Part shown: positions 1-64,000 of the stretch, piece after piece
Layout: each line of letters begins with the position of its first letter
Position numbering within the stretch: position 1 is the stretch's first letter
Source: Arthrobacter cryoconiti
GTDB taxonomy: Bacteria > Actinomycetota > Actinomycetes > Actinomycetales > Micrococcaceae
Direction: 5' to 3'
Assembly (NCBI RefSeq): GCF_020905375.1
Contig: NZ_JAJJBU010000006.1
Coordinates: forward strand, 1-64,000
DNA: 64,000 bases
Position numbers and translations under genes: made by a program
Notes under the pieces: generated by a model
What the model was told of the DNA's origin: nothing
Databases searched by the model: none
The model's input: only the letters and a program-made list of their open reading frames with translations

Positions 1-65
1 CTAAAACCGTTGATCAAGCGATGAAGGACATGCAAGCAGCGATGGCTTCCGCCAGTTCGCAGTAA
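1..65 (+). CDS. C-terminal tail of an ABC sugar-binding protein (partial)
   Basis: Only the last 20 codons are in the window, read from base 3 and ending in TAA at 63-65 (tail KTVDQAMKDMQAAMASASSQ). The helical end with 'VDQAMKDMQAAM' resembles the C-terminus of extracellular solute-binding proteins of family 1. Two sugar ABC permeases follow in the same direction, so this is most likely the binding lipoprotein of that importer. The identity rests mainly on position; the preserved part is too short for certainty. Confidence 0.55.
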   Translation, partial: KTVDQAMKDMQAAMASASSQ

Positions 66-90
66 GCAGTCCACAGAAAACGCCGTTTGT

Positions 91-131
91 GCGCTGTGGT
101 GTCCTAGGCGCAGCCTAGGACACCACAGCGC
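91..131. promoter_or_regulatory. Long perfect stem-loop between binding-protein and permease genes
   Basis: An 18-bp perfect inverted repeat (91-108 with 114-131) closes a 5-base loop. A further C-G pair can tighten it to 19 bp with a 3-base loop. No T-run follows, so a classical intrinsic terminator is unlikely. In binding-protein importers such hairpins often protect the 3' end of the abundant binding-protein mRNA and damp expression of the permeases, which is the inferred role here. Confidence 0.7.
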
Positions 132-192
132 AGGCACCTCCCCACGCATGGTGAAGTAAAGAAATTCGTCCTGAAGGGAACGCAACATAAAG

Positions 193-1236
193 ATGTCAAC
201 ACATCTCCAGCCGGCGTCCACACCCGGCAGAAAAACAGCCCCCGGGGGTGAGATACCACCCGGCGGGAACAAGGAAGTTGGCGCAGACCGTAAGGAAAAA
301 ACTCAGGGCCGCGCTGCAGCCTTGCTCATTGCCCCGACTCTGGTGGTCTTGGCCATCGTCATTTTGTATCCCGTGATCAATGCCATTTACATGTCTCTCC
401 AACAGGACAAAGGTCTTGACCCGGTTACCGGTAGCTTTGTTGCCGGCGGGTTTGCCGGGCTGGCCAATTACATGCACTGGCTCTTTCAGCAGTGCAATTC
501 GCCCACTGGAACCGCAAGCTGCCCGCCCGGAACGTTGGGGGCCCAGTTCTGGTCCGCCACGGGCATCACCTTCTTCTTTACTGTGGTGACAGTCTTTTTC
601 GAAACTATTCTGGGTTTCTGGATGGCAATCATCATGGCCCGGACCTTCCGGGGCCGTAGTATTTTGCGTGCTGCGGTGCTGGTGCCGTGGGCCATCCCCA
701 CAGCTGTGACCGCCAAGCTGTGGTTTTTCATTTTTGCCTTCGACGGAATCGTCAATACCCTCTTTCATACCGACATTTTGTGGACCGGAAGCCAAGGCCC
801 GGCCCAGGCCGCGATTATCATTGCCGACATCTGGAAAACTACGCCCTTCATGGCCCTGCTGATCTTGGCCGGTCTGCAAATGATCCCTGCGGAGGTCTAC
901 GAGGCCGCCAAGGTTGATGGCGCAACGGCCTGGCAGCGATTCAGGCTCATTACTTTGCCACTGGTGAGACCGGCACTCATGGTGGCCATCCTATTCCGCG
1001 TACTTGATGCCCTGCGGATGTATGACCTCCCCGCGATCATGACTGGCGGAGCCAACGGAACCACCACCCTGTCCATCCTTGTGGTCAAGCAGATCACGGT
1101 GGGCTTCAACTCGGCCGCAGCATTGTCCACCATTACGTTCTTGATCATCTTCGTTGTGGCATTTATCTTTGTGCGGTTCCTTGGTGCTAATGCCGTCGAA
1201 TCAGCTAATGGCGGGGCGAAGGTGAAGCTGAAATGA
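193..1236 (+). CDS. Sugar ABC transporter permease, MalF type
   Basis: 347 residues. A hydrophilic N-tail of about 40 residues is followed by about six membrane spans. The cytoplasmic EAA loop is clear (EVYEAAKVDGATAWQRF, about residues 236-252), which docks on the ATPase of CUT1 sugar importers. An outside loop near residues 95-115 has an insertion with two cysteines (CNSPTGTASC). The ATG at 193 has a purine-rich GAAGGGAA upstream. It overlaps the next permease by four bases (ATGA). No ATPase gene is present; CUT1 importers of actinobacteria often share a distant MsiK-type ATPase. The substrate is probably an alpha-glucoside or other oligosaccharide, which is an inference. Confidence 0.93.
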   Translation: MSTHLQPASTPGRKTAPGGEIPPGGNKEVGADRKEKTQGRAAALLIAPTLVVLAIVILYPVINAIYMSLQQDKGLDPVTGSFVAGGFAGLANYMHWLFQQCNSPTGTASCPPGTLGAQFWSATGITFFFTVVTVFFETILGFWMAIIMARTFRGRSILRAAVLVPWAIPTAVTAKLWFFIFAFDGIVNTLFHTDILWTGSQGPAQAAIIIADIWKTTPFMALLILAGLQMIPAEVYEAAKVDGATAWQRFRLITLPLVRPALMVAILFRVLDALRMYDLPAIMTGGANGTTTLSILVVKQITVGFNSAAALSTITFLIIFVVAFIFVRFLGANAVESANGGAKVKLK

Positions 1237-2123
1237 GTACCGCAACCCAAACAGTGAAAAACAGCACGGCTGCCGCCAAATCTGTTGCTCGTACGCGGCA
1301 AAACTGGACCAGTGCACGCACATACATCAGCGCGGTGCTCATCGTGCTTTGGTGTCTGCTGCCGTTTTACTGGATGATAGTCACAGCTTTTCGAGATGTG
1401 GGCTACACGTTTGACTCCACACCCTTTTTCACGCACGTCACCTGGGATAACTTCAAGACTGCATTTTCCGCTAACCTAGGGAACCACCTGGGCCGGGCAC
1501 TGGCAAACTCTCTCTTTATTTCCGGCGTCACCACCGTTGTTGCGTTGCTTTTTGGCGTCTTTGCCGCCTACGCTTTGGCGCGGTTGAACTTCCGTGGCAA
1601 GTTTCTTGTGCTCGGCGTAATTCTCGGAGCATCGATGTTCCCCGGCGTTGCAATCGTCACTCCGCTGTTTCAGCTGTTCAGCAACATCGGGTGGATGGGC
1701 AGTTACCAGGCGATGATCATCCCCAATATTTCGTTTGTTCTTCCATTGACTGTTTACACGCTGACGTCTTTCTTCCGTGAAATGCCGTGGGAGCTGGAGG
1801 AAGCGGCTCGCATTGACGGGTGCACGCAAGGACAGGCGTTCCGCAAGATCATAATGCCGCTGGCAGCCCCCGCGGTGTTCACAACCGCCATCTTGGCCTT
1901 CATTGCAGCGTGGAACGAATATCTGATTGCCAGCATCCTCTCCAGCGACGCGACACAGACGGTCACTGTGGCGATCGCCCGTTTTGCTGGCTCCCAACCG
2001 CACCAAGAACCGTACACAGCCGTCATGGCTGCTGGCACGGTGGTCACCATCCCGCTGGTTATTTTGGTATTGATCTTCCAGCGCAAGATCGTAGCTGGCC
2101 TCACGGCCGGGGCGGTGAAGTGA
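1233..2123 (+). CDS. Sugar ABC transporter permease, MalG type
   Basis: 296 residues with about six membrane spans and the EAA loop EEAARIDGCTQGQAFRKI near residues 190-207, typical of the second inner-membrane subunit of CUT1 sugar importers. The start overlaps the stop of the upstream permease (ATGA at 1233-1236), so the two are translationally coupled and should form a heterodimeric channel. A small membrane protein gene and a LacI-type regulator follow, making a compact binding protein-permease-permease-regulator set. Confidence 0.93.
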   Translation: MSTATQTVKNSTAAAKSVARTRQNWTSARTYISAVLIVLWCLLPFYWMIVTAFRDVGYTFDSTPFFTHVTWDNFKTAFSANLGNHLGRALANSLFISGVTTVVALLFGVFAAYALARLNFRGKFLVLGVILGASMFPGVAIVTPLFQLFSNIGWMGSYQAMIIPNISFVLPLTVYTLTSFFREMPWELEEAARIDGCTQGQAFRKIIMPLAAPAVFTTAILAFIAAWNEYLIASILSSDATQTVTVAIARFAGSQPHQEPYTAVMAAGTVVTIPLVILVLIFQRKIVAGLTAGAVK

Positions 2124-2125
2124 GC

Positions 2126-2380
2126 ATGGCGAGGGAGAAAAAGTTGGACCCCCTGCATATCCCTTCATCCAAAGTGAAAAGTGGGGAAGACTTCGACATC
2201 ATCATCGGGTTCTTGGGATTTTGGGTCGTCGTCGTCTTCTTGATTACTGTCTGGCAGGAACTTTCTGGGCAGCCAGCGCTGGCGTGGGCCTTGGGTTTGT
2301 TGGCGCTCTGTCTGGGCCTGTGGGGTATGATCCGACTTCGAAGCAAGCTTCCTGCGCGGCGTGGAAGACGGGAACGCTAA
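2126..2380 (+). CDS. Small two-span membrane protein in the sugar importer operon
   Basis: 84 residues. A charged N-tail (MAREKKLDPLHIPSSKVKSGEDF) is followed by two hydrophobic segments (about 25-44 and 50-68) and an Arg-rich tail (RSKLPARRGRRER), which predicts a hairpin membrane protein with both ends in the cytoplasm. A GTG at 2120 overlapping the stop of the MalG-type gene is an alternative start. I do not recognise a family. Its place directly behind the permease suggests an accessory subunit or stabiliser of the importer. Confidence 0.7.
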   Translation: MAREKKLDPLHIPSSKVKSGEDFDIIIGFLGFWVVVVFLITVWQELSGQPALAWALGLLALCLGLWGMIRLRSKLPARRGRRER

Positions 2381-2487
2381 CGAAATAGATCCAACTGCGT
2401 CATCCCGGTACAGACGATTCGTGAGGGGCGCATTGGACTCATGGAGGCCACGCAATGGCAGCCTCATACCTGAAGAAAGGGGTAGCC

Positions 2488-3501
2488 ATGGGAGTCAGTA
2501 TTGATGACGTCGCAGCGCAGGCGCATGTCTCCACGGCCACTGTTTCGCGAGCGCTAAGGGGGCTACCACGGGTCAGTGAGCCAACGAGGGCTAAGGTGCT
2601 GGCCGTGGCGAAGTCCATGGGTTATGTGGCGTCGCCGTCGGCCAGGGGTCTGGCATCTGGGAGGACGCGGACGGTAGGGGTGCTGGTGCCCTACGTGGAC
2701 CGCTGGTATTTTGGCCACGCCATTGAAGGGATAGATCAAGTACTTCGGGATAACGGCTATAACTTGTTATTGTTCAGCCTCGGTGGCTACGTCCATGGAA
2801 CAAAGCGCAGTTTCACCGAAAGCATGGTGCGCAAACAAATCGATGCTTTGCTAGTGCTCTCCCTAGGCTTGTCCCCAGAAGAATTACGCCAACTTCACAC
2901 CACTGACATTCCCTTGATGTCCGTGGGCGGCCCGGTAGAGGGCTGTAGCGGTATCTATATTGACGACGTCGCAGCGGCTTCCGCTGCCACAGAGCACCTG
3001 ATCGCTTTGGGACACCGCCGGATCGGCTATCTGCGTGGTGGGGTCCAGGACGAGCAAAACTTTAAGGTTCCAGCTCTGCGTACCGTTGGCTTTGAGGCTT
3101 CCATGGCGCGTGCGGAGCTGTCTCTGCATCCGGAGTGGAACGTGCCGGGCGATTTCACCGTCGCGGAGGGAGTCCGCGCTGCGGCAGGTATCTTTGACCT
3201 GGCTGGCCCGAATCCAACTGCCATCTTTTGCGGTTCGGATGAGATGGCGTTGGGTCTGCTCTTTGAAGCGCAGCGTCGAGGCATCCGTGTGCCGGAAGAG
3301 CTCTCCGTGGTGGGCATTGATGACCACGACTTTTCCAAGGCCGCCGGGTTGACCACGATCGCCCAAAACCCCTGGGAGCACGGCCGGGCAGCAGCCACCA
3401 TAGTGCTGTCCGAGCTCGATGGAAAGAAGGAACCGCAGAAGAAGCCGTATATGCCCTTTGAGTTGGTGGTGCGCAACACCACCGCACCTCCAATGAGCTG
3501 A
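2488..3501 (+). CDS. LacI-family transcriptional regulator (sugar operon)
   Basis: 337 residues from the chosen ATG. The N-terminal helix-turn-helix with hinge helix is clear (SIDDVAAQAHVSTATVSRAL ... ARGLASGRTRTVGVLVP), followed by the periplasmic-binding-protein-like sensor with the dimer/effector motif PTAIFCGSDEMALGLL and the end AATIVLSELDGK. The ATG at 2488 is preferred over 2455 because GAAAGGGG lies 6 bases upstream and the HTH then begins at residue 3. It lies behind the permease genes on the same strand and probably represses the importer in answer to the transported sugar or a breakdown product. Confidence 0.92.
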   Translation: MGVSIDDVAAQAHVSTATVSRALRGLPRVSEPTRAKVLAVAKSMGYVASPSARGLASGRTRTVGVLVPYVDRWYFGHAIEGIDQVLRDNGYNLLLFSLGGYVHGTKRSFTESMVRKQIDALLVLSLGLSPEELRQLHTTDIPLMSVGGPVEGCSGIYIDDVAAASAATEHLIALGHRRIGYLRGGVQDEQNFKVPALRTVGFEASMARAELSLHPEWNVPGDFTVAEGVRAAAGIFDLAGPNPTAIFCGSDEMALGLLFEAQRRGIRVPEELSVVGIDDHDFSKAAGLTTIAQNPWEHGRAAATIVLSELDGKKEPQKKPYMPFELVVRNTTAPPMS

Positions 3502-3541
3502 GCAGAACTCAGAGAAACTAGCTGATGTGCCAAGCGAAACG

Positions 3542-4357
3542 TCAGTTGGCTCGCCCCAGGGCTCTAATGGGAGTCCACCGGTTCGCCAGGCGTCGATACG
3601 CGGCCGCGGCACCCGTCAGGTCGCCGTCGGCCAAGCATGCCAGCCCAGCATGGACGTCTGCAGGAGACTCATCGGGATGAAGTCTGTGTGCGAGGGGACC
3701 ATAGTCCAGCTCGACTACCCCGTCCCCGTCGAAAGCCGTCAGCCAGCCATGGAGAACATTCAGCTCCTCGAATAAGTCCAGCTCGGAAGCCACCTCGGCT
3801 AGCATTTTCAGAGTCCGGCTGGCCCGTTCCGCAGCCACCGCAACGGGGACCTGGATGCGGACAGTGAGCACCCGGCCATTTGCCTCCACCACTTCCATGC
3901 GGTCGTTGGCGTACACCAGAGTGAACCAGCTAAACGGAATTCCCCAGGTGGAGGTGCGGGTCTGGATAGTAGCGCCAAGAGAAGGTGCCGTTTCTAACCG
4001 CTGCAGGTGACGATCCCATTCGGTGTCAGGGACCACCAGCTTGGCCAGTTGGCCCAGAGGCCCGGAGAGCAGCTCCGTTGTTGCGACCATGGATCGAGCC
4101 ACCAATTGATTGGGTGCGTACAGCAGAGGGGTCTCAACAGCCATCTGGAACACGCGCACCCTGTCTACGGAAGGCGTCGGAAGCATCTTGGCTGTGGGTC
4201 GGCTGACGCGCCCCAGCGAATCTGCGAGTTCTTGCGCATCGACGCTTATGGTGTTTTGATCCGCGTCTATCAGGGATGCAATGTAGCTGAATTCTTCTTG
4301 TGTATAGGCTTCCCGCGGCAGGTATACGCGCAGGCTGGAGACAAACGGCAACTGCAT
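3542..4357 (-). CDS. Conserved hypothetical protein, function unknown
   Basis: About 271 residues from ATG 4357; an in-frame ATG at 4384 would add nine. The start at 4357 follows AGGCGG. No signal peptide or membrane span is seen. The sequence begins MQLPFVSSLRVYLPREAYTQ and ends with an Ala-rich helical region (LACLADGDLTGAAAAYRRLANRW). I do not recognise a domain. Codon use and an uninterrupted frame across 0.8 kb support a real gene. It lies just behind the exonuclease III gene on the same strand and converges on the LacI gene. Confidence 0.8.
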   Translation of the reverse strand: MQLPFVSSLRVYLPREAYTQEEFSYIASLIDADQNTISVDAQELADSLGRVSRPTAKMLPTPSVDRVRVFQMAVETPLLYAPNQLVARSMVATTELLSGPLGQLAKLVVPDTEWDRHLQRLETAPSLGATIQTRTSTWGIPFSWFTLVYANDRMEVVEANGRVLTVRIQVPVAVAAERASRTLKMLAEVASELDLFEELNVLHGWLTAFDGDGVVELDYGPLAHRLHPDESPADVHAGLACLADGDLTGAAAAYRRLANRWTPIRALGRAN

Positions 4358-4387
4358 TCCGCCTAAGTACAGCCCGCTGTGCATTTG

Positions 4388-5191
4388 TTAACTCAATTCC
4401 ACGATTACGGGCGCATGATCGGAAGCGCCCTTGCCCTTGCGTTCTTCGCGGTCGATCTTCGCTTCGGTGACGCGTGCCGCCAGAGCTTGCGAGGCCAGGA
4501 CAAAATCGATGCGCATGCCTTCTTTTTTAGGGAAGCGTAGTTGCGTGTAGTCCCAGTAGGTGTAGACGCCCGGGCCCGGGCACAAGGGACGGACGACGTC
4601 GGCGAATCCCGCCGCTTCAAAGGCGCCGAACGCTGCGCGCTCTGGGGCGCTGACGTGAGTGAGCCCTTGTTCGAGGAAAAAGTCAATGTCCCAGACGTCC
4701 TCATCCCGAGGTGCGATATTCCAGTCGCCCATCAGTGTTATTTGCGCGGTGGGGTCTTCGGCCAGCCAGCTTGCGGCCTGATTTTTCAGTTCCGCCAGCC
4801 AAGAAAGTTTGTAGGGCATATGTTCGTCGTCCAGGGCGCGGCCATTGGGCACGTACAGGCTCCAGATCCGCACGCCATCGCATGTGGCGCCGATCGCACG
4901 TGCCTCCTGAACGGGGTCCTTACCGCCTTTGCCGAAGGACGGTTGACTCGCGAAGGTGCGTTCAACTTTCTCCAGCCCTACCCGTGAGGCTATGGCAACG
5001 CCATTCCACTGACTGTTCCCAAAGTGGGCCACCTCGTAGCCGTTATTTTCGAACAGCTCCCAGGGGAAGTTCTCGTCCTTGCATTTGGTTTCTTGAATGG
5101 CCAGGACGTCGACGTCGGTCCGGCGCAGCCAGTCCTCAACGCGGTCGGCACGGGCGCGTAACGAGTTCACATTCCAGGTAGCAATCTTCAC
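4388..5191 (-). CDS. xthA: Exodeoxyribonuclease III (AP endonuclease)
   Basis: 267 residues of the exonuclease-endonuclease-phosphatase fold. Family marks: KIATWNVNSLRAR at the start, LAIQETKCKDENFP (metal-binding Glu), YVPNGRALDD, LMGDWNIAPRDEDVWD, DYTQLRFPKKEGMRIDFVLAS and the catalytic end GASDHAPVIVEL. It removes 3' blocks and cuts at abasic sites during base excision repair. An ORF can be extended to a TTG at 5200, but the GTG at 5191 is preferred: a TAACTT box sits 7 bases before it, as in leaderless actinobacterial transcripts, and the family starts at this residue. Confidence 0.95.
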   Translation of the reverse strand: MKIATWNVNSLRARADRVEDWLRRTDVDVLAIQETKCKDENFPWELFENNGYEVAHFGNSQWNGVAIASRVGLEKVERTFASQPSFGKGGKDPVQEARAIGATCDGVRIWSLYVPNGRALDDEHMPYKLSWLAELKNQAASWLAEDPTAQITLMGDWNIAPRDEDVWDIDFFLEQGLTHVSAPERAAFGAFEAAGFADVVRPLCPGPGVYTYWDYTQLRFPKKEGMRIDFVLASQALAARVTEAKIDREERKGKGASDHAPVIVELS

Positions 5192-5786
5192 GTAGCCCAA
5201 GTTACCGTGTTAAGCCCTGTTTGGGGGCCGGTCCACGGAGCTGATCCGAACTTTGGCACAAATTCGTGCGGGAAGCTGTGGGGGAACTAGCAGCTATTCC
5301 ACCATCTGGTGTGATAAATGGCACCGCATTTGTGGCCTGAGACCCCTAAAATATAGGGTTTTGGTCACAATGCCGTAACTCCTGCCTCACCGCGCCATGG
5401 CACGGGCTAGGCCCATATTGCTTGGAACGTGCTTGCGAAATAAGCCCAAATTTACGCTGGTAGCGAAAGTGTCTTTGTTAGTGTCGTTACCAACCAGTAA
5501 ACCGAAAAGCCTGCGGGCGGCTGGAAATCGAGGTACCTCAGGTGGCGAACCAGCCGCCGGAGATGATTTCTATCCAAAGACAGGCCGTGACGAACTGGCG
5601 GCAGGGATAGCTTCCCGTTCCCCATCACCAGGTGGGACCGTCTTTTCTTAGACTTCCCGGCCGGAAGTGTAGGAAAGCGAAGAGTTTGACGCGTACCAAT
5701 GCCTGCAGCACGACCATGCAACCGCAGCACCCGCAACCTTTCGGCTCATTCGAAAGAGCGGGCTGTAGTGCGTAGATGGGTAGTCA
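5192..5786. other. Divergent intergenic region between xthA and proV
   Basis: About 590 bases without a convincing gene. It contains a short hairpin with T-run (CCCTA/TAGGG around 5344-5360) and several GC-rich imperfect inverted repeats between 5530 and 5660. A long leader ahead of an osmolyte importer could hold a regulatory RNA, but no riboswitch consensus that I know can be fitted. The short open frames here lack a ribosome site and coding character. Confidence 0.5.
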
Positions 5787-7145
5787 GTGCACGAATCCAC
5801 GCTAGAAAAGCACCCAGATATTTCATCCGAGGTCAACGTAACAGCCGATCCCAGGGCTTTGTCTGACGGGAACGGCGTTGCCCTGCGCGTCGAACATGTT
5901 TACAAGGCTTTTGGCAAGCGTCCTGCCGAGGTCGTGAGAAGGCTGAAATCCGGTAAGACCCGCCAAGAAGTGGCAACGTTGGGTACGGCAGCAGTCATCG
6001 ACGCCTCTTTTGAGGTCAAAAAAGGTGAGATTTTTGTTGTTATGGGCCTCTCCGGCTCGGGCAAATCCACCCTCATTCGGACCCTCAACGGGTTGTGGGC
6101 GCCCACAGAGGGCTCCGTCGTCATCGGTGAAACAGATATCTCCAAGATCACCGACAAGGAACTGCGCAAGGTGCGCCAGCGCCACGTCTCCATGGTCTTC
6201 CAGCATTTCGCGCTGATGCCACATCGGACGGTGCTTGAGAACGCTGCGTACGCCTTGGAGGTCCAAGGCGTAGCGAAAGAAGACAGGCTAGCGCGTGCCG
6301 AGAAGGTTCTTTCACTGGTGGGCCTTGAAGGCTGGGGCGCGAAGCTTCCGTCGGAGCTCTCCGGAGGCATGCAGCAGCGAGTAGGTTTGGCACGCGCGCT
6401 CTGCGCAGAAACTGACATCCTGCTCATGGATGAGGCCTTTTCAGCCCTTGACCCGCTGATCCGTCGCGAAATGCAGGAACAGCTTGTGGTCTTGCAGTCA
6501 GAACTGGGCAAGACCATCATTTTCATCACCCATGACCTTAACGAGGCCATGTTCTTGGGCGATCGGATCGCGGTCATGCGTGATGGTGAGATCGTCCAAA
6601 TAGGCACTCCGGATGAAATCCTCACCAGCCCAGCGAACGACTACGTTGCACAGTTCGTCCAAGACGTTGACAGGACCCGCGTCCTGACTGCAGGCGGAGT
6701 CATGGAACCGCCGCTGGCAGTCGTCAACCTCTCCGGAGGTCCCCGCAATGCTCTGCGGACCATGGCTGATTTGCAAGTTTCTGCAGCCTTTGTGGTGGAT
6801 CGTCGGCGCATGTATCACGGCGTGGTCCGTGACCGTGATGTCATGGCTCTGGTGGAAAAGCGGGGCACCGACCTTTCTGCTGCCGTGCGCAACGGCATTG
6901 AGCCGGTTGCGCCGGAGACGGCACTCAACGACCTATTCGGCCGCGCCGTTGAGAGTCCTATTCCACTTCCGGTAGTTGACCAGGCAGGACGCCTCGTCGG
7001 CGCTTTGCCTCGCGTGACGCTGCTGGCTGCTCTCGGTAACGTCCCGTCCACCACGGGTGAGTTCCCCATAGTCGACGCCGGAGTAGCGCCGCTGCCCGAA
7101 CAACTTGTCACGGCCGCGCTGGCCAAGACTGAAGGAGAGGCATAA
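5787..7145 (+). CDS. proV: Glycine betaine/proline ABC transporter ATPase with CBS domains
   Basis: 452 residues, GTG start. The ABC domain has Walker A (VMGLSGSGKSTLIRTLNGL, about 90-108), signature LSGGMQQRVGLARAL and Walker B ILLMDEAFSALDPL followed by the switch His (FITHDLNEAMFLGDRIAVM). Residues of about 295-420 form a degenerate CBS pair (NALRTMADLQVSAAFVVD ... PLPVVDQAGRLVGALPR), the module that senses ionic strength in OpuA. The N-terminal region linking Gly/Lys-rich turns (VVRRLKSGKTRQEV) is typical of ProV/OpuAA. It drives uptake of compatible solutes and is the first gene of a three-gene operon. Confidence 0.95.
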   Translation: MHESTLEKHPDISSEVNVTADPRALSDGNGVALRVEHVYKAFGKRPAEVVRRLKSGKTRQEVATLGTAAVIDASFEVKKGEIFVVMGLSGSGKSTLIRTLNGLWAPTEGSVVIGETDISKITDKELRKVRQRHVSMVFQHFALMPHRTVLENAAYALEVQGVAKEDRLARAEKVLSLVGLEGWGAKLPSELSGGMQQRVGLARALCAETDILLMDEAFSALDPLIRREMQEQLVVLQSELGKTIIFITHDLNEAMFLGDRIAVMRDGEIVQIGTPDEILTSPANDYVAQFVQDVDRTRVLTAGGVMEPPLAVVNLSGGPRNALRTMADLQVSAAFVVDRRRMYHGVVRDRDVMALVEKRGTDLSAAVRNGIEPVAPETALNDLFGRAVESPIPLPVVDQAGRLVGALPRVTLLAALGNVPSTTGEFPIVDAGVAPLPEQLVTAALAKTEGEA

Positions 7146-8000
7146 ATGGAAGACACATTTAGAATTCCCCTTGGTGACTGGGTAGAAGTTGGCCTTGATT
7201 GGCTAACAACTACCTTCGATAGCGTCTTCGCGCTTATCCGCACGGTTTTCGTTAATGCTTACGACGGGCTGGACTGGTTACTGACAGCCCCGCCGTTCTG
7301 GATTCCCTTGTTGGTCCTGGCGGCCATCGCGTGGAAGGCAAGTAGCTGGAAGCTTGGCGTGGGAACCTTGGTCAGTTTTCTTCTCATTGTGGGAGTGAAC
7401 CAATGGGAGAACGCCATGGATTCTCTGGCCCTGGTAGTCATCGCCACAGCTGTGGCGGTAGCCATCAGCATTCCACTGGGCATCTGGGCTGCCAGTTCAC
7501 GGAGGGTCTCCTCGATCATCCGTCCAATTCTGGACTTCATGCAGACCATGCCCGCCATGGTTTACCTGATTCCGGCGCTTCTGATGTTCCGTGTCGGAGT
7601 GGTGCCAGGAATTGTGGCCACGATCATCTTTTCGATGGCACCGGGCGTCCGTTTCACCGAACTCGGTATCCGCGGCGTTGATGCAGAAGTGGTGGAGGCT
7701 GGGCATGCCTTTGGCTCCAGCCCGGGAAACATCCTGCGTCAGATTCAATTGCCACTGGCCCGGCCCACCATCATGGCCGGCGTCAACCAGGTGATCATGC
7801 TGTCTCTGTCAATGGTGGTCATTGCAGGCATGGTCGGAGCAGGCGGACTCGGAGGAGACGTGGTTGCGGCATTGAGCCGGATCGACGCCGGACTCGGATT
7901 TGAGGCTGGCATCGCTGTGGTCATCCTTGCCATCTACTTGGACCGGGTCACGGCCAGCCTGGGCAGTCACAAGAAAGCCCCCGTTCTTCAAGCCGCCTAA
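7146..8000 (+). CDS. proW: Glycine betaine/proline ABC transporter permease
   Basis: 284 residues, starting at the base after the proV stop with GAAGGAG upstream. About six spans, with the permease loop around GIRGVDAEVVEAGHAFGSSPGNILRQIQLPLARPTIMAGVNQ, which is the EAA-type motif of ProW/OpuAB. The N-terminal amphipathic stretch (about 15-45) is usual in this family. Function: channel of the osmoprotectant importer, partnering ProV and the lipoprotein ProX encoded next. Confidence 0.95.
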   Translation: MEDTFRIPLGDWVEVGLDWLTTTFDSVFALIRTVFVNAYDGLDWLLTAPPFWIPLLVLAAIAWKASSWKLGVGTLVSFLLIVGVNQWENAMDSLALVVIATAVAVAISIPLGIWAASSRRVSSIIRPILDFMQTMPAMVYLIPALLMFRVGVVPGIVATIIFSMAPGVRFTELGIRGVDAEVVEAGHAFGSSPGNILRQIQLPLARPTIMAGVNQVIMLSLSMVVIAGMVGAGGLGGDVVAALSRIDAGLGFEAGIAVVILAIYLDRVTASLGSHKKAPVLQAA

Positions 8001-8084
8001 AGGCTGATCACAAAACAAGAAATACCACGATTTACAACCAATCGCGGCTGCACACTTATGTGCTGCCATTGAAAGGAATAAACC

Positions 8085-8975
8085 ATGAAGAAGAAGTTTT
8101 TGGGATTCGCTGCGATCGCAGCAACACTGGCACTCGGTCTGAGCGCCTGCGGATCCGGTAGCGGAAGCGCGACACTGGATAACGGGGATAAGAAAAACGT
8201 CAAGATCGCTGTGTTCAACGGCTGGGATGAAGGCATCGCAGCGTCGGAACTATGGAAGTCGATCCTTGATGAGAAGGGCTACAACGTCAAGCTGGAAAAT
8301 GCCGACGTCGCTCCCGTCTTTTCCGGGCTTTCCACGGGTGACTATGATCTGACCTTGGACACTTGGCTGCCCGTCACACACAAGACTCTGATGGATAAGT
8401 ATGGTGACAAGCTTGCCGAACTCGGAGAATGGAACAGCGAAGCCAAGCTGACCATCGCTGTAAATAAGGACGCTCCCATCGACTCACTCGACGAGTTGGC
8501 TGCGAACGCGGATAAGTTCGGGAACCGGATCGTGGGAATCGAGCCCGGCGCCGGCCTGACCGAAGCTACCACCAAGAAGGTCATCCCCGGTTACGGCCTG
8601 GAAAAGATGGACTACATCACCTCTTCAACTCCGGCAATGCTCTCGGAATTGAAGTCAGCCACTACCAAGGGCGAGAACATCGCCGTCACCCTCTGGCGCC
8701 CGCACTGGGCCTACGACGCCTTTCCGTTGAAAGACCTGAAGGACCCAAAGGGTGCCCTCGGTGACACAGAAGGTATCTACGGTTACTCTCGTCTGGGCTT
8801 GGGTGACGACTTCCCGACGCTCAACGGCTGGTTGAAGAACTTCAAGATGGACTCCGAGCACCTCTACTCCCTCGAGAACGCAATGTTCAACGGTGAGAAG
8901 ACTGACAACTACGGTCCGGCAGTGAAAAAGTGGATCGCGGACAATCAGGAATGGGTCAATTCCCTGACTGCTTAG
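8085..8975 (+). CDS. proX: Glycine betaine-binding lipoprotein
   Basis: 296 residues. Signal peptide MKKKFLGFAAIAATLALGLSAC with lipobox LSAC, so it is anchored to the outer membrane leaflet through Cys22. The rest matches the OpuAC/ProX fold (IAVFNGWDEGIAASELWKSI ... LTLDTWLPVTHKTLMDKYG ... LWRPHWAYDAFPLKDL), and the Trp residues in these segments are candidates for the aromatic cage around the quaternary ammonium group. The start has GAAAGGAAT upstream. Last gene of proVWX. Confidence 0.95.
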   Translation: MKKKFLGFAAIAATLALGLSACGSGSGSATLDNGDKKNVKIAVFNGWDEGIAASELWKSILDEKGYNVKLENADVAPVFSGLSTGDYDLTLDTWLPVTHKTLMDKYGDKLAELGEWNSEAKLTIAVNKDAPIDSLDELAANADKFGNRIVGIEPGAGLTEATTKKVIPGYGLEKMDYITSSTPAMLSELKSATTKGENIAVTLWRPHWAYDAFPLKDLKDPKGALGDTEGIYGYSRLGLGDDFPTLNGWLKNFKMDSEHLYSLENAMFNGEKTDNYGPAVKKWIADNQEWVNSLTA

Positions 8976-8978
8976 TCT

Positions 8979-9195
8979 GTAGTTTGGCAGGATCGGAATC
9001 CTCTCGGCGACTTTCCGACTTTCGGCCGTGGGCGGCCTTGAGTCTCCCTGACGTCGCCTCCGAGGACACCGGTCCTGCTTTGGGTTTGGCAGGTAGTTTG
9101 GCAGGATCGGAATCCTCTCGGCGACTTTGCAGACTTTCGGCCGTGGGCGGCCTTGAGTCTTTCTGACGTCGCCTCCGAGGACACCGGTCCTGCTT
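8979..9195. repeat. Two tandem copies of a ~102-bp structured intergenic element
   Basis: Copy one spans 8979-9080 and copy two 9093-9195, a period of 114. They differ at only a few places (a one-base insertion near 9130 and CC/TT in the middle). Each copy begins GTAGTTTGGCAGGATCGGAA and ends GAGGACACCGGTCCTGCTT. Each also carries internal short inverted repeats (AGGAC/GTCCT, GGCC/GGCC, AGGA/TCCT), so the RNA or single strand can fold. It lies between the convergent genes proX and the acyl-CoA synthetase, the usual place for REP-like elements. Confidence 0.85.
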
Positions 9196-9200
9196 CGAGG

Positions 9201-10949
9201 CTACTGGCCCGTTGGGAAATCCGAATCTAGGTATTCCCGGCCCAGGCCAACCGGAACGGGTGCGCCCGGCAACTTTTCTTCGACAGAATCGTTGCCGTGG
9301 CGCACTTCTTCGTTGGCGCGGAGTTGAACGCGGCGAATCTTCCCCGAGATGGTCTTGGGCAGTTCTGAAAATTCCAGGCGACGAATGCGTTTGTAAGCTG
9401 GCAGGTGTTCGCGGCAATACGCGAAGATCTCTCCAGCCAAAGCGTCGCTGGGCTCGTAGGCAGCTGCCAGAACCACGTAGGCTTTGGGAACGTTGAGACG
9501 AAGCGCGTCCGGTGAAGGGACCACAGCGGCCTCGGCAACGGCTGGGTGTTCGATCAGCACGCTTTCGAGCTCGAACGGGGATAGGCGGTAGTCCGAGGAC
9601 TTGAAGACGTCATCGCTGCGGCCCACATAGGTCAAGATCCCATTTTCATCCCGACTTGCGACGTCGCCCGTATGGTAAAAACCATTCCTGAACGCGTCAG
9701 CTGTCTTTTCCGGGTCACCGTAGTAGCCCTTGGTGAGCCCCACAGGGGTGGGATCCAGGCGCAAGCAAAGTTCGCCGTCGTCCGTTTCTTCCCCGGTCAA
9801 CAAGTCCAGCAAAACTACGTCGTAACCCGGCAGAGGGCGGCCCATAGAACCGATCTTCACCGGCTGGCCGGGGGTATTGGCCACCTGGACAGTTGTTTCG
9901 GTCTGGCCGAAACCGTCGCGGATGAGCTGGCCCCACGCTCGCTCAACCTGGCCAATGACCTCGGCGTTGAGCGGCTCACCGGCGGAGACAACCTTTTTGG
10001 GCGGATTTTTCAGCAATGTCAGATCCGCTTGGATCAGCATGCGCCACACGGTGGGGGGAGCGCAGAAACTCGTCACGTGCTCGGCGTCCATTTGGGCCAT
10101 GAGGGCCTTGGCATCAAAGCGCGTGTAGTTGTAGACGAAGACGCAAGCCTCCGCAATCCACGGGGTAAAAACGTTGGACCAGGCATGCTTCGCCCAACCC
10201 GGTGAAGCCACATTGAGGTGAACGTCGCCGGGCTCCAATCCAATCCAATACATGGTGGAGAGATGGCCAACCGGGTACGAAGTGTGAGTATGCTCCACGA
10301 GCTTGGCCTTGGACGTCGTTCCGGAGGTGAAGTAAAGCAGCATGGTTTCGTCCGCCTTGGTGGGTGCGTCCGGAGTGAAAGCCTCCACCGAATCCGCGCT
10401 CCCGGCGTAATCCACGACCGTGCGGCCAGCACCAGGGAGCGCGTCCCCGACATTTACCAAGGTGTAATCCCCGGGAACCTGAGCGAACTTGGGCATGTCT
10501 TCGCCGCGGGCAGCGATCCACGTTGCCGCACCTCGATCCACCCGATCGGCCAAATCTGCTGGCCCCATCATGGTGGTGGTCGGGATCATGACAACGCCGA
10601 GCTTGATGCAGGCAAGCATGAGTTCCCACAGCTCTACCTGGTTGCCAAGCATGATGATCATGTGTTCACCGCGAACAATGCCTTGACCACGCAGCCAATT
10701 GGCCACCTGATTGGAGCGCAGAGACAGTTCCCTGAAAGTGCGTCTGGTTGCGGTGCCATCCGCTTCCACAATGACCAGTGCTGGTTTGTTCCCTGAGGTC
10801 GGATCGGCGGCGATCGCGTCGATCCAGTCCAGTGCGAAGTTGAATTCTTCGAAGTGTGGCCAGGAAAATTCCTTCTGGGCGCGGGCATTGTCCAAGCGCA
10901 GATCCAGTAGTTGTTGGCGCGCGGCACGGAACTCTTGCGTGACGGTCAT
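9201..10949 (-). CDS. AMP-forming acyl-CoA synthetase
   Basis: 582 residues of the ANL superfamily. Core motifs: YFTSGTTSKAKLVEHTH (phosphate loop; Ser-Lys replaces the common Gly-x-Pro), VASPGWAKHAWSNVFTPW, DGFGQTETT, YHTGDVASRDENGILTYVGRSDDVFKSSDYRLSP and the C-terminal catalytic Lys in LPKTISGKIRRVQLR. It activates a carboxylic acid as acyl-AMP and passes it to CoA; the sequence looks closer to medium-chain/acetyl-type synthetases than to long-chain FadD. The ATG at 10949 is chosen because AAGGTGG lies five bases upstream. Confidence 0.9.
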   Translation of the reverse strand: MTVTQEFRAARQQLLDLRLDNARAQKEFSWPHFEEFNFALDWIDAIAADPTSGNKPALVIVEADGTATRRTFRELSLRSNQVANWLRGQGIVRGEHMIIMLGNQVELWELMLACIKLGVVMIPTTTMMGPADLADRVDRGAATWIAARGEDMPKFAQVPGDYTLVNVGDALPGAGRTVVDYAGSADSVEAFTPDAPTKADETMLLYFTSGTTSKAKLVEHTHTSYPVGHLSTMYWIGLEPGDVHLNVASPGWAKHAWSNVFTPWIAEACVFVYNYTRFDAKALMAQMDAEHVTSFCAPPTVWRMLIQADLTLLKNPPKKVVSAGEPLNAEVIGQVERAWGQLIRDGFGQTETTVQVANTPGQPVKIGSMGRPLPGYDVVLLDLLTGEETDDGELCLRLDPTPVGLTKGYYGDPEKTADAFRNGFYHTGDVASRDENGILTYVGRSDDVFKSSDYRLSPFELESVLIEHPAVAEAAVVPSPDALRLNVPKAYVVLAAAYEPSDALAGEIFAYCREHLPAYKRIRRLEFSELPKTISGKIRRVQLRANEEVRHGNDSVEEKLPGAPVPVGLGREYLDSDFPTGQ

Positions 10950-11038
10950 GGTGTCCACCTTCCGGCTACTTTGCCGAGTTTATGTTTCTGCCTTGAATAT
11001 ACGCGACGCCGTGGCCTGGTTCGCTCACTTTTGGTGGG

Positions 11039-11860
11039 CTAGCGCCACCAAGTGTCCAGAAGCGAGACCGGGATGGCGCGCTTATGGCGGCTGTTGAGGA
11101 AGCGTTTTTCAATGCTCGACGCCGGGGTGTCGCCAATGTCCTTGCCCTCTAGATAGTCGTCGATCTGCGCATAGCTCACACCCAGTTCAGCCTCATCCGT
11201 GCGGCCCGGAATGCCATCAAGGAGATCGGCTGTCGGGACTTTGGCCCACAGCTGCTCCGGCGCGCCAAGGTGTTGGAGTAGTGCACGGTTTTGGCGCTTA
11301 TTGAGAGTGTAGAGAGGCAGAATATCGGCGCCACCGTCGCCGAACTTCGTGAAAAATCCCGTCACTGATTCCGCGGCGTGGTCGGTGCCAATCACGAGTA
11401 GATTTTCCTGACCAGCCAGTGCATATTGGGCCACCATCCGGGAGCGTGCCTTGACGTTTCCCTTATTGAAATCAGAGATTGCGCTGGTAGCGCTCTTGGC
11501 GAATTCGACCGTAAAGCCGTCTACGGCTGGGGCGATGTTGAAGGTTTTTGCCGTCTTCGCGTTGATGAACGCCAGCGCCATTTGGGCGTCATCCTCGTCG
11601 TGCTGGATGCCGTAGGGCAGACGCAAGGCAATGAAGTTTGCGGTGATGCCTTCTTCGGCCAATTCTTCGACAGCGAGCTGTGCCAAGCGGCCGGCAAGTG
11701 TTGAGTCAAGTCCTCCGCTGATACCGAGCACATAGCCTTTCGTGCCGGTCTTTTTGAGGTAGTCCTTAAGGAATTGCACCCGTCGTTTCACCTCGGTAGC
11801 CGGGTCAATCACGGGTTGGACGCCGAGTTCTGCAATGATTTGTGCCTGAAGTTCGCGCAT
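11039..11860 (-). CDS. nadE: Ammonia-dependent NAD+ synthetase
   Basis: 273 residues, single-domain type without a glutaminase half. The ATP-pyrophosphatase loop is [19 protein letters not shown] (about 44-62), and the deamido-NAD region reads [19 protein letters not shown] and [26 protein letters not shown]. It catalyses the last step of NAD synthesis from deamido-NAD, ATP and ammonia. The length fits E. coli NadE. No ribosome site at the right spacing is present; a TACTCT box six bases before the ATG suggests a leaderless message. Confidence 0.96.
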
Positions 11861-11936
11861 GGACTAAGAGTATCCTTCACGACGAAAATCGGGCACTATT
11901 AGCCGGGTCATAATAAACGTGATGGGCGGCCCCAGT

Positions 11937-13745
11937 TCACTGGTCAAAATATTGCGGAAGCTTCACCGAAGGCGTGGTTGACGGGGGGACGTTGTAAGTC
12001 TGGAGAACTTGTCCCATGACCTCATTGAAAGTTGGGCCTTGGCTGACTCCATAGATCAGGCCCTGGGGACGCTGAACCGTGATGAGAACTACGTACTGGG
12101 GATCATCCATGGGCGCCATTCCCGCGAATGAGGACGTGTAGCCGTCAAAGCCATGTCCGTTGTCAGCAGGCGACTCCGCTGTACCAGTCTTTCCACCCAC
12201 TCTATAGCCGGGAATGGAGACATTTTTAGCATCGGCAACGGTTGTCACGCTCTCAAGAATGTCCCTCACTTTCTGTGCAGTTTGCGGGCTCACGACAGTT
12301 GTTCCAGGCCGCTGCGGGACTTTTTCTTCGGTGCCGTCAGGGGCAATATAGGCATCAACTATCTGAGGGTCCAACCGGACGCCATTGTTGGCAATTGTCT
12401 GGTAGATCATTGCTGTCTGCAGTGGTGTTTGGGCCACGCCCTGTCCAAACAGAACCGTGTACTCCTGCCGGCCATCCCATTTCGATGGTTGGGCCAAGAT
12501 TCCTGCGCTGACCCCGGGCAGCGGAATGTTTGGCTGCTGGCCGATCCCGAAGTTGTGGAGGTAGTCGTAACGTTGCTGGGGGGTGAGCTTTTCCCCGGCC
12601 ATCACCGTTCCGGTGTTTAGCGAATCTCCAATCACACCGGCAAAAGTTCGGTTTTCTGTTCCGTGCGGGAAGGCATCCGTGAAAGTTTGTCCATTGACCG
12701 TGTAAGTAGGGGGAATCACCAGGTGGGTGTCCGGCTCTATGAGTCCTTCTTGAATCAGCGCCGCGGCTGTAACGGTTTTTTCCGTGGAACCCGGCTCTAT
12801 GGCGGCCGTCACCGAGCGAGCACCCCGGTCCTCCGCCTTAGACGCGCCGGGGTTGCCGGGGTCAACCGTTGAGGTGTCCCCGAGGGCAATTATCTTGCCC
12901 GTTTTGACTTCAGCCACGACCACGTTGGCCCACTCGGCACTGTACTGCTGCTTTTGCTGTTCAGCTGCGCGTTGGGCAAAGAACTGAATATCAGAATTGA
13001 CCGTTAGTTTTACGTCCTCACCGTTAACCGGGGCAGTAACGGATACGGGCGCGGTAGGGATAATGATTCCGTTGGCTCCGCGCTGGTATGTTCGCTTACC
13101 GTCCTTCCCGGTGAGTTTGGCATTCATGCTCTGCTCAATGCCGGCTAGTCCTTTGCCATCGGTGCCAACAAATCCGACGATATTTCCGCCCACCGATCCC
13201 TGCGGATAGACACGCTCACTGGTGGCTTCTGAGTAGACGCCTGGCAGGCGCAGTTTCATGACTTTGTCCTCCGTGTCCGGAGGTACATTTTTAGTCACGT
13301 AGGCAAAATTGGTGTCACCGCTCGCGGTTTTCGTGACCGCACTCAGGTCTAAGCCGAGGACCCCGGCTAATTCCGTCAATCCTTGCGTTCGAGTGAGTTC
13401 TTCTATGTTGCCATTTGGATCTAGCCGTTTGAAGGTGGTGGCCTTGGAGTTGTTCTTGGGCGAGATGGTGATGTTATAGCGCAGGACGCTCTCTGCTAGA
13501 ACTTTGCCGTTGGCATCAATAATCTTGCCCCGAACTGAGGGGAGGGGCTGGGTTACTGTCCGCTGCAGGACCGCCTGCTCAGCGTTGCCATTTAGGTCCA
13601 AGCCCTGAATTAGCACCAGTTTGACTGAAACAATGAGCAGAAGGGCTATCAAGATTGATATCCCAACTCGCATCCGTCGTCGAGCACTCTTAGCAGACAG
13701 GCCCACTATTGGCCCGCCAGGGTTGTTTTGTGAACTTCGAACCAT
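11937..13745 (-). CDS. Class B penicillin-binding protein (FtsI/PBP2-type transpeptidase)
   Basis: 602 residues. One N-terminal membrane anchor (ISILIALLLIVSVKLVLIQ), a pedestal domain (PLPSVRGKIIDANGKVLAES ... YPQGSVGGNIVGFVG) and a transpeptidase domain with all three marks: SxxK as EPGSTEKTV, SxN as GDSLNTG and KTG as GGKTGTAESP. It cross-links peptidoglycan outside the membrane. It stands alone, away from mraW/mur genes, so it is probably a second class B enzyme or a stray FtsI rather than the division-cluster copy. ATG 13745 is preferred to TTG 13751 because GAGGA lies eight bases upstream. Confidence 0.92.
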   Translation of the reverse strand: MVRSSQNNPGGPIVGLSAKSARRRMRVGISILIALLLIVSVKLVLIQGLDLNGNAEQAVLQRTVTQPLPSVRGKIIDANGKVLAESVLRYNITISPKNNSKATTFKRLDPNGNIEELTRTQGLTELAGVLGLDLSAVTKTASGDTNFAYVTKNVPPDTEDKVMKLRLPGVYSEATSERVYPQGSVGGNIVGFVGTDGKGLAGIEQSMNAKLTGKDGKRTYQRGANGIIIPTAPVSVTAPVNGEDVKLTVNSDIQFFAQRAAEQQKQQYSAEWANVVVAEVKTGKIIALGDTSTVDPGNPGASKAEDRGARSVTAAIEPGSTEKTVTAAALIQEGLIEPDTHLVIPPTYTVNGQTFTDAFPHGTENRTFAGVIGDSLNTGTVMAGEKLTPQQRYDYLHNFGIGQQPNIPLPGVSAGILAQPSKWDGRQEYTVLFGQGVAQTPLQTAMIYQTIANNGVRLDPQIVDAYIAPDGTEEKVPQRPGTTVVSPQTAQKVRDILESVTTVADAKNVSIPGYRVGGKTGTAESPADNGHGFDGYTSSFAGMAPMDDPQYVVLITVQRPQGLIYGVSQGPTFNEVMGQVLQTYNVPPSTTPSVKLPQYFDQ

Positions 13746-13961
13746 CGGCAATCCTCAAGACATAGCTGCGCAAGTGCTGAACTGACTAGACCCGCTAAGA
13801 GGTCTACCCCCGCCCGGTTCTCTAGTTCGCAACTTTAGGCCTTAAATATGGGACGAAGCTGAAAGCAAACAAGTGAATGTTCTCACTGTGGCTCAGGGCA
13901 GCCGTGGTTGGCGAAGCTGTGATCGCCATTGCTTGTGCGGCGCAGCGGTGTGTGAAATCGC

Positions 13962-14852
13962 TCAACGCCGGTGCTCTGGCCTTCCTCGTGTGATCTCTTG
14001 CGTGCGTTCTTCTCGAAGTGCGCGCAGGTAGACGCTGGCCCAAGAGCGGAACGGTGCCCATGCCTTGCTGATCTCTGCCGGAGCGCGCTCAATGCCATAT
14101 TTTTCAGCTATTTCGGCGTCGAGGCGCTTCTCGTTCCGTGGAATGACGTCGGGAAAGTTGGCGCCGCGGATGACGATGAGATCAGCCGCGAATGGGCCGA
14201 TTCCCTTGATCTCCTGCATTTGTCGCAGCGCTTCTGCAGCGTCGAGCGCGCGCAGTCGCTCGCCAGAGAGTTGCCCGTCCAAAGCAGCCTCCGCGACTGC
14301 CTGGAGGTATTCGTTCTTTCGACCTGGCAAATCCAGATCGAGGCCCAGCAGAACCGAAGGTGTCGGGAAACTGCCGCGATCTCCGTGGGAGTTCAGGAGC
14401 CGTGTCTTGATGGCGGCTGCCTGGCGCATCTGAACGCGCTGCGAAAGCACCGACCAGACGGCGGCTTCGTAGGGAGAATAGAAACCGCACGGTCGCAGCC
14501 CTGGCAGTTGCTGCTGCGCGTTCTTGATGACCGGATCGAGGACACCGACATCCGGCCAGCCCCGACCGTCGATATCCAACGACAAAAACCGAAGCACCTG
14601 GGCCGTGGCGGCTTCGAGATTTCCGCTACCGGCGACGGCGATCCGTACCGCGTCATCTTCCTGTGAGATCACAGCATCCACTCGCTGCCAATCGTCGTCG
14701 CACACAAAAGTCGCTTCAATATTGGCTTCGGCGGCCTGTACGTTTAGCGCAGAGGGCGAAAACCCTTCCCAAAATCGTCGGCTGGTAGTCAGTGACCAAG
14801 GGCCAGCCACGGAATGAAGGGACTCCAGCCGCTCAACCGCGGACTCAGGCAC
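13962..14852 (-). CDS. AlkA-like DNA-3-methyladenine glycosylase (HhH-GPD)
   Basis: About 296 residues. An AlkA-like N-terminal domain is followed by the HhH-GPD domain (FYSPYEAAVWSVLSQRVQM ... LRQMQEIKGIGPFAADLIVI). The stretch after the hairpin reads RGANFPDVIPRNEKRL: where AlkA has LPDD with the catalytic Asp, this protein has PRNE. The start is uncertain. The GTG at 14852 overlaps the upstream VOC gene stop by eight bases and fits translational coupling; the long frame up to 15170 is only shadow of the VOC gene. It should excise alkylated purines if the shifted acidic residue can serve. Confidence 0.82.
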   Translation of the reverse strand: MPESAVERLESLHSVAGPWSLTTSRRFWEGFSPSALNVQAAEANIEATFVCDDDWQRVDAVISQEDDAVRIAVAGSGNLEAATAQVLRFLSLDIDGRGWPDVGVLDPVIKNAQQQLPGLRPCGFYSPYEAAVWSVLSQRVQMRQAAAIKTRLLNSHGDRGSFPTPSVLLGLDLDLPGRKNEYLQAVAEAALDGQLSGERLRALDAAEALRQMQEIKGIGPFAADLIVIRGANFPDVIPRNEKRLDAEIAEKYGIERAPAEISKAWAPFRSWASVYLRALREERTQEITRGRPEHRR

Positions 14853-15213
14853 GGTCGTGAAGAGTGATCTGGTAGCCGTCAGGGTCAGCAAAAGTGAACG
14901 TGCGCCCGAACGGACCGTCGATCGGCTCCGACGTAATGCGGAACCCATCAGCGAGGAGGGTGTCGTGGACTTGTTGGGAATCAGGGCTGTGGAGCCATAT
15001 GCCGATGCCAAGCCCGAGCTGAGATACCGAATCGAGGTCGACTCCAGGAAGTGGCGAGCGCACGGCGAAGGATGCCGGTGTCGTGTTGAACACGACCGCG
15101 TGAGGCGGCCCGGGCTGGCGGGTGAAACCGAGGTATTTTTCGTAGAACTCGGCTGAGGCAGAGAAGTCACGAACCTGCAAAGAGATGAATCCTGGGCCGG
15201 ATGTGTTGGACAT
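14845..15213 (-). CDS. VOC (glyoxalase/bleomycin-resistance) family protein
   Basis: 122 residues, a single vicinal-oxygen-chelate unit: FISLQVRDFSASAEFYEKYLGFTR at the front and GPFGRTFTFADPDGYQITLHDRA at the end. GAAGGAGA lies upstream of the ATG. Proteins of this size bind metals and small substrates, but the substrate cannot be told. It is the first gene of a two-gene unit with the AlkA-like glycosylase and is divergent from a MarR gene with two operators between them, so MarR-type derepression is likely. Confidence 0.88.
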   Translation of the reverse strand: MSNTSGPGFISLQVRDFSASAEFYEKYLGFTRQPGPPHAVVFNTTPASFAVRSPLPGVDLDSVSQLGLGIGIWLHSPDSQQVHDTLLADGFRITSEPIDGPFGRTFTFADPDGYQITLHDRA

Positions 15214-15230
15214 GGCGTTCTCCTTCAGAG

Positions 15231-15278
15231 TATGTCAGTTTGCTGACATAGATTACTTTATGTCAGAATACTGACATG
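15231..15278. promoter_or_regulatory. Twin MarR operators in the VOC/marR divergent promoter
   Basis: Two copies of TATGTCAG-N4-CTGACATA lie at 15231-15250 (perfect 8-bp arms) and 15259-15278 (last base differs), starts 28 bases apart. The second runs into the ATG of the MarR gene at 15276, and CAGAAT six bases before that ATG could be its -10 box, so a bound dimer would block start of the marR transcript. The first covers the promoter of the VOC gene. The repressor is presumably the adjacent MarR protein. Confidence 0.85.
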
Positions 15279-15740
15279 AGTCAAGCAGCTTCTGGGATAG
15301 ATCTGGAGACGTCGTTGGGATACCTGATGAAGGAGGTTTCGAGCGCGCTCCGAATAGAAATGGAGACTGTGCTGCGCCCGCTCGGTATGACAATAACCCA
15401 CTATTCGTGCCTTGAGCTCTTAGCTCAACGACCGGGCCTGTCAAACTCCGCTCTAGCGCGCGGCGCGTTTGTCACCCGGCAGTCAATGAACGTGCTCCTC
15501 ATGGCTTTGGAAAGTGACGGGATTCTCACCAGACTTACCCGTCCGATCGCTGGACGCGCTCTACCTGCGGAACTCACGCTGAAGGGCAGAGAGCAGATGG
15601 CTCGCGCCAGCGCGGCCATCAAGTCTGTGGAAGAGCGGATGAAGAGAACGCTCAGCCCGGACGAGGAAGCTGTTTTGAAGGATCTCTTGAAGCGCTGCGC
15701 ACAATCGCTACCAAGCGATCCTGAAGAACAAGCGAACTGA
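15276..15740 (+). CDS. MarR-family transcriptional regulator
   Basis: 154 residues with a winged helix: LRPLGMTITHYSCLELLAQRPGLSNSALARGAFVTRQSMNVLLMALESDGILTR, and the wing RPIAGRALPAELTLKGRE. No ribosome site precedes the ATG, which overlaps an operator; the transcript is probably leaderless. It most likely represses itself and the divergent VOC-glycosylase unit until a small phenolic or oxidising ligand binds, as is usual for the family. Confidence 0.9.
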   Translation: MSQAASGIDLETSLGYLMKEVSSALRIEMETVLRPLGMTITHYSCLELLAQRPGLSNSALARGAFVTRQSMNVLLMALESDGILTRLTRPIAGRALPAELTLKGREQMARASAAIKSVEERMKRTLSPDEEAVLKDLLKRCAQSLPSDPEEQAN

Positions 15741-15878
15741 GCAGTTCAAATCGGAGTTGATCCAGGCCCATCGCGCTTAATATGAGCATCAAGAGCCTGC
15801 GCCATTACCTAAGCCACTTCTCACTCTCGGACCGCGCTGACCTTTAGGCGGTTGGGGTAGGCGCAACGATTTCATGAT

Positions 15879-15921
15879 GCAGCTGATGCGGGTGTTTGGG
15901 AGCGACACCCGCATCAGCTGC
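15879..15921. terminator. 17-bp perfect stem-loop between convergent genes
   Basis: Arms 15879-15895 and 15905-15921 pair perfectly around a 9-base loop. It sits between the ends of the MarR gene (+) and the alcohol dehydrogenase gene (-). There is no T-run on either side, so it would act as a bidirectional hairpin of the U-less actinobacterial kind or as an mRNA end protector. Confidence 0.7.
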
Positions 15922-15949
15922 CGTATGAATGGTGCCGAGGGCGAACATA

Positions 15950-17023
15950 TTAATGTGGCGGCTGTAGATCGTCATCGATTGACCGGAAGTCGAGAACGAA
16001 GCGGTAGCGGACGTCATTGCGGGCAAGCCTCTCGAACGCCGTGTCCACTTCCATAGCCGGTAGAACCTCGATGTCGGCGACGATGCCGTGCTCGCCACAA
16101 AAATCGAGCATCTCCTGCGTGGCCCGGTGCCCGCCACTGCCGCCGGACGCGAGGCGCTTGCGCCCACTCAGCAGCTCAAGTGTCCGCACGGTGACGGTGC
16201 CGAGGTAGCCGAGTGAATACAGGGTGCCGTCGAGGTCGAGCGCCCTCAGATAGGGGCCGAAGTCGTGGTCGACGGCGACAGTGTCCAAGATGGTGTCAAG
16301 AGACCAGTGACTGTCCTTCATCGCGTGCCGGTCCGTGGAGACGACGACGCGCTGAGCTCCGAGGGCCCGGGCGTCGGCCGCTTTCGCGGGCGTGGTTGTA
16401 AAGACCGTCACCTCCGCTCCTAGTGCTCGCCCGAGCCTTACAGCGAGATGGCCGAGGCCGCCAAGACCCACGACGCCGAGCCGCGTGCCGGGTCCCACGC
16501 CGGCAGCACGGAGGGGTTCCCAAACGGTGACGCCCGCGCACATTAGGGGCGCGACGGCGGCGGGGTCGAGTACCGTGGGCCGGCTATACACAAATTTCTC
16601 CCGCACCACGTACCGCCCGGAAAAGGCACCGTTCGTCAAACTACCGTCCAGACGATCCGTCCCTCCGTAGGTGAGCGTTGGAAACTCCTCGCAGAAGTTC
16701 TCCTGGCTGACCTGGCACATCCGGCAGGTGCCGCAGGAGTCGACGATGTTGCCGACCGCGACGGGGTCTCCGGGGACAAATCCCGTGACGCTGGGACCGA
16801 CCTGGACAACCTCCCCGACAAACTCGTGGCCCGGTACCAGCGGGAAAACACCGCCTGCCTCCGCGGGAGTGTGCAGTGCGTGCACGTCTGAATGGCATAC
16901 GCCGCAGAAGCTCACGCGGATGTCCACGTCGTCCTCGCGGAGCTCTCGTCGTTGAATTGTGGCCGGGGTGAAAGGCCCGGCAGCCTTGAGTGCTTGAAGG
17001 GCAATGGTTTCCATTCCGTTCAT
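15950..17023 (-). CDS. Zinc-dependent NAD(P) alcohol dehydrogenase (YahK/CAD-like)
   Basis: About 357 residues from ATG 17023 (17026 and 17014 also possible). Catalytic zinc site FCGVCHSDVH and PGHEFVGEVV; the structural zinc loop has only SCGTCRMCQVSQENFCEE, which supplies the four cysteines. The nucleotide fold is LGVVGLGGLGHLAVRLGRALGAEVTVFTTT. The pattern matches broad aldehyde reductases/cinnamyl-alcohol-dehydrogenase relatives such as YahK. It is divergent from a TetR gene that very probably controls it. The longer frame to 17179 reads into that TetR gene and is not used. Confidence 0.92.
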   Translation of the reverse strand: MNGMETIALQALKAAGPFTPATIQRRELREDDVDIRVSFCGVCHSDVHALHTPAEAGGVFPLVPGHEFVGEVVQVGPSVTGFVPGDPVAVGNIVDSCGTCRMCQVSQENFCEEFPTLTYGGTDRLDGSLTNGAFSGRYVVREKFVYSRPTVLDPAAVAPLMCAGVTVWEPLRAAGVGPGTRLGVVGLGGLGHLAVRLGRALGAEVTVFTTTPAKAADARALGAQRVVVSTDRHAMKDSHWSLDTILDTVAVDHDFGPYLRALDLDGTLYSLGYLGTVTVRTLELLSGRKRLASGGSGGHRATQEMLDFCGEHGIVADIEVLPAMEVDTAFERLARNDVRYRFVLDFRSIDDDLQPPH

Positions 17024-17026
17024 CAT

Positions 17027-17060
17027 ACCTACTAGTTGGTAGTATATGTACACTGGGTGC
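17027..17060. promoter_or_regulatory. Overlapping divergent promoter with TetR operator-like inverted repeat
   Basis: The short gap holds an imperfect inverted repeat, ATACCTAC-N6-GTAGTAT (about 17025-17045). The box TACACT at 17048-17053 lies seven bases before the ATG at 17061 and fits a -10 element of a leaderless transcript. A repressor bound at the repeat would block both directions. Confidence 0.55.
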
Positions 17061-17690
17061 ATGTCCAAAGCCGTAGAGACCCGCCAGCGCATTCTCGCTG
17101 CGGCGACAGAAGAGTTCGCTACACACGGCATCGCGGGCGCTCGCATTGATCGAATCGTCAGTGCATCCGGAGCCAGCAAACCGATGCTCTACGCCTACTA
17201 CGGCTCGAAAGAGCAACTATTCGACACAGTGTTCACCGCTCACGTCATCGCTAACAGCGGCCGGGTGCCCTTCACCGCAAGCGATCTTCCTGGATACGCG
17301 GTGCGGTTGTACGACGACTACCTGAGCGACCCCGCGTTGCTTCGCCTCGTCGCATGGAAACGCCTCGAGCGTGTGCCAGATGCCTACCTCTACGCTGGCC
17401 TAGAAGAAAATGATGCCGCACACCTCCGCGACATCGCACAGCAGCAACGCGAGGGTCGTATCCACGCAAACCTTGAACCCATTGACGTATGGTCGCTCTT
17501 GATCTCGGCAACGTCGACATGGGCTCAGGCCTCGGTCACTGAGATCGCCAAAGTCAACGACAGCGAAGCTGTACATCGCAGGCGCCGCCTCGCGCTGGCG
17601 TTCATGGTGCGGTCAGGACTCTGCTCTCTTCCTCAAGACGAAGCTCAATCCCAACCGCCTCCGGCAGGTACCGACAGTCGGCACCTCTGA
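17061..17690 (+). CDS. TetR-family transcriptional regulator
   Basis: 209 residues. The N-terminal HTH is typical (TRQRILAAATEEFATHGIAGARIDRIVSASGASKPMLYAYYGSKEQLFDTVF). The C-terminal ligand domain is helical (DLPGYAVRLYDDYLSD ... WKRLERVP). Start 17061 is preferred to 17046 because of the leaderless-type TACACT box. It is divergent from the alcohol dehydrogenase; repression relieved by an aldehyde or similar compound is the likely logic. Confidence 0.9.
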   Translation: MSKAVETRQRILAAATEEFATHGIAGARIDRIVSASGASKPMLYAYYGSKEQLFDTVFTAHVIANSGRVPFTASDLPGYAVRLYDDYLSDPALLRLVAWKRLERVPDAYLYAGLEENDAAHLRDIAQQQREGRIHANLEPIDVWSLLISATSTWAQASVTEIAKVNDSEAVHRRRRLALAFMVRSGLCSLPQDEAQSQPPPAGTDSRHL

Positions 17691-17877
17691 ATTCAAGCAT
17701 CCACAGGCAACAACGTCAGGGATGTGGCATGAAGGGGGCCGAACTGCCTGTTGCGGCGCCGACGGCGTTACGTCATGTGGTTACCCCAGAGCGGCCCGGG
17801 CGGTTGTTTCCTGTTGCTATGGCAGTGCCGTCCCTCTGGAGTCCGATGGAGTGCCAACCCCCGACCAATGGAAAAGC

Positions 17878-18621
17878 TCAGCGGTCGGCTAACAACGCGA
17901 AAATCTTGTCGTAGGTGCCTTGAGCTGCAGCGAAACGTAATGGTTTAACGTTTTCCACGAGGATCTCCTTTGCATCGGGATCCTCGTGCAGGATGGACAT
18001 TACCTCGCTGAGGAACTCATCGAGTGGCATCGCGTTTTCTGCTTCTTGGCTTCCCATCAAAGCCGTCCGCACAGCTGGTGGGATAAGTTCCAGAACCTGG
18101 ATCCCGGCCGGTGAAAGCTGTTGCCGCAAGACTTCCGAATAAGCATGAATTCCGGCCTTCGTCGCGTTGTAGGTCGGCGTTGCAGACAACGGTACGAAGG
18201 CCAGTCCCGAAGAGACAGTGATGATCGTCGCGTCAGGTTTGCCGACCAGCAACGGGGCGAGCGCCGTGATGGTTCGGATAGGACCTAGCAGGTTGGAGCT
18301 TATAGTTGCTTCTGCCGTTGAAAGATGAGCTGGGTCCAGAAGGTTCTCTGGATGCATGATACCGGCGGCAGTGATGAGCACGTTTAATTCAGGGTAGTCG
18401 CGTAGGACGGTATCGCGCAGGGCGTTGATCGAGGCCGGGTCATCGACATCCAACGGCAATCCGAAAATGCCAGGGTTATTTGCAGAGATGGACTCAAGGA
18501 GTGCGCGACGGCGACCGGCGATGATGACTGTGTTGCCCTCGTCTTGGAACCGCTGGGCGAGGCCGAGCCCGATGCCCGAAGTTCCGCCGGTGATGAGAAT
18601 GGTGTTTCCTGTCATGTTCAT
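17878..18621 (-). CDS. Short-chain dehydrogenase (DltE-like SDR)
   Basis: 247 residues from ATG 18621 (18615 possible). Nucleotide motif LITGGTSGIGLGLAQRF, GRRR after beta-2 (NADP preference), ITAAGIMH in the NNAG position, and the catalytic SSGLAFVP ... YNATKAGIHAYSEVLRQQL. The end (PLRFAAAQGTYDKIFALL) is typical of DltE-type oxidoreductases. It is divergent from an MmyB-type regulator, a frequent pairing; the same pairing recurs, broken, at 54.8-56 kb. Confidence 0.9.
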   Translation of the reverse strand: MNMTGNTILITGGTSGIGLGLAQRFQDEGNTVIIAGRRRALLESISANNPGIFGLPLDVDDPASINALRDTVLRDYPELNVLITAAGIMHPENLLDPAHLSTAEATISSNLLGPIRTITALAPLLVGKPDATIITVSSGLAFVPLSATPTYNATKAGIHAYSEVLRQQLSPAGIQVLELIPPAVRTALMGSQEAENAMPLDEFLSEVMSILHEDPDAKEILVENVKPLRFAAAQGTYDKIFALLADR

Positions 18622-18633
18622 AGGAACTAGTAA

Positions 18634-18694
18634 ATCCACTGCATCGAAGATCAACAAGGACGCGTTTATCCGTGGATCGAGAGTCAGTGGATAA
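18634..18694. promoter_or_regulatory. Inverted repeats between the SDR and MmyB-type regulator genes
   Basis: ATCCACTG (18634-18641) is mirrored by CAGTGGAT (18685-18692), and TTATCC at 18666-18671 is mirrored by GGATAA at 18689-18694. GTGGAT occurs twice. These related half-sites in a divergent promoter are good operator candidates for the adjacent regulator. Confidence 0.45.
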
Positions 18695-18723
18695 GTAACT
18701 CAATTCAAGGGAGAGTGGAGAAT

Positions 18724-19599
18724 ATGGATAGATCAGAGCTCGCCAGCTTCCTTCGCAGCCGTCGACTTGTGCTGCAGCCCGAAGACGTCGGCCTGTCACG
18801 CGGCCCCCGCCGGCGAACGCCCGGCCTGCGCCGGGAAGAGGTGGCAGAGCTGGCCCAAATGTCGACTGACTACTATGCCCGCCTTGAACGCGGTGGCGGA
18901 CCCCAACCGTCCGAGCAGATGGCCGCCTCGATTGCGCGGGGACTCCGTTTGACTTTGGCTGAACGGGACCACCTTTTCCTATTGACCGGGCATAGTGCGC
19001 CTAAGCGTGTCCTGCGAACCGAGCACGTCAACCCCGGACTCATGCGGGTGCTCGATCGCCTTGGCGATACTCCTGCCCAGATCATGACAAGACTTGGTGA
19101 GACCCTTGTACAGACAGGCCTGGCAGCTGCGCTCATGGGCGAACAAACCCACTTCACCGGGCTTCAACGCGCGAACGTGTACCGCTGGTTCACCGATCCA
19201 TCGTCTCGCGCCATCTACCCCGTCGAGGACCACCTTCACCACGGCCGCATTTACACGGCACAGCTGCGGGAGAGAGTCGGCGCCGAGGGCGAAAAATCTC
19301 CCGCAGCGGGGATCGCCGAGGCGCTGCGCAAAGTGAGTGCAGAGTTCTCAGAGCTATGGCGCGAACATGAAATTGGTCTCCAATACACTCAGGACAAAAC
19401 ATTTGTGCATGCTGAGCTTGGCCTTATCAACTTGCACTGCCAGAACCTGCTTGACCCGGACCAATCTCAGGTTCTTCTCGTCCTAACGGCCACACCAGGC
19501 AGCGAGAGCTATGAGAAACTCAAGATGCTCTCCGTCATCGGCAGCCAGCGCCTGAGCGCACCTACCCCAATGGAAGGATCCGCGCCGGGATTCATCTAG
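18724..19599 (+). CDS. XRE-type regulator with MmyB-like ligand domain
   Basis: 291 residues from ATG 18724 (a GTG at 18715 is possible). The N-terminal HTH reads LASFLRSRRLVLQPEDVGL ... RRTPGLRREEVAELAQMSTDYYARLERG, the hallmark of this large actinobacterial family. Residues of about 110-290 match the PAS-like MmyB domain (NVYRWFTDPSSRAIYP ... HAELGLINLHCQNLLDPDQSQVLLVLTATPGSESYEKLKML). It should control the divergent SDR gene; the ligand is unknown. Confidence 0.93.
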   Translation: MDRSELASFLRSRRLVLQPEDVGLSRGPRRRTPGLRREEVAELAQMSTDYYARLERGGGPQPSEQMAASIARGLRLTLAERDHLFLLTGHSAPKRVLRTEHVNPGLMRVLDRLGDTPAQIMTRLGETLVQTGLAAALMGEQTHFTGLQRANVYRWFTDPSSRAIYPVEDHLHHGRIYTAQLRERVGAEGEKSPAAGIAEALRKVSAEFSELWREHEIGLQYTQDKTFVHAELGLINLHCQNLLDPDQSQVLLVLTATPGSESYEKLKMLSVIGSQRLSAPTPMEGSAPGFI

Positions 19600-19740
19600 G
19601 CGCGGGTTACTGCAAAGATGCAAAGGACAGCAGCCATCAACATGACTGCTACCGTTTCTGCGCTGGCCGGCCGTGGCTACATCGTCGTGATGATACGTAA
19701 GTGAGCATGATAGCGCCCGCGCACCTTTAGAATGGAAGCC

Positions 19741-20307
19741 ATGACCCAGACTTTCGCCGCTGACCGCGCCCGCCTGCTCGAACTGATCAAGGAATTGGCC
19801 GTCGTTCGCGGCAAAGTGATCCTCTCCTCCGGCAAGGAGGCCGACTACTACATCGACCTTCGCCGCATCACACTTCACCACGAAGCCTCACGACTTGCAG
19901 GACGTGTCATGTTGGCGATGCTAGAGGACGCCGGTATTGAGTTTGAAAGCGCGGGCGGGCTAACCATGGGAGCAGATCCCGTCGGCACGGCTCTTATGCA
20001 CGCGGCAACCGACGCCGGACGGAACATCGACGCCTTCGTAGTCCGCAAGCTCCAGAAGTCCTATGGCATGGGCCGCCAGGTGGAAGGACCCGACGTGAAC
20101 GGGCGCGACGTCGTCGTCCTCGAAGACACGTCCACCACTGGCGGATCAGCACTGACCGCCGTTGAGGCGGTGCGCAAGGCCGGGGGCGTTATCAAGGCAG
20201 TCGCCGTGATCGTAGACCGCGACACCGGTGCCAAGGAACGTATCGAAGCCGAAACCGGTGTTCCGTACCTGTTCGCTTTCGGCAAGGACGAGCTCGGCCT
20301 GGACTGA
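19741..20307 (+). CDS. pyrE: Orotate phosphoribosyltransferase
   Basis: 188 residues. Family marks: VRGKVILSSGKEADYYIDLRR at the front, RKLQKSYGMGRQVEGP, and the PRPP-binding loop VVVLEDTSTTGGSALTAVEAV. It makes OMP from orotate and PRPP in pyrimidine synthesis. The ATG at 19741 (MTQTF) is chosen over 19732 because TAGAAT ends seven bases before it, as expected for a leaderless start. Thymidine kinase follows. Confidence 0.95.
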   Translation: MTQTFAADRARLLELIKELAVVRGKVILSSGKEADYYIDLRRITLHHEASRLAGRVMLAMLEDAGIEFESAGGLTMGADPVGTALMHAATDAGRNIDAFVVRKLQKSYGMGRQVEGPDVNGRDVVVLEDTSTTGGSALTAVEAVRKAGGVIKAVAVIVDRDTGAKERIEAETGVPYLFAFGKDELGLD

Positions 20308-20360
20308 AACTACGTTTCACGAAACGAGACCACCTCGCACGCACTCTTGAAGGGACTGCC

Positions 20361-20999
20361 TTGTCCAAGCTTTACTTCCGTCATGGCGCCATGAACTCTG
20401 GAAAGTCCACGGGGCTGTTGCAGGTGGCGTTTAACTACGAGGAACGCGGGCAACGAGTTCTACTCGCCAAACCGGGTATCGATACAAAGGGCGCCGGTGA
20501 GATTGTTTCCCGTCTGGGTATGACTCGCAGCGTGGATTTCCTCATTCAACCTGGAGAGGATGCCCGGGCCTTGTTCGGAGCACATGCGGCCGGGGATGAT
20601 CCTGACGCACTCCTAGAACATGTCCAGGTCCCGCCGGTGGCCTGCCTGCTGATCGACGAGGCCCAGTTCCTCACCCCGGAACAAGTTGATGACCTGTTTC
20701 GGATTGCCGTGCTGGATCGCGTACCGGTCATTGCGTACGGATTGCGCACCGACTTCCTCACCGTGGCTTTCCCAGGATCGGCACGGTTACTGGAGATCGC
20801 GCACTCGTTAGAAGAGCTGAAGACGATTTGCCGGTGTGGACGCAAAGCGCTGTTCAACACCCGTCGCGTCGGAAGCGAGGTGGTGTTCGACGGCGACCAA
20901 GTCGCCATAGACGGCGCTGACGTCTGGTACGAATCACTCTGTGGGAATTGCTATCTGGAGGCATCCGGTGGTCAGCTCCTGAGCAGCAAACGCTCCTGA
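20361..20999 (+). CDS. tdk: Thymidine kinase
   Basis: 212 residues, TTG start with AAGGGACT upstream. Walker A is FRHGAMNSGKSTGLLQ; CLLIDEAQFLTPEQVDDL is the Walker B/lasso entry, and VPVIAYGLRTDFL is diagnostic for TK1-type kinases. The zinc site is present (CRCG and CGNC). It phosphorylates thymidine in the salvage route. It follows pyrE at a 53-base gap on the same strand, giving a nucleotide-metabolism pair. Confidence 0.95.
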   Translation: MSKLYFRHGAMNSGKSTGLLQVAFNYEERGQRVLLAKPGIDTKGAGEIVSRLGMTRSVDFLIQPGEDARALFGAHAAGDDPDALLEHVQVPPVACLLIDEAQFLTPEQVDDLFRIAVLDRVPVIAYGLRTDFLTVAFPGSARLLEIAHSLEELKTICRCGRKALFNTRRVGSEVVFDGDQVAIDGADVWYESLCGNCYLEASGGQLLSSKRS

Positions 21000-21031
21000 G
21001 GAGTCGAACAAAACGCAGTACGCGCTTAACA

Positions 21032-21071
21032 CGCGCAGAGGAGGAAAGCTGAAACTTTCCTCCTCTGCGCG
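21032..21071. terminator. Bidirectional terminator hairpin between tdk and phoA
   Basis: A 17-bp perfect stem (21032-21048 with 21055-21071) closes a 6-base loop. It separates the convergent tdk and alkaline phosphatase genes. There is no long T-run, so it resembles other hairpin terminators of GC-rich bacteria. Confidence 0.8.
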
Positions 21072-21085
21072 CGTGTGGCGGTGAC

Positions 21086-22786
21086 TTAGATCGTTGTGTG
21101 TGTAGCGCGGGTACGACGCCGGAGTATGAGGCCCACCGTCAGCAGGGCCATGGCCGCGGCGGCCAAGAAGCCCGCCGTCGAGCCGGTCCAGGCTAGTGAT
21201 CCGGGTCCGGAGCCACCCCCTGCGCCAGGTACCGCGGCAGCGGAGTTGGTGGGCTGGTCTGCGGGCAGAGTGGGAGACGCGCTATCCGACGGTGTCCCCT
21301 TATCTCCCGGTGATGGACTTGGTGTCGCCGTCGGGAGCGGGGCGGGTAGCACAGCCTCCGGATCCAATTTCAGCGTGTTCGTCACGGTGAAGAACAAATC
21401 TGTTTGGTCGCTCAAACCCACGACATTGGCGGCGCCGGGGCCGAAGGCGGCAATGCGAACTTGTGAGCCGGTGTGCGACTGTGAATTGCCGTCTTCTGCT
21501 GTGCCGTAGGAGACCGTCATGGTTTCCCCGTCCAGGGTGGTCAGGCTGCGGGTGAGGCCGGGGGTCGTGGCACCGGCGGAGATGATCTGGCTGCTGTGTG
21601 CATGATCCGCTGTGACAACCACCATGGTGTTCCCATCGACCCTGGCAAAGTCCAAGGCGTCCTTCACTGCCTCGTCCAAGTCAACGGTTTCGCCGATCTG
21701 GCCACAGGGATTGGCTGCGTGGTCCTGCTTGTCGATGCTAGCTCCCTCTACTTGAAGGAAGAATCCTTTGTCACCGGTCTTGAGCAGCTCGATGGCCTTG
21801 GACGTCATCTGGGACAGTGATGGCTGTTCCGCAGTGCGCTGCGGGTTGTCTGTGCAGGTGATCGGGGCTTCTCCGCCTCCCGTATGAGTCGCTTTCGCGC
21901 CTTCCCAACGGACGGCCATGTTGCCCGGGGTGAACAGGCCCAGCAGGGGTGCGTTTGCATCCGCGGTCTTGATAGCGTTCAGCTCAGTGGCCGTTGATAC
22001 AGTCTTGTAGCCCCGGGCAGCGGCCTGCTCCGTCAGGGTTTTACCAGCCCAGTCACCGGCTGTTGCGGTCTCCGCGAACGTTGCCGAGCCACCGCCTAGA
22101 GAAACATCCGGACGAGTATCAAGCAACTGTTCGGTGATTGAGCCCTTGCCGCCGTTCTCCAAAGCATTTTCAGGGCAGCTCTTTGTGGTTGCAACAGGGC
22201 CGTAACACTTACGGCCACTGACCGAGGCGACCTGAACGGCGGGTGTGGCGTCCTGAAGTTCCGCTGTGGAAACATTGCCTGTCTTTAGTCCGTTGGCCTT
22301 GGCGATCTGTAGCAAAGATTTTTGGGCTACACCGTTGACGTCTACGGAGATTGCACCGTTGTAGGACTTGGTTCCCGTAGCCCATGCGGTACCGGTGGCA
22401 GCGGAATCGGGGGTGTAATTTGGTCCGCCCGTTGATTTGTTCAACGCGTACGTTGTGTACTGGCCTGTCAACGGCAGGGAATCGATGCCAGGGAACGCTC
22501 CAGCCGCGCCGCGTGCGTAGTTGCGGGCAATGGTGATTTCGGAATCGCCCATGCCGTCGCCAATCAGCAGGATCACGTTCTTGGCAGGGCCGTCAATTAT
22601 TGACGCCGCAACGTCCGCGGCATGTGAAGCGGATGAGCGCTGTGCTCCACCATGGGTTGTAATATCCGGAGCGGCTGCGAGGACGGGGCCTGCGGTGGCC
22701 AATGCGCAGGTGGACAGGATGGCGGTGGCAAAAGCGAGCTGTGCGCCTCTGCGCCGGTTCGGCTTCTTATGCTCGTGAATGTGCAC
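21086..22786 (-). CDS. phoA: Alkaline phosphatase, cell-wall anchored (LAWTG)
   Basis: 566 residues, GTG start with AAGGGAT upstream. Secreted: a twin-basic N-tail (KKPNRRR) with hydrophobic core and cleavage near VLAAAP. Metal site [11 protein letters not shown], nucleophile Ser in [16 protein letters not shown], and [12 protein letters not shown]. After a Pro/Ser-rich linker (about 490-535) comes LAWTG, a membrane span and [11 protein letters not shown]: the sorting signal of class E sortases. It therefore releases phosphate from organic esters while fixed to the wall, in contrast to the soluble E. coli PhoA. A tandem 11-base PHO-box-like repeat lies upstream. Confidence 0.95.
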
Positions 22787-22889
22787 GGTGAGATCCCTTC
22801 AAGCGTTCCTTGATGGCCGCTCTGTGGCTGCGGCCTTGCCAACCCAGCTTGCCGGGTGAAACAAGACATCGTCTGGCGTGAACATTGAC

Positions 22890-22911
22890 CCGGCACCAAC
22901 CGCACATGAAC
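22890..22911 (-). promoter_or_regulatory. Candidate PhoP box (two 11-base direct repeats)
   Basis: Read on the minus strand, GTTCATGTGCG is followed at once by GTTGGTGCCGG. Adjacent 11-base units beginning GTTCA are the layout of the actinobacterial PHO box, and GTTCACG occurs again just downstream. The site is about 105 bases before the alkaline phosphatase start, the expected place for activation by PhoP under phosphate shortage. Confidence 0.5.
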
Positions 22912-23022
22912 AAGAGGTGGAGAGCCATGGGTAGCTGTGCCCATGGCCGCAGGGTAGGGCTGACGTTAGGCTCACTGTAATAATGCTGCTGCAGTGGCCG
23001 CGTAGATAAAGGGGAACAACAG

Positions 23023-23865
23023 ATGTCCATGCCGCCACAGGGCCAGCCCCCGCAAGGCCAACCGCCAGTTCCGCAGCAGGGTCAGCCGCCGGTTCCACCG
23101 CAAGGCCAGCCAGCCCCTAATTTCTACGGCTATCCGCAGCAGGTTCACCCTGCCGCCCCGCAATTCGCTGCGCCAGCCGCCAACTATGGGATGCCTGTGC
23201 AGCTCGCTCCGGGACGGCGTAAAAAGTCAGTCCTGCCGTGGATCGTTGGCGGTGGGCTCGCCACGGTTGCTGTGCTTGCCGTTGTTCTGGTCCTCATTTT
23301 GGGGATGCTGGGCAAGAGCGGGATGGAGCCAATGAGCGCTGCGCAGACCAAGACTGCGTCCTTTTCCTATCCAGACTCATGGAACGTGGTGGATACCAGC
23401 AACGTCACGGTCATCAGTCCCGATGGAAGTACGCCAGCAGAGAGATTTGTGGCACGAAAAGGTGACAAACCCAAGACTGCGTTGCTTGTCTACGAGGCAA
23501 CCGAACGCCCTGCGTCGTCCGTCTCGCGTGAGAAGATCAGTAAGTCCGTTGACACCGGACTGAGGCTTCAGTTGGAGTTATCGCAAGCTAAACTCGTGGA
23601 GCTGCGCAGCACGGCAGGCTTTGGGTGTGCGTCAGAGTTTTCTTACACAAACAAGCCAGCCATTGTTGATAACGACAGTTTCTACGGGTACAGCTACGGC
23701 TATACCTGTACCTCATTCACGGGCCCCATCCAAGGCGAGTACTTGGTTGGCTTTGACACCGCCGGAGTGGCGCACCGTCTGACGGTGGAGGCGCTGTCAG
23801 CGGAATGGTCCGCCCACAAGAAGAGCATGGAAGCAATAATTGGCTCCTTCGTGCCTTCCGTCTAG
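23023..23865 (+). CDS. Membrane-anchored protein with Pro/Gln-rich cytoplasmic tail
   Basis: 280 residues. Residues 1-60 are a repetitive Gln-Pro-Gly tail (units like QGQPPV), followed by GRRKK and one membrane span (WIVGGGLATVAVLAVVLVLILG, about 73-94). The outside domain of about 185 residues has no family I recognise; it contains two cysteines (GFGCASEF, YTCTSF) that may pair. AAAGGGGAA precedes the ATG. The layout (low-complexity inner tail, one span, beta-rich outside domain) resembles actinobacterial LpqN/DUF4352-like surface proteins. Function unknown. Confidence 0.85.
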   Translation: MSMPPQGQPPQGQPPVPQQGQPPVPPQGQPAPNFYGYPQQVHPAAPQFAAPAANYGMPVQLAPGRRKKSVLPWIVGGGLATVAVLAVVLVLILGMLGKSGMEPMSAAQTKTASFSYPDSWNVVDTSNVTVISPDGSTPAERFVARKGDKPKTALLVYEATERPASSVSREKISKSVDTGLRLQLELSQAKLVELRSTAGFGCASEFSYTNKPAIVDNDSFYGYSYGYTCTSFTGPIQGEYLVGFDTAGVAHRLTVEALSAEWSAHKKSMEAIIGSFVPSV

Positions 23866-23874
23866 TCTGCCGTC

Positions 23875-24669
23875 CTAGATCTCCGCAATCAGATCCGCAA
23901 CAGAATCTAACGCCTGATCCGGGCGGAACGGATAGGCATCAATGTCCTCTGGCTGAGTGATTCCGGTGAATACCAGCACCGTGTGGAGACCAGCCTCCAT
24001 GCCTGCAATGATGTCGGTGTCCATGCGGTCACCAATCATGGCCGTTGTCTCCGAATGAGCCTGAATGCGGTTCATGGCTGAGCGAAACATCATCGGGTTT
24101 GGTTTGCCCACAATGTAAGGTTCACGCCCCGTGGCTTTGGTGATCAAGGCAGCAATGGCGCCCGTGGCTGGCATGGGACCTTCAGCTGAAGGCCCTGTGG
24201 CGTCGGGATTGGTGGCGATGAACCGCGCCCCGTTGCTGATCAGACGGATTGCCCGGGTGATGGCTTCAAAAGAGTATGTGCGAGTCTCCCCGAGCACCAC
24301 GTAGTCAGGGTTCTGGTCGGTGAGAATAAAGCCAGCCTCGTGCAGCGCCGTCGTCAATCCCGCCTCACCAATGACAAAAGCACGACCGTGCGGCATCTGG
24401 GCCTTGAGGAATTGGGCCGTAGCCAGTGCCGAGGTCCACAGGTTTTCCTCAGGTATTTCAAGTCCTGATGCCCGCAGCCTGGCGGCGAGATCACGCGGGG
24501 TGAAAATTGAGTTATTCGTCAGCACCAAAAATCGCTTGGACGTGTCCACCCAGCGTTGAATCAGTTCTGCTGCCCCAGGCACGGCTCGGTTTTCATGGAC
24601 CAGAACACCGTCCATATCGGTGAGCCAGCATTCAATATCGGCGGGCTTGCGGTTGTTGAGCTTGCTCAT
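23875..24669 (-). CDS. HAD-IIA phosphatase (NagD-like)
   Basis: 264 residues with strong AGGAGG ribosome site. Motif I CWLTDMDGVLVHENRAVPGA, motif II LTNNSIFTPRDLAARL, the cap substrate loop, motif III Lys in VGKPNPMMFRSAMNRI and motif IV MIGDRMDTDIIAGMEAGLHTVLVFTG. NagD-type enzymes dephosphorylate nucleotides or sugar phosphates in the cytoplasm; the exact substrate cannot be read. It is divergent from the TrmH-type methylase gene. Confidence 0.93.
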   Translation of the reverse strand: MSKLNNRKPADIECWLTDMDGVLVHENRAVPGAAELIQRWVDTSKRFLVLTNNSIFTPRDLAARLRASGLEIPEENLWTSALATAQFLKAQMPHGRAFVIGEAGLTTALHEAGFILTDQNPDYVVLGETRTYSFEAITRAIRLISNGARFIATNPDATGPSAEGPMPATGAIAALITKATGREPYIVGKPNPMMFRSAMNRIQAHSETTAMIGDRMDTDIIAGMEAGLHTVLVFTGITQPEDIDAYPFRPDQALDSVADLIAEI

Positions 24670-24751
24670 CGTGCCTCCTGGATTTTGTGCGGTGCTACCA
24701 GTCTTCCAGATTTAGTGCTGGAGTCAGCATGCCAACGGCTAAAGTTGAACG

Positions 24752-25435
24752 GTGAACAATCCCAGTAATACCCCGGAACTGCCCGCTCACCATCAGGGGG
24801 ACGGGGCGCATCAAGAACTCCATCATGAGGTTGGCGTAGGTCCATGGGAGGGAGAACTTCCCGAAGGCGAACAGTGGGATCTGGAATTGCTTGCCGAAGG
24901 AGACCGCCGCAACGTCCTGGACCAATATCGTTACTGGAGCATGGACGCCATTGTCGCTGACCTGGACACCCGCCGTCATGACTTCCATATTGCCATTGAA
25001 AACTGGCAACACGATATGAACATCGGCACTGTGGTGCGCACAGCCAACGCTTTTTTGGCCAAGGAAGTGCACATTATTGGTCGACGGCGCTGGAACCGGC
25101 GCGGAGCCATGGTCACTGACCGTTACCAGCATGTCCGCCACCATCCCACGGTGGAGGACTTTGTTCAGTGGGCGCACGGCGAAGGCCTGGCGATCATCGG
25201 CATCGACATCTTTCCGGACTCTGAGAAGTTGGAAACATATGAGCTACCGAAGAACTGCGTTCTGGTCTTTGGCCAGGAAGGGCCAGGGCTAAGCCCCGAA
25301 GTTCACGACGCGGCGCAGGCGGTCCTTTCGATCGAGCAGTTTGGCTCCACCCGTTCCATCAATGCTGCCTCGGCTGCAGGTATTGCCATGCATGCCTGGA
25401 TTCGCCGTCACGTGTTCGAGCAAAATGTGAGCTGA
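24752..25435 (+). CDS. TrmH/SpoU-family RNA 2'-O-methyltransferase
   Basis: 227 residues, GTG start with TAAAGT six bases upstream (leaderless type). After an N-terminal extension rich in His and acidic residues comes the SPOUT knot: FHIAIENWQHDMNIGTVVRTANAFLAKEVHIIGRRRWNRRGAMVT, then CVLVFGQEGPGLSPEVHDAA and SIEQFGSTRSINAASAAGIAMHAWIRRH. These are motifs 1-3 of SpoU enzymes that bind AdoMet in a knot and methylate ribose in tRNA or rRNA. The target nucleotide is not predictable. Confidence 0.92.
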   Translation: MNNPSNTPELPAHHQGDGAHQELHHEVGVGPWEGELPEGEQWDLELLAEGDRRNVLDQYRYWSMDAIVADLDTRRHDFHIAIENWQHDMNIGTVVRTANAFLAKEVHIIGRRRWNRRGAMVTDRYQHVRHHPTVEDFVQWAHGEGLAIIGIDIFPDSEKLETYELPKNCVLVFGQEGPGLSPEVHDAAQAVLSIEQFGSTRSINAASAAGIAMHAWIRRHVFEQNVS

Positions 25436-25595
25436 ACTTGAGAACCCAGCGGATGACGTGGGCGAAAAGAGTCCACGCAGTGGAAATTAGCTTCATCTAG
25501 TTCGCCACTGTGGACTCAATCGCTAGGATGGGAGCAGTCATAGGAGGGCGGCACCAGGGCCTGCCCCTTTGCACCATAGCCACTAGGAGCTTTTG

Positions 25596-26618
25596 ATGCC
25601 CATCGCAACACCGGATAAGTATGCAGAAATGATCGACCGCGCCAAGGCTGGCAGCTTTGCCTACCCGGCGGTCAACGTCACGTCCTCCCAGACGCTGAAC
25701 GCAACGCTCCAAGGTTTTGCCGATGCCGGAACTGACGGCATCATCCAGGTCTCCACTGGTGGCGCAGCCTACTGGTCCGGTGCCAGCGTGAAGGACATGG
25801 TGACGGGCTCTCTGGGGTTCGCAGCATTTGCCCGCGAAGTCGCTAAAAACTACCCGATTAACGTGGCCCTGCACACGGACCACTGCCCCAAGGACAAGCT
25901 TGACGGATTTGTGCTGCCCCTGCTGGCTGCATCAGAAGCCGAGGTGAAGGCGGGCCGCGACCCGATCTTCAACTCCCACATGTGGGACGGTTCGCATGAA
26001 TCTCTTGAGGAGAATCTGCGCATTGGTCGTGAGCTGCTGGCCCGCACGCACGCAGCCCACATGATTCTTGAAGTTGAGATCGGTGCTGTTGGTGGGGAGG
26101 AAGACGGCGTTGAAAATGCCATCAACGACAAACTGTATTCAACCGTTGCTGACGGTTTGGCCACGGTTGAGGCGCTGGGCTCAGGAGAGCATGGCCGGTA
26201 CATTACTGCCCTAACTTTCGGTAATGTGCACGGGGTCTACAAGGCCGGTAACGTTAAACTGCGCCCGGAGATCCTCAAGGAAATCCAGGCCGCCGTTGGT
26301 GCCAAGTTGGGCAAGGAAAGTCCTTTTGACCTGGTTTTCCATGGTGGCTCCGGCTCTTCCGCGAAAGAAATCTCGGATGCGGTTTCCTACGGCGTGATCA
26401 AGATGAACATCGACACGGACACCCAGTACGCCTACACGCGCCCGGTGGCTGACCACATGTTCACCAATTACAACGGCGTCTTGAAGATTGACGGCGGTGT
26501 TGGCAACAAGAAGACATACGACCCGCGCGTGTGGGGCGCATCAGCTGAAAAGGGCCTGGCCGCCCGCGTAGTGGAAGCTGCAGAGCAGCTCGGCTCCGCA
26601 GGCAAGACGAGCAACTAA
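25596..26618 (+). CDS. fbaA: Class II fructose-bisphosphate aldolase
   Basis: 340 residues. Key parts: FAYPAVNVTSSQTLNATLQGFADAGTDGIIQVSTGGA, zinc ligand His in NVALHTDHCP, LEVEIGAVGGEEDGVEN, FGNVHGVYKAGNVKL and VFHGGSGSSAKEI, with NIDTDTQYAYTR near the end. It interconverts fructose-1,6-bisphosphate with two triose phosphates. The ATG at 25596 follows TAGGAGC; a TAGGAT box at about 25522 could be its -10 element. It forms an operon with the DUF3151 gene, one base downstream. Confidence 0.97.
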   Translation: MPIATPDKYAEMIDRAKAGSFAYPAVNVTSSQTLNATLQGFADAGTDGIIQVSTGGAAYWSGASVKDMVTGSLGFAAFAREVAKNYPINVALHTDHCPKDKLDGFVLPLLAASEAEVKAGRDPIFNSHMWDGSHESLEENLRIGRELLARTHAAHMILEVEIGAVGGEEDGVENAINDKLYSTVADGLATVEALGSGEHGRYITALTFGNVHGVYKAGNVKLRPEILKEIQAAVGAKLGKESPFDLVFHGGSGSSAKEISDAVSYGVIKMNIDTDTQYAYTRPVADHMFTNYNGVLKIDGGVGNKKTYDPRVWGASAEKGLAARVVEAAEQLGSAGKTSN

Positions 26619-26619
26619 T

Positions 26620-27045
26620 ATGAGCGAAGATTTCCGTCGAAACCTCATGGGGCCAGAACCTACATTTCTTCCAGCTGAAGAGGACGTTGACGCGCGCCTT
26701 GCGGCAGGGGAGGAAGCTGTTGATCTGGCGGCTAAGCATCCTACGTCGTCGCTTTTATGGGCGATTTTAGCTGACGAGGCATATTCAGAGGGCCGGACTA
26801 TTGAGTCCTACGCCTATGCCCGCACTGGCTACCACCGTGGCTTGGATGCACTGCGTCGCAACGGTTGGCGCGGCACGGGCCCGGTCCCGTATTCCCATGA
26901 TGGCAATCACGGGTTCCTGCGCTCGCTGTATGCGTTAGGACGTGCCGCCGGCGCTATCGGTGAATCCGACGAGGCAGCGCGCATCACGAAGTTCTTAGAT
27001 GATTCGGACCCGCTTGCTCAGGCCGCGATCGAGGCTGCGCTCTAA
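26620..27045 (+). CDS. DUF3151 family protein
   Basis: 141 residues, soluble and helical: RRNLMGPEPTFLPAEEDVDARLAAGE, then ESYAYARTGYHRGLDALRRNGWRGTGPVPYSHDGNHGFLRSLYALGRAAGAIGE. This is the typical DUF3151 pattern, found in actinobacteria next to the aldolase gene. The ATG comes one base after the fbaA stop, so the two are co-translated. The repeated helical pairs resemble TPR folds. Function unknown; the context hints at glycolysis or its control. Confidence 0.9.
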   Translation: MSEDFRRNLMGPEPTFLPAEEDVDARLAAGEEAVDLAAKHPTSSLLWAILADEAYSEGRTIESYAYARTGYHRGLDALRRNGWRGTGPVPYSHDGNHGFLRSLYALGRAAGAIGESDEAARITKFLDDSDPLAQAAIEAAL

Positions 27046-27057
27046 AGTTCCACGGAA

Positions 27058-27130
27058 AGTGCCGCCGATCCCAGGAAAATGCCACCGCTACAGCGGCAGT
27101 ATTGATTCCTAGGATCGGCGGCACTTTTTT
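27058..27130 (+). terminator. Strong intrinsic terminator after fbaA-DUF3151
   Basis: The arms AGTGCCGCCGATCC (27058-27071) and its complement ending at 27125 pair over 14 bases, followed by a run of six T at 27125-27130. A second small hairpin (around 27082-27098) fits inside the loop. It ends the aldolase operon. Confidence 0.9.
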
Positions 27131-27971
27131 ATTTGGACGGGATCAATTCTGACTTTGGGCGAATCAATGACGACGACACCATCGTGGAAGTGCGCAGCTC
27201 ACTGTTGGAGCAAAGCAATCCTTGCATCGCCGGCAGATGGATGAGTCCGTCGCTGTCGCCAAACACATCGAACTTCTGTCCCTGCCCAGACGGCGATCGC
27301 CCATGCCCAATAAGAAACGATCCATCCACTTCCAGACGGACCTGCCAGAGTCAGCCGCGCACGTATCCAAGGGATGCTGTGGGGGCAGCGCAACACAACT
27401 TGGTATCTCGCCCGTCAACGCCCTGGTTACGATCAATCGTGCTGTTGATACTGACATCCTGACGGAAGTCTTGGAAAGAAGCCCAACCGTAATCGGTTGG
27501 CAAGGGATATTTCCAGGGTTCTTGACGAATTCGGCGTCCGGACCAAGTGGCGCCTAAGGCGCCATTCCGTTGTAGGCGATAACGCCGTGGCCGGGCTGAT
27601 TCGGTACTAAAAGAGCCACTTGAGTGACTTCTCCTCTTGATTCAACATACAGACGGACCCAAGTAACATGTTCGTGCTGCTCTCCAAGGGATCCATGACA
27701 AGGCCTAAACCAAAAAACAAAAGTTCTATGCCAACTGGATTGAAGTGGCGCTGCGGTATTTAGCGCACACTAGGGGAGTCCGCACAGAACGCTATGAGAA
27801 TGTTACGGACGCTGTGCTTCAAGTTCCGGGAATGGTGCAGATGGCGTGTGAGAACCAGAATGACCGCACGTTCTGTGACCATTCAACCGCTGGCGTCTGG
27901 GCTCCGCCGGTGAACCAAGGCTGAGTTAACCGGACAAGAGCGTCGTTCCTGCCTAGAACCGGTAGGGGGGG
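27131..27971. other. Decayed 0.84-kb region with coding-like fragments
   Basis: No intact gene. On the plus strand 27709-27924 reads as one open frame without a start (KQKFYANWIEVALRYLAHTR ... FCDHSTAGVWAPPVNQG, ending TGA), which looks like the C-terminal piece of a lost protein. On the minus strand, 27129-27460 has coding-like fragments split among frames (RLTLAGPSGSGW; VRLEVDGSFLIGHG). A 6-bp inverted repeat GGCGCC-TAA-GGCGCC lies at 27549-27563. I cannot name the ancestral genes. The region separates the aldolase operon from the rhamnose locus and may mark an insertion or deletion border. Confidence 0.45.
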
Positions 27972-28982
27972 TCAGCCCCGTGTTGAAGCCCTAACCACGA
28001 GCTCCGGAGGAAACACCACACGGCTGGTTTTGAAACCGGGCTCCGCACTGACTTCTTGCAAAAGCAACTCCAGTGCAGTGGATCCGATCAAGGCGCTGGG
28101 CTGGCGGATCGAGGAGAGCGGGACCACCGCGGCCGAGGCGAACTCTATGTCGTCGTAACCGATCAATGCTATCTCCTGCGGTACTTGGACCGTACCCATC
28201 AGCATTAGGGCTTGAAGGATGCCAACGGCAAGCAAATCGTTAGCCGCAAAAATCGCGTCGGGGCGCTCCTCAACGGGCCGGTTCCGGATAGCTTCACCCG
28301 CGGCCCTCCCAGAGAGGACAGTCAGGGAATCGGGTTCTATGACTTCAAGCGTTGCGTCAAAAACCTCCTTGATGGCCTTGCGTGCGCCGGTGAGACGATC
28401 TGCAACCTGGCGGATGGAGGAGGGTCCTCCCACGAACACAATTCGACGCCGGCCCAGTGACAACAGGTGCCGTACAGCCATTTCGCCGCCCGCAACGTTG
28501 TCCACGCCGACGGATGAAAAACTCGCGTTGTCCGACACTCGGTCCACGAGAACAGTGGGGATGCCCCGGCGGCGCAATTGCTCCAGCCTCGAGAGAATGT
28601 CGCCCACAGGCGAGAGGAGGATGCCGAGCACACGCTGTTGCTCAAAGAGGCCCAGATAGGAGGCCTCCCGGCGCTCATCGTCGCTGCTGTTGCCTACCAA
28701 GACGGAGAAGCCTTTGGCCGCTGCGCTGTCCTCTGCACCCCGGGCTAAATCGGTGAAAAAGGGGTTTGCAGCATCCAAGACCACCAATCCGATGCTGTGA
28801 CTCATGCCTGCGCGTAGTTGGCGGGCGGCATCATTTCGGACAAAACCGAGTTTCTCGATGGCCATCTGAACTTTGGTCATGACCGCCGGCGACACTTTTT
28901 CCGGCCGATTGAGCACATTAGAGACCGTTCCTACTGATACGCCGGCCAATGCAGCGACGTCCTTGACGCTGGCTGAAAGCAT
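27972..28982 (-). CDS. LacI-family regulator of the rhamnose operon
   Basis: 336 residues, ATG with CAGGAG upstream. HTH ASVKDVAALAGVSVGTVSNVLNRPEKVSPAV, hinge ARQLRAGMSHSIGLVVLDAANPFF, sensor domain with IFAANDLLAVGILQALMLMG and the end VVFPPELVVRAST. It is divergent from the eight-gene transport and rhamnose catabolic run, and the region between holds three related 12-base palindromes of the LacI kind. It should repress both directions until a rhamnose-derived ligand binds. Confidence 0.93.
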   Translation of the reverse strand: MLSASVKDVAALAGVSVGTVSNVLNRPEKVSPAVMTKVQMAIEKLGFVRNDAARQLRAGMSHSIGLVVLDAANPFFTDLARGAEDSAAAKGFSVLVGNSSDDERREASYLGLFEQQRVLGILLSPVGDILSRLEQLRRRGIPTVLVDRVSDNASFSSVGVDNVAGGEMAVRHLLSLGRRRIVFVGGPSSIRQVADRLTGARKAIKEVFDATLEVIEPDSLTVLSGRAAGEAIRNRPVEERPDAIFAANDLLAVGILQALMLMGTVQVPQEIALIGYDDIEFASAAVVPLSSIRQPSALIGSTALELLLQEVSAEPGFKTSRVVFPPELVVRASTRG

Positions 28983-29087
28983 TTTGGGGGCTCCTGGGTT
29001 AGTTCCCGCCCCGAAGGAGGAACGGGCGGGCCTGATGGAAACACTGAAATCAGAATACCTTGTCTGCGCCCTATTGAACCCCTTGAT

Positions 29088-29181
29088 TGAAACGAATCAT
29101 AATATGTTCCTTGTGCTATTGACGCTTCCATCGCGATGGTTCTATGATTTGAATCACAGCTCGTAATGAAACGATTCATTA
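29088..29181 (+). promoter_or_regulatory. Rhamnose operon promoter with three LacI-type operators
   Basis: A sigma-70-like promoter is visible: TTGACG at 29119-29124, an 18-base spacer and TATGAT at 29143-29148. Three related palindromes surround it: TGAAACGAATCA (29088-29099), TGATTTGAATCA (29145-29156, overlapping the -10 box) and TGAAACGATTCA (29167-29178, inside the longer palindrome 29164-29181). The last lies just after the expected start of transcription. The upstream site is about 79 bases from the downstream one, which would allow looping. Confidence 0.8.
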
Positions 29182-29217
29182 CTAACTTCACACGGCCCCA
29201 AAGGTGCGGTTCAATCT

Positions 29218-30756
29218 ATGCAGCAAACAGACAGTACAAGGTCCGGCCCTCTACGGGAGGAGCCAGCCCTCACACTCATCCATGCAGCCAAGACTTTCGG
29301 CCCGGTGGTTGCCCTTGCCGACGGAACCATTGAGATTCTCCCCGGGGAAATTCACGCACTAGTCGGGGAAAACGGTGCCGGCAAGTCCACGCTGGTGAAA
29401 ATTCTGGCAGGACTCCACCGCCCGGATTCGGGAGACTTCCGGGTCGCTGGGGAAAGCGTTCAGTTCCGCAGCGTGGGTGACAGCAAGGAGGCCAAGATCT
29501 CGGTCATCTACCAGGAGCCAACGCTCTTTCCCGACCTCAGCGTTGCCGAGAACATCTTCATTGGCCGCCAGCCCAAGGGCCGGTTCGGGCTGATTAGCCG
29601 CTCTGCCATGGTCAAGGAGGCAGCTCGCCTTTTTGAACGGCTCGGCGTCCCGATTGATCCGACCCGCATTGCTGAAGGGCTGTCCATTGCCGACCAGCAA
29701 ATCATCGAAATCGCTAAGGCCATCTCGCTAGATGCAAAGGTGCTTGTCATGGACGAGCCCACAGCCGCCCTCAGCGGCGTCGAGGTGGACCGACTGTTCG
29801 CCGTCGCTCGCAGCCTGCGTGAGAAGGGGACTGGCATCCTGTTCATCTCACACCGCTTCGAGGAAGTATTCGAACTGTGCGACCGGATCACAGTGATGCG
29901 GGACGGACGCTATATCGCGACCCACCAAACCGTCGACGTCACGGTAGAAGAAATTGTCAAGGAGATGGTCGGGCGCGATATTGGCGCGCTCTTCCCCAAG
30001 ACCGAAGCCGAGATTGGCGGCGTGGTCCTTGAAGTTGAGCAGCTCAGCCGGGCCGGGGTCTTCAAAGACATCAGCTTCCAAGTCCGCTCCGGGGAGATCG
30101 TTGCTCTCGCCGGCCTGGTCGGTGCCGGGCGCACAGAGGTAGCCAGAGCCGTATTCGGGATCGACCCGTACGACGCCGGCGCCATCACCTTTGAGGGACG
30201 CAGGCTAAAGGCCCGCGACCCACAGGCGTCCATCACAGCAGGTATGGGGTTTGTTCCGGAGGACCGCCGCAAGCAGGGACTGGTCATGGAACTGTCTGTG
30301 GCCCGGAATGTGACGCTGACGTTGCGCAACAAGTTCACCACGGCCGGACTGATCAATGGAGCCGCCGAACGCCGCGCCGCCAAGCACTGGAGTGAACGCC
30401 TCCATGTCAAGACAGGCTCCCTGGAGCATCCAGTCTCCACACTCTCCGGCGGCAACCAGCAAAAAGTGGTACTCGCCAAGTGGCTGGCCACCGAACCACG
30501 GCTGCTGATCATCGACGAACCCACCCGCGGCATTGACGTGGGGACCAAGAGTGAGGTCCACCGGCTGATCTCGGAACTGGCAGGACGCGGGATCGCGATT
30601 TTGATGATCTCCTCCGAATTGCCTGAGGTCCTGGGCATGGCAGACAAGGTTCTAGTCATGCGCGAGGGCCAAATCACCGCAGAACTCAACCGTGCGGACG
30701 CAAATCCGGAATCTATTATGCATGCCGCCACGTCTACCGCGGGAGGAACCCCATGA
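29218..30756 (+). CDS. rhaT: Rhamnose ABC importer ATPase (two ABC domains)
   Basis: 512 residues of the CUT2 (ribose/rhamnose) class. First half: LVGENGAGKSTLVKILAGLHRP, LSIADQQIIEIAKAI, VLVMDEPTAALSGVE. Second half: degenerate Walker A VALAGLVGAGRTEVARAVFG, complete signature LSGGNQQKVVLAKWL and LLIIDEPTRGIDVG. It powers sugar uptake through the two permeases that follow. It is the first gene behind the promoter, and the last four bases overlap the next gene. Assignment to rhamnose comes from the downstream enzymes. Confidence 0.93.
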   Translation: MQQTDSTRSGPLREEPALTLIHAAKTFGPVVALADGTIEILPGEIHALVGENGAGKSTLVKILAGLHRPDSGDFRVAGESVQFRSVGDSKEAKISVIYQEPTLFPDLSVAENIFIGRQPKGRFGLISRSAMVKEAARLFERLGVPIDPTRIAEGLSIADQQIIEIAKAISLDAKVLVMDEPTAALSGVEVDRLFAVARSLREKGTGILFISHRFEEVFELCDRITVMRDGRYIATHQTVDVTVEEIVKEMVGRDIGALFPKTEAEIGGVVLEVEQLSRAGVFKDISFQVRSGEIVALAGLVGAGRTEVARAVFGIDPYDAGAITFEGRRLKARDPQASITAGMGFVPEDRRKQGLVMELSVARNVTLTLRNKFTTAGLINGAAERRAAKHWSERLHVKTGSLEHPVSTLSGGNQQKVVLAKWLATEPRLLIIDEPTRGIDVGTKSEVHRLISELAGRGIAILMISSELPEVLGMADKVLVMREGQITAELNRADANPESIMHAATSTAGGTP

Positions 30757-31799
30757 GCTCTGCCCTGGACAGCAGGAAAGCACCAACCAGGCAGCCAGTG
30801 TCCCGTGGCTGGGCGGCCACCGCCTCGGTGCTGCGGCTCCGCGAGCTTCCCGTACTCATTGCTTTGAGCGTCCTAGTGATTGTCACCTACCTGATCAACC
30901 CGCTCTTCCTGAGCGCACAAGGTGTCAAGGACCTACTGCTCAATGCCACGATTATCATGATCCTGGCAGTGGGGCAGACGCTGCTGATCGTCACCAGGAA
31001 CATCGACCTCTCCGTGGGCTCCATTTTGGGCTTGGTGGCCTTCGGCACGGGATCCATTTTCGCGGCGATGCCGAACATCCCGATCATTGCCGTCTTCGGC
31101 ATCGGCATGGCCTTCGGTGTGGTGCTCGGAGCCGTCAACGGCATCCTCGTGACAGTTGCCAAAGTACCTGCCCTGGTTATTACTCTCGGCACGCTCTACG
31201 TGTTCCGCGGCCTCAACAACGCCTGGGCTGGAGGTAAGCAATACTTCGCTGGAGACAGACCGGACGCCTTCGGTGGTCTCTCCGTGGACACGTTTCTGGG
31301 CTTCCCCATCATCACCCTGGTGGCCGTCGTCGTCGTCATCGCGGTGGCACTGTACATGTCCGGCACTCGGGCAGGCAGGGATCTGTATGCTATTGGCTCC
31401 GACCCTGAGGCTGCAAAGGCGTTTGGCATCAAAGTCTCCAAACGCGTGCTCCTGGCGTTCCTAGCCAATGGGGCGCTAGCCGGTCTGGCCGGCGTTCTCT
31501 ACGCAAGTCGTTTCAACTCGGTGGGCGCCACCACCGGCACCGGCATGGAACTGACTGTGATTGCAGCCGCCGTCGTGGGTGGCGTGGCCATCTTTGGCGG
31601 CAGTGGCTCCGTCACAGGTGCGGCGCTCGGTGCCCTGCTTCTGACCACCATCACCTCTTCGCTGACAGCTGTCCGGGTGGACAAGTTCTGGCAGCAGGCA
31701 ATCGTCGGCATCCTGATCTTGGCCGCCATCATCATCGACCGCTTGGCCAGCCTGCGCACAGCCAAGAAACTGCGGATTAGCGAGGCCCGGAATGTCTGA
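30753..31799 (+). CDS. rhaP: Rhamnose ABC importer permease 1
   Basis: 348 residues, about nine to ten spans, CUT2 permease family. Marks: IVTRNIDLSVGSILGLVAF, GAVNGILVTVAKVPALVITLGTLYVFRGL, YAIGSDPEAAKAFGIKVSKRVLLAFLANGALAGLAGVLYASR. It overlaps rhaT (ATGA) and the next permease by eight bases, consistent with tight translational coupling of a heterodimeric channel. Confidence 0.93.
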   Translation: MSSALDSRKAPTRQPVSRGWAATASVLRLRELPVLIALSVLVIVTYLINPLFLSAQGVKDLLLNATIIMILAVGQTLLIVTRNIDLSVGSILGLVAFGTGSIFAAMPNIPIIAVFGIGMAFGVVLGAVNGILVTVAKVPALVITLGTLYVFRGLNNAWAGGKQYFAGDRPDAFGGLSVDTFLGFPIITLVAVVVVIAVALYMSGTRAGRDLYAIGSDPEAAKAFGIKVSKRVLLAFLANGALAGLAGVLYASRFNSVGATTGTGMELTVIAAAVVGGVAIFGGSGSVTGAALGALLLTTITSSLTAVRVDKFWQQAIVGILILAAIIIDRLASLRTAKKLRISEARNV

Positions 31800-32865
31800 G
31801 ACCACCACGCCCACAAGCAACGCCCCTGCACCGGAGGCGCCGCTCACTAGAAGTCCGTCCACCACGCCGTGGCGCAAGACGAGAACGGCGAAGTTACTGG
31901 CAAGCCGCGACGCCATCACCATCTACGCCTTAGTGGCATTTCTGATCTACGCGAGCATCAGCATCCCTCGGTTCGCGTCTCCTGTCACTACCGGTTTCCT
32001 GCTATTAGACGTCATCCCGGTCCTTTTGATTGCCATGCCGATGACACTGATCATCATCACGGGTGAAATTGATTTGTCTGTGGCCAGCATTGCAGGCCTG
32101 ACCAGCGCCACCATGGGCGTTCTCTGGGCCGGCGGCATGAACATTTGGCTAGTGCTAGCGGTCAGCGTGCTCGTTGGAGTTGCCTGCGGCATGTTCAACG
32201 GCTTCCTGATTGCTGTGCTGGGGCTGCCATCACTGGCCGTCACGATCGGCACCTTGGCGCTTTTCCGTGGACTGGCGCTCGTGACCATCGGAGACAACGC
32301 CGTGGCCAATTTCCCCAAGCCACTGACAGCGTTCTTCACCTCCAAACTGGGCGCGACGGGCATCCCCACCGTGATGATCGGCGTCCTCGTGGTCATCATC
32401 GCCTTTGGGGTGCTGCTGCACTTCACTCCGTTTGGACGCGGCCTCTTCGGCATGGGCTATAGCAAGGAAGCCGCCGCCTTTGTGGGAATCAAGGTGGCCC
32501 GGAGCAAGTTCTGGCTCTACGTGGCATCTGGAGCAGTTTCGGCTCTTGCCGGGATCTTCTGGACGCTGCGCTACACCAGCGCCCGCAGCGACAACGCCAC
32601 CGGCCTGGAACTGGCCGTCATTGCGGCCGTCCTGCTCGGCGGGGTGTCTATATTCGGCGGCAAGGGCTCCATTCTCGGGGTTTTGGCCGGCGTTCTACTG
32701 ATCGGCTCCCTCAACTATGCGCTGCGCCTGGGGCGCGTATCCGACGTCGTCCTCATCACTGTGACGGGCCTGCTGCTCATCCTCTCCGTGGTGGCCCCCA
32801 GCATCGGCTCCGCCATCAGAGGGTGGCGGCACACCCGCCGTGTTCGCCGCAGCACCGAACCATAA
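31792..32865 (+). CDS. rhaQ: Rhamnose ABC importer permease 2
   Basis: 357 residues, same CUT2 family: MTLIIITGEIDLSVASIAGLTSATMG, GMFNGFLIAVLGLPSLAVTIGTLALFRGLALV, GMGYSKEAAAFVGIKVARSKFWLYVASGAVSALAGIFWTLRYTSAR, then LGGVSIFGGKGSILGVLAG. An N-tail of about 40 hydrophilic residues precedes the first span. It partners the preceding permease. Confidence 0.93.
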   Translation: MSETTTPTSNAPAPEAPLTRSPSTTPWRKTRTAKLLASRDAITIYALVAFLIYASISIPRFASPVTTGFLLLDVIPVLLIAMPMTLIIITGEIDLSVASIAGLTSATMGVLWAGGMNIWLVLAVSVLVGVACGMFNGFLIAVLGLPSLAVTIGTLALFRGLALVTIGDNAVANFPKPLTAFFTSKLGATGIPTVMIGVLVVIIAFGVLLHFTPFGRGLFGMGYSKEAAAFVGIKVARSKFWLYVASGAVSALAGIFWTLRYTSARSDNATGLELAVIAAVLLGGVSIFGGKGSILGVLAGVLLIGSLNYALRLGRVSDVVLITVTGLLLILSVVAPSIGSAIRGWRHTRRVRRSTEP

Positions 32866-32914
32866 CCCAAGCTGACCAAAACTCCACGTCACCACAATAA
32901 TCGAAGGAAAACCA

Positions 32915-33973
32915 ATGATGTTTGACCGTAAGAAATCCCCGCGATCGTCCCGCCTGGCGTCCCTCGTCGCCGTCACTGCAGTGGTATCCATGGCCCTGAC
33001 TGCCTGCGGCGGCTCAGGCACTCCCGCCAGCAGCGGCGAGGCGGCGGGCGGGGATGCAACCATCACTTTCATCCCCAAGCAGCTGAATAACCCGTACACG
33101 GATGTTGTCCTAGCTGGAGGCAAAAAAGGCGCCAAAGAGGCTGGTTTCTCCTCCTCGAACGTGGTGGGCCCGTTGGAAGCCTCCGCTTCCAGCCAAGTCT
33201 CCTTCATCAATGCCGAGACGCAGGCAGGCACCAATGTGATTGTGATTGCAGCCAATGACCCCGATGCCGTGTGCACCGCCTTGGGTGAAGCCCGCTCTGC
33301 CGGAGCAAAGATTGTCGCCTTCGACTCCGACACCAAACCAGAATGCCGCGACGTATTTATCAGTCAGGTGGTGGCCAAGGACGTTGCATTGATCCAGACC
33401 AAGCTCATCTCCGAGCAGATTGGGGGCAGCGGTGAGATTGCCATCCTGTCGGCCACCGCGAACGCCACGAACCAGAACGAGTGGATCAAGTTCATGGAGG
33501 AAGAGCTTAAGAGCAATCCGGCCTACAAAGACATCAAGCTGGTAGCCAAGGTCTACGGCGATGACAATGACACCAAGTCATTCCAGGAAGCTCAAGGTCT
33601 CATGCAGGCCCATCCCAACCTCAAGGGGATCATCTCACCCACCACGGTTGGCATCGCAGCCACCGCCCGCTACCTCTCCACCTCCGCCTACAAGGGCAAG
33701 GTGGCCCTGACCGGGCTGGGACTGCCCAATGAAATGCGGCCGTTCGTCAAGGATGGAACCGTCAAGGAGTTCGCGCTCTGGGATCCGGCGCAGCTGGGCT
33801 ACGTTGCCTCCTTCGCCGGCAAGGCACTCAAGGACGGAAAGATCACAGGCAAGGCTGGGGACACCTTCACCGCCGGTGAACTGGGCGAACGCAAGGTCCA
33901 GGACGGCGGCCTTGTCATCGTCGGTCCGCCCACAGTGTTCAACGCCGCGAACATCGACAAGTACAACTTCTAG
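32915..33973 (+). CDS. rhaS: Rhamnose-binding lipoprotein
   Basis: 352 residues. Lipoprotein signal (RLASLVAVTAVVSMALTACGGSG, lipobox LTAC). The mature part is a type 1 periplasmic-binding fold (ITFIPKQLNNPYTDVVLAGGKKGAKEAG ... VIVIAANDPDAVCTALGEARSAGAKIVAFDSD), close to RhaS of rhizobia. The start can be 32915 or the next ATG at 32918; GAAGGAAAA lies upstream. It captures the sugar outside and delivers it to the permeases. Confidence 0.93.
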   Translation: MMFDRKKSPRSSRLASLVAVTAVVSMALTACGGSGTPASSGEAAGGDATITFIPKQLNNPYTDVVLAGGKKGAKEAGFSSSNVVGPLEASASSQVSFINAETQAGTNVIVIAANDPDAVCTALGEARSAGAKIVAFDSDTKPECRDVFISQVVAKDVALIQTKLISEQIGGSGEIAILSATANATNQNEWIKFMEEELKSNPAYKDIKLVAKVYGDDNDTKSFQEAQGLMQAHPNLKGIISPTTVGIAATARYLSTSAYKGKVALTGLGLPNEMRPFVKDGTVKEFALWDPAQLGYVASFAGKALKDGKITGKAGDTFTAGELGERKVQDGGLVIVGPPTVFNAANIDKYNF

Positions 33974-34094
33974 GCCGCGTGGCCGGGTGGGTCGCTGAGA
34001 GCCCACCCGGCACAACCGCCGTGCGACCCACCCGGCTTTCCTCGAACCCGAGTTCCTTTTTCATGCCGAACTTCATGCCGAAAGGCCCCACACC

Positions 34095-35543
34095 ATGAAC
34101 CACATTCAACCCGCGACGGCGCTGTTGACGCAGCACCGACGCAGGCCCACCCGGATCGGCCTGGTCTCCGGCGGCTTAGGGGCGTACTGGCCCCAGTTTC
34201 CTCAGCTGCGGCCCCAATTGCAGGATTCCGTCAGCTATGTAACCGCCCGCTTCGAAGCCCTCGAAGCAGACGTAGTGGACACCGGTTTCATCTCCGACGC
34301 CGAAGAAGCCGCGGTTGCCGGGGAGACGTTGCGTGTGGCTGATTGTGACTTGATAGTCATCTTCTTGACGACATATCTGACCTCATCGATGGTGCTGCCC
34401 ATTGCCCAGCGGGCCAAGACGCCTGTCCTTGTGATCGACCTGCAGCCAACCGAGGCCATGGACCATGCTTCTTTTGACACCGGCAAATGGCTTGCTTACT
34501 GCGGTCAGTGCCCGGTGCCGGAGGTTGCAAATGTTTTCCGGCGAGCAGGGATCGACTTTCGTTCCGTCTCCGGGCATCTTAAGCAGGAATCCGCCTGGGC
34601 TCGAATCACCCAATGGGTGCATGCTGCCGGCGTTCGAGGGAGGCTTCGCAATGCCCGGCACGGGTTGATGGGGCACCTGTACCCCGGAATGCTGGATGTC
34701 GCCACCGATCTGACAACCGTCTCAACAACGTTTGGCTCCCATGTGGAAGTGCTCGAATTTGACGACCTGCGGGAGCGGGTCAATGAGGTGACGCCGGCCC
34801 AGGTCGCCGAACGACTGGACCTTGCCCGTGAACTTTTTGTCGTGGATGACTCCGTGGACCACGATGATTTTTCTTGGGGTGCCAAGGTGTCCGTGGGCTT
34901 GGACCGCCTAGTGGAAGACTTCAACCTAGACTCACTGGCCTACTACCACCGTGGATTGGCCGGCGAGCAGCACGAACGACTGGGTGCCGGGATGATTCTG
35001 GGTGCTTCCATCCTCACGGCCCGGGGAGTCCCGATGGCCGGCGAGTTTGAGCTGCGCACCTCTATCGCCATGCTCGCCGCCCAAGCCATAGGCGCGGGCG
35101 GCTCGTTCACCGAAATCCAGGCCCTGAACTTCCACGACAATGTGGTGGAGATGGGGCACGATGGACCCGCACACTTGGCCGTGTCCGCGAAAGACCCACT
35201 GCTGCGCGGGCTGGGCGTCTACCATGGCAAGCGAGGCTGGGGAGTGTCGGTGGAATTCGACGTTCAGCACGGACCCGCCACCGCCTTCGGCTTGGGCCAG
35301 GACCCGGACGGCAGCTACGTCTTCGTCACCTCGGAAGGCGTGGTGGTTCCAGGACCGTTGCTGGCCATCGGCAACACCACTTCACGTGTTGACTTTGGCG
35401 GGGACCCCGGGCTGTGGGTGGACGAGTGGAGCCAGACCGGGATCGGCCACCACTGGGCGTTGTGCCTGGGTCACAGAGCCAAGGACTTCGGAGCTGCGGC
35501 GTCCCTGCTGGGCATTGAACACCGGCACGTGGTGCTCTCATGA
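34095..35543 (+). CDS. L-fucose/L-arabinose isomerase family protein
   Basis: 482 residues. The start RIGLVSGGLGAYWPQFPQLRPQL and DCDLIVIFLTTYLTSSMVLPIAQRAKTPVLVIDLQPT are typical of the FucI/AraA-like superfamily; the later part has GMILGASILTARGVPMAGEFELRTSIAMLAAQAIGAGGSFTEIQALNFHDNVVEMGHDGPAHL, whose Glu and His residues match the Mn-binding positions. Since a dedicated L-rhamnose isomerase is encoded two genes on, this enzyme either widens the sugar range (L-fucose, L-lyxose, L-mannose) or has a new role. It overlaps rhaM by four bases. Confidence 0.88.
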   Translation: MNHIQPATALLTQHRRRPTRIGLVSGGLGAYWPQFPQLRPQLQDSVSYVTARFEALEADVVDTGFISDAEEAAVAGETLRVADCDLIVIFLTTYLTSSMVLPIAQRAKTPVLVIDLQPTEAMDHASFDTGKWLAYCGQCPVPEVANVFRRAGIDFRSVSGHLKQESAWARITQWVHAAGVRGRLRNARHGLMGHLYPGMLDVATDLTTVSTTFGSHVEVLEFDDLRERVNEVTPAQVAERLDLARELFVVDDSVDHDDFSWGAKVSVGLDRLVEDFNLDSLAYYHRGLAGEQHERLGAGMILGASILTARGVPMAGEFELRTSIAMLAAQAIGAGGSFTEIQALNFHDNVVEMGHDGPAHLAVSAKDPLLRGLGVYHGKRGWGVSVEFDVQHGPATAFGLGQDPDGSYVFVTSEGVVVPGPLLAIGNTTSRVDFGGDPGLWVDEWSQTGIGHHWALCLGHRAKDFGAAASLLGIEHRHVVLS

Positions 35544-35917
35544 GCCTGGTGCGGGTCTGCTTCACGCTTCAGCTCAAAGTCGAGTGCATCGAGGAATATA
35601 AGCACAGGCACGCGGCCGTGTGGCCAGAGATGTTGGTGACCCTCAAGGCGGCTGGCTGGCACAACTACTCGCTGTTCCTGCGCCCCGACGGGCTGCTGAT
35701 TGGCTACTTCGAAACTACTAGTCTGCACCAAGCGCAGGCGCAAATGGCGGCCACTGACGTCAACGCCCGCTGGCAGGCCGATATGGCCGGCTTCTTCGAG
35801 GATCTTGACGGAGCACCAGACGAGGACTTCGCGCAACTTGATGAGGTATTCAATCTCGAGGACCAACTCGCCGCCTTGGCGCCAGCACCCAACCACTTCA
35901 CAACCAAAGGAGACTGA
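35540..35917 (+). CDS. rhaM: L-rhamnose mutarotase
   Basis: 125 residues. The dimeric alpha/beta barrel family is recognised by VRVCFTLQLKVECIEEYKHRHAAVWPEMLVTLKAAGWHNYSLFLRPDGLLIGYFE; the His in HAAVWPE is the likely catalytic acid/base. It speeds alpha/beta anomer exchange of L-rhamnose so that the isomerase receives its preferred form. The ATG overlaps the previous stop and the next gene begins two bases after its stop. Confidence 0.95.
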   Translation: MSLVRVCFTLQLKVECIEEYKHRHAAVWPEMLVTLKAAGWHNYSLFLRPDGLLIGYFETTSLHQAQAQMAATDVNARWQADMAGFFEDLDGAPDEDFAQLDEVFNLEDQLAALAPAPNHFTTKGD

Positions 35918-35918
35918 C

Positions 35919-37085
35919 GTGCCTATCCCCACCGACGTTTTGACCCAGCTCGAACACCAAAGCATCGAATTGCCTTCGTGGGCGTTCGGTAACTCCGGCA
36001 CCCGCTTCAAAGTCTTCGCGACGCCGGGAACCCCCCGCACCATCGAGGAAAAGATTGCCGACGCCGCACAGGTCAACGCCCTTACTGGGTTGGCGCCAGC
36101 CGTGGCCCTCCACATTCCGTGGGACAAGGTGGGGGACTACACCGTGCTGGCGGACTATGCGGGGGAGCTGGGCGTAAAGCTGGGCACTGTCAACTCGAAC
36201 ACCTTTCAGGACGATGACTACAAGTTTGGCAGTCTCACCCATAGTGATCCCGCTATACGGTCCAAGGCAATCGACCACATGTACGAATGCCTTGAGGTGA
36301 TGGATGCCACCGGTTCTCGTGACTTGAAGATCTGGTTGGCTGACGGTACTAACTATCCGGGCCAAGGGGACATCCGGGCTCGGCAAGACTGGCTGGCCGA
36401 CTCCCTATCAAAGGTCTACGATCGGCTTGGCGACGAACAGCGTCTGGTTCTGGAGTACAAGTTCTTTGAGCCGGCTTTCTATCACACCGATGTCCCGGAC
36501 TGGGGCACTTCCTACGTCCACTGCGCAGCTCTGGGCGAGAAGGCGCTGGTCTGTCTGGACACCGGGCACCACGCCCCTGGCACCAACATCGAGTTCATCG
36601 TGGCGCAGTTGCTGCGCTTGGGCAAGCTCGGTTCCTTTGACTTCAACTCCCGCTTCTATGCCGACGACGACTTGATTGTGGGTGCTGCCGATCCGTTCCA
36701 GTTGTTCAGGATCATGCATGAGGTGATCCGTGGCGGTGGCCTGGACCCGGCCAACAACGTGGCCTTCATGCTGGACCAGTGCCACAATGTTGAAGGCAAG
36801 ATCCCCGGCCAGATTCGTTCCGTGCTCAACGTTCAGGAAATGACAGCCAGAGCGCTCTTGGTGGACACCACAGCGCTGAATGCGGCGCAAAATTCCGGCG
36901 ACGTGCTGGCTGCCAACGCCGTGCTGATGGACGCGTTTTACACGGATGTCCGCGCAAACCTGGCCGAGTGGCGGGAGTCTCGCGGCCTGCCCGCCGACCC
37001 AACGGCAGCCTTTGCCGCCAGCGGCTACCAAGAGAAGATCAACGTGGACCGACAAGGCGGCCAGCAGGCCGGATGGGGAGCATAA
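35919..37085 (+). CDS. rhaI: L-rhamnose isomerase (Pseudomonas stutzeri type)
   Basis: 388 residues from GTG 35919, chosen because AAAGGAGA precedes it and the longer frame would run through rhaM. TIM-barrel sugar isomerase marks: PSWAFGNSGTRFKVF, HIPWDKVGDY, LKIWLADGTNYPGQGD, LVLEYKFFEPAFYHTDVPDWGTSYVH, CLDTGHHAPGTNIEFI and FDFNSRFYADDDLIVGAADP, with the metal-binding Glu, Asp and His in these segments. It converts L-rhamnose to L-rhamnulose. Confidence 0.95.
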   Translation: MPIPTDVLTQLEHQSIELPSWAFGNSGTRFKVFATPGTPRTIEEKIADAAQVNALTGLAPAVALHIPWDKVGDYTVLADYAGELGVKLGTVNSNTFQDDDYKFGSLTHSDPAIRSKAIDHMYECLEVMDATGSRDLKIWLADGTNYPGQGDIRARQDWLADSLSKVYDRLGDEQRLVLEYKFFEPAFYHTDVPDWGTSYVHCAALGEKALVCLDTGHHAPGTNIEFIVAQLLRLGKLGSFDFNSRFYADDDLIVGAADPFQLFRIMHEVIRGGGLDPANNVAFMLDQCHNVEGKIPGQIRSVLNVQEMTARALLVDTTALNAAQNSGDVLAANAVLMDAFYTDVRANLAEWRESRGLPADPTAAFAASGYQEKINVDRQGGQQAGWGA

Positions 37086-37089
37086 CGCC

Positions 37090-39126
37090 ATGACACATCC
37101 AGTTGTTGGGCAACTGATTGCCCGTTCCAATCGCTTAGGTGCAGACAAGCGAAACACCAACTATGCCGGTGGCAATACCTCGGCCAAGGGCACCGCGACC
37201 GACCCAGTCACCGGGGAGCCGGTGGAGCTCTTGTGGGTCAAAGGCTCCGGCGGAGACTTGGGCACGCTGCGCGAAGAGGGTTTGGCGGTGCTGCGTCTGG
37301 ACCGCATGCGCGCACTGGTCAACACCTACCAGGGTGTTGACCAGGAGGACGAGATGGTGGCTGCCTTTGATTACTGTCTGCACGGGAAAGGCGGTGCCGT
37401 GCCGTCGATCGACACAGCCATGCACGGCCTGGTCGATGCTGCCCACGTTGACCACCTTCACCCGGACTCGGGCATTGCGATTGCCACGGCGGCAGACGGC
37501 GAGAAACTAACGGCTGTAATCTTTGGCACCAAAGTGGCATGGGTGCCGTGGCGGCGTCCCGGCTTCCAGCTGGGCCTAGACATTGCCGCCATCAAAGCCA
37601 ACAACCCGGATGCAATCGGTACTATCTTAGGCGGCCACGGGATCACGGCATGGGGTGAAAGCAGCGAAGAAGCGGAAGCGAACTCGCGCTGGATCATTGA
37701 AACAGCTGAGCAGTACATCAACGCCAATGGTCGCAAAAACCCGTTCGGCGAGGCGTTGCCCGGCTACGGCGCATTGGTCGAGGCTGAGCGCCGGGCCAAG
37801 GCCGCCGCACTGGCCCCGACCATCCGCGGCTTAGCGTCCACCGATAGTGCCGTCGTGGGCCACTTCAGCGACGACGCGGCCGTGCTTGATTTCCTGGCTT
37901 CGGCCGAGCACTTGCGTTTGGGTGCTCTGGGGACCAGCTGCCCCGACCATTTCTTGCGCACCAAGATCAAGCCACTCATCTTGGATTTGCCGGCGGATGC
38001 CTCGGTGGAGGACTCCATTGCCCGACTGAAGAAACAACACGCTGAGTATCGTGTGGATTATGCGGCGTATTACAAGCGCAACGCGGTGGCTGATTCCCCA
38101 TCCATGCGGGGCGCGGACCCGGCGATTGTGATGGTGCCAGGCGTGGGCATGTTCGCCTTTGGGGCCAACAAACAGACGGCTCGGGTTGCCAGCGAGTTTT
38201 ATCTCAACGCCATTAACGTCATGCGCGGTGCGGAAGCACTCTCCAGCTACGAGCCAATCAGCGAGGCCGAGAAGTTCCGGATCGAGTACTGGTCCCTAGA
38301 AGAGGCCAAGCTGGCACGCCTGCCCAAGCCCAAGTCTCACGCCAGCCGGATCGCGCTGGTGACGGGTTCGGCGTCGGGCATCGGAAAGGCTATAGCAACC
38401 CGCCTTGCCGCGGAAGGTGCCTGCGTGGTCATTGCGGACCTCAACCTCGAAGCAGCGCAGGCCGTCGCATTAGAGCTGGGCGGCCCTGACGTGGCCATTG
38501 GCTTTCGCGCAGACGTCACCGACGAGGCAGCCGTGCAAGCCGCAGTCGATGCAGCGGTGCTGGCCTTTGGTGGACTGGACTTGGTGGTCAATAATGCCGG
38601 GCTTTCCATCTCCAAGCCGTTGCTGGAAACTACGGAAAAGGACTGGGACCTGCAGCACAACGTCATGGCTAAGGGCTCCTTTTTGGTCTCCAAGGCAGCC
38701 GCAAAGGTTCTCATCGAGCAGGCCATGGGTGGGGATATCATTTACATCTCCTCGAAAAACTCGGTTTTTGCCGGTCCGAATAACATCGCCTACTCGGCCA
38801 CCAAAGCCGATCAGGCTCACCAAGTGCGTCTGCTTGCAGCTGAATTGGGTGAGTACGGTGTCCGTGTAAACGGCATCAACCCCGACGGCGTGGTCCGAGG
38901 CTCAGGTATTTTTGCTGGTGGTTGGGGAGCTAAACGTGCGGCCGTGTACGGGGTGGAGGAGGAAAAGCTGGGTGAGTACTACGCGCAGCGGACCCTCCTT
39001 AAGCGCGAGGTATTGCCGGAGAACGTGGCCAATGCCGCCGCCGTGCTCACCTCCTCTGAACTTTCACACACGACGGGTCTGCACATCCCGGTCGACGCCG
39101 GCGTGGCAGCAGCCTTCTTGCGATGA
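37090..39126 (+). CDS. rhaD: Bifunctional rhamnulose-1-phosphate aldolase / lactaldehyde dehydrogenase
   Basis: 678 residues. The N-terminal half is a class II aldolase (NTNYAGGNTSAKG, LLWVKGSGGDLGTLR, zinc ligands in HVDHLHPDSGIA). The C-terminal part, from about residue 418, is an SDR domain (IALVTGSASGIGKAIATRLAAEGACVVIADLN, VNNAGLSI, catalytic YSATKADQAHQVRLLAAEL). The fusion cleaves rhamnulose-1-phosphate to DHAP and L-lactaldehyde and oxidises the latter, as in RhaDE fusions of Bacillus and actinobacteria. It starts four bases after rhaI and overlaps the kinase by four bases. Confidence 0.94.
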   Translation: MTHPVVGQLIARSNRLGADKRNTNYAGGNTSAKGTATDPVTGEPVELLWVKGSGGDLGTLREEGLAVLRLDRMRALVNTYQGVDQEDEMVAAFDYCLHGKGGAVPSIDTAMHGLVDAAHVDHLHPDSGIAIATAADGEKLTAVIFGTKVAWVPWRRPGFQLGLDIAAIKANNPDAIGTILGGHGITAWGESSEEAEANSRWIIETAEQYINANGRKNPFGEALPGYGALVEAERRAKAAALAPTIRGLASTDSAVVGHFSDDAAVLDFLASAEHLRLGALGTSCPDHFLRTKIKPLILDLPADASVEDSIARLKKQHAEYRVDYAAYYKRNAVADSPSMRGADPAIVMVPGVGMFAFGANKQTARVASEFYLNAINVMRGAEALSSYEPISEAEKFRIEYWSLEEAKLARLPKPKSHASRIALVTGSASGIGKAIATRLAAEGACVVIADLNLEAAQAVALELGGPDVAIGFRADVTDEAAVQAAVDAAVLAFGGLDLVVNNAGLSISKPLLETTEKDWDLQHNVMAKGSFLVSKAAAKVLIEQAMGGDIIYISSKNSVFAGPNNIAYSATKADQAHQVRLLAAELGEYGVRVNGINPDGVVRGSGIFAGGWGAKRAAVYGVEEEKLGEYYAQRTLLKREVLPENVANAAAVLTSSELSHTTGLHIPVDAGVAAAFLR

Positions 39127-40601
39127 GTGACCTGTTTGCTGCAATCGACATTGGGGCGTCCTCTGGGCGTGTCATTGTCGGGCACATTTCGGAATACGAA
39201 GTTGACCTGCATGTGGTGCACCGCTTCCCAAACGGTGTCATCGAGACCAACGGCAGCCTGCACTGGGATTTCGATGGGCTGTTTGCCGAGGTTCTGGTGG
39301 GGCTCGCCGCGGCGGCGGAGCACGCCACTGCCATGGATGGGCAGATTACTAGCATCGGGATCGATACCTGGGCGGTGGACTATGGGCTTGTTGATATCCG
39401 CGGGAAGATGGAAGGACGACCATTTAGCTATCGGGACGACCGTGGGACCCGGCACGTTGCCGAGGTTCACGAGCTCATCAACCCGGAACGGCTCTACGAA
39501 ACCACTGGCTTACAGCACCTGCCGTTCAACACCATTTACCAGCTTGCCGCCGAGCAGGATCTAAGCGGCCGGCAGGCATTGCTGATCCCGGACCTCATCA
39601 CATTCGCATTGACGGGTGTCCGACGCAGCGAAGCCACCAACGCCTCCACAACAGGGCTCTTTGGCGCCGTGTCAGGGGAGTTGGTTGGAGAGTTCCTCGC
39701 TATCCTTGACCTGCCCGCTGACTTGTTTGCACCGTTGATCCAACCAGGAGAAACCATCGGCAAGCTCAGCTTGGACATCGCCGCAAGGACAGGGCTTCTC
39801 GCAACAACCATAGTGGTGGCGGTGGCCAGCCATGACACAGCTTCCGCCGTCGTCGCCATACCTGCTGCGACCAAGAAATTCGCTTTCATCTCCTCCGGTA
39901 CTTGGTCCTTGGTCGGGGTGGAACTTCAAAAGCCGGTCCTCACGGAAGCGAGCAGGTTGGCGAACTTCACCAATGAGCGCGGCGTGGATGGCACCATCCG
40001 CTACCTTCGCAACGTCGGGGGACTGTGGCTACTCAGCGAGTCTGTGCGCAGCTGGTCTGGTGAAACACCCGGCTCCGGAGCCCCGGTCCGACAGTTTGAC
40101 CTGCCTACGTTATTGGATCTGGCCGCTGCAGAGCCCGGCAACGGACCGCTGATAAACGTAGATTCCGACGAGTTTATCGCCCCAGGAAACATGCCAGCGC
40201 GGATCAGAGCCGCTGTGAGTGCAACGGGAAGAGACCTTGGGGCCGGGGAGGCCGCCGTGGTCCGCTGTATTCTGGACAGCTTGGCCGCCACTTACGCCCG
40301 CACCATTCGCGAGGCCGCGGAACTGTCAGGACAGGGCGTGGAGGTCATACACATTGTTGGTGGCGGCTCACAAAATAGACTCCTGTGCCAGCTCACAGCT
40401 AATACGACCGGGCTGGTCGTTATCGCCGGACCGGTGGAAGCCACTGCGCTGGGGAATATCCTGGTCCAGGCTCGCGCCGCCGGTGCTGCACCCGCATCTC
40501 TCGTCGGACTGCGGGCAATCGTGGCCGCCAGTCACACCACCAGACGCTATGAACCCGTGGACGAAAGTGTCTTGTCTGCGAAAACGGATTACGTTCACTA
40601 A
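39123..40601 (+). CDS. rhaK: Rhamnulokinase
   Basis: 492 residues of the FGGY kinase family: FAAIDIGASSGRVIVG (first phosphate motif), IGIDTWAVDYGLVD, PFSYRDDRGT, LLIPDLITFALTGVRRSEATNASTTGLF, SSGTWSLVGVEL and IHIVGGGSQNRLLCQLTAN. This fits RhaB-type kinases that phosphorylate L-rhamnulose at O1. It is the last gene of the operon, so the order kinase-last differs from E. coli rhaBAD. Confidence 0.94.
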   Translation: MSDLFAAIDIGASSGRVIVGHISEYEVDLHVVHRFPNGVIETNGSLHWDFDGLFAEVLVGLAAAAEHATAMDGQITSIGIDTWAVDYGLVDIRGKMEGRPFSYRDDRGTRHVAEVHELINPERLYETTGLQHLPFNTIYQLAAEQDLSGRQALLIPDLITFALTGVRRSEATNASTTGLFGAVSGELVGEFLAILDLPADLFAPLIQPGETIGKLSLDIAARTGLLATTIVVAVASHDTASAVVAIPAATKKFAFISSGTWSLVGVELQKPVLTEASRLANFTNERGVDGTIRYLRNVGGLWLLSESVRSWSGETPGSGAPVRQFDLPTLLDLAAAEPGNGPLINVDSDEFIAPGNMPARIRAAVSATGRDLGAGEAAVVRCILDSLAATYARTIREAAELSGQGVEVIHIVGGGSQNRLLCQLTANTTGLVVIAGPVEATALGNILVQARAAGAAPASLVGLRAIVAASHTTRRYEPVDESVLSAKTDYVH

Positions 40602-40918
40602 CTGCTTGGCGGAACAGCTGGTCTTGGGGCGTGTTGCTCGTGGAAGGGAGGCGGGCTTCGTGCGATTCTTGAAACGATCTACTAGAGTACGTTGTGAAAG
40701 AGGACTTAAGCGATCACTGCACCCTCGAGGATCGATCTTGCCTGTTTCCTATGAGATCAGATCAACATGCGCCCCAGATTCGGCGCGATCTATGTTAACA
40801 ATCATCATCTGCGCCTGTTGAGCTACGAAGATAACGCCGTGTGCGGCGCCCGTTCCTAGGTGCGGACGCAGTCCGCAAATCCTGACCACACGGCTCTTGC
40901 GAGCCATGCTTTTTAGAC
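40602..40918. other. Intergenic region with two hairpins after rhaK
   Basis: No gene is seen. A perfect hairpin with 7-bp arms (TGCGGAC/GTCCGCA) lies at 40861-40877. A second, GGCTC-TTGC-GAGCC, lies at 40892-40905 and is followed by five T at 40910-40914. The second fits a weak intrinsic terminator for the rhamnose operon, about 300 bases after the kinase stop. Confidence 0.5.
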
Positions 40919-41179
40919 TCAGGATGGCATTGAGCGAATAGGCCTTGCAGTCTTTCGTCCTCCGATGAACCAGAAAATGGGGCCGATGAAGGGCAAGAGA
41001 AAGACGATCAGAACCCACATTACGACGCGAGGAGGGGGTTGATTCTTTGTCCGAGCGATACTTATCAAAGATGCGACAAGCAGCACGAGCAACGCTAGTG
41101 ATAGCGCAAACTGCAATAGCACCCACTGTGTTGGAACGACCGGATCAGCACTCGCTGATCTAATGAATGTTTTGAGCAT
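40919..41179 (-). CDS. Small PLDc_N-type membrane protein
   Basis: 86 residues from ATG 41179, which has GGGGGAAA just upstream; the frame could reach 41215. Two spans: VLLQFALSLALLVLLVASLISI and VVMWVLIVFLLPFIGPIFWFIGG. The pattern R....P.R..MW...V.LLPFIGPIFWFI-GRK is that of the PLDc_N (cardiolipin synthase N-terminal) domain, found alone in many actinobacteria. Role unknown. Confidence 0.8.
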   Translation of the reverse strand: MLKTFIRSASADPVVPTQWVLLQFALSLALLVLLVASLISIARTKNQPPPRVVMWVLIVFLLPFIGPIFWFIGGRKTARPIRSMPS

Positions 41180-41229
41180 GTTTCCCCCAAAATGTCCTAT
41201 GTTCTGGCGAGCCAAAACTCACAAGTCAG

Positions 41230-41571
41230 ATGTCAACCAAACCCTGGTCAGACCCGACCTTGAAGATTCAGAGAATCGGGCTGGGCCCACTAGTTCACTC
41301 GATATACAGTTCCGAATCCGTCGGGCACGCTAACCCCTCCGTCGGAGCCTTCCGCGTGCCCTGTGAAAGCCTGCAGCTATTACCTCAGGAGATCCTTTAC
41401 ATCGGAGATAATTACCGAACGGACATCGAAGGGGTGCGGAGCGCGGGCCTACTTGCCCTTCACCTCAATCGGATCGCCTTAGAGCAAGATGCCCACACTT
41501 TAGGCACGCTGGCAGTTCTCCCGAAACTTCTTGAAGTGCAGCCTTTGAACTTCTTCCCTGGCCGTTCGTAG
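41230..41571 (+). pseudogene. Truncated HAD phosphatase (C-terminal remnant)
   Basis: 113 codons. The second half has the end of a HAD fold: LLPQEILYIGDNYRTDIEGVRSAGLLALHLNR matches motif IV. The front lacks the nucleophile DxD motif and the cap, and the place of the motif III Lys reads GHANPSVG where GxxKP is expected. The protein would be inactive, so this is most likely a gene remnant left by deletion of the first two thirds. Confidence 0.7.
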
Positions 41572-41761
41572 CCAACTTAGGCGGCTTCTTTTCGTACATC
41601 CTTAGGGGAACGCCAACTGGCATGAATTCTATTCGTCAGGAGAGTGCAGTCTGTTTTGGAAGAGATGACTTTTTCGTGGGTCGGACGGAAGCCGCGGTAG
41701 TGTCGAACACTGGGTCCGTGAAGCGACAAACATGTGGTGAAAACGTAGGGGGAGCTCGTCA

Positions 41762-41950
41762 GTGGATATTGTCTCAATTCTGATCATCGCCGGAATTGTC
41801 CTCCTGTGTCTGCTTCCGGTGTTGTTTCGCTCCTTTCGAAGTTTCGACAAGGGTGCGGATGATATTGAGGCCAGAAGTCCTGAAGTTGCGAAGGCCATCA
41901 GGGAGGCCCGCAAACAGATTGACCGCGGCAAGGGACGGTACGGGCCGTAG
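41762..41950 (+). CDS. Small single-span membrane protein
   Basis: 62 residues, GTG start with AGGGGGAG seven bases upstream. One span (VSILIIAGIVLLCLLPVLF, about 4-22) followed by a charged amphipathic tail (EARSPEVAKAIREARKQIDRGKG). No known family. The good ribosome site and membrane profile support it despite its size. Confidence 0.6.
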   Translation: MDIVSILIIAGIVLLCLLPVLFRSFRSFDKGADDIEARSPEVAKAIREARKQIDRGKGRYGP

Positions 41951-42044
41951 CCCAAGGCTTGCTTTAACGCACACAATACGAGGACGCCATCTAGCTCCGT
42001 GCCATACTGGCGAGATACTCAACGACTACTGGCCTCTCGCGCAC

Positions 42045-42656
42045 TTGAAGCTTGCAACCAGGCGTTTAGAGCTCCGAAGTCCAAACGATGGTGAACTGTC
42101 TGGACTTGCCCAGGTCGCAGCAAACGGTGTCAATGAACCTGGCGAACAGCCCTTTTTGACTCCATGGACGAATCTTGCCCCTCATGAGCGGGCGCTCCAC
42201 GTGATGCAGCAGCATTGGAGCCGGAGGGGTGCTTGGTGCGTTGACGACTGGGCATTGGAGTTGGGTGTATTTAGTGCAGGCCAGCCGCTGGGCATGGTCA
42301 CATTGAAGGCACACAATTATTCGGTATTGCGTGAAGTGAAAACCGAATCGTGGCTTGGTCGCGAGTTTCACCGCCAGGGTATCGGAACAGAGGCCAGAAG
42401 GGCTCTGTTGGGTCTGGCATTTGAGGGGCTGGGAGCCGTCACTGCGCTGAGCGAAGTGTTTCAGAACAACGCTGGCTCGCAAGGTGTCTCGAGTAAGCTC
42501 GGATATCGGCCCGATGGCATCTCGCGAGACGTCCTCGCCGGGCGCGTCGTAGTCTCCGACCGTCTGCGCCTGGATGTTTCAGATTGGGTCCGGACCAGTC
42601 CCGTGGAGCTGGTAGTTACCGGCCTTGCGAAAGCTCTTCCATACTTTAGCGCTTAG
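42045..42656 (+). CDS. GNAT acetyltransferase with missing standard start codon
   Basis: About 203 residues from the first usable in-frame start, a TTG at 42045 without ribosome site. GNAT features: RRLELRSPNDGELSGLAQVA, LGMVTLKAHNYSVLREVKTESWLGREFHRQGIGTEARRALLGLAF (acetyl-CoA loop) and SEVFQNNAGSQGVSSKLGYRPDG. Relatives tend to begin MNDYWPL; here the in-frame codons read ATA CTC AAC GAC TAC TGG, so the Met position is CTC or ATA. Either an unusual start is used or the gene is damaged. Confidence 0.7.
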   Translation: MKLATRRLELRSPNDGELSGLAQVAANGVNEPGEQPFLTPWTNLAPHERALHVMQQHWSRRGAWCVDDWALELGVFSAGQPLGMVTLKAHNYSVLREVKTESWLGREFHRQGIGTEARRALLGLAFEGLGAVTALSEVFQNNAGSQGVSSKLGYRPDGISRDVLAGRVVVSDRLRLDVSDWVRTSPVELVVTGLAKALPYFSA

Positions 42657-42907
42657 GCGCCTATTTGGAGAGAGTCCGTCGGTTGGCCAGCGGTGCCCGG
42701 ATGACAGATGCCCACACCAAGACACCAAAACATGTCATGTGAACCGCCAGCATTCCGACGCCCCAGCTTGGTGTACTTAGTCAGCGGATCGTTCTCTAAC
42801 CACATTGTGACGTCGCCAGGATATTCCTCAGGCGTCGAGCAGATGCAGCACGCCGTTCCGATCGTCCTAAAGTGCTGTATTGTCCGTTTTCCCAGGCGCC
42901 TGCAAGA
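42657..42907. other. Short intergenic stretch, possible membrane-peptide remnant
   Basis: No clear gene. On the minus strand a frame ending at 42661 encodes a hydrophobic peptide (WGVGMLAVHMTCFGVLVWAS); with ATG 42753 it would be 30 residues. It resembles the span of small SHOCT-like proteins but has no ribosome site and is closed upstream by a stop. It is recorded as a weak remnant only. Confidence 0.25.
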
Positions 42908-43660
42908 TCAGTTACGGACCATGCTCAACTTCCACGTCTCCGGGCCATTCTCAACGTAGTCCACGGCGAACTTTCCGCTTGAGCGTTGCTCTAGCTGCGC
43001 AAGCAGCGGAAGCGGGTTGTGGTTGGCGATCAGCAAGATGCCACGGCCTGCGGTGAGGCCCTCAAGTGCACCGAAGATGGTGGCGTGGCGGATTGCGTGT
43101 GGGATGACCCGGGTGTCTAGCTCCGACAACCCGGGCTCGTCATGGCCGCCGCAGGCGCAACCGCCGGTCGCGGGAGCCGAGCTGGCAGCCTCCACGGTGC
43201 GCTCCGGAAGAATCCCACCCAATTTCAACGCTGGATTCCGTGCCAGGACCGGGATGATCAGCTCTGCGGCGTTGTCCAAAAATGCGGTGGCAGCTTCCTG
43301 CAAACGCGCTCCGGCGTAGACCATCTGCACAGGAGCTTCCTGTGTTTCTAAGGCTTTAGTGGCCTCAATCAATCGTCCGTTGTGCCCTGCGGCTAGGGCG
43401 GCCACTACTGTATCGGCGCCACTGGCGTCATGCAGTGCCTGCGCGAAGGCGCTGGCCAAGGGGAGCAATTCCTGCTCGGCGAAGTCCACAAGCTTGGTTT
43501 GGTCTGTTTCGGCCAGCTCCCCGCCGGTCCCGTTGGCGATTGCTGAGATCAGATTGGAGGAGAGCGTGCCGAGCGTTCCGCTGGCTTCCGCCAAACGGGT
43601 TTTAGCGTTTTCCAACGCGTCGGCTTCTGTTGAGGAGGAGGCAAGAACAAGGTTATTCAC
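42908..43660 (-). CDS. DUF2249 protein with CACGGHD motif
   Basis: 250 residues, GTG start. A helical N-terminal part of about 150 residues is followed by a short Cys/His segment (GGCACGGHDEPG), then the DUF2249 domain (ELDTRVIPHAIRHATIFGALEGLTAGRGILLIANHNPLPLLAQLEQRSSGKFAVDYVENGPETWKLSM). DUF2249 proteins accompany hemerythrins and denitrification genes and may handle redox or NO stress. It is divergent from the Cys-rich regulator of the nitrite reductase cluster. Confidence 0.85.
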   Translation of the reverse strand: MNNLVLASSSTEADALENAKTRLAEASGTLGTLSSNLISAIANGTGGELAETDQTKLVDFAEQELLPLASAFAQALHDASGADTVVAALAAGHNGRLIEATKALETQEAPVQMVYAGARLQEAATAFLDNAAELIIPVLARNPALKLGGILPERTVEAASSAPATGGCACGGHDEPGLSELDTRVIPHAIRHATIFGALEGLTAGRGILLIANHNPLPLLAQLEQRSSGKFAVDYVENGPETWKLSMVRN

Positions 43661-43736
43661 AAGAGCGACCTATCGTGTGGCGGGTGAATGGAGTTTGTGG
43701 GTTTATATTACTACAATTAATTCCGTGGAAAATAAA

Positions 43737-44432
43737 ATGCCTGAAACCCAGCTGCACGGACCTAAGCCGGGTGGGGCGGAGCCGGTCGCGCCGATGTCCA
43801 AAGCGCGTGCCGCTGTCCTGGAGCGCCTGCGTTCATCGGATGGGACTATCAACGTGGAAGAGCTCGCCGTCGCCACCGGCCAGCACAGCAATACCGTTCG
43901 TGAACACTTGGAGGCACTGGTGGCTAACGGTTTTGCGACGAGGACGACGTCGGTCAGCACCGGACGCGGGCGGCCTGCCTGGCGCTATGCCCCCGCTATA
44001 GCGGAAACCAGCCCACGCGGCTATGCCGCCTTGGCCGCAGCGCTCGCCGCACAGATTGCTGCCACGAGTGAGAAACCAGCAGCCGCCGGGGAACTTGCCG
44101 GGCGGAGGTGGGCCCATGCGCTCCAAGACACTCCAGCCATCTCCACGCACTCCGCCACCGTGGATCGTGCGTTCCGGGCCCGGGTGGCAGCCGAGCTAGC
44201 GGAAGCCGGCTTCGGTATCCAGGGAAATGCTGCTGCAACAGATTTCACACTCACGACGTGCCCCATACTGGGAGCGGCACGGGAAAATCCGGAGGTTGTT
44301 TGCGCAGTTCACCTTGGCTTGGTCAAGGGGCTCATGGAAGGCAGTGGGATGGCCGAAGACGATGTTGAATTGGTTCCTTTCGCTGGCCCCGGCGCGTGCA
44401 CGCTTCATCTGCCTTCGGTTCCTGCCACGTGA
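43737..44432 (+). CDS. Winged-helix regulator with three C-terminal cysteines (SufR/Fe-S sensor-like)
   Basis: 231 residues from ATG 43737 (a GTG at 43725 is possible; the frame further up is shadow of the DUF2249 gene). HTH: KARAAVLERLRSSDGTINVEELAVATGQHSNTVREHLEALVANGFATR, wing STGRGRPAWRY. The C-terminal part carries Cys175, Cys189 and Cys221 (TTCPILGAARENPEVVC, spacing C-x13-C, then C-x31-C), similar to SufR-type regulators that hold an Fe-S cluster. Placed ahead of a nitrite reductase, it may sense NO or oxygen. Its stop overlaps the start of the membrane protein gene. Confidence 0.85.
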   Translation: MPETQLHGPKPGGAEPVAPMSKARAAVLERLRSSDGTINVEELAVATGQHSNTVREHLEALVANGFATRTTSVSTGRGRPAWRYAPAIAETSPRGYAALAAALAAQIAATSEKPAAAGELAGRRWAHALQDTPAISTHSATVDRAFRARVAAELAEAGFGIQGNAAATDFTLTTCPILGAARENPEVVCAVHLGLVKGLMEGSGMAEDDVELVPFAGPGACTLHLPSVPAT

Positions 44433-45601
44433 GCGTCCCCGTGCGCACCGGAGCCGGTCCGAAGCCGCGTAACCACTCCCGCGACCGTAAAATACGAGCG
44501 TTTTTGCGTAAACCAGCTTTTAGAATGCTGTTCTTGCTACCCGCGGGGGCCGCACTTCTGGTGGGCTTAAACGCTGGCTTGCAGCTCCTGGGTGCAGACG
44601 CCCCGGTGAAGCTGGACAGGCTTCCGGAGATCCACGGCATGCTGTTGGTGCTGTGCTTTGTTGGCACAGTCATCGCTTTAGAACGTACCGTGGCACTGGG
44701 CAAGGCTGTTGGATACGTGTCTCCCGCTCTACTTGGAATCTCCGGCCTTCTGATGATCGCCCCGCTTCCACTATGGGTGGGGAAAGCGGTGTTGCTAGCC
44801 GGAACCATCGCCATGACCTTGGTGTACATTCCGTTGTGGCGTCGTCAACGCGAGAACGTGGTGCTCATTCAAATCTTGGGATCTGTGAGCGCCATTGCGG
44901 CCGCTGCCCTGTGGTTGCGAATCCCCAGCATCGCCATCTTGCTGCCCTTTCTCATCAGCTTCGTGGTGTTGACGATTGCCGGTGAGCGGCTGGAACTGGC
45001 CAGGATCGGCATTACCAGTAAAAAAGCTGAGCCGCTGCTGACGTCGTTGGCCTTCGCCATGACCGCCGCGGCCATGGCTACCTTGTTATGGCCCGCCGTC
45101 GGGTACCCACTGTTTGGCCTGTCCTTGTTGGCCATGGTCGGCTGGCTAGTGCTTTACGACGCCGCCCGTAAGACTGTGCGTTCCACCGGCCTGCCCCGCT
45201 ACATCGCTGCCTGCCTCCTGGCCGGATACGGCTGGCTCGCTATTGCCGGCGTCGTGCTATCAGTGAACCAAACCACTCTTACGGGCCCCGCCTATGACAT
45301 GGTAGTCCACTCCGTATTCTTAGGTTTCACCATTTCCATGATCATGGCTCATGCCCCCGTTATTTTACCGGCCGTACTGCGCAAGCCGTTGCCCTATACG
45401 GAACTCTTCTGGGTTCCGGCAGTGCTCCTCCACGCCTCCTTGCTGCTGCGTTTGGGTCTTGGAGACGCGGCAGGGATTGCGGGTGCCTGGGTGAGCGGTG
45501 GTGTACTGAACGTGATTGCCATCCTTCTCTTCGCTGCCATGGCCTTCTGGCAGGCCACCCATTCACCGAACACTTCCTCTCCTCAAAAGGCCACGGTATG
45601 A
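44429..45601 (+). CDS. Multi-span membrane protein of the nitrite reductase cluster (NnrS-like)
   Basis: 390 residues from GTG 44429, which overlaps the regulator stop (GTGA). About 11-12 spans without large loops; no signal peptide. Stretches such as LPEIHGMLLVLCFVGTVIALERTVALGKA and YDMVVHSVFLGFTISMIMAHAPVILP carry His and Glu residues inside or near spans, as in the heme/copper-binding NnrS family. It overlaps the fusion gene by four bases. NnrS proteins protect against nitrosative stress; that role is inferred here. Confidence 0.8.
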   Translation: MSVPVRTGAGPKPRNHSRDRKIRAFLRKPAFRMLFLLPAGAALLVGLNAGLQLLGADAPVKLDRLPEIHGMLLVLCFVGTVIALERTVALGKAVGYVSPALLGISGLLMIAPLPLWVGKAVLLAGTIAMTLVYIPLWRRQRENVVLIQILGSVSAIAAAALWLRIPSIAILLPFLISFVVLTIAGERLELARIGITSKKAEPLLTSLAFAMTAAAMATLLWPAVGYPLFGLSLLAMVGWLVLYDAARKTVRSTGLPRYIAACLLAGYGWLAIAGVVLSVNQTTLTGPAYDMVVHSVFLGFTISMIMAHAPVILPAVLRKPLPYTELFWVPAVLLHASLLLRLGLGDAAGIAGAWVSGGVLNVIAILLFAAMAFWQATHSPNTSSPQKATV

Positions 45602-48282
45602 ACATCTCACTGACTCCTGCCGGGAAGCCCGCAGTACCCGCTCCCATGAACCGGTCGCGATGGCACCTGCGCGCCAACGCACCTGCCATCGCGTGGCTGC
45701 TGGCTCTTGTCGTTGTGGTGCTTTTTCACCGCAATATTCCGGTGTCCGGGTGGCTTATGGTGCATCTGCTGTTGCTCGGGGCCGTGACGAACTCGATATT
45801 GGTGTGGTCATGGCACTTCGCCCAGGCGCTGCTCCGTGGGCCCAACCCCGGTTCGCGTGGCATGGTGACCCGGCTGGTTTTGCTCAACGCGGCTGTGGTG
45901 GCTGTGGTGGTTTCCATGGTCGCGAACATCTGGGTGCTGACTTTGTTCGGCAGCATCGTTGTGGGCGCTGTAGTGGCGGCTCACGCAGTGGTGTTGGGGC
46001 TGCGCGCGCGCACGTCTCTGCCCTCCCGCTTTGGACCGACAGTCTGGTATTACGTAGCTGCTTGCCTCTTGTTGCCCGTAGGCGCAGGAGTCGGTGCCGC
46101 GCTCGCAGCTGGTCTGCCAGAAGAGTTGCACGCCCGTTTGCTATTGGTCCACATGAGCGTGAACGTTCTGGGATTTGTGGGCATCACAGTGCTCGGGACG
46201 CTGATGACACTGCTGCCTACCATGCTGCACACTCGCGTGGCCGACGGCGCCGAGACCGTTGCGCGGCACGGAGCAGTACCGCTGTTGGCGGGCGTGCTCC
46301 TGACCGCCATTGGCGCTAGTGCCGGGACCATGTTCTTATGCACTGTTGGATTGCTCGTTTACCTGGGTGCGATCGTGTATATCTGCATTCCTTTAGTGAA
46401 GGTGGTGCGGGCCAAACCGGCCGTGACGTTTGCCCCGCTTTCCGCTGTGGCGGCCTTGGTCTGGCTGGTGGTTTCGATCGTGTGGCTGGTGCTGCTGACG
46501 ATGACCGCAGGTGGTTGGGATGGGTTGCACCGTGGCCTTGTGACTGTGGCTCCCGTGCTGGCAGCCGGTTTCGCGGCACAAGTGCTCGGAGCTGCGCTGA
46601 CCTATTTGGCTCCGGTGGTGCTAGGTGGCGGACCGGCAATGCTCAAACACCGGGTAGCCATTTTGGATAAGGTCGGGGTGTTTCGTGTGGTGCTGACGAA
46701 CTTCGCCTTGCTAGTTTCTTTGCTGCCAGTACCGAGCCTGGTCAAGGTAGGCACCAGCTTCCTGGTGCTTGTGGGTCTGGCTTGGATTCTGCCGTTGTTG
46801 GCTTTGGCCTTATTCAAGAAGCCCAGTGGTCCGCGGGAGGACGCTGGCATCGGTGGCGCGGGCATAGCCGCGGGTGCCGCCTTCGACCTTGCCCCCGGGC
46901 GAAGGTGGGGGATGGCAGCGACCGGGATGGCCGTCGTCGTACTGGTCATGGTGGCGGGAGTTATTGCGGACCCCACCACGCTTCCTGGGCTGAACCAGGC
47001 AGCCGCGCAGTCCACGGTGCAGGCCACCGGAGTGACCACTACGGTGGACATCACGATGAAAGACATGCGCTTCCACCCGGACAAGGTGGAAGTACCTCTT
47101 GGCAACAAACTAGTCATCAACGTGGTCAACCAGGATTCGATGGTGCATGATTTGGTCACCGCGGCTGGAGCGGAATCGGGACGGCTTTACCCCGGCGAGA
47201 AAGCCACAGTGGATGCCGGTGTCATTGGTGCGGGCATGGACGGTTGGTGCAGTATTGCCGGGCACAAACAGCAGGGGATGGTGTTTAGCATCGCGGTAAC
47301 CGGTGGGCCAATCGCAGCGCCGTCCGCATCCGCTACACCCGGTGGCGGGATGGCAGGCATGGATCACAGCGGTGCGGGCTCAAGCGCCACCGGCCCCAGT
47401 GCCGCCTCCCTCCTGGATTTTATGAAGAAAGCGCCAGCCGACTTCACCGCACACGATCCGGTAATTCCGGCGTTGCCGCAAGGAAACGTTCATAAGGTGG
47501 CGATGAAGGTCACGGAGCAAAAACAGGATGTGGCTGTGGGGGTGAATCAGACACTGTGGACATTCAACGGCACAGCTCCAGGACCCACACTGCGCGGAAA
47601 AGTGGGGGACAAGTTCATTATTACCCTCACGAATGATGGCTCTCTGGGTCACTCGATCGACCTTCACGCCGGCGCTCTGGCCCCGGACCAGCCAATGCGC
47701 ACCATCAACCCGGGGGAGACATTGACGTATTCCTTCACGGCAACCCGTGCCGGGATCTGGATGTATCACTGCAGCACTATGCCCATGAGTCTTCATATTG
47801 CCAACGGCATGTTTGGCGCTGTCATCATCGATCCGCCCGGGCTGCCCAGTGTGGATAAGGAGTATGTGCTCATTCAGTCGGAACTGTATCTTGGACCGCA
47901 AGGTGGAGTGGCGGACCTGGCCAAAATTCAGGCTGAAAAGCCCGATGCCGTGGTGTTCAACGGCTATGCCAACCAGTACGACTTCCGCCCACTGACCGCC
48001 AAAGTGGGCGAGAAGGTGCGTGTTTGGGTGCTCGACGCCGGTCCCAACAAGGCGACGTCGTTCCACATTGTCGGTGGGCAGCTAAGCACCGTGTGGAGTG
48101 AGGGCCGATACTTACTGGATGGCTCAGATCCGAGCGCCGGATCCCAGGCCCTGGCGCTGGCTCCGGCGCAGGGCGGATTTGTGGAGTTGACGTTCCCGGA
48201 GGCCGGAAACTACCCGTTTGTGTCCCACTATATGGTGGACGCCGAGCGGGGAGCCCATGGAATATTTGCGATCAGTCAGTAG
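45598..48282 (+). CDS. nirK: NnrS-like membrane region fused to cupredoxin and copper nitrite reductase (NirK)
   Basis: 894 residues. Residues 1-460: about 12 membrane spans similar to the preceding protein, including HMSVNVLGFVGITVLGTLMTLLPTMLHTR. Residues 480-570: a cupredoxin with ligands His517, Cys551, His556, Met561. Residues 640-894: two-domain NirK. Type 1 copper: His685, Cys725, His733, Met738. Type 2 copper: His690, His724, His877. Catalytic Asp688 and His823 are kept (GHSIDLH; SFHIVGG). It reduces nitrite to NO on the outer membrane face; the extra cupredoxin can pass electrons to the type 1 site. Linkers are Ala/Gly/Met-rich (GGGMAGMDHSGAG). Confidence 0.95.
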   Translation: MNISLTPAGKPAVPAPMNRSRWHLRANAPAIAWLLALVVVVLFHRNIPVSGWLMVHLLLLGAVTNSILVWSWHFAQALLRGPNPGSRGMVTRLVLLNAAVVAVVVSMVANIWVLTLFGSIVVGAVVAAHAVVLGLRARTSLPSRFGPTVWYYVAACLLLPVGAGVGAALAAGLPEELHARLLLVHMSVNVLGFVGITVLGTLMTLLPTMLHTRVADGAETVARHGAVPLLAGVLLTAIGASAGTMFLCTVGLLVYLGAIVYICIPLVKVVRAKPAVTFAPLSAVAALVWLVVSIVWLVLLTMTAGGWDGLHRGLVTVAPVLAAGFAAQVLGAALTYLAPVVLGGGPAMLKHRVAILDKVGVFRVVLTNFALLVSLLPVPSLVKVGTSFLVLVGLAWILPLLALALFKKPSGPREDAGIGGAGIAAGAAFDLAPGRRWGMAATGMAVVVLVMVAGVIADPTTLPGLNQAAAQSTVQATGVTTTVDITMKDMRFHPDKVEVPLGNKLVINVVNQDSMVHDLVTAAGAESGRLYPGEKATVDAGVIGAGMDGWCSIAGHKQQGMVFSIAVTGGPIAAPSASATPGGGMAGMDHSGAGSSATGPSAASLLDFMKKAPADFTAHDPVIPALPQGNVHKVAMKVTEQKQDVAVGVNQTLWTFNGTAPGPTLRGKVGDKFIITLTNDGSLGHSIDLHAGALAPDQPMRTINPGETLTYSFTATRAGIWMYHCSTMPMSLHIANGMFGAVIIDPPGLPSVDKEYVLIQSELYLGPQGGVADLAKIQAEKPDAVVFNGYANQYDFRPLTAKVGEKVRVWVLDAGPNKATSFHIVGGQLSTVWSEGRYLLDGSDPSAGSQALALAPAQGGFVELTFPEAGNYPFVSHYMVDAERGAHGIFAISQ

Positions 48283-48969
48283 GGCTCTGTTTGGGTGAGA
48301 CCGGTTCTTAGCGTATGTCGGAGGATGGCGGGTTAGAGGGATTCGCGGAGTTTGTTGGGCGCCCCTCATTTCCAGATGGAGGGCGTTGCAGGCTACTCTT
48401 TGCGGCGCTGACTCTTTGCGGCACTGAAATGAGGGTGATAAGCCGCAGGAGACCCAAGGGATGCCGCGTTGATTACACCACGATTGCCCATTCATGCAGC
48501 TGCCTGAAAACCAGTTCAGCCGCCGTGGTGTCAGCCAGAGTGAGACCACGTAGTCAATCAAGAGCAATGCCCGTGTGGTCATCATGAACCAACCTGCTGT
48601 CTGGTTCGGGGCCGCTGAGTCGGCCCCGAACGTAGAGGCACCGCCGCGCGGCTCCCACGCATCCATCGATGTGCAGCGCCGCAGTTACCGAGCGATCTCG
48701 CGGACACCCTCACCCTGGGCTCACCAAAGTACATTGTCACCCGGCTCGGACAGAGACCCTTAACAAAGGGACGCTTTTGTGGGGCGCTACTAATTCAAAC
48801 CTCCAGCTTGGCGTAATCATTAGTCCCCTGAAAAATCCTGCCCTTTTCGGCCAGTCCATGGGCGCGAGCGGAGCTAGCTGGCGCAATGCTGTAGCTAGGT
48901 CTGCTTTCTTCACCATAAAGAACGACATGACGGTTTGCATCAATACAGCCGGATGGCAGGGGCTTGACA
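48283..48969. other. 0.69-kb region without an intact gene
   Basis: A strong hairpin (10-bp perfect arms, TTCGGGGCCG/CGGCCCCGAA) lies at 48605-48630. Minus-strand reading of about 48470-48600 gives a coding-like fragment broken by stops (DDHTGIALD, then LRGLTLADTTAAELVFRQLH), which might be an old transposase or enzyme remnant, but I cannot name it. The open frames across this region lack ribosome sites and overlap the nitrite reductase tail. Probably decayed DNA behind the nirK gene. Confidence 0.4.
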
Positions 48970-49833
48970 CTAGATGGCAGCTAACGCCGAGCGCACGGCT
49001 TGGGCTAGCGTCGTGGTCGGCCGGCCGATCAGTTTCTGCAGCTCGCCGCCGGGCACCAGAAGGTCCCCGCGGGCGATCCCCAGATCTGAATCGGCAAGAA
49101 TGTCGGCAAATGCCTCGGGGACACCCGCCCCGGCCAGTACGCGGGCGTAGTCGGCCGCGGGCATGTCCTGGTAGGTGACGGGCTCGCCCGTGGCAGCGCT
49201 GATTTCGGCGGCGAGCTCGACCATGGTGAATGCGTGGTCTCCGCCCAGTTCGTAGACCTTGCCGCCCTGACCGTCGGTGGTCAGCACTGCGGCGGCGGCC
49301 TGCGCGTAGTCGGCTCGGGAGGCGGCGCTGACGCGGCCGTCCCCTGCGCTTCCGACTAAAGTCCCCTGCGCCAGAGTGCCAGGAAGCTGCTCGGTGTAGT
49401 TCTCCAGGTACCAGCCGTTGCGCAGGAGTGCAAAGGGGACGCCTGAATCCTGGAGCAGGGTTTCGGTGGCATGGTGCTCGGCGGCCAGCTTCATGCCGGT
49501 GGTGTCGACGTTTGCGATGCTGGTGTAAACCACTAGCTTCATGCCTTCAGCCTTCGCGGCCTCTATCACGTTGCGGTGTTGCTCCACGCGCTGTCCCACC
49601 TCGCTGCCGGAGATCAACAGTACTTTGTCAGCTCCTTGGAAGGCGGCGGCCACGGAGGCAGGGTTGGTGTAATCCATGGTCTTGACTTGGACGCCGCGGG
49701 CGGCAAAATCTGCAAGCTTATCGACGGAGCGGCCGGTGGCCACGATGCTCGACGCGGGGAAATTGTGTTCGAGCAGTGCTTCCACAACGTGCCGGCCCAA
49801 CTGGCCGCTTGCTCCTGTAATGACGATTCTCAT
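48970..49833 (-). CDS. qorB: NAD(P)H:quinone oxidoreductase-like NmrA protein (QorB type)
   Basis: 287 residues with GAAAGGAA upstream. Atypical SDR: MRIVITGASGQLGRHVVEALLEH at the front, ATGRSVDKLADFAARGVQV (NADP side), VLLISGSEVGQRVEQHRNVIEAAKAEG and YTSIANVDTTGM. This is the QorB/YtfG pattern. It reduces quinones by two electrons. In E. coli ytfG also sits beside the HxlR-type ytfH; the same divergent pairing is seen here. Confidence 0.9.
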   Translation of the reverse strand: MRIVITGASGQLGRHVVEALLEHNFPASSIVATGRSVDKLADFAARGVQVKTMDYTNPASVAAAFQGADKVLLISGSEVGQRVEQHRNVIEAAKAEGMKLVVYTSIANVDTTGMKLAAEHHATETLLQDSGVPFALLRNGWYLENYTEQLPGTLAQGTLVGSAGDGRVSAASRADYAQAAAAVLTTDGQGGKVYELGGDHAFTMVELAAEISAATGEPVTYQDMPAADYARVLAGAGVPEAFADILADSDLGIARGDLLVPGGELQKLIGRPTTTLAQAVRSALAAI

Positions 49834-49855
49834 GGGGTGGTTCCTTTCATTGTTC

Positions 49856-49913
49856 GTACTCTGTCACCGTGAACAACCAGTGGAGAGTTGAGATACTTCC
49901 CAGTGGAGAGTAC
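49856..49913. promoter_or_regulatory. Repeats in the qorB/HxlR divergent promoter
   Basis: CCAGTGGAGAGT occurs twice as a direct repeat (49877-49888 and 49900-49911, 23 bases apart). GTACTCT at 49856-49862 mirrors AGAGTAC at 49907-49913. TAAGGT at 49925-49930 lies six bases before the HxlR ATG, fitting a leaderless -10 box. The repeats are candidate binding sites of the HxlR protein. Confidence 0.55.
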
Positions 49914-49936
49914 GCACTTTCAGGTAAGGTACTGGA

Positions 49937-50314
49937 ATGAAGGTAAGTATCCCGGCAGCACCCCTCCCACTCGCGTTTCCCGATGGCGTGTTCCCGGCTG
50001 GCTGCCCCAGCCGGACTGTATTGGACCACATCACCAGTAAGTGGGGAGTCCTGATCCTCGTCTCACTCTCAGAAGGTGGGCAGCGATGGAGTGAGTTGCG
50101 ACGGAGGGCGGAAGGCATCAGCGAGAAGATGCTTGCACAAACGCTGAAGACACTTGAACGGGACGGCCTGGTTAGTAGGCATGCACAAGTAATCATCCCG
50201 CCCCGTGTTGACTACAGTTTGACCGAGCGTGGATATGAACTAAGCACGCTCCTGGTCCCTCTGGTGGCCTGGGCGTTCAATAACGCAGACGCCATCGTCA
50301 ACGGCCAACGCTGA
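49937..50314 (+). CDS. HxlR-family transcriptional regulator
   Basis: 125 residues. HxlR winged helix: CPSRTVLDHITSKWGVLILVSLSEGGQRWSELRRRAEGISEKMLAQTLKTLERDGLVSRHAQVIIPPRVDYSLTERGYEL. The single Cys near the N-terminus (GCPSR) is the conserved redox cysteine of QorR/YodB-type sensors, so diamide, quinones or aldehydes may modify it. It most likely controls the divergent qorB and itself. Confidence 0.92.
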   Translation: MKVSIPAAPLPLAFPDGVFPAGCPSRTVLDHITSKWGVLILVSLSEGGQRWSELRRRAEGISEKMLAQTLKTLERDGLVSRHAQVIIPPRVDYSLTERGYELSTLLVPLVAWAFNNADAIVNGQR

Positions 50315-50456
50315 CGGTGTCGGCGCACTACTCACAGGCCCATCCCGGAGCTAGACGCAAAGTGCAGCTAGGTATCACCGCAGTCAGGTGTCTTAGAAAG
50401 CTGTTTTTTAAGGCAGTGCCGGTATCGGAATGAGCCCGCAGCGAGGGCTCATGTGG

Positions 50457-51437
50457 CTACTTGCTTTTGGCGGTGTTTGCATTCCGGATCGCGAGCTGCG
50501 CGAACGCCTCTTTGAGCTCCGGGGGATGAACGACTTCAATGTCGGTGTCGAAACGGTTTAGGGATGCTGCAAGCGCGACCCATGACCATGAGCCGACCTC
50601 CAGACTGCACCGATCCGGACCGAGATCTTCGACGACCCCGTCGTCGGCGAACGGTAAAACTTCTCCCGATGCCCGGCTGAGGATCACCTTCCCGTTGCAC
50701 GGCCATTTATTGGTCTCCTCTGAGCCCTTGAAGCGGGCCGACACGTATTCGGCCACGTTGCCTCCAGGCACCTTCCGCGGAGTGAATCGTGGCCCGGCCG
50801 GGGTTCGCGGTGCGATCCGGTCGGCACGGAAGATGCGCCAGTCGCCCTGGTCCGGATCCCAGGCCACCAGGTACCACCGGCCGGACGAAGTCACCAAATG
50901 GTGCGGTTCCACTTTTCGCGCTGACCCTTGTTCGGTATCGGGGCGCCGGGTCTCGTAGTCGAAGCGAAGTACCTCTCGCGCGCGGATAGCACTCGACAGT
51001 GCAATGAGTACGCTAGGGTCCACTGAATCCGGCGCTGCATGGCCCGAGTGACTCTGGATCGTCGTGAACTCTAAAGCGCTCAAACGATGACGGAGCCGGG
51101 AGGGCATCACTTGGCGCACTGTGGTCAAAGCTCTGAGAGCTGCTTCTTCGATTCCCACACCGGTGAGGGTTGCCGCTTGCAGAGCGACCGCGAGAGCGAT
51201 CACTTGCTCGTCGTCGAACAGCAGAGGGGGCAGTTCACTGCCGGCGTCGAGGCGGTAACCGCCTTCCGGTCCCATTGATGCCTGGATGCGGTAGCCCATC
51301 TCGCGCAGACGATCCACGTCGCGGCGCACCGTGCGATGGCTGATCCCCAGCCGCTCAGCGAGCACAGAGCCTGGCCAGTCGCGTCTGCTCTGCAGCAGAG
51401 ACAGCAGACTCAATAGCCGGGATGTGGTCGTCGTCAT
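50457..51437 (-). CDS. HTH_11-WYL transcriptional regulator
   Basis: 326 residues. N-terminal HTH: SRLLSLLSLLQSRRDWPGSVLAERLGISHRTVRRDVDRLREMGYRIQASMGPEGGYRL. The WYL domain is seen as HHLVTSSGRWYLVAWDPDQGDWRIFRADRI, and a WCX-like end follows. TAGTAT lies six bases before the ATG. It is divergent from a PhnB-like gene, a frequent neighbour of such regulators; the ligand is unknown. Confidence 0.92.
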   Translation of the reverse strand: MTTTTSRLLSLLSLLQSRRDWPGSVLAERLGISHRTVRRDVDRLREMGYRIQASMGPEGGYRLDAGSELPPLLFDDEQVIALAVALQAATLTGVGIEEAALRALTTVRQVMPSRLRHRLSALEFTTIQSHSGHAAPDSVDPSVLIALSSAIRAREVLRFDYETRRPDTEQGSARKVEPHHLVTSSGRWYLVAWDPDQGDWRIFRADRIAPRTPAGPRFTPRKVPGGNVAEYVSARFKGSEETNKWPCNGKVILSRASGEVLPFADDGVVEDLGPDRCSLEVGSWSWVALAASLNRFDTDIEVVHPPELKEAFAQLAIRNANTAKSK

Positions 51438-51456
51438 TCCTCGATACTAGTTCTCA

Positions 51457-51479
51457 TATAGGACTAATCCTGACCTATA
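51457..51479. promoter_or_regulatory. WYL-regulator operator, TATAGG-N11-CCTATA
   Basis: A 23-base inverted repeat with perfect 6-bp arms (51457-51462 and 51474-51479) sits between the divergent WYL regulator and PhnB-like genes, about 20 bases upstream of the regulator start and 60 upstream of the other. The palindrome and its place make it the likely shared operator. Confidence 0.7.
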
Positions 51480-51540
51480 CGCCTGAGAGAGTTGATATTG
51501 CCAGGGTAAAAGCCCGGCGACGTTCTCACTAGGAGCAGTT

Positions 51541-52008
51541 ATGAGCATTAAAACGACCACCCATCTTAACTTCCGTGGCGATGCCCGTGCGGCGCTGGAG
51601 TTCTACCAGTCCGTCTTCGGCGGCCAGACGGCCATCGCGACTTATGGCGACTTCGGCATGCCCAAAGACGCGCCCGGCGCCGAGAACGTCGTCTTCGGCC
51701 AGCTTGAATCCGAAGAGGGTCTCCAAGTGATGGCCTATGACATCCCAGGCCACTCGGAGGGTTCAAAAGTCGTGCCCGGCTCGACCTTTCGCGAAAACGG
51801 CGTCACGGTCACCGATCAGCCATTCTTCGTCTCCGTGCGCGGTGAGACCCTGGACGAGGTCCAGGGCTACTGGGCTACGCTCTCGGTCGACGCCAGGATT
51901 GTGGAGGAATTCGCTGCGTCTGCTTGGAGCGCTGGATTCGGTATGCTTACCGATCGCTTCGGAGTGACGTGGATCCTTGACGTAGCTGCCGCTTACCCCG
52001 CGGTGTAA
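51541..52008 (+). CDS. PhnB/VOC-family protein
   Basis: 155 residues with TAGGAGC upstream. KTTTHLNFRGDARAALEFYQSVFGGQTAIATYGDFG is the typical beginning of PhnB-like VOC proteins (formerly labelled 3-demethylubiquinone methyltransferase), and RFGVTWILDVA is the usual end. Enzymatic activity is unproven for these. Controlled very probably by the divergent WYL regulator. Confidence 0.9.
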   Translation: MSIKTTTHLNFRGDARAALEFYQSVFGGQTAIATYGDFGMPKDAPGAENVVFGQLESEEGLQVMAYDIPGHSEGSKVVPGSTFRENGVTVTDQPFFVSVRGETLDEVQGYWATLSVDARIVEEFAASAWSAGFGMLTDRFGVTWILDVAAAYPAV

Positions 52009-52317
52009 CACCATGGAGCCGCGGCGCGGACGACGAGAACGTTCGCGCCGCAGCCGCCGTACTCGATCCTCGAACGCGATGTCCTTCCTATGTGCGCGAA
52101 GTACGACATAGGATTGCTCACCTGGCGCCCCTTGCCTGGGGCCTGCCAACCGGGAAATACAGCAACGGACAGCGAACGCCCATTTCGCCCTGACGTGGGA
52201 TGTGGGTGCCAGCCACCGGCGATCCAAAACGAAAGCCAGCGCAGGCGTCCTCCCGCAGAGCGCAGCGCACTAGCATTCCCCACAATGCCCTCGCCAACTT
52301 TTCTCTCCAGGAGCACC
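52009..52317. other. Intergenic region with two inverted repeats
   Basis: GCGGCGCG (52021-52028) pairs with CGCGCCGC (52044-52051) and could end the PhnB-like transcript. TCCTATGT (52086-52093) pairs with ACATAGGA (52106-52113) and may be an operator or hairpin ahead of the AlkZ-like gene. No gene is seen; the open frame that crosses from 52090 has no ribosome site until the ATG at 52318. Confidence 0.5.
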
Positions 52318-53499
52318 ATGCGCCATGTCCCTAATACCGAGCGGCGCGCCCGACTCGCGCGCCGCCATGCACTCTCACCCGATGCCCACGTGCGCACTGT
52401 CGAAGACGCTACCCGGGCAGTAGTCGCACTGCATGCAACTGATGCGCCCTCGGTACATCTGTCCGTCTGGGCGAGGACGATCGGCGTCGTTCCCGCCGAC
52501 GTTGACCGCGCTTTGTACACTGACCGCACCCTCGTCAAACAGCTTGCAATGAGGCGCACACTCTTCGCATTTCCCAAGGAGCTTCTGCCTGCCGTCTTGC
52601 CAAGCTCTGCTGCTAGGGTCGCGTCGAGCGAACGTGCCAGAATGAGCCGGGATCTTGTGCGTGCAGGCATTGCCAGCGACGGAGGTATCTGGCTGGATCG
52701 GGCAGAGATCGCTGTGGTCGCAGCCCTCACCGGCGGCGTACCTCTCTCGGCGGCGCAACTCAGGCGTGCAGCGCCCCTGATCGACGTAACGGTACAGAGC
52801 ACCGCTGGGGAGAGCTGGTCGGCTCCCCAGGTACTCACCCTCCTCGGCGCCGAAGGAGCGAATATGCGCGGCCCGTGCACGGGTTCTTTCCCTACCGCCC
52901 GACCATTGTGGACGTGTACCTCAAGCTGGCTCGAAGATCCGATTGACAGCTGGACCGCCAAGGATGGTTACCGCGAACTTGTGCGCCGTTGGCTCTTCGC
53001 CTTCGGTCCAGGCACAGAAGATGACATGGTGTGGTGGCTAGGTGCGACGAAGGGGATCGTGCGCGCAGCATTGGAAGACCTCGGCGCGGTAGCGGTTACC
53101 TTGGATCAGTCTGCCGTGGGCTGGCTATTACCAAACGACCTCGAAGAAGTGAGAGATCCTGAACCGTGGACTGCGCTCCTTCCGCCATTAGACCCCACTG
53201 TCATGGGGTGGAAGGGCCGTGGCTTCTACCTTGGTTCCCATCATGGCAGTCTGTTTGACAGCCGCGGGAATGCCGGCACGACGGCGTGGGTCGACGGGCG
53301 CATAGTGGGCTGTTGGATCCAAGACCAGAACGCAACCGTCCGTTTGGGCTTATTGGAAGAGGTTTCCGCAGCAGCCACTCGGTCCCTCAACGATCACGCC
53401 GCAGATCTCACGGAGTGGCTCAACGGTATTCGAAGCCCTACCGGCTACCAATCGTCAATGATGCGCGCCTTAGCCGCCGACTGGTCCCCCAAGCATTAG
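52318..53499 (+). CDS. AlkZ-like winged-helix DNA-binding protein (HTH_42)
   Basis: 393 residues; ATG 52318 follows CAGGAG and starts at the conserved family N-terminus (TERRARLARRHALSP). HTH_42 features: VVALHATDAPSVHLSVWARTIG, LVKQLAMRRTLFAFPKELLPAVL, and GPGTEDDMVWWLGATKGIVRAAL. In DNA glycosylases of this family (AlkZ, YcaQ) the first segment has a catalytic Q-x-Q or Q-x-D; here it reads His-Ala-Thr-Asp. Base-excision activity is therefore doubtful. The second segment (WKGRGFYLG) is normal. Confidence 0.88.
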   Translation: MRHVPNTERRARLARRHALSPDAHVRTVEDATRAVVALHATDAPSVHLSVWARTIGVVPADVDRALYTDRTLVKQLAMRRTLFAFPKELLPAVLPSSAARVASSERARMSRDLVRAGIASDGGIWLDRAEIAVVAALTGGVPLSAAQLRRAAPLIDVTVQSTAGESWSAPQVLTLLGAEGANMRGPCTGSFPTARPLWTCTSSWLEDPIDSWTAKDGYRELVRRWLFAFGPGTEDDMVWWLGATKGIVRAALEDLGAVAVTLDQSAVGWLLPNDLEEVRDPEPWTALLPPLDPTVMGWKGRGFYLGSHHGSLFDSRGNAGTTAWVDGRIVGCWIQDQNATVRLGLLEEVSAAATRSLNDHAADLTEWLNGIRSPTGYQSSMMRALAADWSPKH

Positions 53500-53648
53500 T
53501 GAACAAAAAGGCCCACTGGTCGAACGCCCCTTTTACACACCAGCGCAGTCTAGAGTGCCGTGAGAACATCAACTATCAACGACCGGTGTGACATCTTTTC
53601 GATAGGAAGGACCCTGGTTGCCTCGGTGACCTAGGGAGCGCCGCCACG

Positions 53649-54002
53649 CTACAACCGGATGTAGGACCAGCCGTCCCATTGGCGTTGCGCTAGATGGGCG
53701 ACGGCGGAAGGAACCTGGCCGACGCCGGGTAGCAAAGCGCCTGCGTCGACACCTGCAGAGCGCAGGCTGTTGGCACATGCATTGATAGCTATGCCAGCAG
53801 CAAGGGCGTTGCTGACGGATTCTGCGAATTCTTCTTCGCACAGCTGCGCCACTACAGGTCCTTGAACCACTATTTCAATGGCAGCGTGCGGAAGCGCTGC
53901 GACGGCATTAAGCGCGCTGCGGAACGAGCCCAGGAGATGTTGCGCATCTGGGCCGTAGGCGTGCAGCACTAGTCCGGGGGATGAGTGGCCGTTTTCAGTC
54001 AT
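53649..54002 (-). CDS. DsrE-family protein
   Basis: 117 residues from ATG 54002, which has AAAGAGGAT upstream; the longer frame reads into IS remnant DNA. DsrE-like fold: LVLHAYGPDAQHLLGSFRSALNAVAAL, EIVVQGPVVAQLC, and the Cys motif INACANSLRSAGV followed by VPSAVAHLAQRQWDGWSYIRL. Such small proteins relay sulfane sulfur or are of unknown role. Its promoter side abuts the left IS remnant. Confidence 0.85.
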   Translation of the reverse strand: MTENGHSSPGLVLHAYGPDAQHLLGSFRSALNAVAALPHAAIEIVVQGPVVAQLCEEEFAESVSNALAAGIAINACANSLRSAGVDAGALLPGVGQVPSAVAHLAQRQWDGWSYIRL

Positions 54003-54037
54003 GGGAATATCCTCTTTGTGCTCATTCTCGGGCCAGT

Positions 54038-54254
54038 CTACTGGCCTTGGACTCCGGGTTGGGGCGGGGCTGTGGGCTGGTAGCGGGGACTTCCAGTAAG
54101 GGCCTTGGCTCCACATCGCTTTCCCCAGCAGGGCACTCTCGTCCGCACACCCAAGGAAATATGATCAGTCAACCGTTCAGGACCCTTCGGGGTCACCCAT
54201 CCACTACGCGCCATGCCGAAAAATTGACACGCTTGAACTAAGCAAACGGCATTG
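54038..54254 (-). mobile_element. Left remnant of an IS4-like element (5' end and transposase start)
   Basis: The terminal segment at 54207-54255 matches the inverted copy at 55958-56006 in 44 of 49 bases. From ATG 54214 leftwards the frame reads MARSGWVTPKGPERLTDHISLGVRTRV, the usual N-terminus of IS4-family transposases, then loses similarity and stops at 54038. So about 45 codons of transposase and one terminal repeat (outer end at 54254) remain. The outward end and its inverted repeat are missing. Family naming is from memory of the motif. Confidence 0.7.
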
Positions 54255-54257
54255 CAC

Positions 54258-54856
54258 TTAGTTGTGCACGTAGAGGCCGTCAACCCAGTCGATGACTGTG
54301 GCGGCGTAGATGTCGGGGGCATCCCCGTGCATCGAATGTGGCATCGTCGGGAACGGCTTGTACGTGAAGCTGTTTCCAGCTCCGGTCACCAATTCCTCGA
54401 CTTGCTTGACCTGAAGGTCGGGAATCGTGCCCACAACCGTTCCGTTATCTGGGTCGACAACATGGACGTGGTGCGTGAAGAGCACCGGGACTTTCACTTG
54501 GGCGAGCAATGTCGCGTGGTCACTTGCTGCGGTCGCAAATCCGGACACGAATGCCCAGCCCCACTCAGGGTCGCATTCCTTCAGGTGCTGGGGCGGTCAA
54601 GTCGGTGCCCCTTCGCTGCCGGCTGGAGCCATCGCTTCAATACCGGTGAGGAACGATGCGGGCAACTCCTTGCGCATCGCTGCCTCGTATTCCCACCACG
54701 ACTCCGCCTGTGCAGGGATCAGCAGCAGTGCCGGGAGGCTCGGGTCGCCCAGAGTGGCGTAGTTCATGGTGATCTCACCGAGATCAACGGTGTGTTCCGG
54801 CAGCCCGTGTGGCACGAAGATGTCTTCGTGGTCTGCTGCTTCGATGCGGCGCTCAT
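54258..54856 (-). pseudogene. Broken alpha/beta-hydrolase gene
   Basis: The ATG at 54856 overlaps the SDR stop (ATGA). The first codons (MSAASKQQTT) leave frame by one base near 54825, after which VPHGLPEHTVDLGEITMNYATLGDPSLPALLLIPAQAESWWEYEAAM is typical of an alpha/beta hydrolase. The text then jumps to the C-terminal third (RKELPASFLTGIEAMAP), a TGA stops it at 54597-54599, and the same frame continues (PPQHLKE ... GFATAASDHATLLAQVKVPVLFTHH ... MPHSMHGDAPD). The middle with the nucleophile elbow is deleted. Three lesions make it non-functional. Confidence 0.8.
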
Positions 54857-55710
54857 GCTGTAACCCCCACCTTTTTGCTCGTTACTGCCCAGAGGGTGGA
54901 TGCGGCGAAACTGTCGAGGCCTGCCTTTCCGGGCTTGCGTACCTTCGGATAGCCCTTGATGCTGCCGAGGCCGTTCGGCCCGACGTATGCGTTGCCGACG
55001 ACATCCTGGGTTGCAGCGAACAGGGTCGGAAGTGCACCGTGTTCCGGATCGTTCAAGAGGAACGAGAAGCGGTTGATCACGTTGGATGATGAGTGAGCCG
55101 CGAGCGTCGTAGTTGCGATTCCGGGGTGAGCGAGAACCGAGCGCACCTTCGACCCGGCCTCGTCGAGTCGTCGCTGCAACTCAAGTGAAAAAAGAACGAC
55201 CAGGAGCTTCGAATCGTTGTAGGCGTCCATCGGCTTGTACGGACGTGCATCCCAGTTCAGGTCTGCCGTGTTGAGGTGACCCATGCGGTGCAGCTGGCTT
55301 GTCACCCACACGATGCGATTGGTGATGTGCGGCAGCAGCAGGTTGGTCAACAGGAACGGGCCGAAGGAATTGGTCGCAGTTTGGGTGTCCAGACCGTCGC
55401 TCGTGCGAGTGAGTGGGATATCCATCACACCGGCGTTGTTGATGAGGATGTCGAGCTCCCCAGTCCAGTCCGCGGCAAATGCGCGCACGCTGGCCAGATC
55501 GGAGACATCCAGCTCGCGTACTTCGACGTCGCCCTGCATCCCCGCTCGCACGGTGGCGCCTTTTGCAACGTCCCGCACGGCGAGTACGACGTGAGCGCCG
55601 ACGCGAGCCAGTTCACGTGCGGTGATGAGTCCGATTCCGCTTGAGGCTCCCGTCACTATCACGGTCTTACCTGACATGTTCGGCAAGTCAGCCGCTGTCC
55701 ATTTCGCCAT
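54853..55710 (-). CDS. Short-chain dehydrogenase (retinol-dehydrogenase-like SDR)
   Basis: 285 residues with GGAGATG upstream. VIVTGASSGIGLITARELARVGAHVVLAVRD, ELDVSDLASVRAF, ILINNAGVMDIPLTRTSDGLDTQTATN, WVTSQLHRMG and the catalytic YNDSKLLVVLFSLELQRRL. This is the RDH/WW-oxidoreductase-like group common in actinobacteria. It was the first gene of an SDR-hydrolase operon whose hydrolase is now broken and whose divergent MmyB-type regulator is cut at the right IS remnant. The gene itself looks intact. Confidence 0.9.
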   Translation of the reverse strand: MAKWTAADLPNMSGKTVIVTGASSGIGLITARELARVGAHVVLAVRDVAKGATVRAGMQGDVEVRELDVSDLASVRAFAADWTGELDILINNAGVMDIPLTRTSDGLDTQTATNSFGPFLLTNLLLPHITNRIVWVTSQLHRMGHLNTADLNWDARPYKPMDAYNDSKLLVVLFSLELQRRLDEAGSKVRSVLAHPGIATTTLAAHSSSNVINRFSFLLNDPEHGALPTLFAATQDVVGNAYVGPNGLGSIKGYPKVRKPGKAGLDSFAASTLWAVTSKKVGVTA

Positions 55711-55848
55711 CGTGCATCTCCGTTTTCTGGCAACGCTTCTGCGGCCACATCCCGAGTATGTGCCCTATCGTTACCAGCAAACAGTGCGCGGTTATCCACT
55801 GCATGGCAGAGCGTGGATATCCCACGACGGACGCGGCATCTTCGCTGG

Positions 55849-55958
55849 ATGGACCTCCAAGCTTTTGCGGACTCCATACGTGTACGCCGTGAGGCCCTCC
55901 GGCCGGAGGACGTCGGGTTGGCTCGCGGGCCACGGTGCCAGGCAAACGGGCTTTGGCG
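55849..55958 (+). pseudogene. N-terminal fragment of an MmyB-type XRE regulator, cut by an IS remnant
   Basis: From ATG 55849 the frame reads MDLQAFADSIRVRRE, then ALRPEDVGLARGPR, which is the start of the same regulator family as the gene at 18724 (LRSRRLVLQPEDVGLSRGPR). Similarity ends at about 55958, exactly where the terminal repeat of the right IS remnant begins; the frame stops at a TAG inside it. The rest of the regulator is absent. Confidence 0.75.
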
Positions 55959-56182
55959 CAGTGCCGTTTGCTTAGTTCAAGCGTGTTAGATTTTCGGCAT
56001 GACGCGGGTTTTCCCGGCTGAGGAAGTCATGCGGTCTCTGCTGGCCCCAAGGTCGTGCGGCGTTCCAAAACACCCGACGGGATGCTTCAGGAAATCTACG
56101 GCTAGCACTGCGCGAACTCCTGCCCCCACGCCGACAACGCACCGCGCCCAGCGCCGTCAAAAGCACACAGTAAACAGCATTG
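55959..56182 (+). mobile_element. Right IS4-like remnant, a 224-bp internal-deletion derivative
   Basis: The left end is the 49-bp repeat shared with 54207-54255. The right end, AGTAAACAGCATTG at 56169-56182, is an imperfect inverted copy of the left tip CAGTGCCGTTTGCT (11 of 14). Between them are three transposase scraps in the plus direction: TRVFPAEEV (from ATG 55999), AKVVRRSKTPDGMLQEIYG (56046-56105) and LALRELLPPRRQRTAPSAVK near the end. So the element kept both ends but lost most of its gene, like a MITE. No clear target duplication is seen. Confidence 0.72.
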
Positions 56183-56185
56183 GGA

Positions 56186-56986
56186 CTAATCCCAGATATT
56201 ATCCCCACGCAGCGTTGCATCTGCCCCGCCGTCGGTATAAATGGTCTGGCCCGTGGTGTGGGTGTTCTCCTCGCTGGTGAGCCAGACTAAGAGGCGGGAG
56301 ATGACGATTGCTTCCGAGTGGTAGTTCAACGGCATGGGAACGTTTGAATCCACCATGGTCCGCCCCTCTTCTGTAGCGAGCAGTTCCTTGGTCATGGGTG
56401 AGATGACGGTGCCAGGAGCCACAGCGTTAAGGGGGATTCCCGCACCTGCCCAACGTGCCTTGATGGACTCCCGGCGGACCCAGCGGCTCAACGCCCTCTT
56501 GCTGGAGGGGTAGTTGAGGTATCCGGACGCTGGCCCCGCTGCGGCCAGCGCTGTTCCGATTTCCACGGCGCCTTTTTCATCCCCGGCCAGTAGGGCAGCT
56601 ACAAGTTCGGGGGAGTTGGGTTGCAGGGAGGCCATGGAGCTGACGACGGCGGCGCGTGGTGCTGAGCTTTTCGCTAAGACAGGTAATAGATGTTCTAAGA
56701 ACTCGATGACGCCAAAGTAGTTCACGCTGACGGTCAACGGGATCGGCGCTGAGATACCCGCGCAGGCGATGACGGCGTCAATATTTCCGTCCGCCAGCTC
56801 GGTTACCTGATCTGCCGCTGCCTTGCGCCCGCTAGGCGTCCCTAGATCGGCCTCGACTTCGGCGCCGCGTAAGTCCACTCCAATCACATTCTCGCCGCGT
56901 TCGCGCAGTAATTGCACGGTGGCCGCACCTATCCCTGATCCTGCGCCCGTCACGACGTAACGACGGGGTGTGGTGGTGGCGCTCAT
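56186..56986 (-). CDS. Short-chain dehydrogenase (hydroxysteroid-dehydrogenase-like)
   Basis: 266 residues. RRYVVTGAGSGIGAATVQLLRERGENVIGVDLRGAEVEADLGTPSGR is the NAD-binding start with a short sheet as in 3-alpha-HSD/carbonyl reductases; ACAGISAPI stands for NNAG, SSMASLQPN carries the catalytic Ser and YPSSKRALSRWVRRESIK the Tyr and Lys. The end TGQTIYTDGGADATLRGDN is normal. The stop lies four bases from the right IS end. It is the third gene in line behind the SDR-MarR pair on the same strand. Confidence 0.9.
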   Translation of the reverse strand: MSATTTPRRYVVTGAGSGIGAATVQLLRERGENVIGVDLRGAEVEADLGTPSGRKAAADQVTELADGNIDAVIACAGISAPIPLTVSVNYFGVIEFLEHLLPVLAKSSAPRAAVVSSMASLQPNSPELVAALLAGDEKGAVEIGTALAAAGPASGYLNYPSSKRALSRWVRRESIKARWAGAGIPLNAVAPGTVISPMTKELLATEEGRTMVDSNVPMPLNYHSEAIVISRLLVWLTSEENTHTTGQTIYTDGGADATLRGDNIWD

Positions 56987-57057
56987 GTGGTGCTCCTTTG
57001 AAGGTGTGCGGATCTAATGCGGGTACCGCAGCAAAATTTGGGTGGGTTGGGTGGGAA

Positions 57058-57597
57058 TCAGCGAGTGGAGCTCAAATGCGCCGCGAACGCGATCGTGGAC
57101 TTTTCGAATTGCGCCAGCAGCCGGGTGAAATCATTGCGATCCGTGTCCGACCACTCGGCCAGTAGCTCATCGGTAAGGCCGTTCCCGGCGCGGACGAACG
57201 CTCTGGCGACTTGGTGGCCTGGGCCCGTCAACTCAGCCAACTGGGCCCGTGCATCGCTTGGATCCGGAATCCGACGGGCTAGACCAGCGGCGGTGAGGCG
57301 TGCCAAAATCTTACTGATGTTCGATGCCCCGGTCACCATGTTTTCCGCCAGCCGAGACGGACGCTGTGCGCCCCCTCTGGCAAGGATGGTCACCATGGTA
57401 ATGGCACCCGGATCCAGATCAACGCCTTCGCGAGCAGCAACGGCGGTTAGAAAATCGGGGGACGTCCACTCGGCCAAGACGCGGGTTAATGAGGTGATCA
57501 ATGCGCTGCCGTCGACTTTTAGTGGAGCTGGTGCCCCGGGCGTCGGCGGATGATCCTGACTGTCAGATGTGCTCGCGTGGGCCAAAGACTTAGGCAT
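57058..57597 (-). CDS. MarR-family transcriptional regulator
   Basis: 179 residues from ATG 57597, which overlaps the upstream SDR stop by eight bases. A 25-residue flexible N-tail precedes the winged helix: LDPGAITMVTILARGGAQRPSRLAENMVTGASNISKILARLTAAGLARRIPDPSDARAQLAELTG. It is co-transcribed behind the SDR gene, and two identical-type palindromes lie in front of that gene, so autoregulation of the pair is likely. Confidence 0.9.
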   Translation of the reverse strand: MPKSLAHASTSDSQDHPPTPGAPAPLKVDGSALITSLTRVLAEWTSPDFLTAVAAREGVDLDPGAITMVTILARGGAQRPSRLAENMVTGASNISKILARLTAAGLARRIPDPSDARAQLAELTGPGHQVARAFVRAGNGLTDELLAEWSDTDRNDFTRLLAQFEKSTIAFAAHLSSTR

Positions 57598-58336
57598 TGA
57601 CTGTTCCGCCGTCGACCGGGAGCACCACACCCGTAACAAAGCTGGCCTCGTCAGAAAGCAGCCAGATGACAGCGTTGGCGATTTCGTGTGCCTGGCCTAG
57701 GCGTTTCATGGGCACCTGTGCTGCGTAGCCTGCGCGGGCATCTTCGGGCAGGGAGGCCAGCGAAGCGGTTTCAATAGCACCCGGGGCAACGGCGTTGATG
57801 CGAATACCTTTGCTCGCATTTTCAATGGCAACGCTTCGGGTGAGGCTCACAACCCCGTGCTTTGAGGCGCCGTAAGGGGTCAGCAGGGGAGTGGAGGAGA
57901 TGCCTGCCAGCGAGGCCGTGTTCACAATGGCACCGCCACCGTTAGCCGAGAAGTGCTTCACTTGGGCCTTCATCGCGATGAACGTTCCACGCAAGTTGAC
58001 GTTCATAACCCTGTCCCATTCGGCGTCAGTGACGTCTTGAACAGGCTTGGGCATGGCGCCGATCCCCGCGTTGTTGACGGCGAGATGAAGGCCCCCGAAG
58101 GACTCCACCGCGAAAGAAACGAGGGCGTTGACATCGTCTGGCTCTGCCACATTGGCATGCATATAAGCGGCCTTTCCGCCTGCGGATATGATGGCATCCA
58201 CCACGCTTTGTCCGGCTGCGTCGTTGACGTCTGAGACCACAACTGCGGCGCCCTCAGCCGCAAGACGAAGGGCTATGGCTTCGCCAATGCCAGCACCGGC
58301 TGCCGTGACGAGTGCCACCTTGTCCTCGAAAAGCAT
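57590..58336 (-). CDS. Short-chain dehydrogenase (FabG-like SDR)
   Basis: 248 residues, classical SDR: KVALVTAAGAGIGEAIALRLAAEGAAVVVSDVN (Asp after beta-2, favouring NAD), LAVNNAGIGAM, NTASLAGISS with catalytic Ser and YGASKHGVVSLTRSVAIE. Purine-rich GGAAGAAGAAA precedes the ATG. Substrate unknown. First gene of an SDR-MarR-SDR run under MarR-type operators at 58377-58417. Confidence 0.92.
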   Translation of the reverse strand: MLFEDKVALVTAAGAGIGEAIALRLAAEGAAVVVSDVNDAAGQSVVDAIISAGGKAAYMHANVAEPDDVNALVSFAVESFGGLHLAVNNAGIGAMPKPVQDVTDAEWDRVMNVNLRGTFIAMKAQVKHFSANGGGAIVNTASLAGISSTPLLTPYGASKHGVVSLTRSVAIENASKGIRINAVAPGAIETASLASLPEDARAGYAAQVPMKRLGQAHEIANAVIWLLSDEASFVTGVVLPVDGGTVNA

Positions 58337-58376
58337 GATTTTCTTCTTCCGTTAGGGTGGCTATGCCGCCATTTTG

Positions 58377-58417
58377 TGTCGTAAAGACAGCATACGCCTT
58401 TTAGTGTCGAAAGGACA
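58377..58417 (-). promoter_or_regulatory. Twin MarR-type operators upstream of the SDR-MarR unit
   Basis: TGTC-GTAAA-GACA at 58377-58389 and TGTC-GAAAG-GACA at 58405-58417 are two copies of one 13-base palindrome, starts 28 bases apart, 40-80 bases before the SDR start. The spacing equals that of the other MarR operator pair at 15.2 kb, and both share a TGTC half-site. They most likely bind the MarR protein encoded by the second gene. Confidence 0.7.
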
Positions 58418-58825
58418 GTAATTTCCCAAACTCGTTACTGACGGAAGGGTAACGAGGTTGTTAGTTAGGCCTTGGCGAACCCAAGTGCAGTCTCTGGTTG
58501 TGAGCGTAAAACCATGCTGTGCACAGCGCTTCCAGTGACGCCATTTGTGTGAACCCTTATCCGCCAAAACGCCTCGATTTCAGAGTCATCATTGGGCACA
58601 TATTTGCCGTCTTTGGACATCAAGGTGCGCCTCAGTGGGCGTTCCGGTAAACTTCAGTGGTAAGGCCCCCTTGTTCGCCCGGCCAGACAACGAAGTGCGA
58701 CTCGCGCACATCTGTTCTGCCGAGCGGTTCCAAAAGGGGCATTTTCGTGTTCGGGTGATGTGCGGCGGAACTACCGCCGGTTTAAACAGCGCTCGGTTCA
58801 ATTTATGAGCAAGGGGGAGGATCCC
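58418..58825. other. purA upstream region
   Basis: About 410 bases between the divergent SDR operators and purA. No gene is supported; the open frames here lack ribosome sites. GGGGGAGG at 58813-58820 is the purA ribosome site. I see no PurR box or riboswitch consensus that I would defend. Confidence 0.4.
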
Positions 58826-60115
58826 ATGCCAGCAATCGTGATCGTCGGCGCCCAGTGGGGCGACGAAGGTAAAGGCAAGGCCACAGATCTTTTGGGTGGT
58901 TTGGTCGACTACGTGGTTAAGCCCAACGGTGGAAACAATGCCGGGCATACCGTCGTCGTAGGCGGTGAGAAGTATGAGCTCAAGCTCCTTCCTGCTGGCA
59001 TTTTGAGCCCCAACGCGACACCCATTATTGGCAATGGTTGTGTTGTGAACCTAGAAGCACTGTTCGAGGAAATCGAGGGCCTGGAGGCGCGTGGGGCGGA
59101 CACCTCCAAATTGCGCATTTCCGCTAATGCTCACTTGGTCGCTCCGTACCATCAGGTGCTGGACAAGGTGACAGAGCGTTTTCTGGGCAAGCGAGCCATC
59201 GGGACTACAGGTCGAGGGATCGGCCCGGCCTACATGGACAAGGTTGCACGCTTGGGGATCCGCGTTCAGGACGTCTTTGACGAATCGATCCTGCGCCAAA
59301 AAGTGGAGGGTTCACTGGTGCAAAAGAACGAGCTTCTGGTCAAGGTCTACAACCGCCGTGGCGTGGAAGTGGATGAGATCGTGGAGTACTTCCTTTCCTT
59401 TGCAGAACGCCTGCGCCCCATGGTTATTGACGCGACGTACGTGCTCAACGAGGCGTTGGACCGCGGGGAAGTGGTCCTCATGGAGGGTGGCCAGGCGACG
59501 TTCTTGGACGTTGACCACGGCACATACCCGTTCGTCACTTCTTCAAATCCGACGGCCGGCGGGGCATCAGTTGGCTCGGGAATTGGTCCCACGCGCATCA
59601 CACGCGCAGTGGGTATCATCAAGGCTTACACGACCCGTGTTGGCGCTGGCCCATTTCCCACGGAGCTCTTCGACGAGATGGGTATCTACCTGCAAAAGAC
59701 CGGCGGTGAGTTCGGCGTGAATACCGGTCGCCCACGTCGTTGCGGCTGGTACGACGCCGTTCTGGCCCGCCATGCTTCCCGCGTAAACGGCTTCACGGAC
59801 TACTTCGTCACGAAGTTGGACGTCTTGACGGGCATCGCAGAGATTCCTGTGTGTGTGGCCTACGACGTCGATGGCGTCCGGCATGATGAGATGCCTATGA
59901 CGCAGACCGATTTTCACCATGCAGTACCCATCTACGAATATTTCCCGGGCTGGACTGAGGACATCACCGGTGCCCGCACCATGGAAGACCTTCCTCAGAA
60001 CGCGAAGGATTACATCCTGGCGCTGGAGGCAATCTCAGGCACCAGGATCTCTGCTATTGGAGTTGGTCCAGACCGCGATCAGACGATCGTCCGTCATGAC
60101 CTCATCAACGATTAG
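58826..60115 (+). CDS. purA: Adenylosuccinate synthetase
   Basis: 429 residues. The GTP/IMP site is at the start ([22 protein letters not shown]), then [69 protein letters not shown] and the end [14 protein letters not shown]. It makes adenylosuccinate from IMP, aspartate and GTP, the first step to AMP. ATG 58826 is preferred because of AAGGGGGAGG seven bases upstream and the family N-terminus. Confidence 0.98.
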
Positions 60116-60127
60116 CTAACCGTAACC

Positions 60128-60178
60128 AGGCAGGGTCGGCAGCGGAACTGTATTTTCCGGTGCCGACCCTGCCTTTTT
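60128..60178 (+). terminator. Intrinsic terminator of purA
   Basis: Arms AGGCAGGGTCGGCA (60128-60141) and TGCCGACCCTGCCT (60161-60174) pair perfectly over 14 bp, followed by five T at 60174-60178. It begins 12 bases after the purA stop. Confidence 0.95.
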
Positions 60179-60235
60179 GCTGGGCTAAAACGGCTAGGCT
60201 GGAGCTAATGAATGCCGCGTTTGAAGGGAGCAATC

Positions 60236-61042
60236 ATGAAGGTCAGTGTTGGACAGTTCAATCCGGGCGGTAACGTCGTCCGGAACCTGACGGTCATGCG
60301 CCGGCTGGCCACTTCTTCCCGGGCGGACGGTGGCCGCTTGATCGTCTTCCCGGAGGAAGCAATGTTCTCCGTAGGTGAAGTGGAGGGAGACTTCGCCGCA
60401 GCCGTGGACGCCGAGTGGACTACCTTTGTTCAAGGCCTCTCTCGCATCGCCGCAGACGTGGGCATCGCTGTGATAGCTGGCGGCTATGAATCTAGTGGTG
60501 AAGAACGTCCCTTCAATACTCTGGTAGCCATTGACGACGACGGTGCTATCTTGGGCACTTACCGGAAACTGCACCTTTACGACGCCTTCTCCTACCAGGA
60601 GTCAAAGCGCATCAAACCAGGAGATAGCGGCGTAACTCTGGTGGAAATCGGCGGCTTCCAGGTCGGCATTATGACCTGCTATGACATCCGCTTCCCGGAG
60701 CTCGCACGCGCGTTGACTCTTGAAGGTGCCGAGCTTATTTGCGTTGCGGCAGCCTGGTTCAAAGGCGAGCACAAAGTGGAGCATTGGGAAACGCTACTGA
60801 AAGCGCGTGCCATAGAAAACACTGTCTGGGTTGCCGCTGCGGGTACTTCCAGTGCGCACTGCATCGGTCACTCGGCAATTGTGGACCCTATGGGTATTCC
60901 ACAGGACTTCTTGGAAAATGAGGCCGAAGGCGTGGTGACAACGGATGTCACCCACAAACGCGTGGAAGAGGTCCGTGAATTCTTGCCTGTTTTGCGCAAC
61001 AGACGATTCGAGGCTGGCGCCTTGGTGGATGCCGTCGGCTAA
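60236..61042 (+). CDS. Nitrilase-superfamily carbon-nitrogen hydrolase
   Basis: 268 residues from ATG 60236 with GAAGGGAG upstream. The catalytic Glu is in LIVFPEEAMFS, the Lys in YRKLHLYDAFSYQES and the Cys in GIMTCYDIRFPELAR. It hydrolyses an amide or nitrile bond; the pattern is close to Nit2/deaminated-glutathione amidases and omega-amidases, but the substrate is not certain. The end FLPVLRNRRFE is typical. A TAGGCT box at about 60193 may be the -10 element. Confidence 0.92.
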   Translation: MKVSVGQFNPGGNVVRNLTVMRRLATSSRADGGRLIVFPEEAMFSVGEVEGDFAAAVDAEWTTFVQGLSRIAADVGIAVIAGGYESSGEERPFNTLVAIDDDGAILGTYRKLHLYDAFSYQESKRIKPGDSGVTLVEIGGFQVGIMTCYDIRFPELARALTLEGAELICVAAAWFKGEHKVEHWETLLKARAIENTVWVAAAGTSSAHCIGHSAIVDPMGIPQDFLENEAEGVVTTDVTHKRVEEVREFLPVLRNRRFEAGALVDAVG

Positions 61043-61106
61043 ATTCTTGGGCGTTGACGGGGTCAGCAGCTGTGATTAGTGTCAGAACTAAATGAAGGAG
61101 GAAATC

Positions 61107-61616
61107 ATGATGGACTCCAAGATTTGGGCGGCTCTGGAGCCGCTGCACCCCTCGGCGCTGGAAGATATGCCGATGGATGGCCAGTGGCTGGAGCCGCCAT
61201 TTGCCGATGATCCCAGCGGGCGTGCCGTCCTGTGCAATGACGGTGACTTCCAGTTCGTTGTTGTGGACCGGAAAAAAGGGTCCGTGCTCTTTGTCTGCGA
61301 AGACGATGAATCTTTGATTGCCTCGACACTGGAGAGCTTTGTCAAGATCGTTCAGGCGTGGGGATCCATCGATCGGGATACGGTGGGTCCAGAAGATGAT
61401 GAGGACTTTTCAAAGGTGCGGAAGTCCTTTGAGGAGCAGTTGAAGACTTTGGATCCGGTGGCTGCCGGTCCTAACGAATTTTGGTCCCTGTACACGGAAG
61501 AGCTCACCAGCGACGATTACGTCGACGAGGACGTGAGCGAGGAAGAAGATGAACCAGAAACTGAAACGGGTGACAATGATCGCCCGGGTATCGATGAGTC
61601 GTTCGTGAGCACGTAG
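61107..61616 (+). CDS. Acidic conserved protein, SUKH-like
   Basis: 169 residues; AAGGAGGA lies five bases before ATG 61107. The middle (VLCNDGDFQFVVVDRKKGSVLFVCEDDESLIASTLESFVKIVQAWGSI) resembles SUKH-type folds, which often end a strand pair with a Leu-x-x-Phe-x-x-x-Trp helix. The tail of about 45 residues is almost all Asp/Glu (DDYVDEDVSEEEDEPETE). Function unknown; it could be a lone immunity-type or DNA-mimic protein, but no toxin gene is near. Confidence 0.8.
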   Translation: MMDSKIWAALEPLHPSALEDMPMDGQWLEPPFADDPSGRAVLCNDGDFQFVVVDRKKGSVLFVCEDDESLIASTLESFVKIVQAWGSIDRDTVGPEDDEDFSKVRKSFEEQLKTLDPVAAGPNEFWSLYTEELTSDDYVDEDVSEEEDEPETETGDNDRPGIDESFVST

Positions 61617-61645
61617 GCGGCCATCCCCTCGCTACACTGTTGTGC

Positions 61646-62062
61646 ATGGCACACATCAATGACCCGGCAGTGATCCGTAGGCTTCTTTCCACCCCCGGGC
61701 GTTGGGCCGTGGTAGGTCTGTCCCATAATCCCCTCCGTCCAGCTGTGGATGTGGCACTGTTCCTCCAACAGCAATTAGGCCAGGAGATCATCCCGGTGAG
61801 CTTGAAAGGGGACAGCGTCCACGGTGCGCAGGGTTACACGGAATTGGCGCAGGTGCCCGGTATGATCGACGTGGTTGATTGCTTTGTAAATTCGCACAAA
61901 GTGGGGGCTGTAGTGGATCAGGCAATAGCCGTGGGCGCTCGTGCGGTGTGGCTGCAATTGGGCGTAATCGACCAAGCGGCAGCACAGCGGGCAGCCGAGG
62001 CGGGGCTGGACGTCGTCATGGATGCGTGCCCGAAGATCGAAGCTGCGGCCTTGAACCTTTAG
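61646..62062 (+). CDS. CoA-binding protein (YccU family)
   Basis: 138 residues. Rossmann-like CoA-binding unit: RWAVVGLSHNPLRPAVDVALFLQQQLGQEIIPVSLKG, VDCFVNSHKVGAVVDQAIAVGARAVWLQLGVIDQAAAQRAAEAGLDVVMDACPKIE. TACACT ends seven bases before the ATG and no ribosome site exists, a clean leaderless start. The precise function of the family is unknown; it resembles the CoA-binding part of succinyl-CoA synthetase. Confidence 0.9.
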   Translation: MAHINDPAVIRRLLSTPGRWAVVGLSHNPLRPAVDVALFLQQQLGQEIIPVSLKGDSVHGAQGYTELAQVPGMIDVVDCFVNSHKVGAVVDQAIAVGARAVWLQLGVIDQAAAQRAAEAGLDVVMDACPKIEAAALNL

Positions 62063-62084
62063 TCCACGCACATCAGGAGTTCCT

Positions 62085-63005
62085 ATGCCGAGCCATCTTC
62101 GCACCTACCCCAACCGTTCCCGGTGGGTGACTCTGGCCATCGTCGCCGCAGTTGTGGTGGCCTTAGTTTTTGGTTTCCTGGTTTTCTATAACTCAAGAAC
62201 GACGCCGGTGTCTGCGGATACGTCCACTCCGATCGCTTCAGCTGGAGCTACGAACGCGGCAAGCAATCCGGGCGAATCAACCAAACCCCCTCAAACGCCG
62301 TCGCCCGCTTCGAGTCCTAGCACCCAGCCGGTCCCTACGCAGCCGCCGGTCAACCCCGTGACTGGCCGGGTTGACACCCTGGATGGGTTGGTGCCGGACT
62401 ACAAGCTGCCTCCCATTGAAAACGGTATGGTTCCGGTCATAACCAAGATTCCCACTACGCAAAAAGTGGTTTTTTTGACCATTGATGACGGTGCGGTGAA
62501 GCGTGATTCAGATCTGCAACTGCTCAAAGACAACGGCGTGAAAGCATCACTGTTTCTGGCGCAAACCTTCATAATTGGCCAGCCAGATTTTTACCAGCAG
62601 TATATTAAGTCTGGCTTTCTGATTGAAAATCACACCATTTCCCATAATTTGGGGTTCCTCTCGTTAGGGTATGCCAAAATAAAGGCCGAAATCTGCGGAA
62701 TGTCAGACTTCGAAGAAGCCCACTACGGACGCCGTCCAGTCCTTATGCGGCCCCCGGGCGGCCCATATTCCAACGCTGCTCGACAAGCGGCTGCAGAATG
62801 TGGAATCAAGGCCATTGTGGACTGGGAAGCGAAGGCAAACGCGGGAGGAATGGATTACCAGGTCGGTGCCGGGCTGCGTCCCGGTGACATCGTCCTGATG
62901 CACTTCCGGCCTGAATTCCCTGCGGACTTGGCTGCTTTCCTCACGGCGCAGAAGGCTGCCGGGCTGAAGGTTGTCTTGCTTGAGGACTATCTGGGCGTGA
63001 AATAG
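62085..63005 (+). CDS. Membrane-anchored polysaccharide deacetylase
   Basis: 306 residues, AGGAGTT before ATG. One N-terminal span (WVTLAIVAAVVVALVFGFLVFY), then a Ser/Pro/Thr linker (about 45-95) and a NodB fold: VVFLTIDDGAVKRDSD (catalytic Asp), IENHTISHNLGF (metal His pair), LMRPPGGPYSNAARQAAAECGIKAIVDWEAKA and GDIVLMHFRPEF. It acts outside the cell on acetylated glycans, probably of the cell wall; the arms of the active site look complete. Confidence 0.93.
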   Translation: MPSHLRTYPNRSRWVTLAIVAAVVVALVFGFLVFYNSRTTPVSADTSTPIASAGATNAASNPGESTKPPQTPSPASSPSTQPVPTQPPVNPVTGRVDTLDGLVPDYKLPPIENGMVPVITKIPTTQKVVFLTIDDGAVKRDSDLQLLKDNGVKASLFLAQTFIIGQPDFYQQYIKSGFLIENHTISHNLGFLSLGYAKIKAEICGMSDFEEAHYGRRPVLMRPPGGPYSNAARQAAAECGIKAIVDWEAKANAGGMDYQVGAGLRPGDIVLMHFRPEFPADLAAFLTAQKAAGLKVVLLEDYLGVK

Positions 63006-63060
63006 CGCCCTAGGCGATCTAGCACCCAGTCTGTCAGCCCACAACGGTAGCCTTGGGAAC

Positions 63061-63615
63061 ATGACGAGGACCGTGTACTACACTGCCACCACGCTCAATG
63101 GCTACGTGGCGGATCCAGAGCATTCATTGGCCTGGCTCTTTGCCGTGGATGCGCAAGGTGCCCCGGACATCGGTCCTTTCATGAATACTGCTGGTGTATT
63201 TGTGGAGGGATCGAGCACCTACGAATGGGTGCTGCGCGAGGAGAACCTGCTTGCCGAACCCGCCAAGTGGCAGCAGTTTTACGGAACCCGGCCCACCTAT
63301 GTTTTTACCAGTAGAAGCCTCCCCATTCCGGAAGGCGCCGATGTTCGGTTCGTCAACGGTCCGGTGAAGCCCGTTCTTACGCACATCAGAGCTGCAGCGG
63401 GTGAGCTGGACGTGTGGGTGGTGGGAGGTGGCGATCTAGCCGGACAGTTCCTGGACGCAGGCGCCCTGGACGCAATAGTTATCAATGTGGCTCCTGCGGC
63501 GTTGAGAGCAGGGGCACCGTTGCTGCCCCGGGATATCGGGCCAGATAAACTTTCCTTGCGCAGCGCACTCCAACACGGTCAGTTCGCACAACTCACGTAC
63601 GAGGTCAGCAAATGA
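63061..63615 (+). CDS. Dihydrofolate-reductase/RibD C-terminal-like reductase
   Basis: 184 residues. TRTVYYTATTLNGYVADPEHSLAWL is the usual start of the RibD_C/DHFR-like family, and DVWVVGGGDLAGQFLDAGALDAIVINVAP the NADPH-binding end. Such stand-alone proteins reduce pteridine- or pyrimidine-like compounds; the substrate is unknown. TAGCCT lies seven bases before the ATG (leaderless type). Its stop overlaps the start of the next gene. Confidence 0.9.
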   Translation: MTRTVYYTATTLNGYVADPEHSLAWLFAVDAQGAPDIGPFMNTAGVFVEGSSTYEWVLREENLLAEPAKWQQFYGTRPTYVFTSRSLPIPEGADVRFVNGPVKPVLTHIRAAAGELDVWVVGGGDLAGQFLDAGALDAIVINVAPAALRAGAPLLPRDIGPDKLSLRSALQHGQFAQLTYEVSK

Positions 63616-64000
63616 TCCTTGACGCAGATGCTCTTCGGACAGCGGCACTGCTGTTTCCCGGCAGCTATGAGGATTACCCCTTCGGGGTTGAAACCTCAGT
63701 TTTCAAGGTCAAGGCACCCAGCGGCGGTAGCGAAGGTGCTGGCAAGGTGTTTGCGCTTGGGCGGCTCGACGTCCCAAAATTGAGCATTTCCTTGAAATGT
63801 GATCCGGAGCTTGCCCCGGCGTTACGTGCAGCCAATCCCGGGATCATCCCGGGGTACCATCTGAACAAGCGCCACTGGAACACGGTTGACGTCTGCGCCA
63901 TCGATGCGGAGATGGTCCTTGACATGTTGGAGGACTCCTACGATCTGGTGGTGGCTGGAATGCCCAGAAAACAACAGATTGCGTTGGAATGGAGTGCACG
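63612..64000 (+). CDS. MmcQ/YjbR-family protein (cut off by window end)
   Basis: At least 129 codons, still open at the window end. ATG 63612 overlaps the previous stop (ATGA). The sequence has the DUF419/MmcQ pattern: ALLFPGSYEDYPFGVETSVFKV, KVFALGRLDVPKLSISLKCDPELAPALRAANPGIIPGYHLNKRHWNTV and the end DSYDLVVAGMPRKQQ. These CyaY-like single-domain proteins bind DNA; the role is unknown. Probably co-transcribed with the reductase. Confidence 0.9.
   Translation, partial: MILDADALRTAALLFPGSYEDYPFGVETSVFKVKAPSGGSEGAGKVFALGRLDVPKLSISLKCDPELAPALRAANPGIIPGYHLNKRHWNTVDVCAIDAEMVLDMLEDSYDLVVAGMPRKQQIALEWSA

Follow-up and report, generated by a model that had tools for sequence, protein, structure and literature searches.

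How might a copper nitrite reductase obtain its electrons when it shares one polypeptide with a cupredoxin and a large membrane region? Such a protein is encoded in the window—the whole 64,000-nucleotide stretch of Arthrobacter cryoconiti DNA analyzed here—by the fusion gene P0001 (45598 to 48282, + strand). As the first-pass annotation had claimed, its stop-free translation of 894 residues joins three parts, all on the same strand: a 12-helix membrane bundle (TM1; residues 19 to 406, 45652 to 46815), from which a further helix (residues 433 to 457, 46894 to 46968) takes the chain outside; a cupredoxin domain (residues 478 to 570, 47029 to 47307); and, after a low-confidence linker (pLDDT <50; residues 573 to 597, 47314 to 47388), a NirK domain (residues 601 to 894, 47398 to 48279). 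Pfam matches cover the cupredoxin (PF13473, residues 477 to 540) and a multicopper oxidase segment (638 to 747), and the alignment with 2dv6 starts at residue 478. The NCBIfam model TIGR02376 matches residues 617 to 889 with 165 bits (E 2e-48), below its equivalog cut-off of 296 bits; we read this as divergence, because that cut-off is also missed by 60 of the 65 actinobacterial genomes in which the model matches at E<=1e-25. The ligands and fold are complete.

Both soluble parts keep their copper sites. In an alignment of the window's protein with those of 78 of the 80 best-matching loci (that is, the loci retained as best matches; L144, a near copy of L143, and the split L192 were left out), the cupredoxin's own type 1 ligands (His517, Cys551, His556, and Met561) are each identical in 79/79 fusions, as are the NirK type 1 ligands His685, Cys725, and His733, the type 2 ligands His690, His724, and His877, and the catalytic residues Asp688 and His823. 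The axial Met738 of NirK is Met in 70/79, the window's protein among them, and Leu in 9/79. The NirK part has the two-domain CuNiR fold, and a complete type 1 set stands directly before it, as in the N-terminally cupredoxin-tethered class of the Hyphomicrobium denitrificans enzyme (HdNIR). Electron donor and enzyme are tethered, each with a full ligand set in one chain, and domains and ligands together mark the NirK part as a putative NO-forming nitrite reductase.

How common is the fusion, and could a missed frameshift have created it? A near-full-length match in one frame occurs in 16 of 23 genomes of the window's genus (its own included), and 79 of the 80 best-matching loci carry the fusion in one frame, which rules out a missed frameshift, an artefact, or chance. 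The exceptions are L192, with a break between cupredoxin and NirK; G016, a genome of the window's genus with two frames; and L078, where TM1 and cupredoxin-NirK are two genes. The survey of fusion frequency that had been called for also covered 396 Actinobacteriota genomes, of which 51 carry TM1 and 65 carry NirK at E<=1e-25 (both counts are taken as coming from the same sample, the genome handles agreeing where both list them). TM1 was scored as unfused in 35 of the 396. The window's class contributes 17 of the 65 NirK genomes; the fused form, present in 16 of these 17, thus appears to be what that class normally uses as its NO-forming nitrite reductase.

TM1 is linked to NirK even where the two are separate genes. 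NirK is found in 25/35 genomes with stand-alone TM1 vs. 24/345 without TM1 (Fisher p 7e-18, a value made too small by kinship, since related genomes are counted apart), and TM1 carriers with NirK extend over 13 of 16 family labels, five weak NirK matches being set aside. At 10 of 33 stand-alone loci, a gene of NirK or cupredoxin type lies within five genes of TM1. In seven of the ten (L106, L107, L108, L110, L116, L120, and L127) it encodes a NirK that keeps every type 2 and catalytic residue (7/33, p = 6e-12 if the chance is taken as 10 in 3500 genes), that of L106 being divergent, with Gln in the axial Met column. L102 and L105 have another two-domain multicopper oxidase, not NirK, and L101 has a lone cupredoxin. 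The TM1 and NirK genes of L106 and L108 flank a small gene that encodes a cupredoxin with a lipobox-like leader. The other 23 loci, some on short contigs, showed no NirK or cupredoxin gene within five genes. An extra membrane gene at L127 gave no family and no profile match.

What kind of protein is the membrane region? The first-pass annotation saw about 12 spans of NnrS-like type. A many-span region is indeed present, but AF2 helices and hydropathy give 13 spans, the bundle plus the helix at 433 to 457; because of this odd number and of the positive charge in alternate loops, the N-terminus should lie inside and the copper domains outside. Two histidines close to the outer face, His56 (45763 to 45765, helix 2) and His185 (46150 to 46152, helix 6), are present in 61/61 TM1 sequences and in 79/79 fusions, and the invariant set also includes several Gly, Trp, and Arg but no Cys or Met. 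The stand-alone alignment comprised the window's protein, L068, and 31 of 34 stand-alone frames (L113, L122, and L125 left out), and that of further fusions comprised the window's protein and 20 of 24 fusion loci beyond the 80 best-matching, with L073, L078, and L080 not counted among the 24. The NnrS label did not survive. NnrS, which belongs to NO metabolism, is called a hypothetical haem-copper membrane protein in the accessible text of PMC1274295; TM1 and P0002, the product of the gene upstream, are likewise membrane proteins, but the NnrS profile PF05940 matched nothing at E<=10 among 33 TM1 sequences (two fused, plus the 31 stand-alone frames) and 14 of P0002. Across 296 Actinobacteriota genomes it had no match over its cut-off and two weak ones, neither in a sampled genome that bears TM1.

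The haem-copper oxidase fold is a better parallel, predicted by modeling for P0002 and suggested by profiles for TM1. P0002 (44429 to 45601, + strand) is a 12-helix membrane protein with invariant His69, His294, and His308, whose predicted structure has, with high confidence, the fold of haem-copper oxidase subunit I. His69 and His294 lie on predicted helices 2 and 10, may correspond to the low-spin haem ligands on those helices in cbb3 oxidase (8smr, 3mk7) and cNOR (4xyd), and are kept in 69/69 sequences (the window's and those of 68 of 70 best-matching loci; L144 and L192 left out). Unlike those enzymes, with which identity is about 10%, P0002 lacks the CuB histidines: there is no His on helices 6 and 7 (residues 168 to 220 in the window's protein) and none two residues before His294. 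It is not an oxidase. The upstream protein had been taken for one of the same membrane type; it is a second membrane protein of the same operon, but only remotely related to TM1. The proposed pairing of the two is frequent, P0002 accompanying the fusion at 70/80 best-matching loci, but not obligatory: at further fusion loci the gene is present at 10/24 and was not found at 14/24, so TM1 cannot strictly require P0002. P0002-like genes also adjoin two stand-alone TM1 genes (L109 and L114); the P0002-like alignment held the window's protein and 13 of 16 frames, without L073 and two L109 pieces.

Upstream of P0002 lies a winged-helix regulator gene (43737 to 44432, + strand; likely start ATG 43737; Pfam HTH_IclR/HTH_20) with three cysteines in its C-terminal part, conserved in 55, 55, and 51 of 62 aligned rows, a pattern that we take to be SufR-like. 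The regulator and P0002 genes overlap by GTGA and the P0002 and fusion genes by ATGA, so the three probably form one operon. A divergent gene (42908 to 43660, − strand) encodes a DUF2249 protein (PF10006), a family presumably equivalent to COG4309; at E<1e-15 it recurs in 62 of the 80 best-matching loci, which together with the window's copy gave an alignment of 63. A promoter and terminator scan gave no more than in shuffled sequence, and a search of a plasmid collection at E 1e-40 gave no match.

Is TM1 related to P0002, and through it to the oxidases? In plain register the two profiles aligned with a score of 37.3, beaten by 4 of 120 scrambles (an earlier sequence set), and with probabilities of 23.7%, 12.9%, and 27.6% across runs. 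Of 12 rotations of P0002, those by six to eight helices scored highest and reached 50.6 (probability 82.6%), against a top score of 46.4 among 400 helix-scrambled controls. The rotated alignment pairs invariant histidines with each other (TM1 His56 with P0002 His294, TM1 His185 with P0002 His69) and sets Gly61, Trp33, Arg19, and Gly195 on identical residues; neither His308 nor His129 is matched by a His. Fused-only TM1 (105 rows) scored 40.3 rotated and 28.7 plain, and stand-alone-only TM1 (34 rows) 41.6 and 32.6; these subsets have no controls of their own, and rotated subset scores (40 to 43) fall below the top control of the full-set comparison.

TM1 also aligns with itself at a shift of four helices (75.2, probability 95.1%), the shift that the pseudo-threefold oxidase fold would give. 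The signal reaches 86.2 and 82.7 (96%) in 60 rows without the window's and the best-matching fusions, further fusions being kept, and 44.6 (46%) in the 79 rows of best-matching fusions plus the window's; COX1, NOR, and P0002 profiles gave nothing at this shift. Scores for four-helix units were 37.7, 27.6, and 29.9 in phase, vs. up to 40.8 (median 20.9) in 200 out-of-phase controls. Direct comparison of TM1 and P0002 with COX1 and NOR profiles by hhalign, doubled for permutation, stayed low (best 8.6%), with reversed controls alike in several pairs. COX1/HCO HMMs built in this analysis match a few fused TM1 sequences (E 0.0004 to 0.006) and set TM1 helix 6, with His185, on oxidase helix 10 rather than helix 2—a register that differs from that of P0002, although a threefold fold might allow both. 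PF00115 hits were inconsistent: a genome search scored two stand-alone TM1 genes at 25.9 and 24.9 bits, which hmmscan did not reproduce, and one fused homologue scored 17.4 bits (E 0.0022), all below the curated cut-off of 34.8 bits. A PDB sequence search with TM1 and P0002 profiles found no match at E<=10, and the fold search with the whole P0001 model, its list filled by NirK, covers the soluble end only. Haem-copper oxidase subunit I is probably a remote fold relative of TM1, a kinship that the profile signals make fairly likely.

How would the parts work together? The reading that we prefer, though it falls somewhat short of an even chance, is a copper nitrite reductase that is anchored in the plasma membrane and fed by an electron relay within the same protein, in which TM1 is a divergent, low-spin-haem version of the oxidase fold without a binuclear centre. 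TM1 His56 and His185 would hold one haem b near the outer face; electrons from menaquinol would enter TM1, together with P0002 (candidate haem ligands His69 and His294) where present, and would pass from the TM1 haem to the type 1 cupredoxin tethered on the outer side and on to the T1 and T2 coppers of NirK, where nitrite would become NO. The linker at 573 to 597 would permit the domain movement that the relay needs. A more far-reaching version is doubtful when taken whole: TM1 and P0002 would be redox-active offshoots of the oxidases that lost, or never had, the binuclear centre; the haem site of TM1, flanked by helices 2 and 6, would differ from the canonical helix 2/10 site by a one-third-turn rotation or a circular permutation; the complex with cupredoxin-NirK would be a menaquinol:nitrite oxidoreductase; and the still recognizable repeats of four helices in TM1 would record the fold's origin by triplication.

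Alternatively, TM1 may be a mere anchor, and the cupredoxin may receive its electrons from the cytochrome bcc complex, or from the subunit of that complex with c-type haem. Actinobacteria have a bcc-aa3 supercomplex and, to our knowledge, no soluble cytochrome c. P0002 is often absent, and the NirK of Intrasporangium calvum is treated as downstream of the Rieske protein in the part of PMC6349771 available. However, 12 helices with invariant His56, His185, Gly, Trp, and Arg are more than anchoring requires, and the association with NirK persists in genomes where TM1 stands alone and cannot serve as its anchor. We consider the anchor reading unlikely.

Might TM1 and P0002 instead handle the product, binding, sensing, or moving NO in an NnrS-like role that protects an NO-making cell without nitric oxide reductase? 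The window's genome contains NarG and a single COX1-family protein; the latter carries HPEVY, the motif of oxygen reductases, so that no NOR of the haem-copper type turned up there. There was no qNOR match either, and among 38 fusion genomes qNOR matched in 8 and gave nothing in 30. The cysteine-triad regulator and the DUF2249 neighbor fit an NO context, and PMC1274295, in its accessible part, mentions COG4309-norB under NO-responsive regulators. Yet NnrS does not match either protein, and TM1 and NirK have the cupredoxin between them, both within the fusion and, at L106 and L108, in the order of the separate genes, an arrangement that fits electron delivery better; a role in NO handling is about as unlikely as the anchor reading. 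A role in biogenesis, with copper or haem delivered to NirK, is very improbable: stand-alone TM1 genes adjoin SUF iron-sulphur operons at L112 and L115 (Pfam was run on L115) and lie near the two-domain multicopper oxidases of L102 and L105, but chaperones are not usually fused 1:1 into a single chain, and the invariant TM1 residues include no Cys or Met.

If the electron relay that we prefer is correct, a membrane haem domain beyond the cupredoxin would give a direct, testable answer to how NirK is fed in Gram-positive bacteria without soluble cytochrome c, and would address why the cupredoxin is tethered N-terminally. As oxidase relatives, TM1 and P0002 could pass electrons from the membrane straight to NirK, and the haem-copper oxidase fold would gain a non-oxidase branch.

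Known enzymes offer partial parallels. The haem c–tethered CuNiR of Ralstonia pickettii (3ziy) also has a donor domain tethered to NirK, as the available text of PMC7201279 describes; unlike in P0001, the donor is a C-terminal cytochrome c, and there is no membrane bundle. HdNIR (2dv6, 6tfd, 6tfo) is the best match to residues 478 to 894 by sequence and by Foldseek, with cupredoxin then NirK; unlike P0001, it has no membrane region and is a hexamer. Its cupredoxin copper and its core T1 copper are ~24 A apart, the former being reduced first in pulse radiolysis (PMC7201279, accessible part), and loss of the cupredoxin copper reportedly raised activity (PMC4770552, accessible part); given this distance and this gain, the relay needs domain movement and is perhaps dispensable with soluble donors. 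Most Actinobacteriota sequences fall in one NirK clade, and Nor is absent in many carriers of NirK clades 2 to 4, according to the available sections of PMC10999283. The closest counterpart is the ~900-aa actinobacterial NirK of Propionibacterium acnes type, with a ~400-aa membrane domain, a CX4HX4M cupredoxin, and NirK in the same order; the accessible text of PMC4770552 says that this architecture was found earlier, leaves the function of the membrane domain unassigned, and mentions neither a partner gene nor a fold nor forms that stand alone. The open-licence PMC literature, as far as accessible, assigns no fold or haem to that domain. The three-part architecture is already in print; the new part is the proposed kinship with haem-copper oxidases, and it is testable.

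The methionine that serves as the axial position of the NirK type 1 copper site is replaced by leucine in nine homologues of the fusion protein (loci L141, L150, L154, L163, L164, L179, L183, L187, and L194), a substitution that may give the copper a higher potential. One genome that carries the fusion, G018, also encodes a second cupredoxin–NirK frame of 466 aa without the membrane region TM1 (contig C10, 22071-23372). The fusion at locus L129, from a genome record titled Sporosarcina beigongshangi, is 72% identical to that of the window; the record is probably mislabelled.

At locus L127, a gene for a multi-helix membrane protein (9236-10327, minus strand) is placed between the stand-alone TM1 gene and NirK; its product has histidines in several helices and matched no family in Pfam. 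At L112 and L115, a SUF iron-sulphur assembly operon lies divergent from the stand-alone TM1 gene (Pfam was run on L115), and no NirK is found near that gene.

In the window, a DUF2249 gene (42908-43660, minus strand) is divergent from the nitrite reductase operon and is found again as a neighbour in relatives of this locus; judged by this neighbourhood, it may be related to NO. An AlkZ-like DNA glycosylase gene lies at 52090-53499. The operon's regulator gene (43737-44432) encodes three conserved cysteines. Its product, whose cysteine pattern resembles that of the iron-sulphur regulator SufR, may control the operon by sensing NO or redox state.
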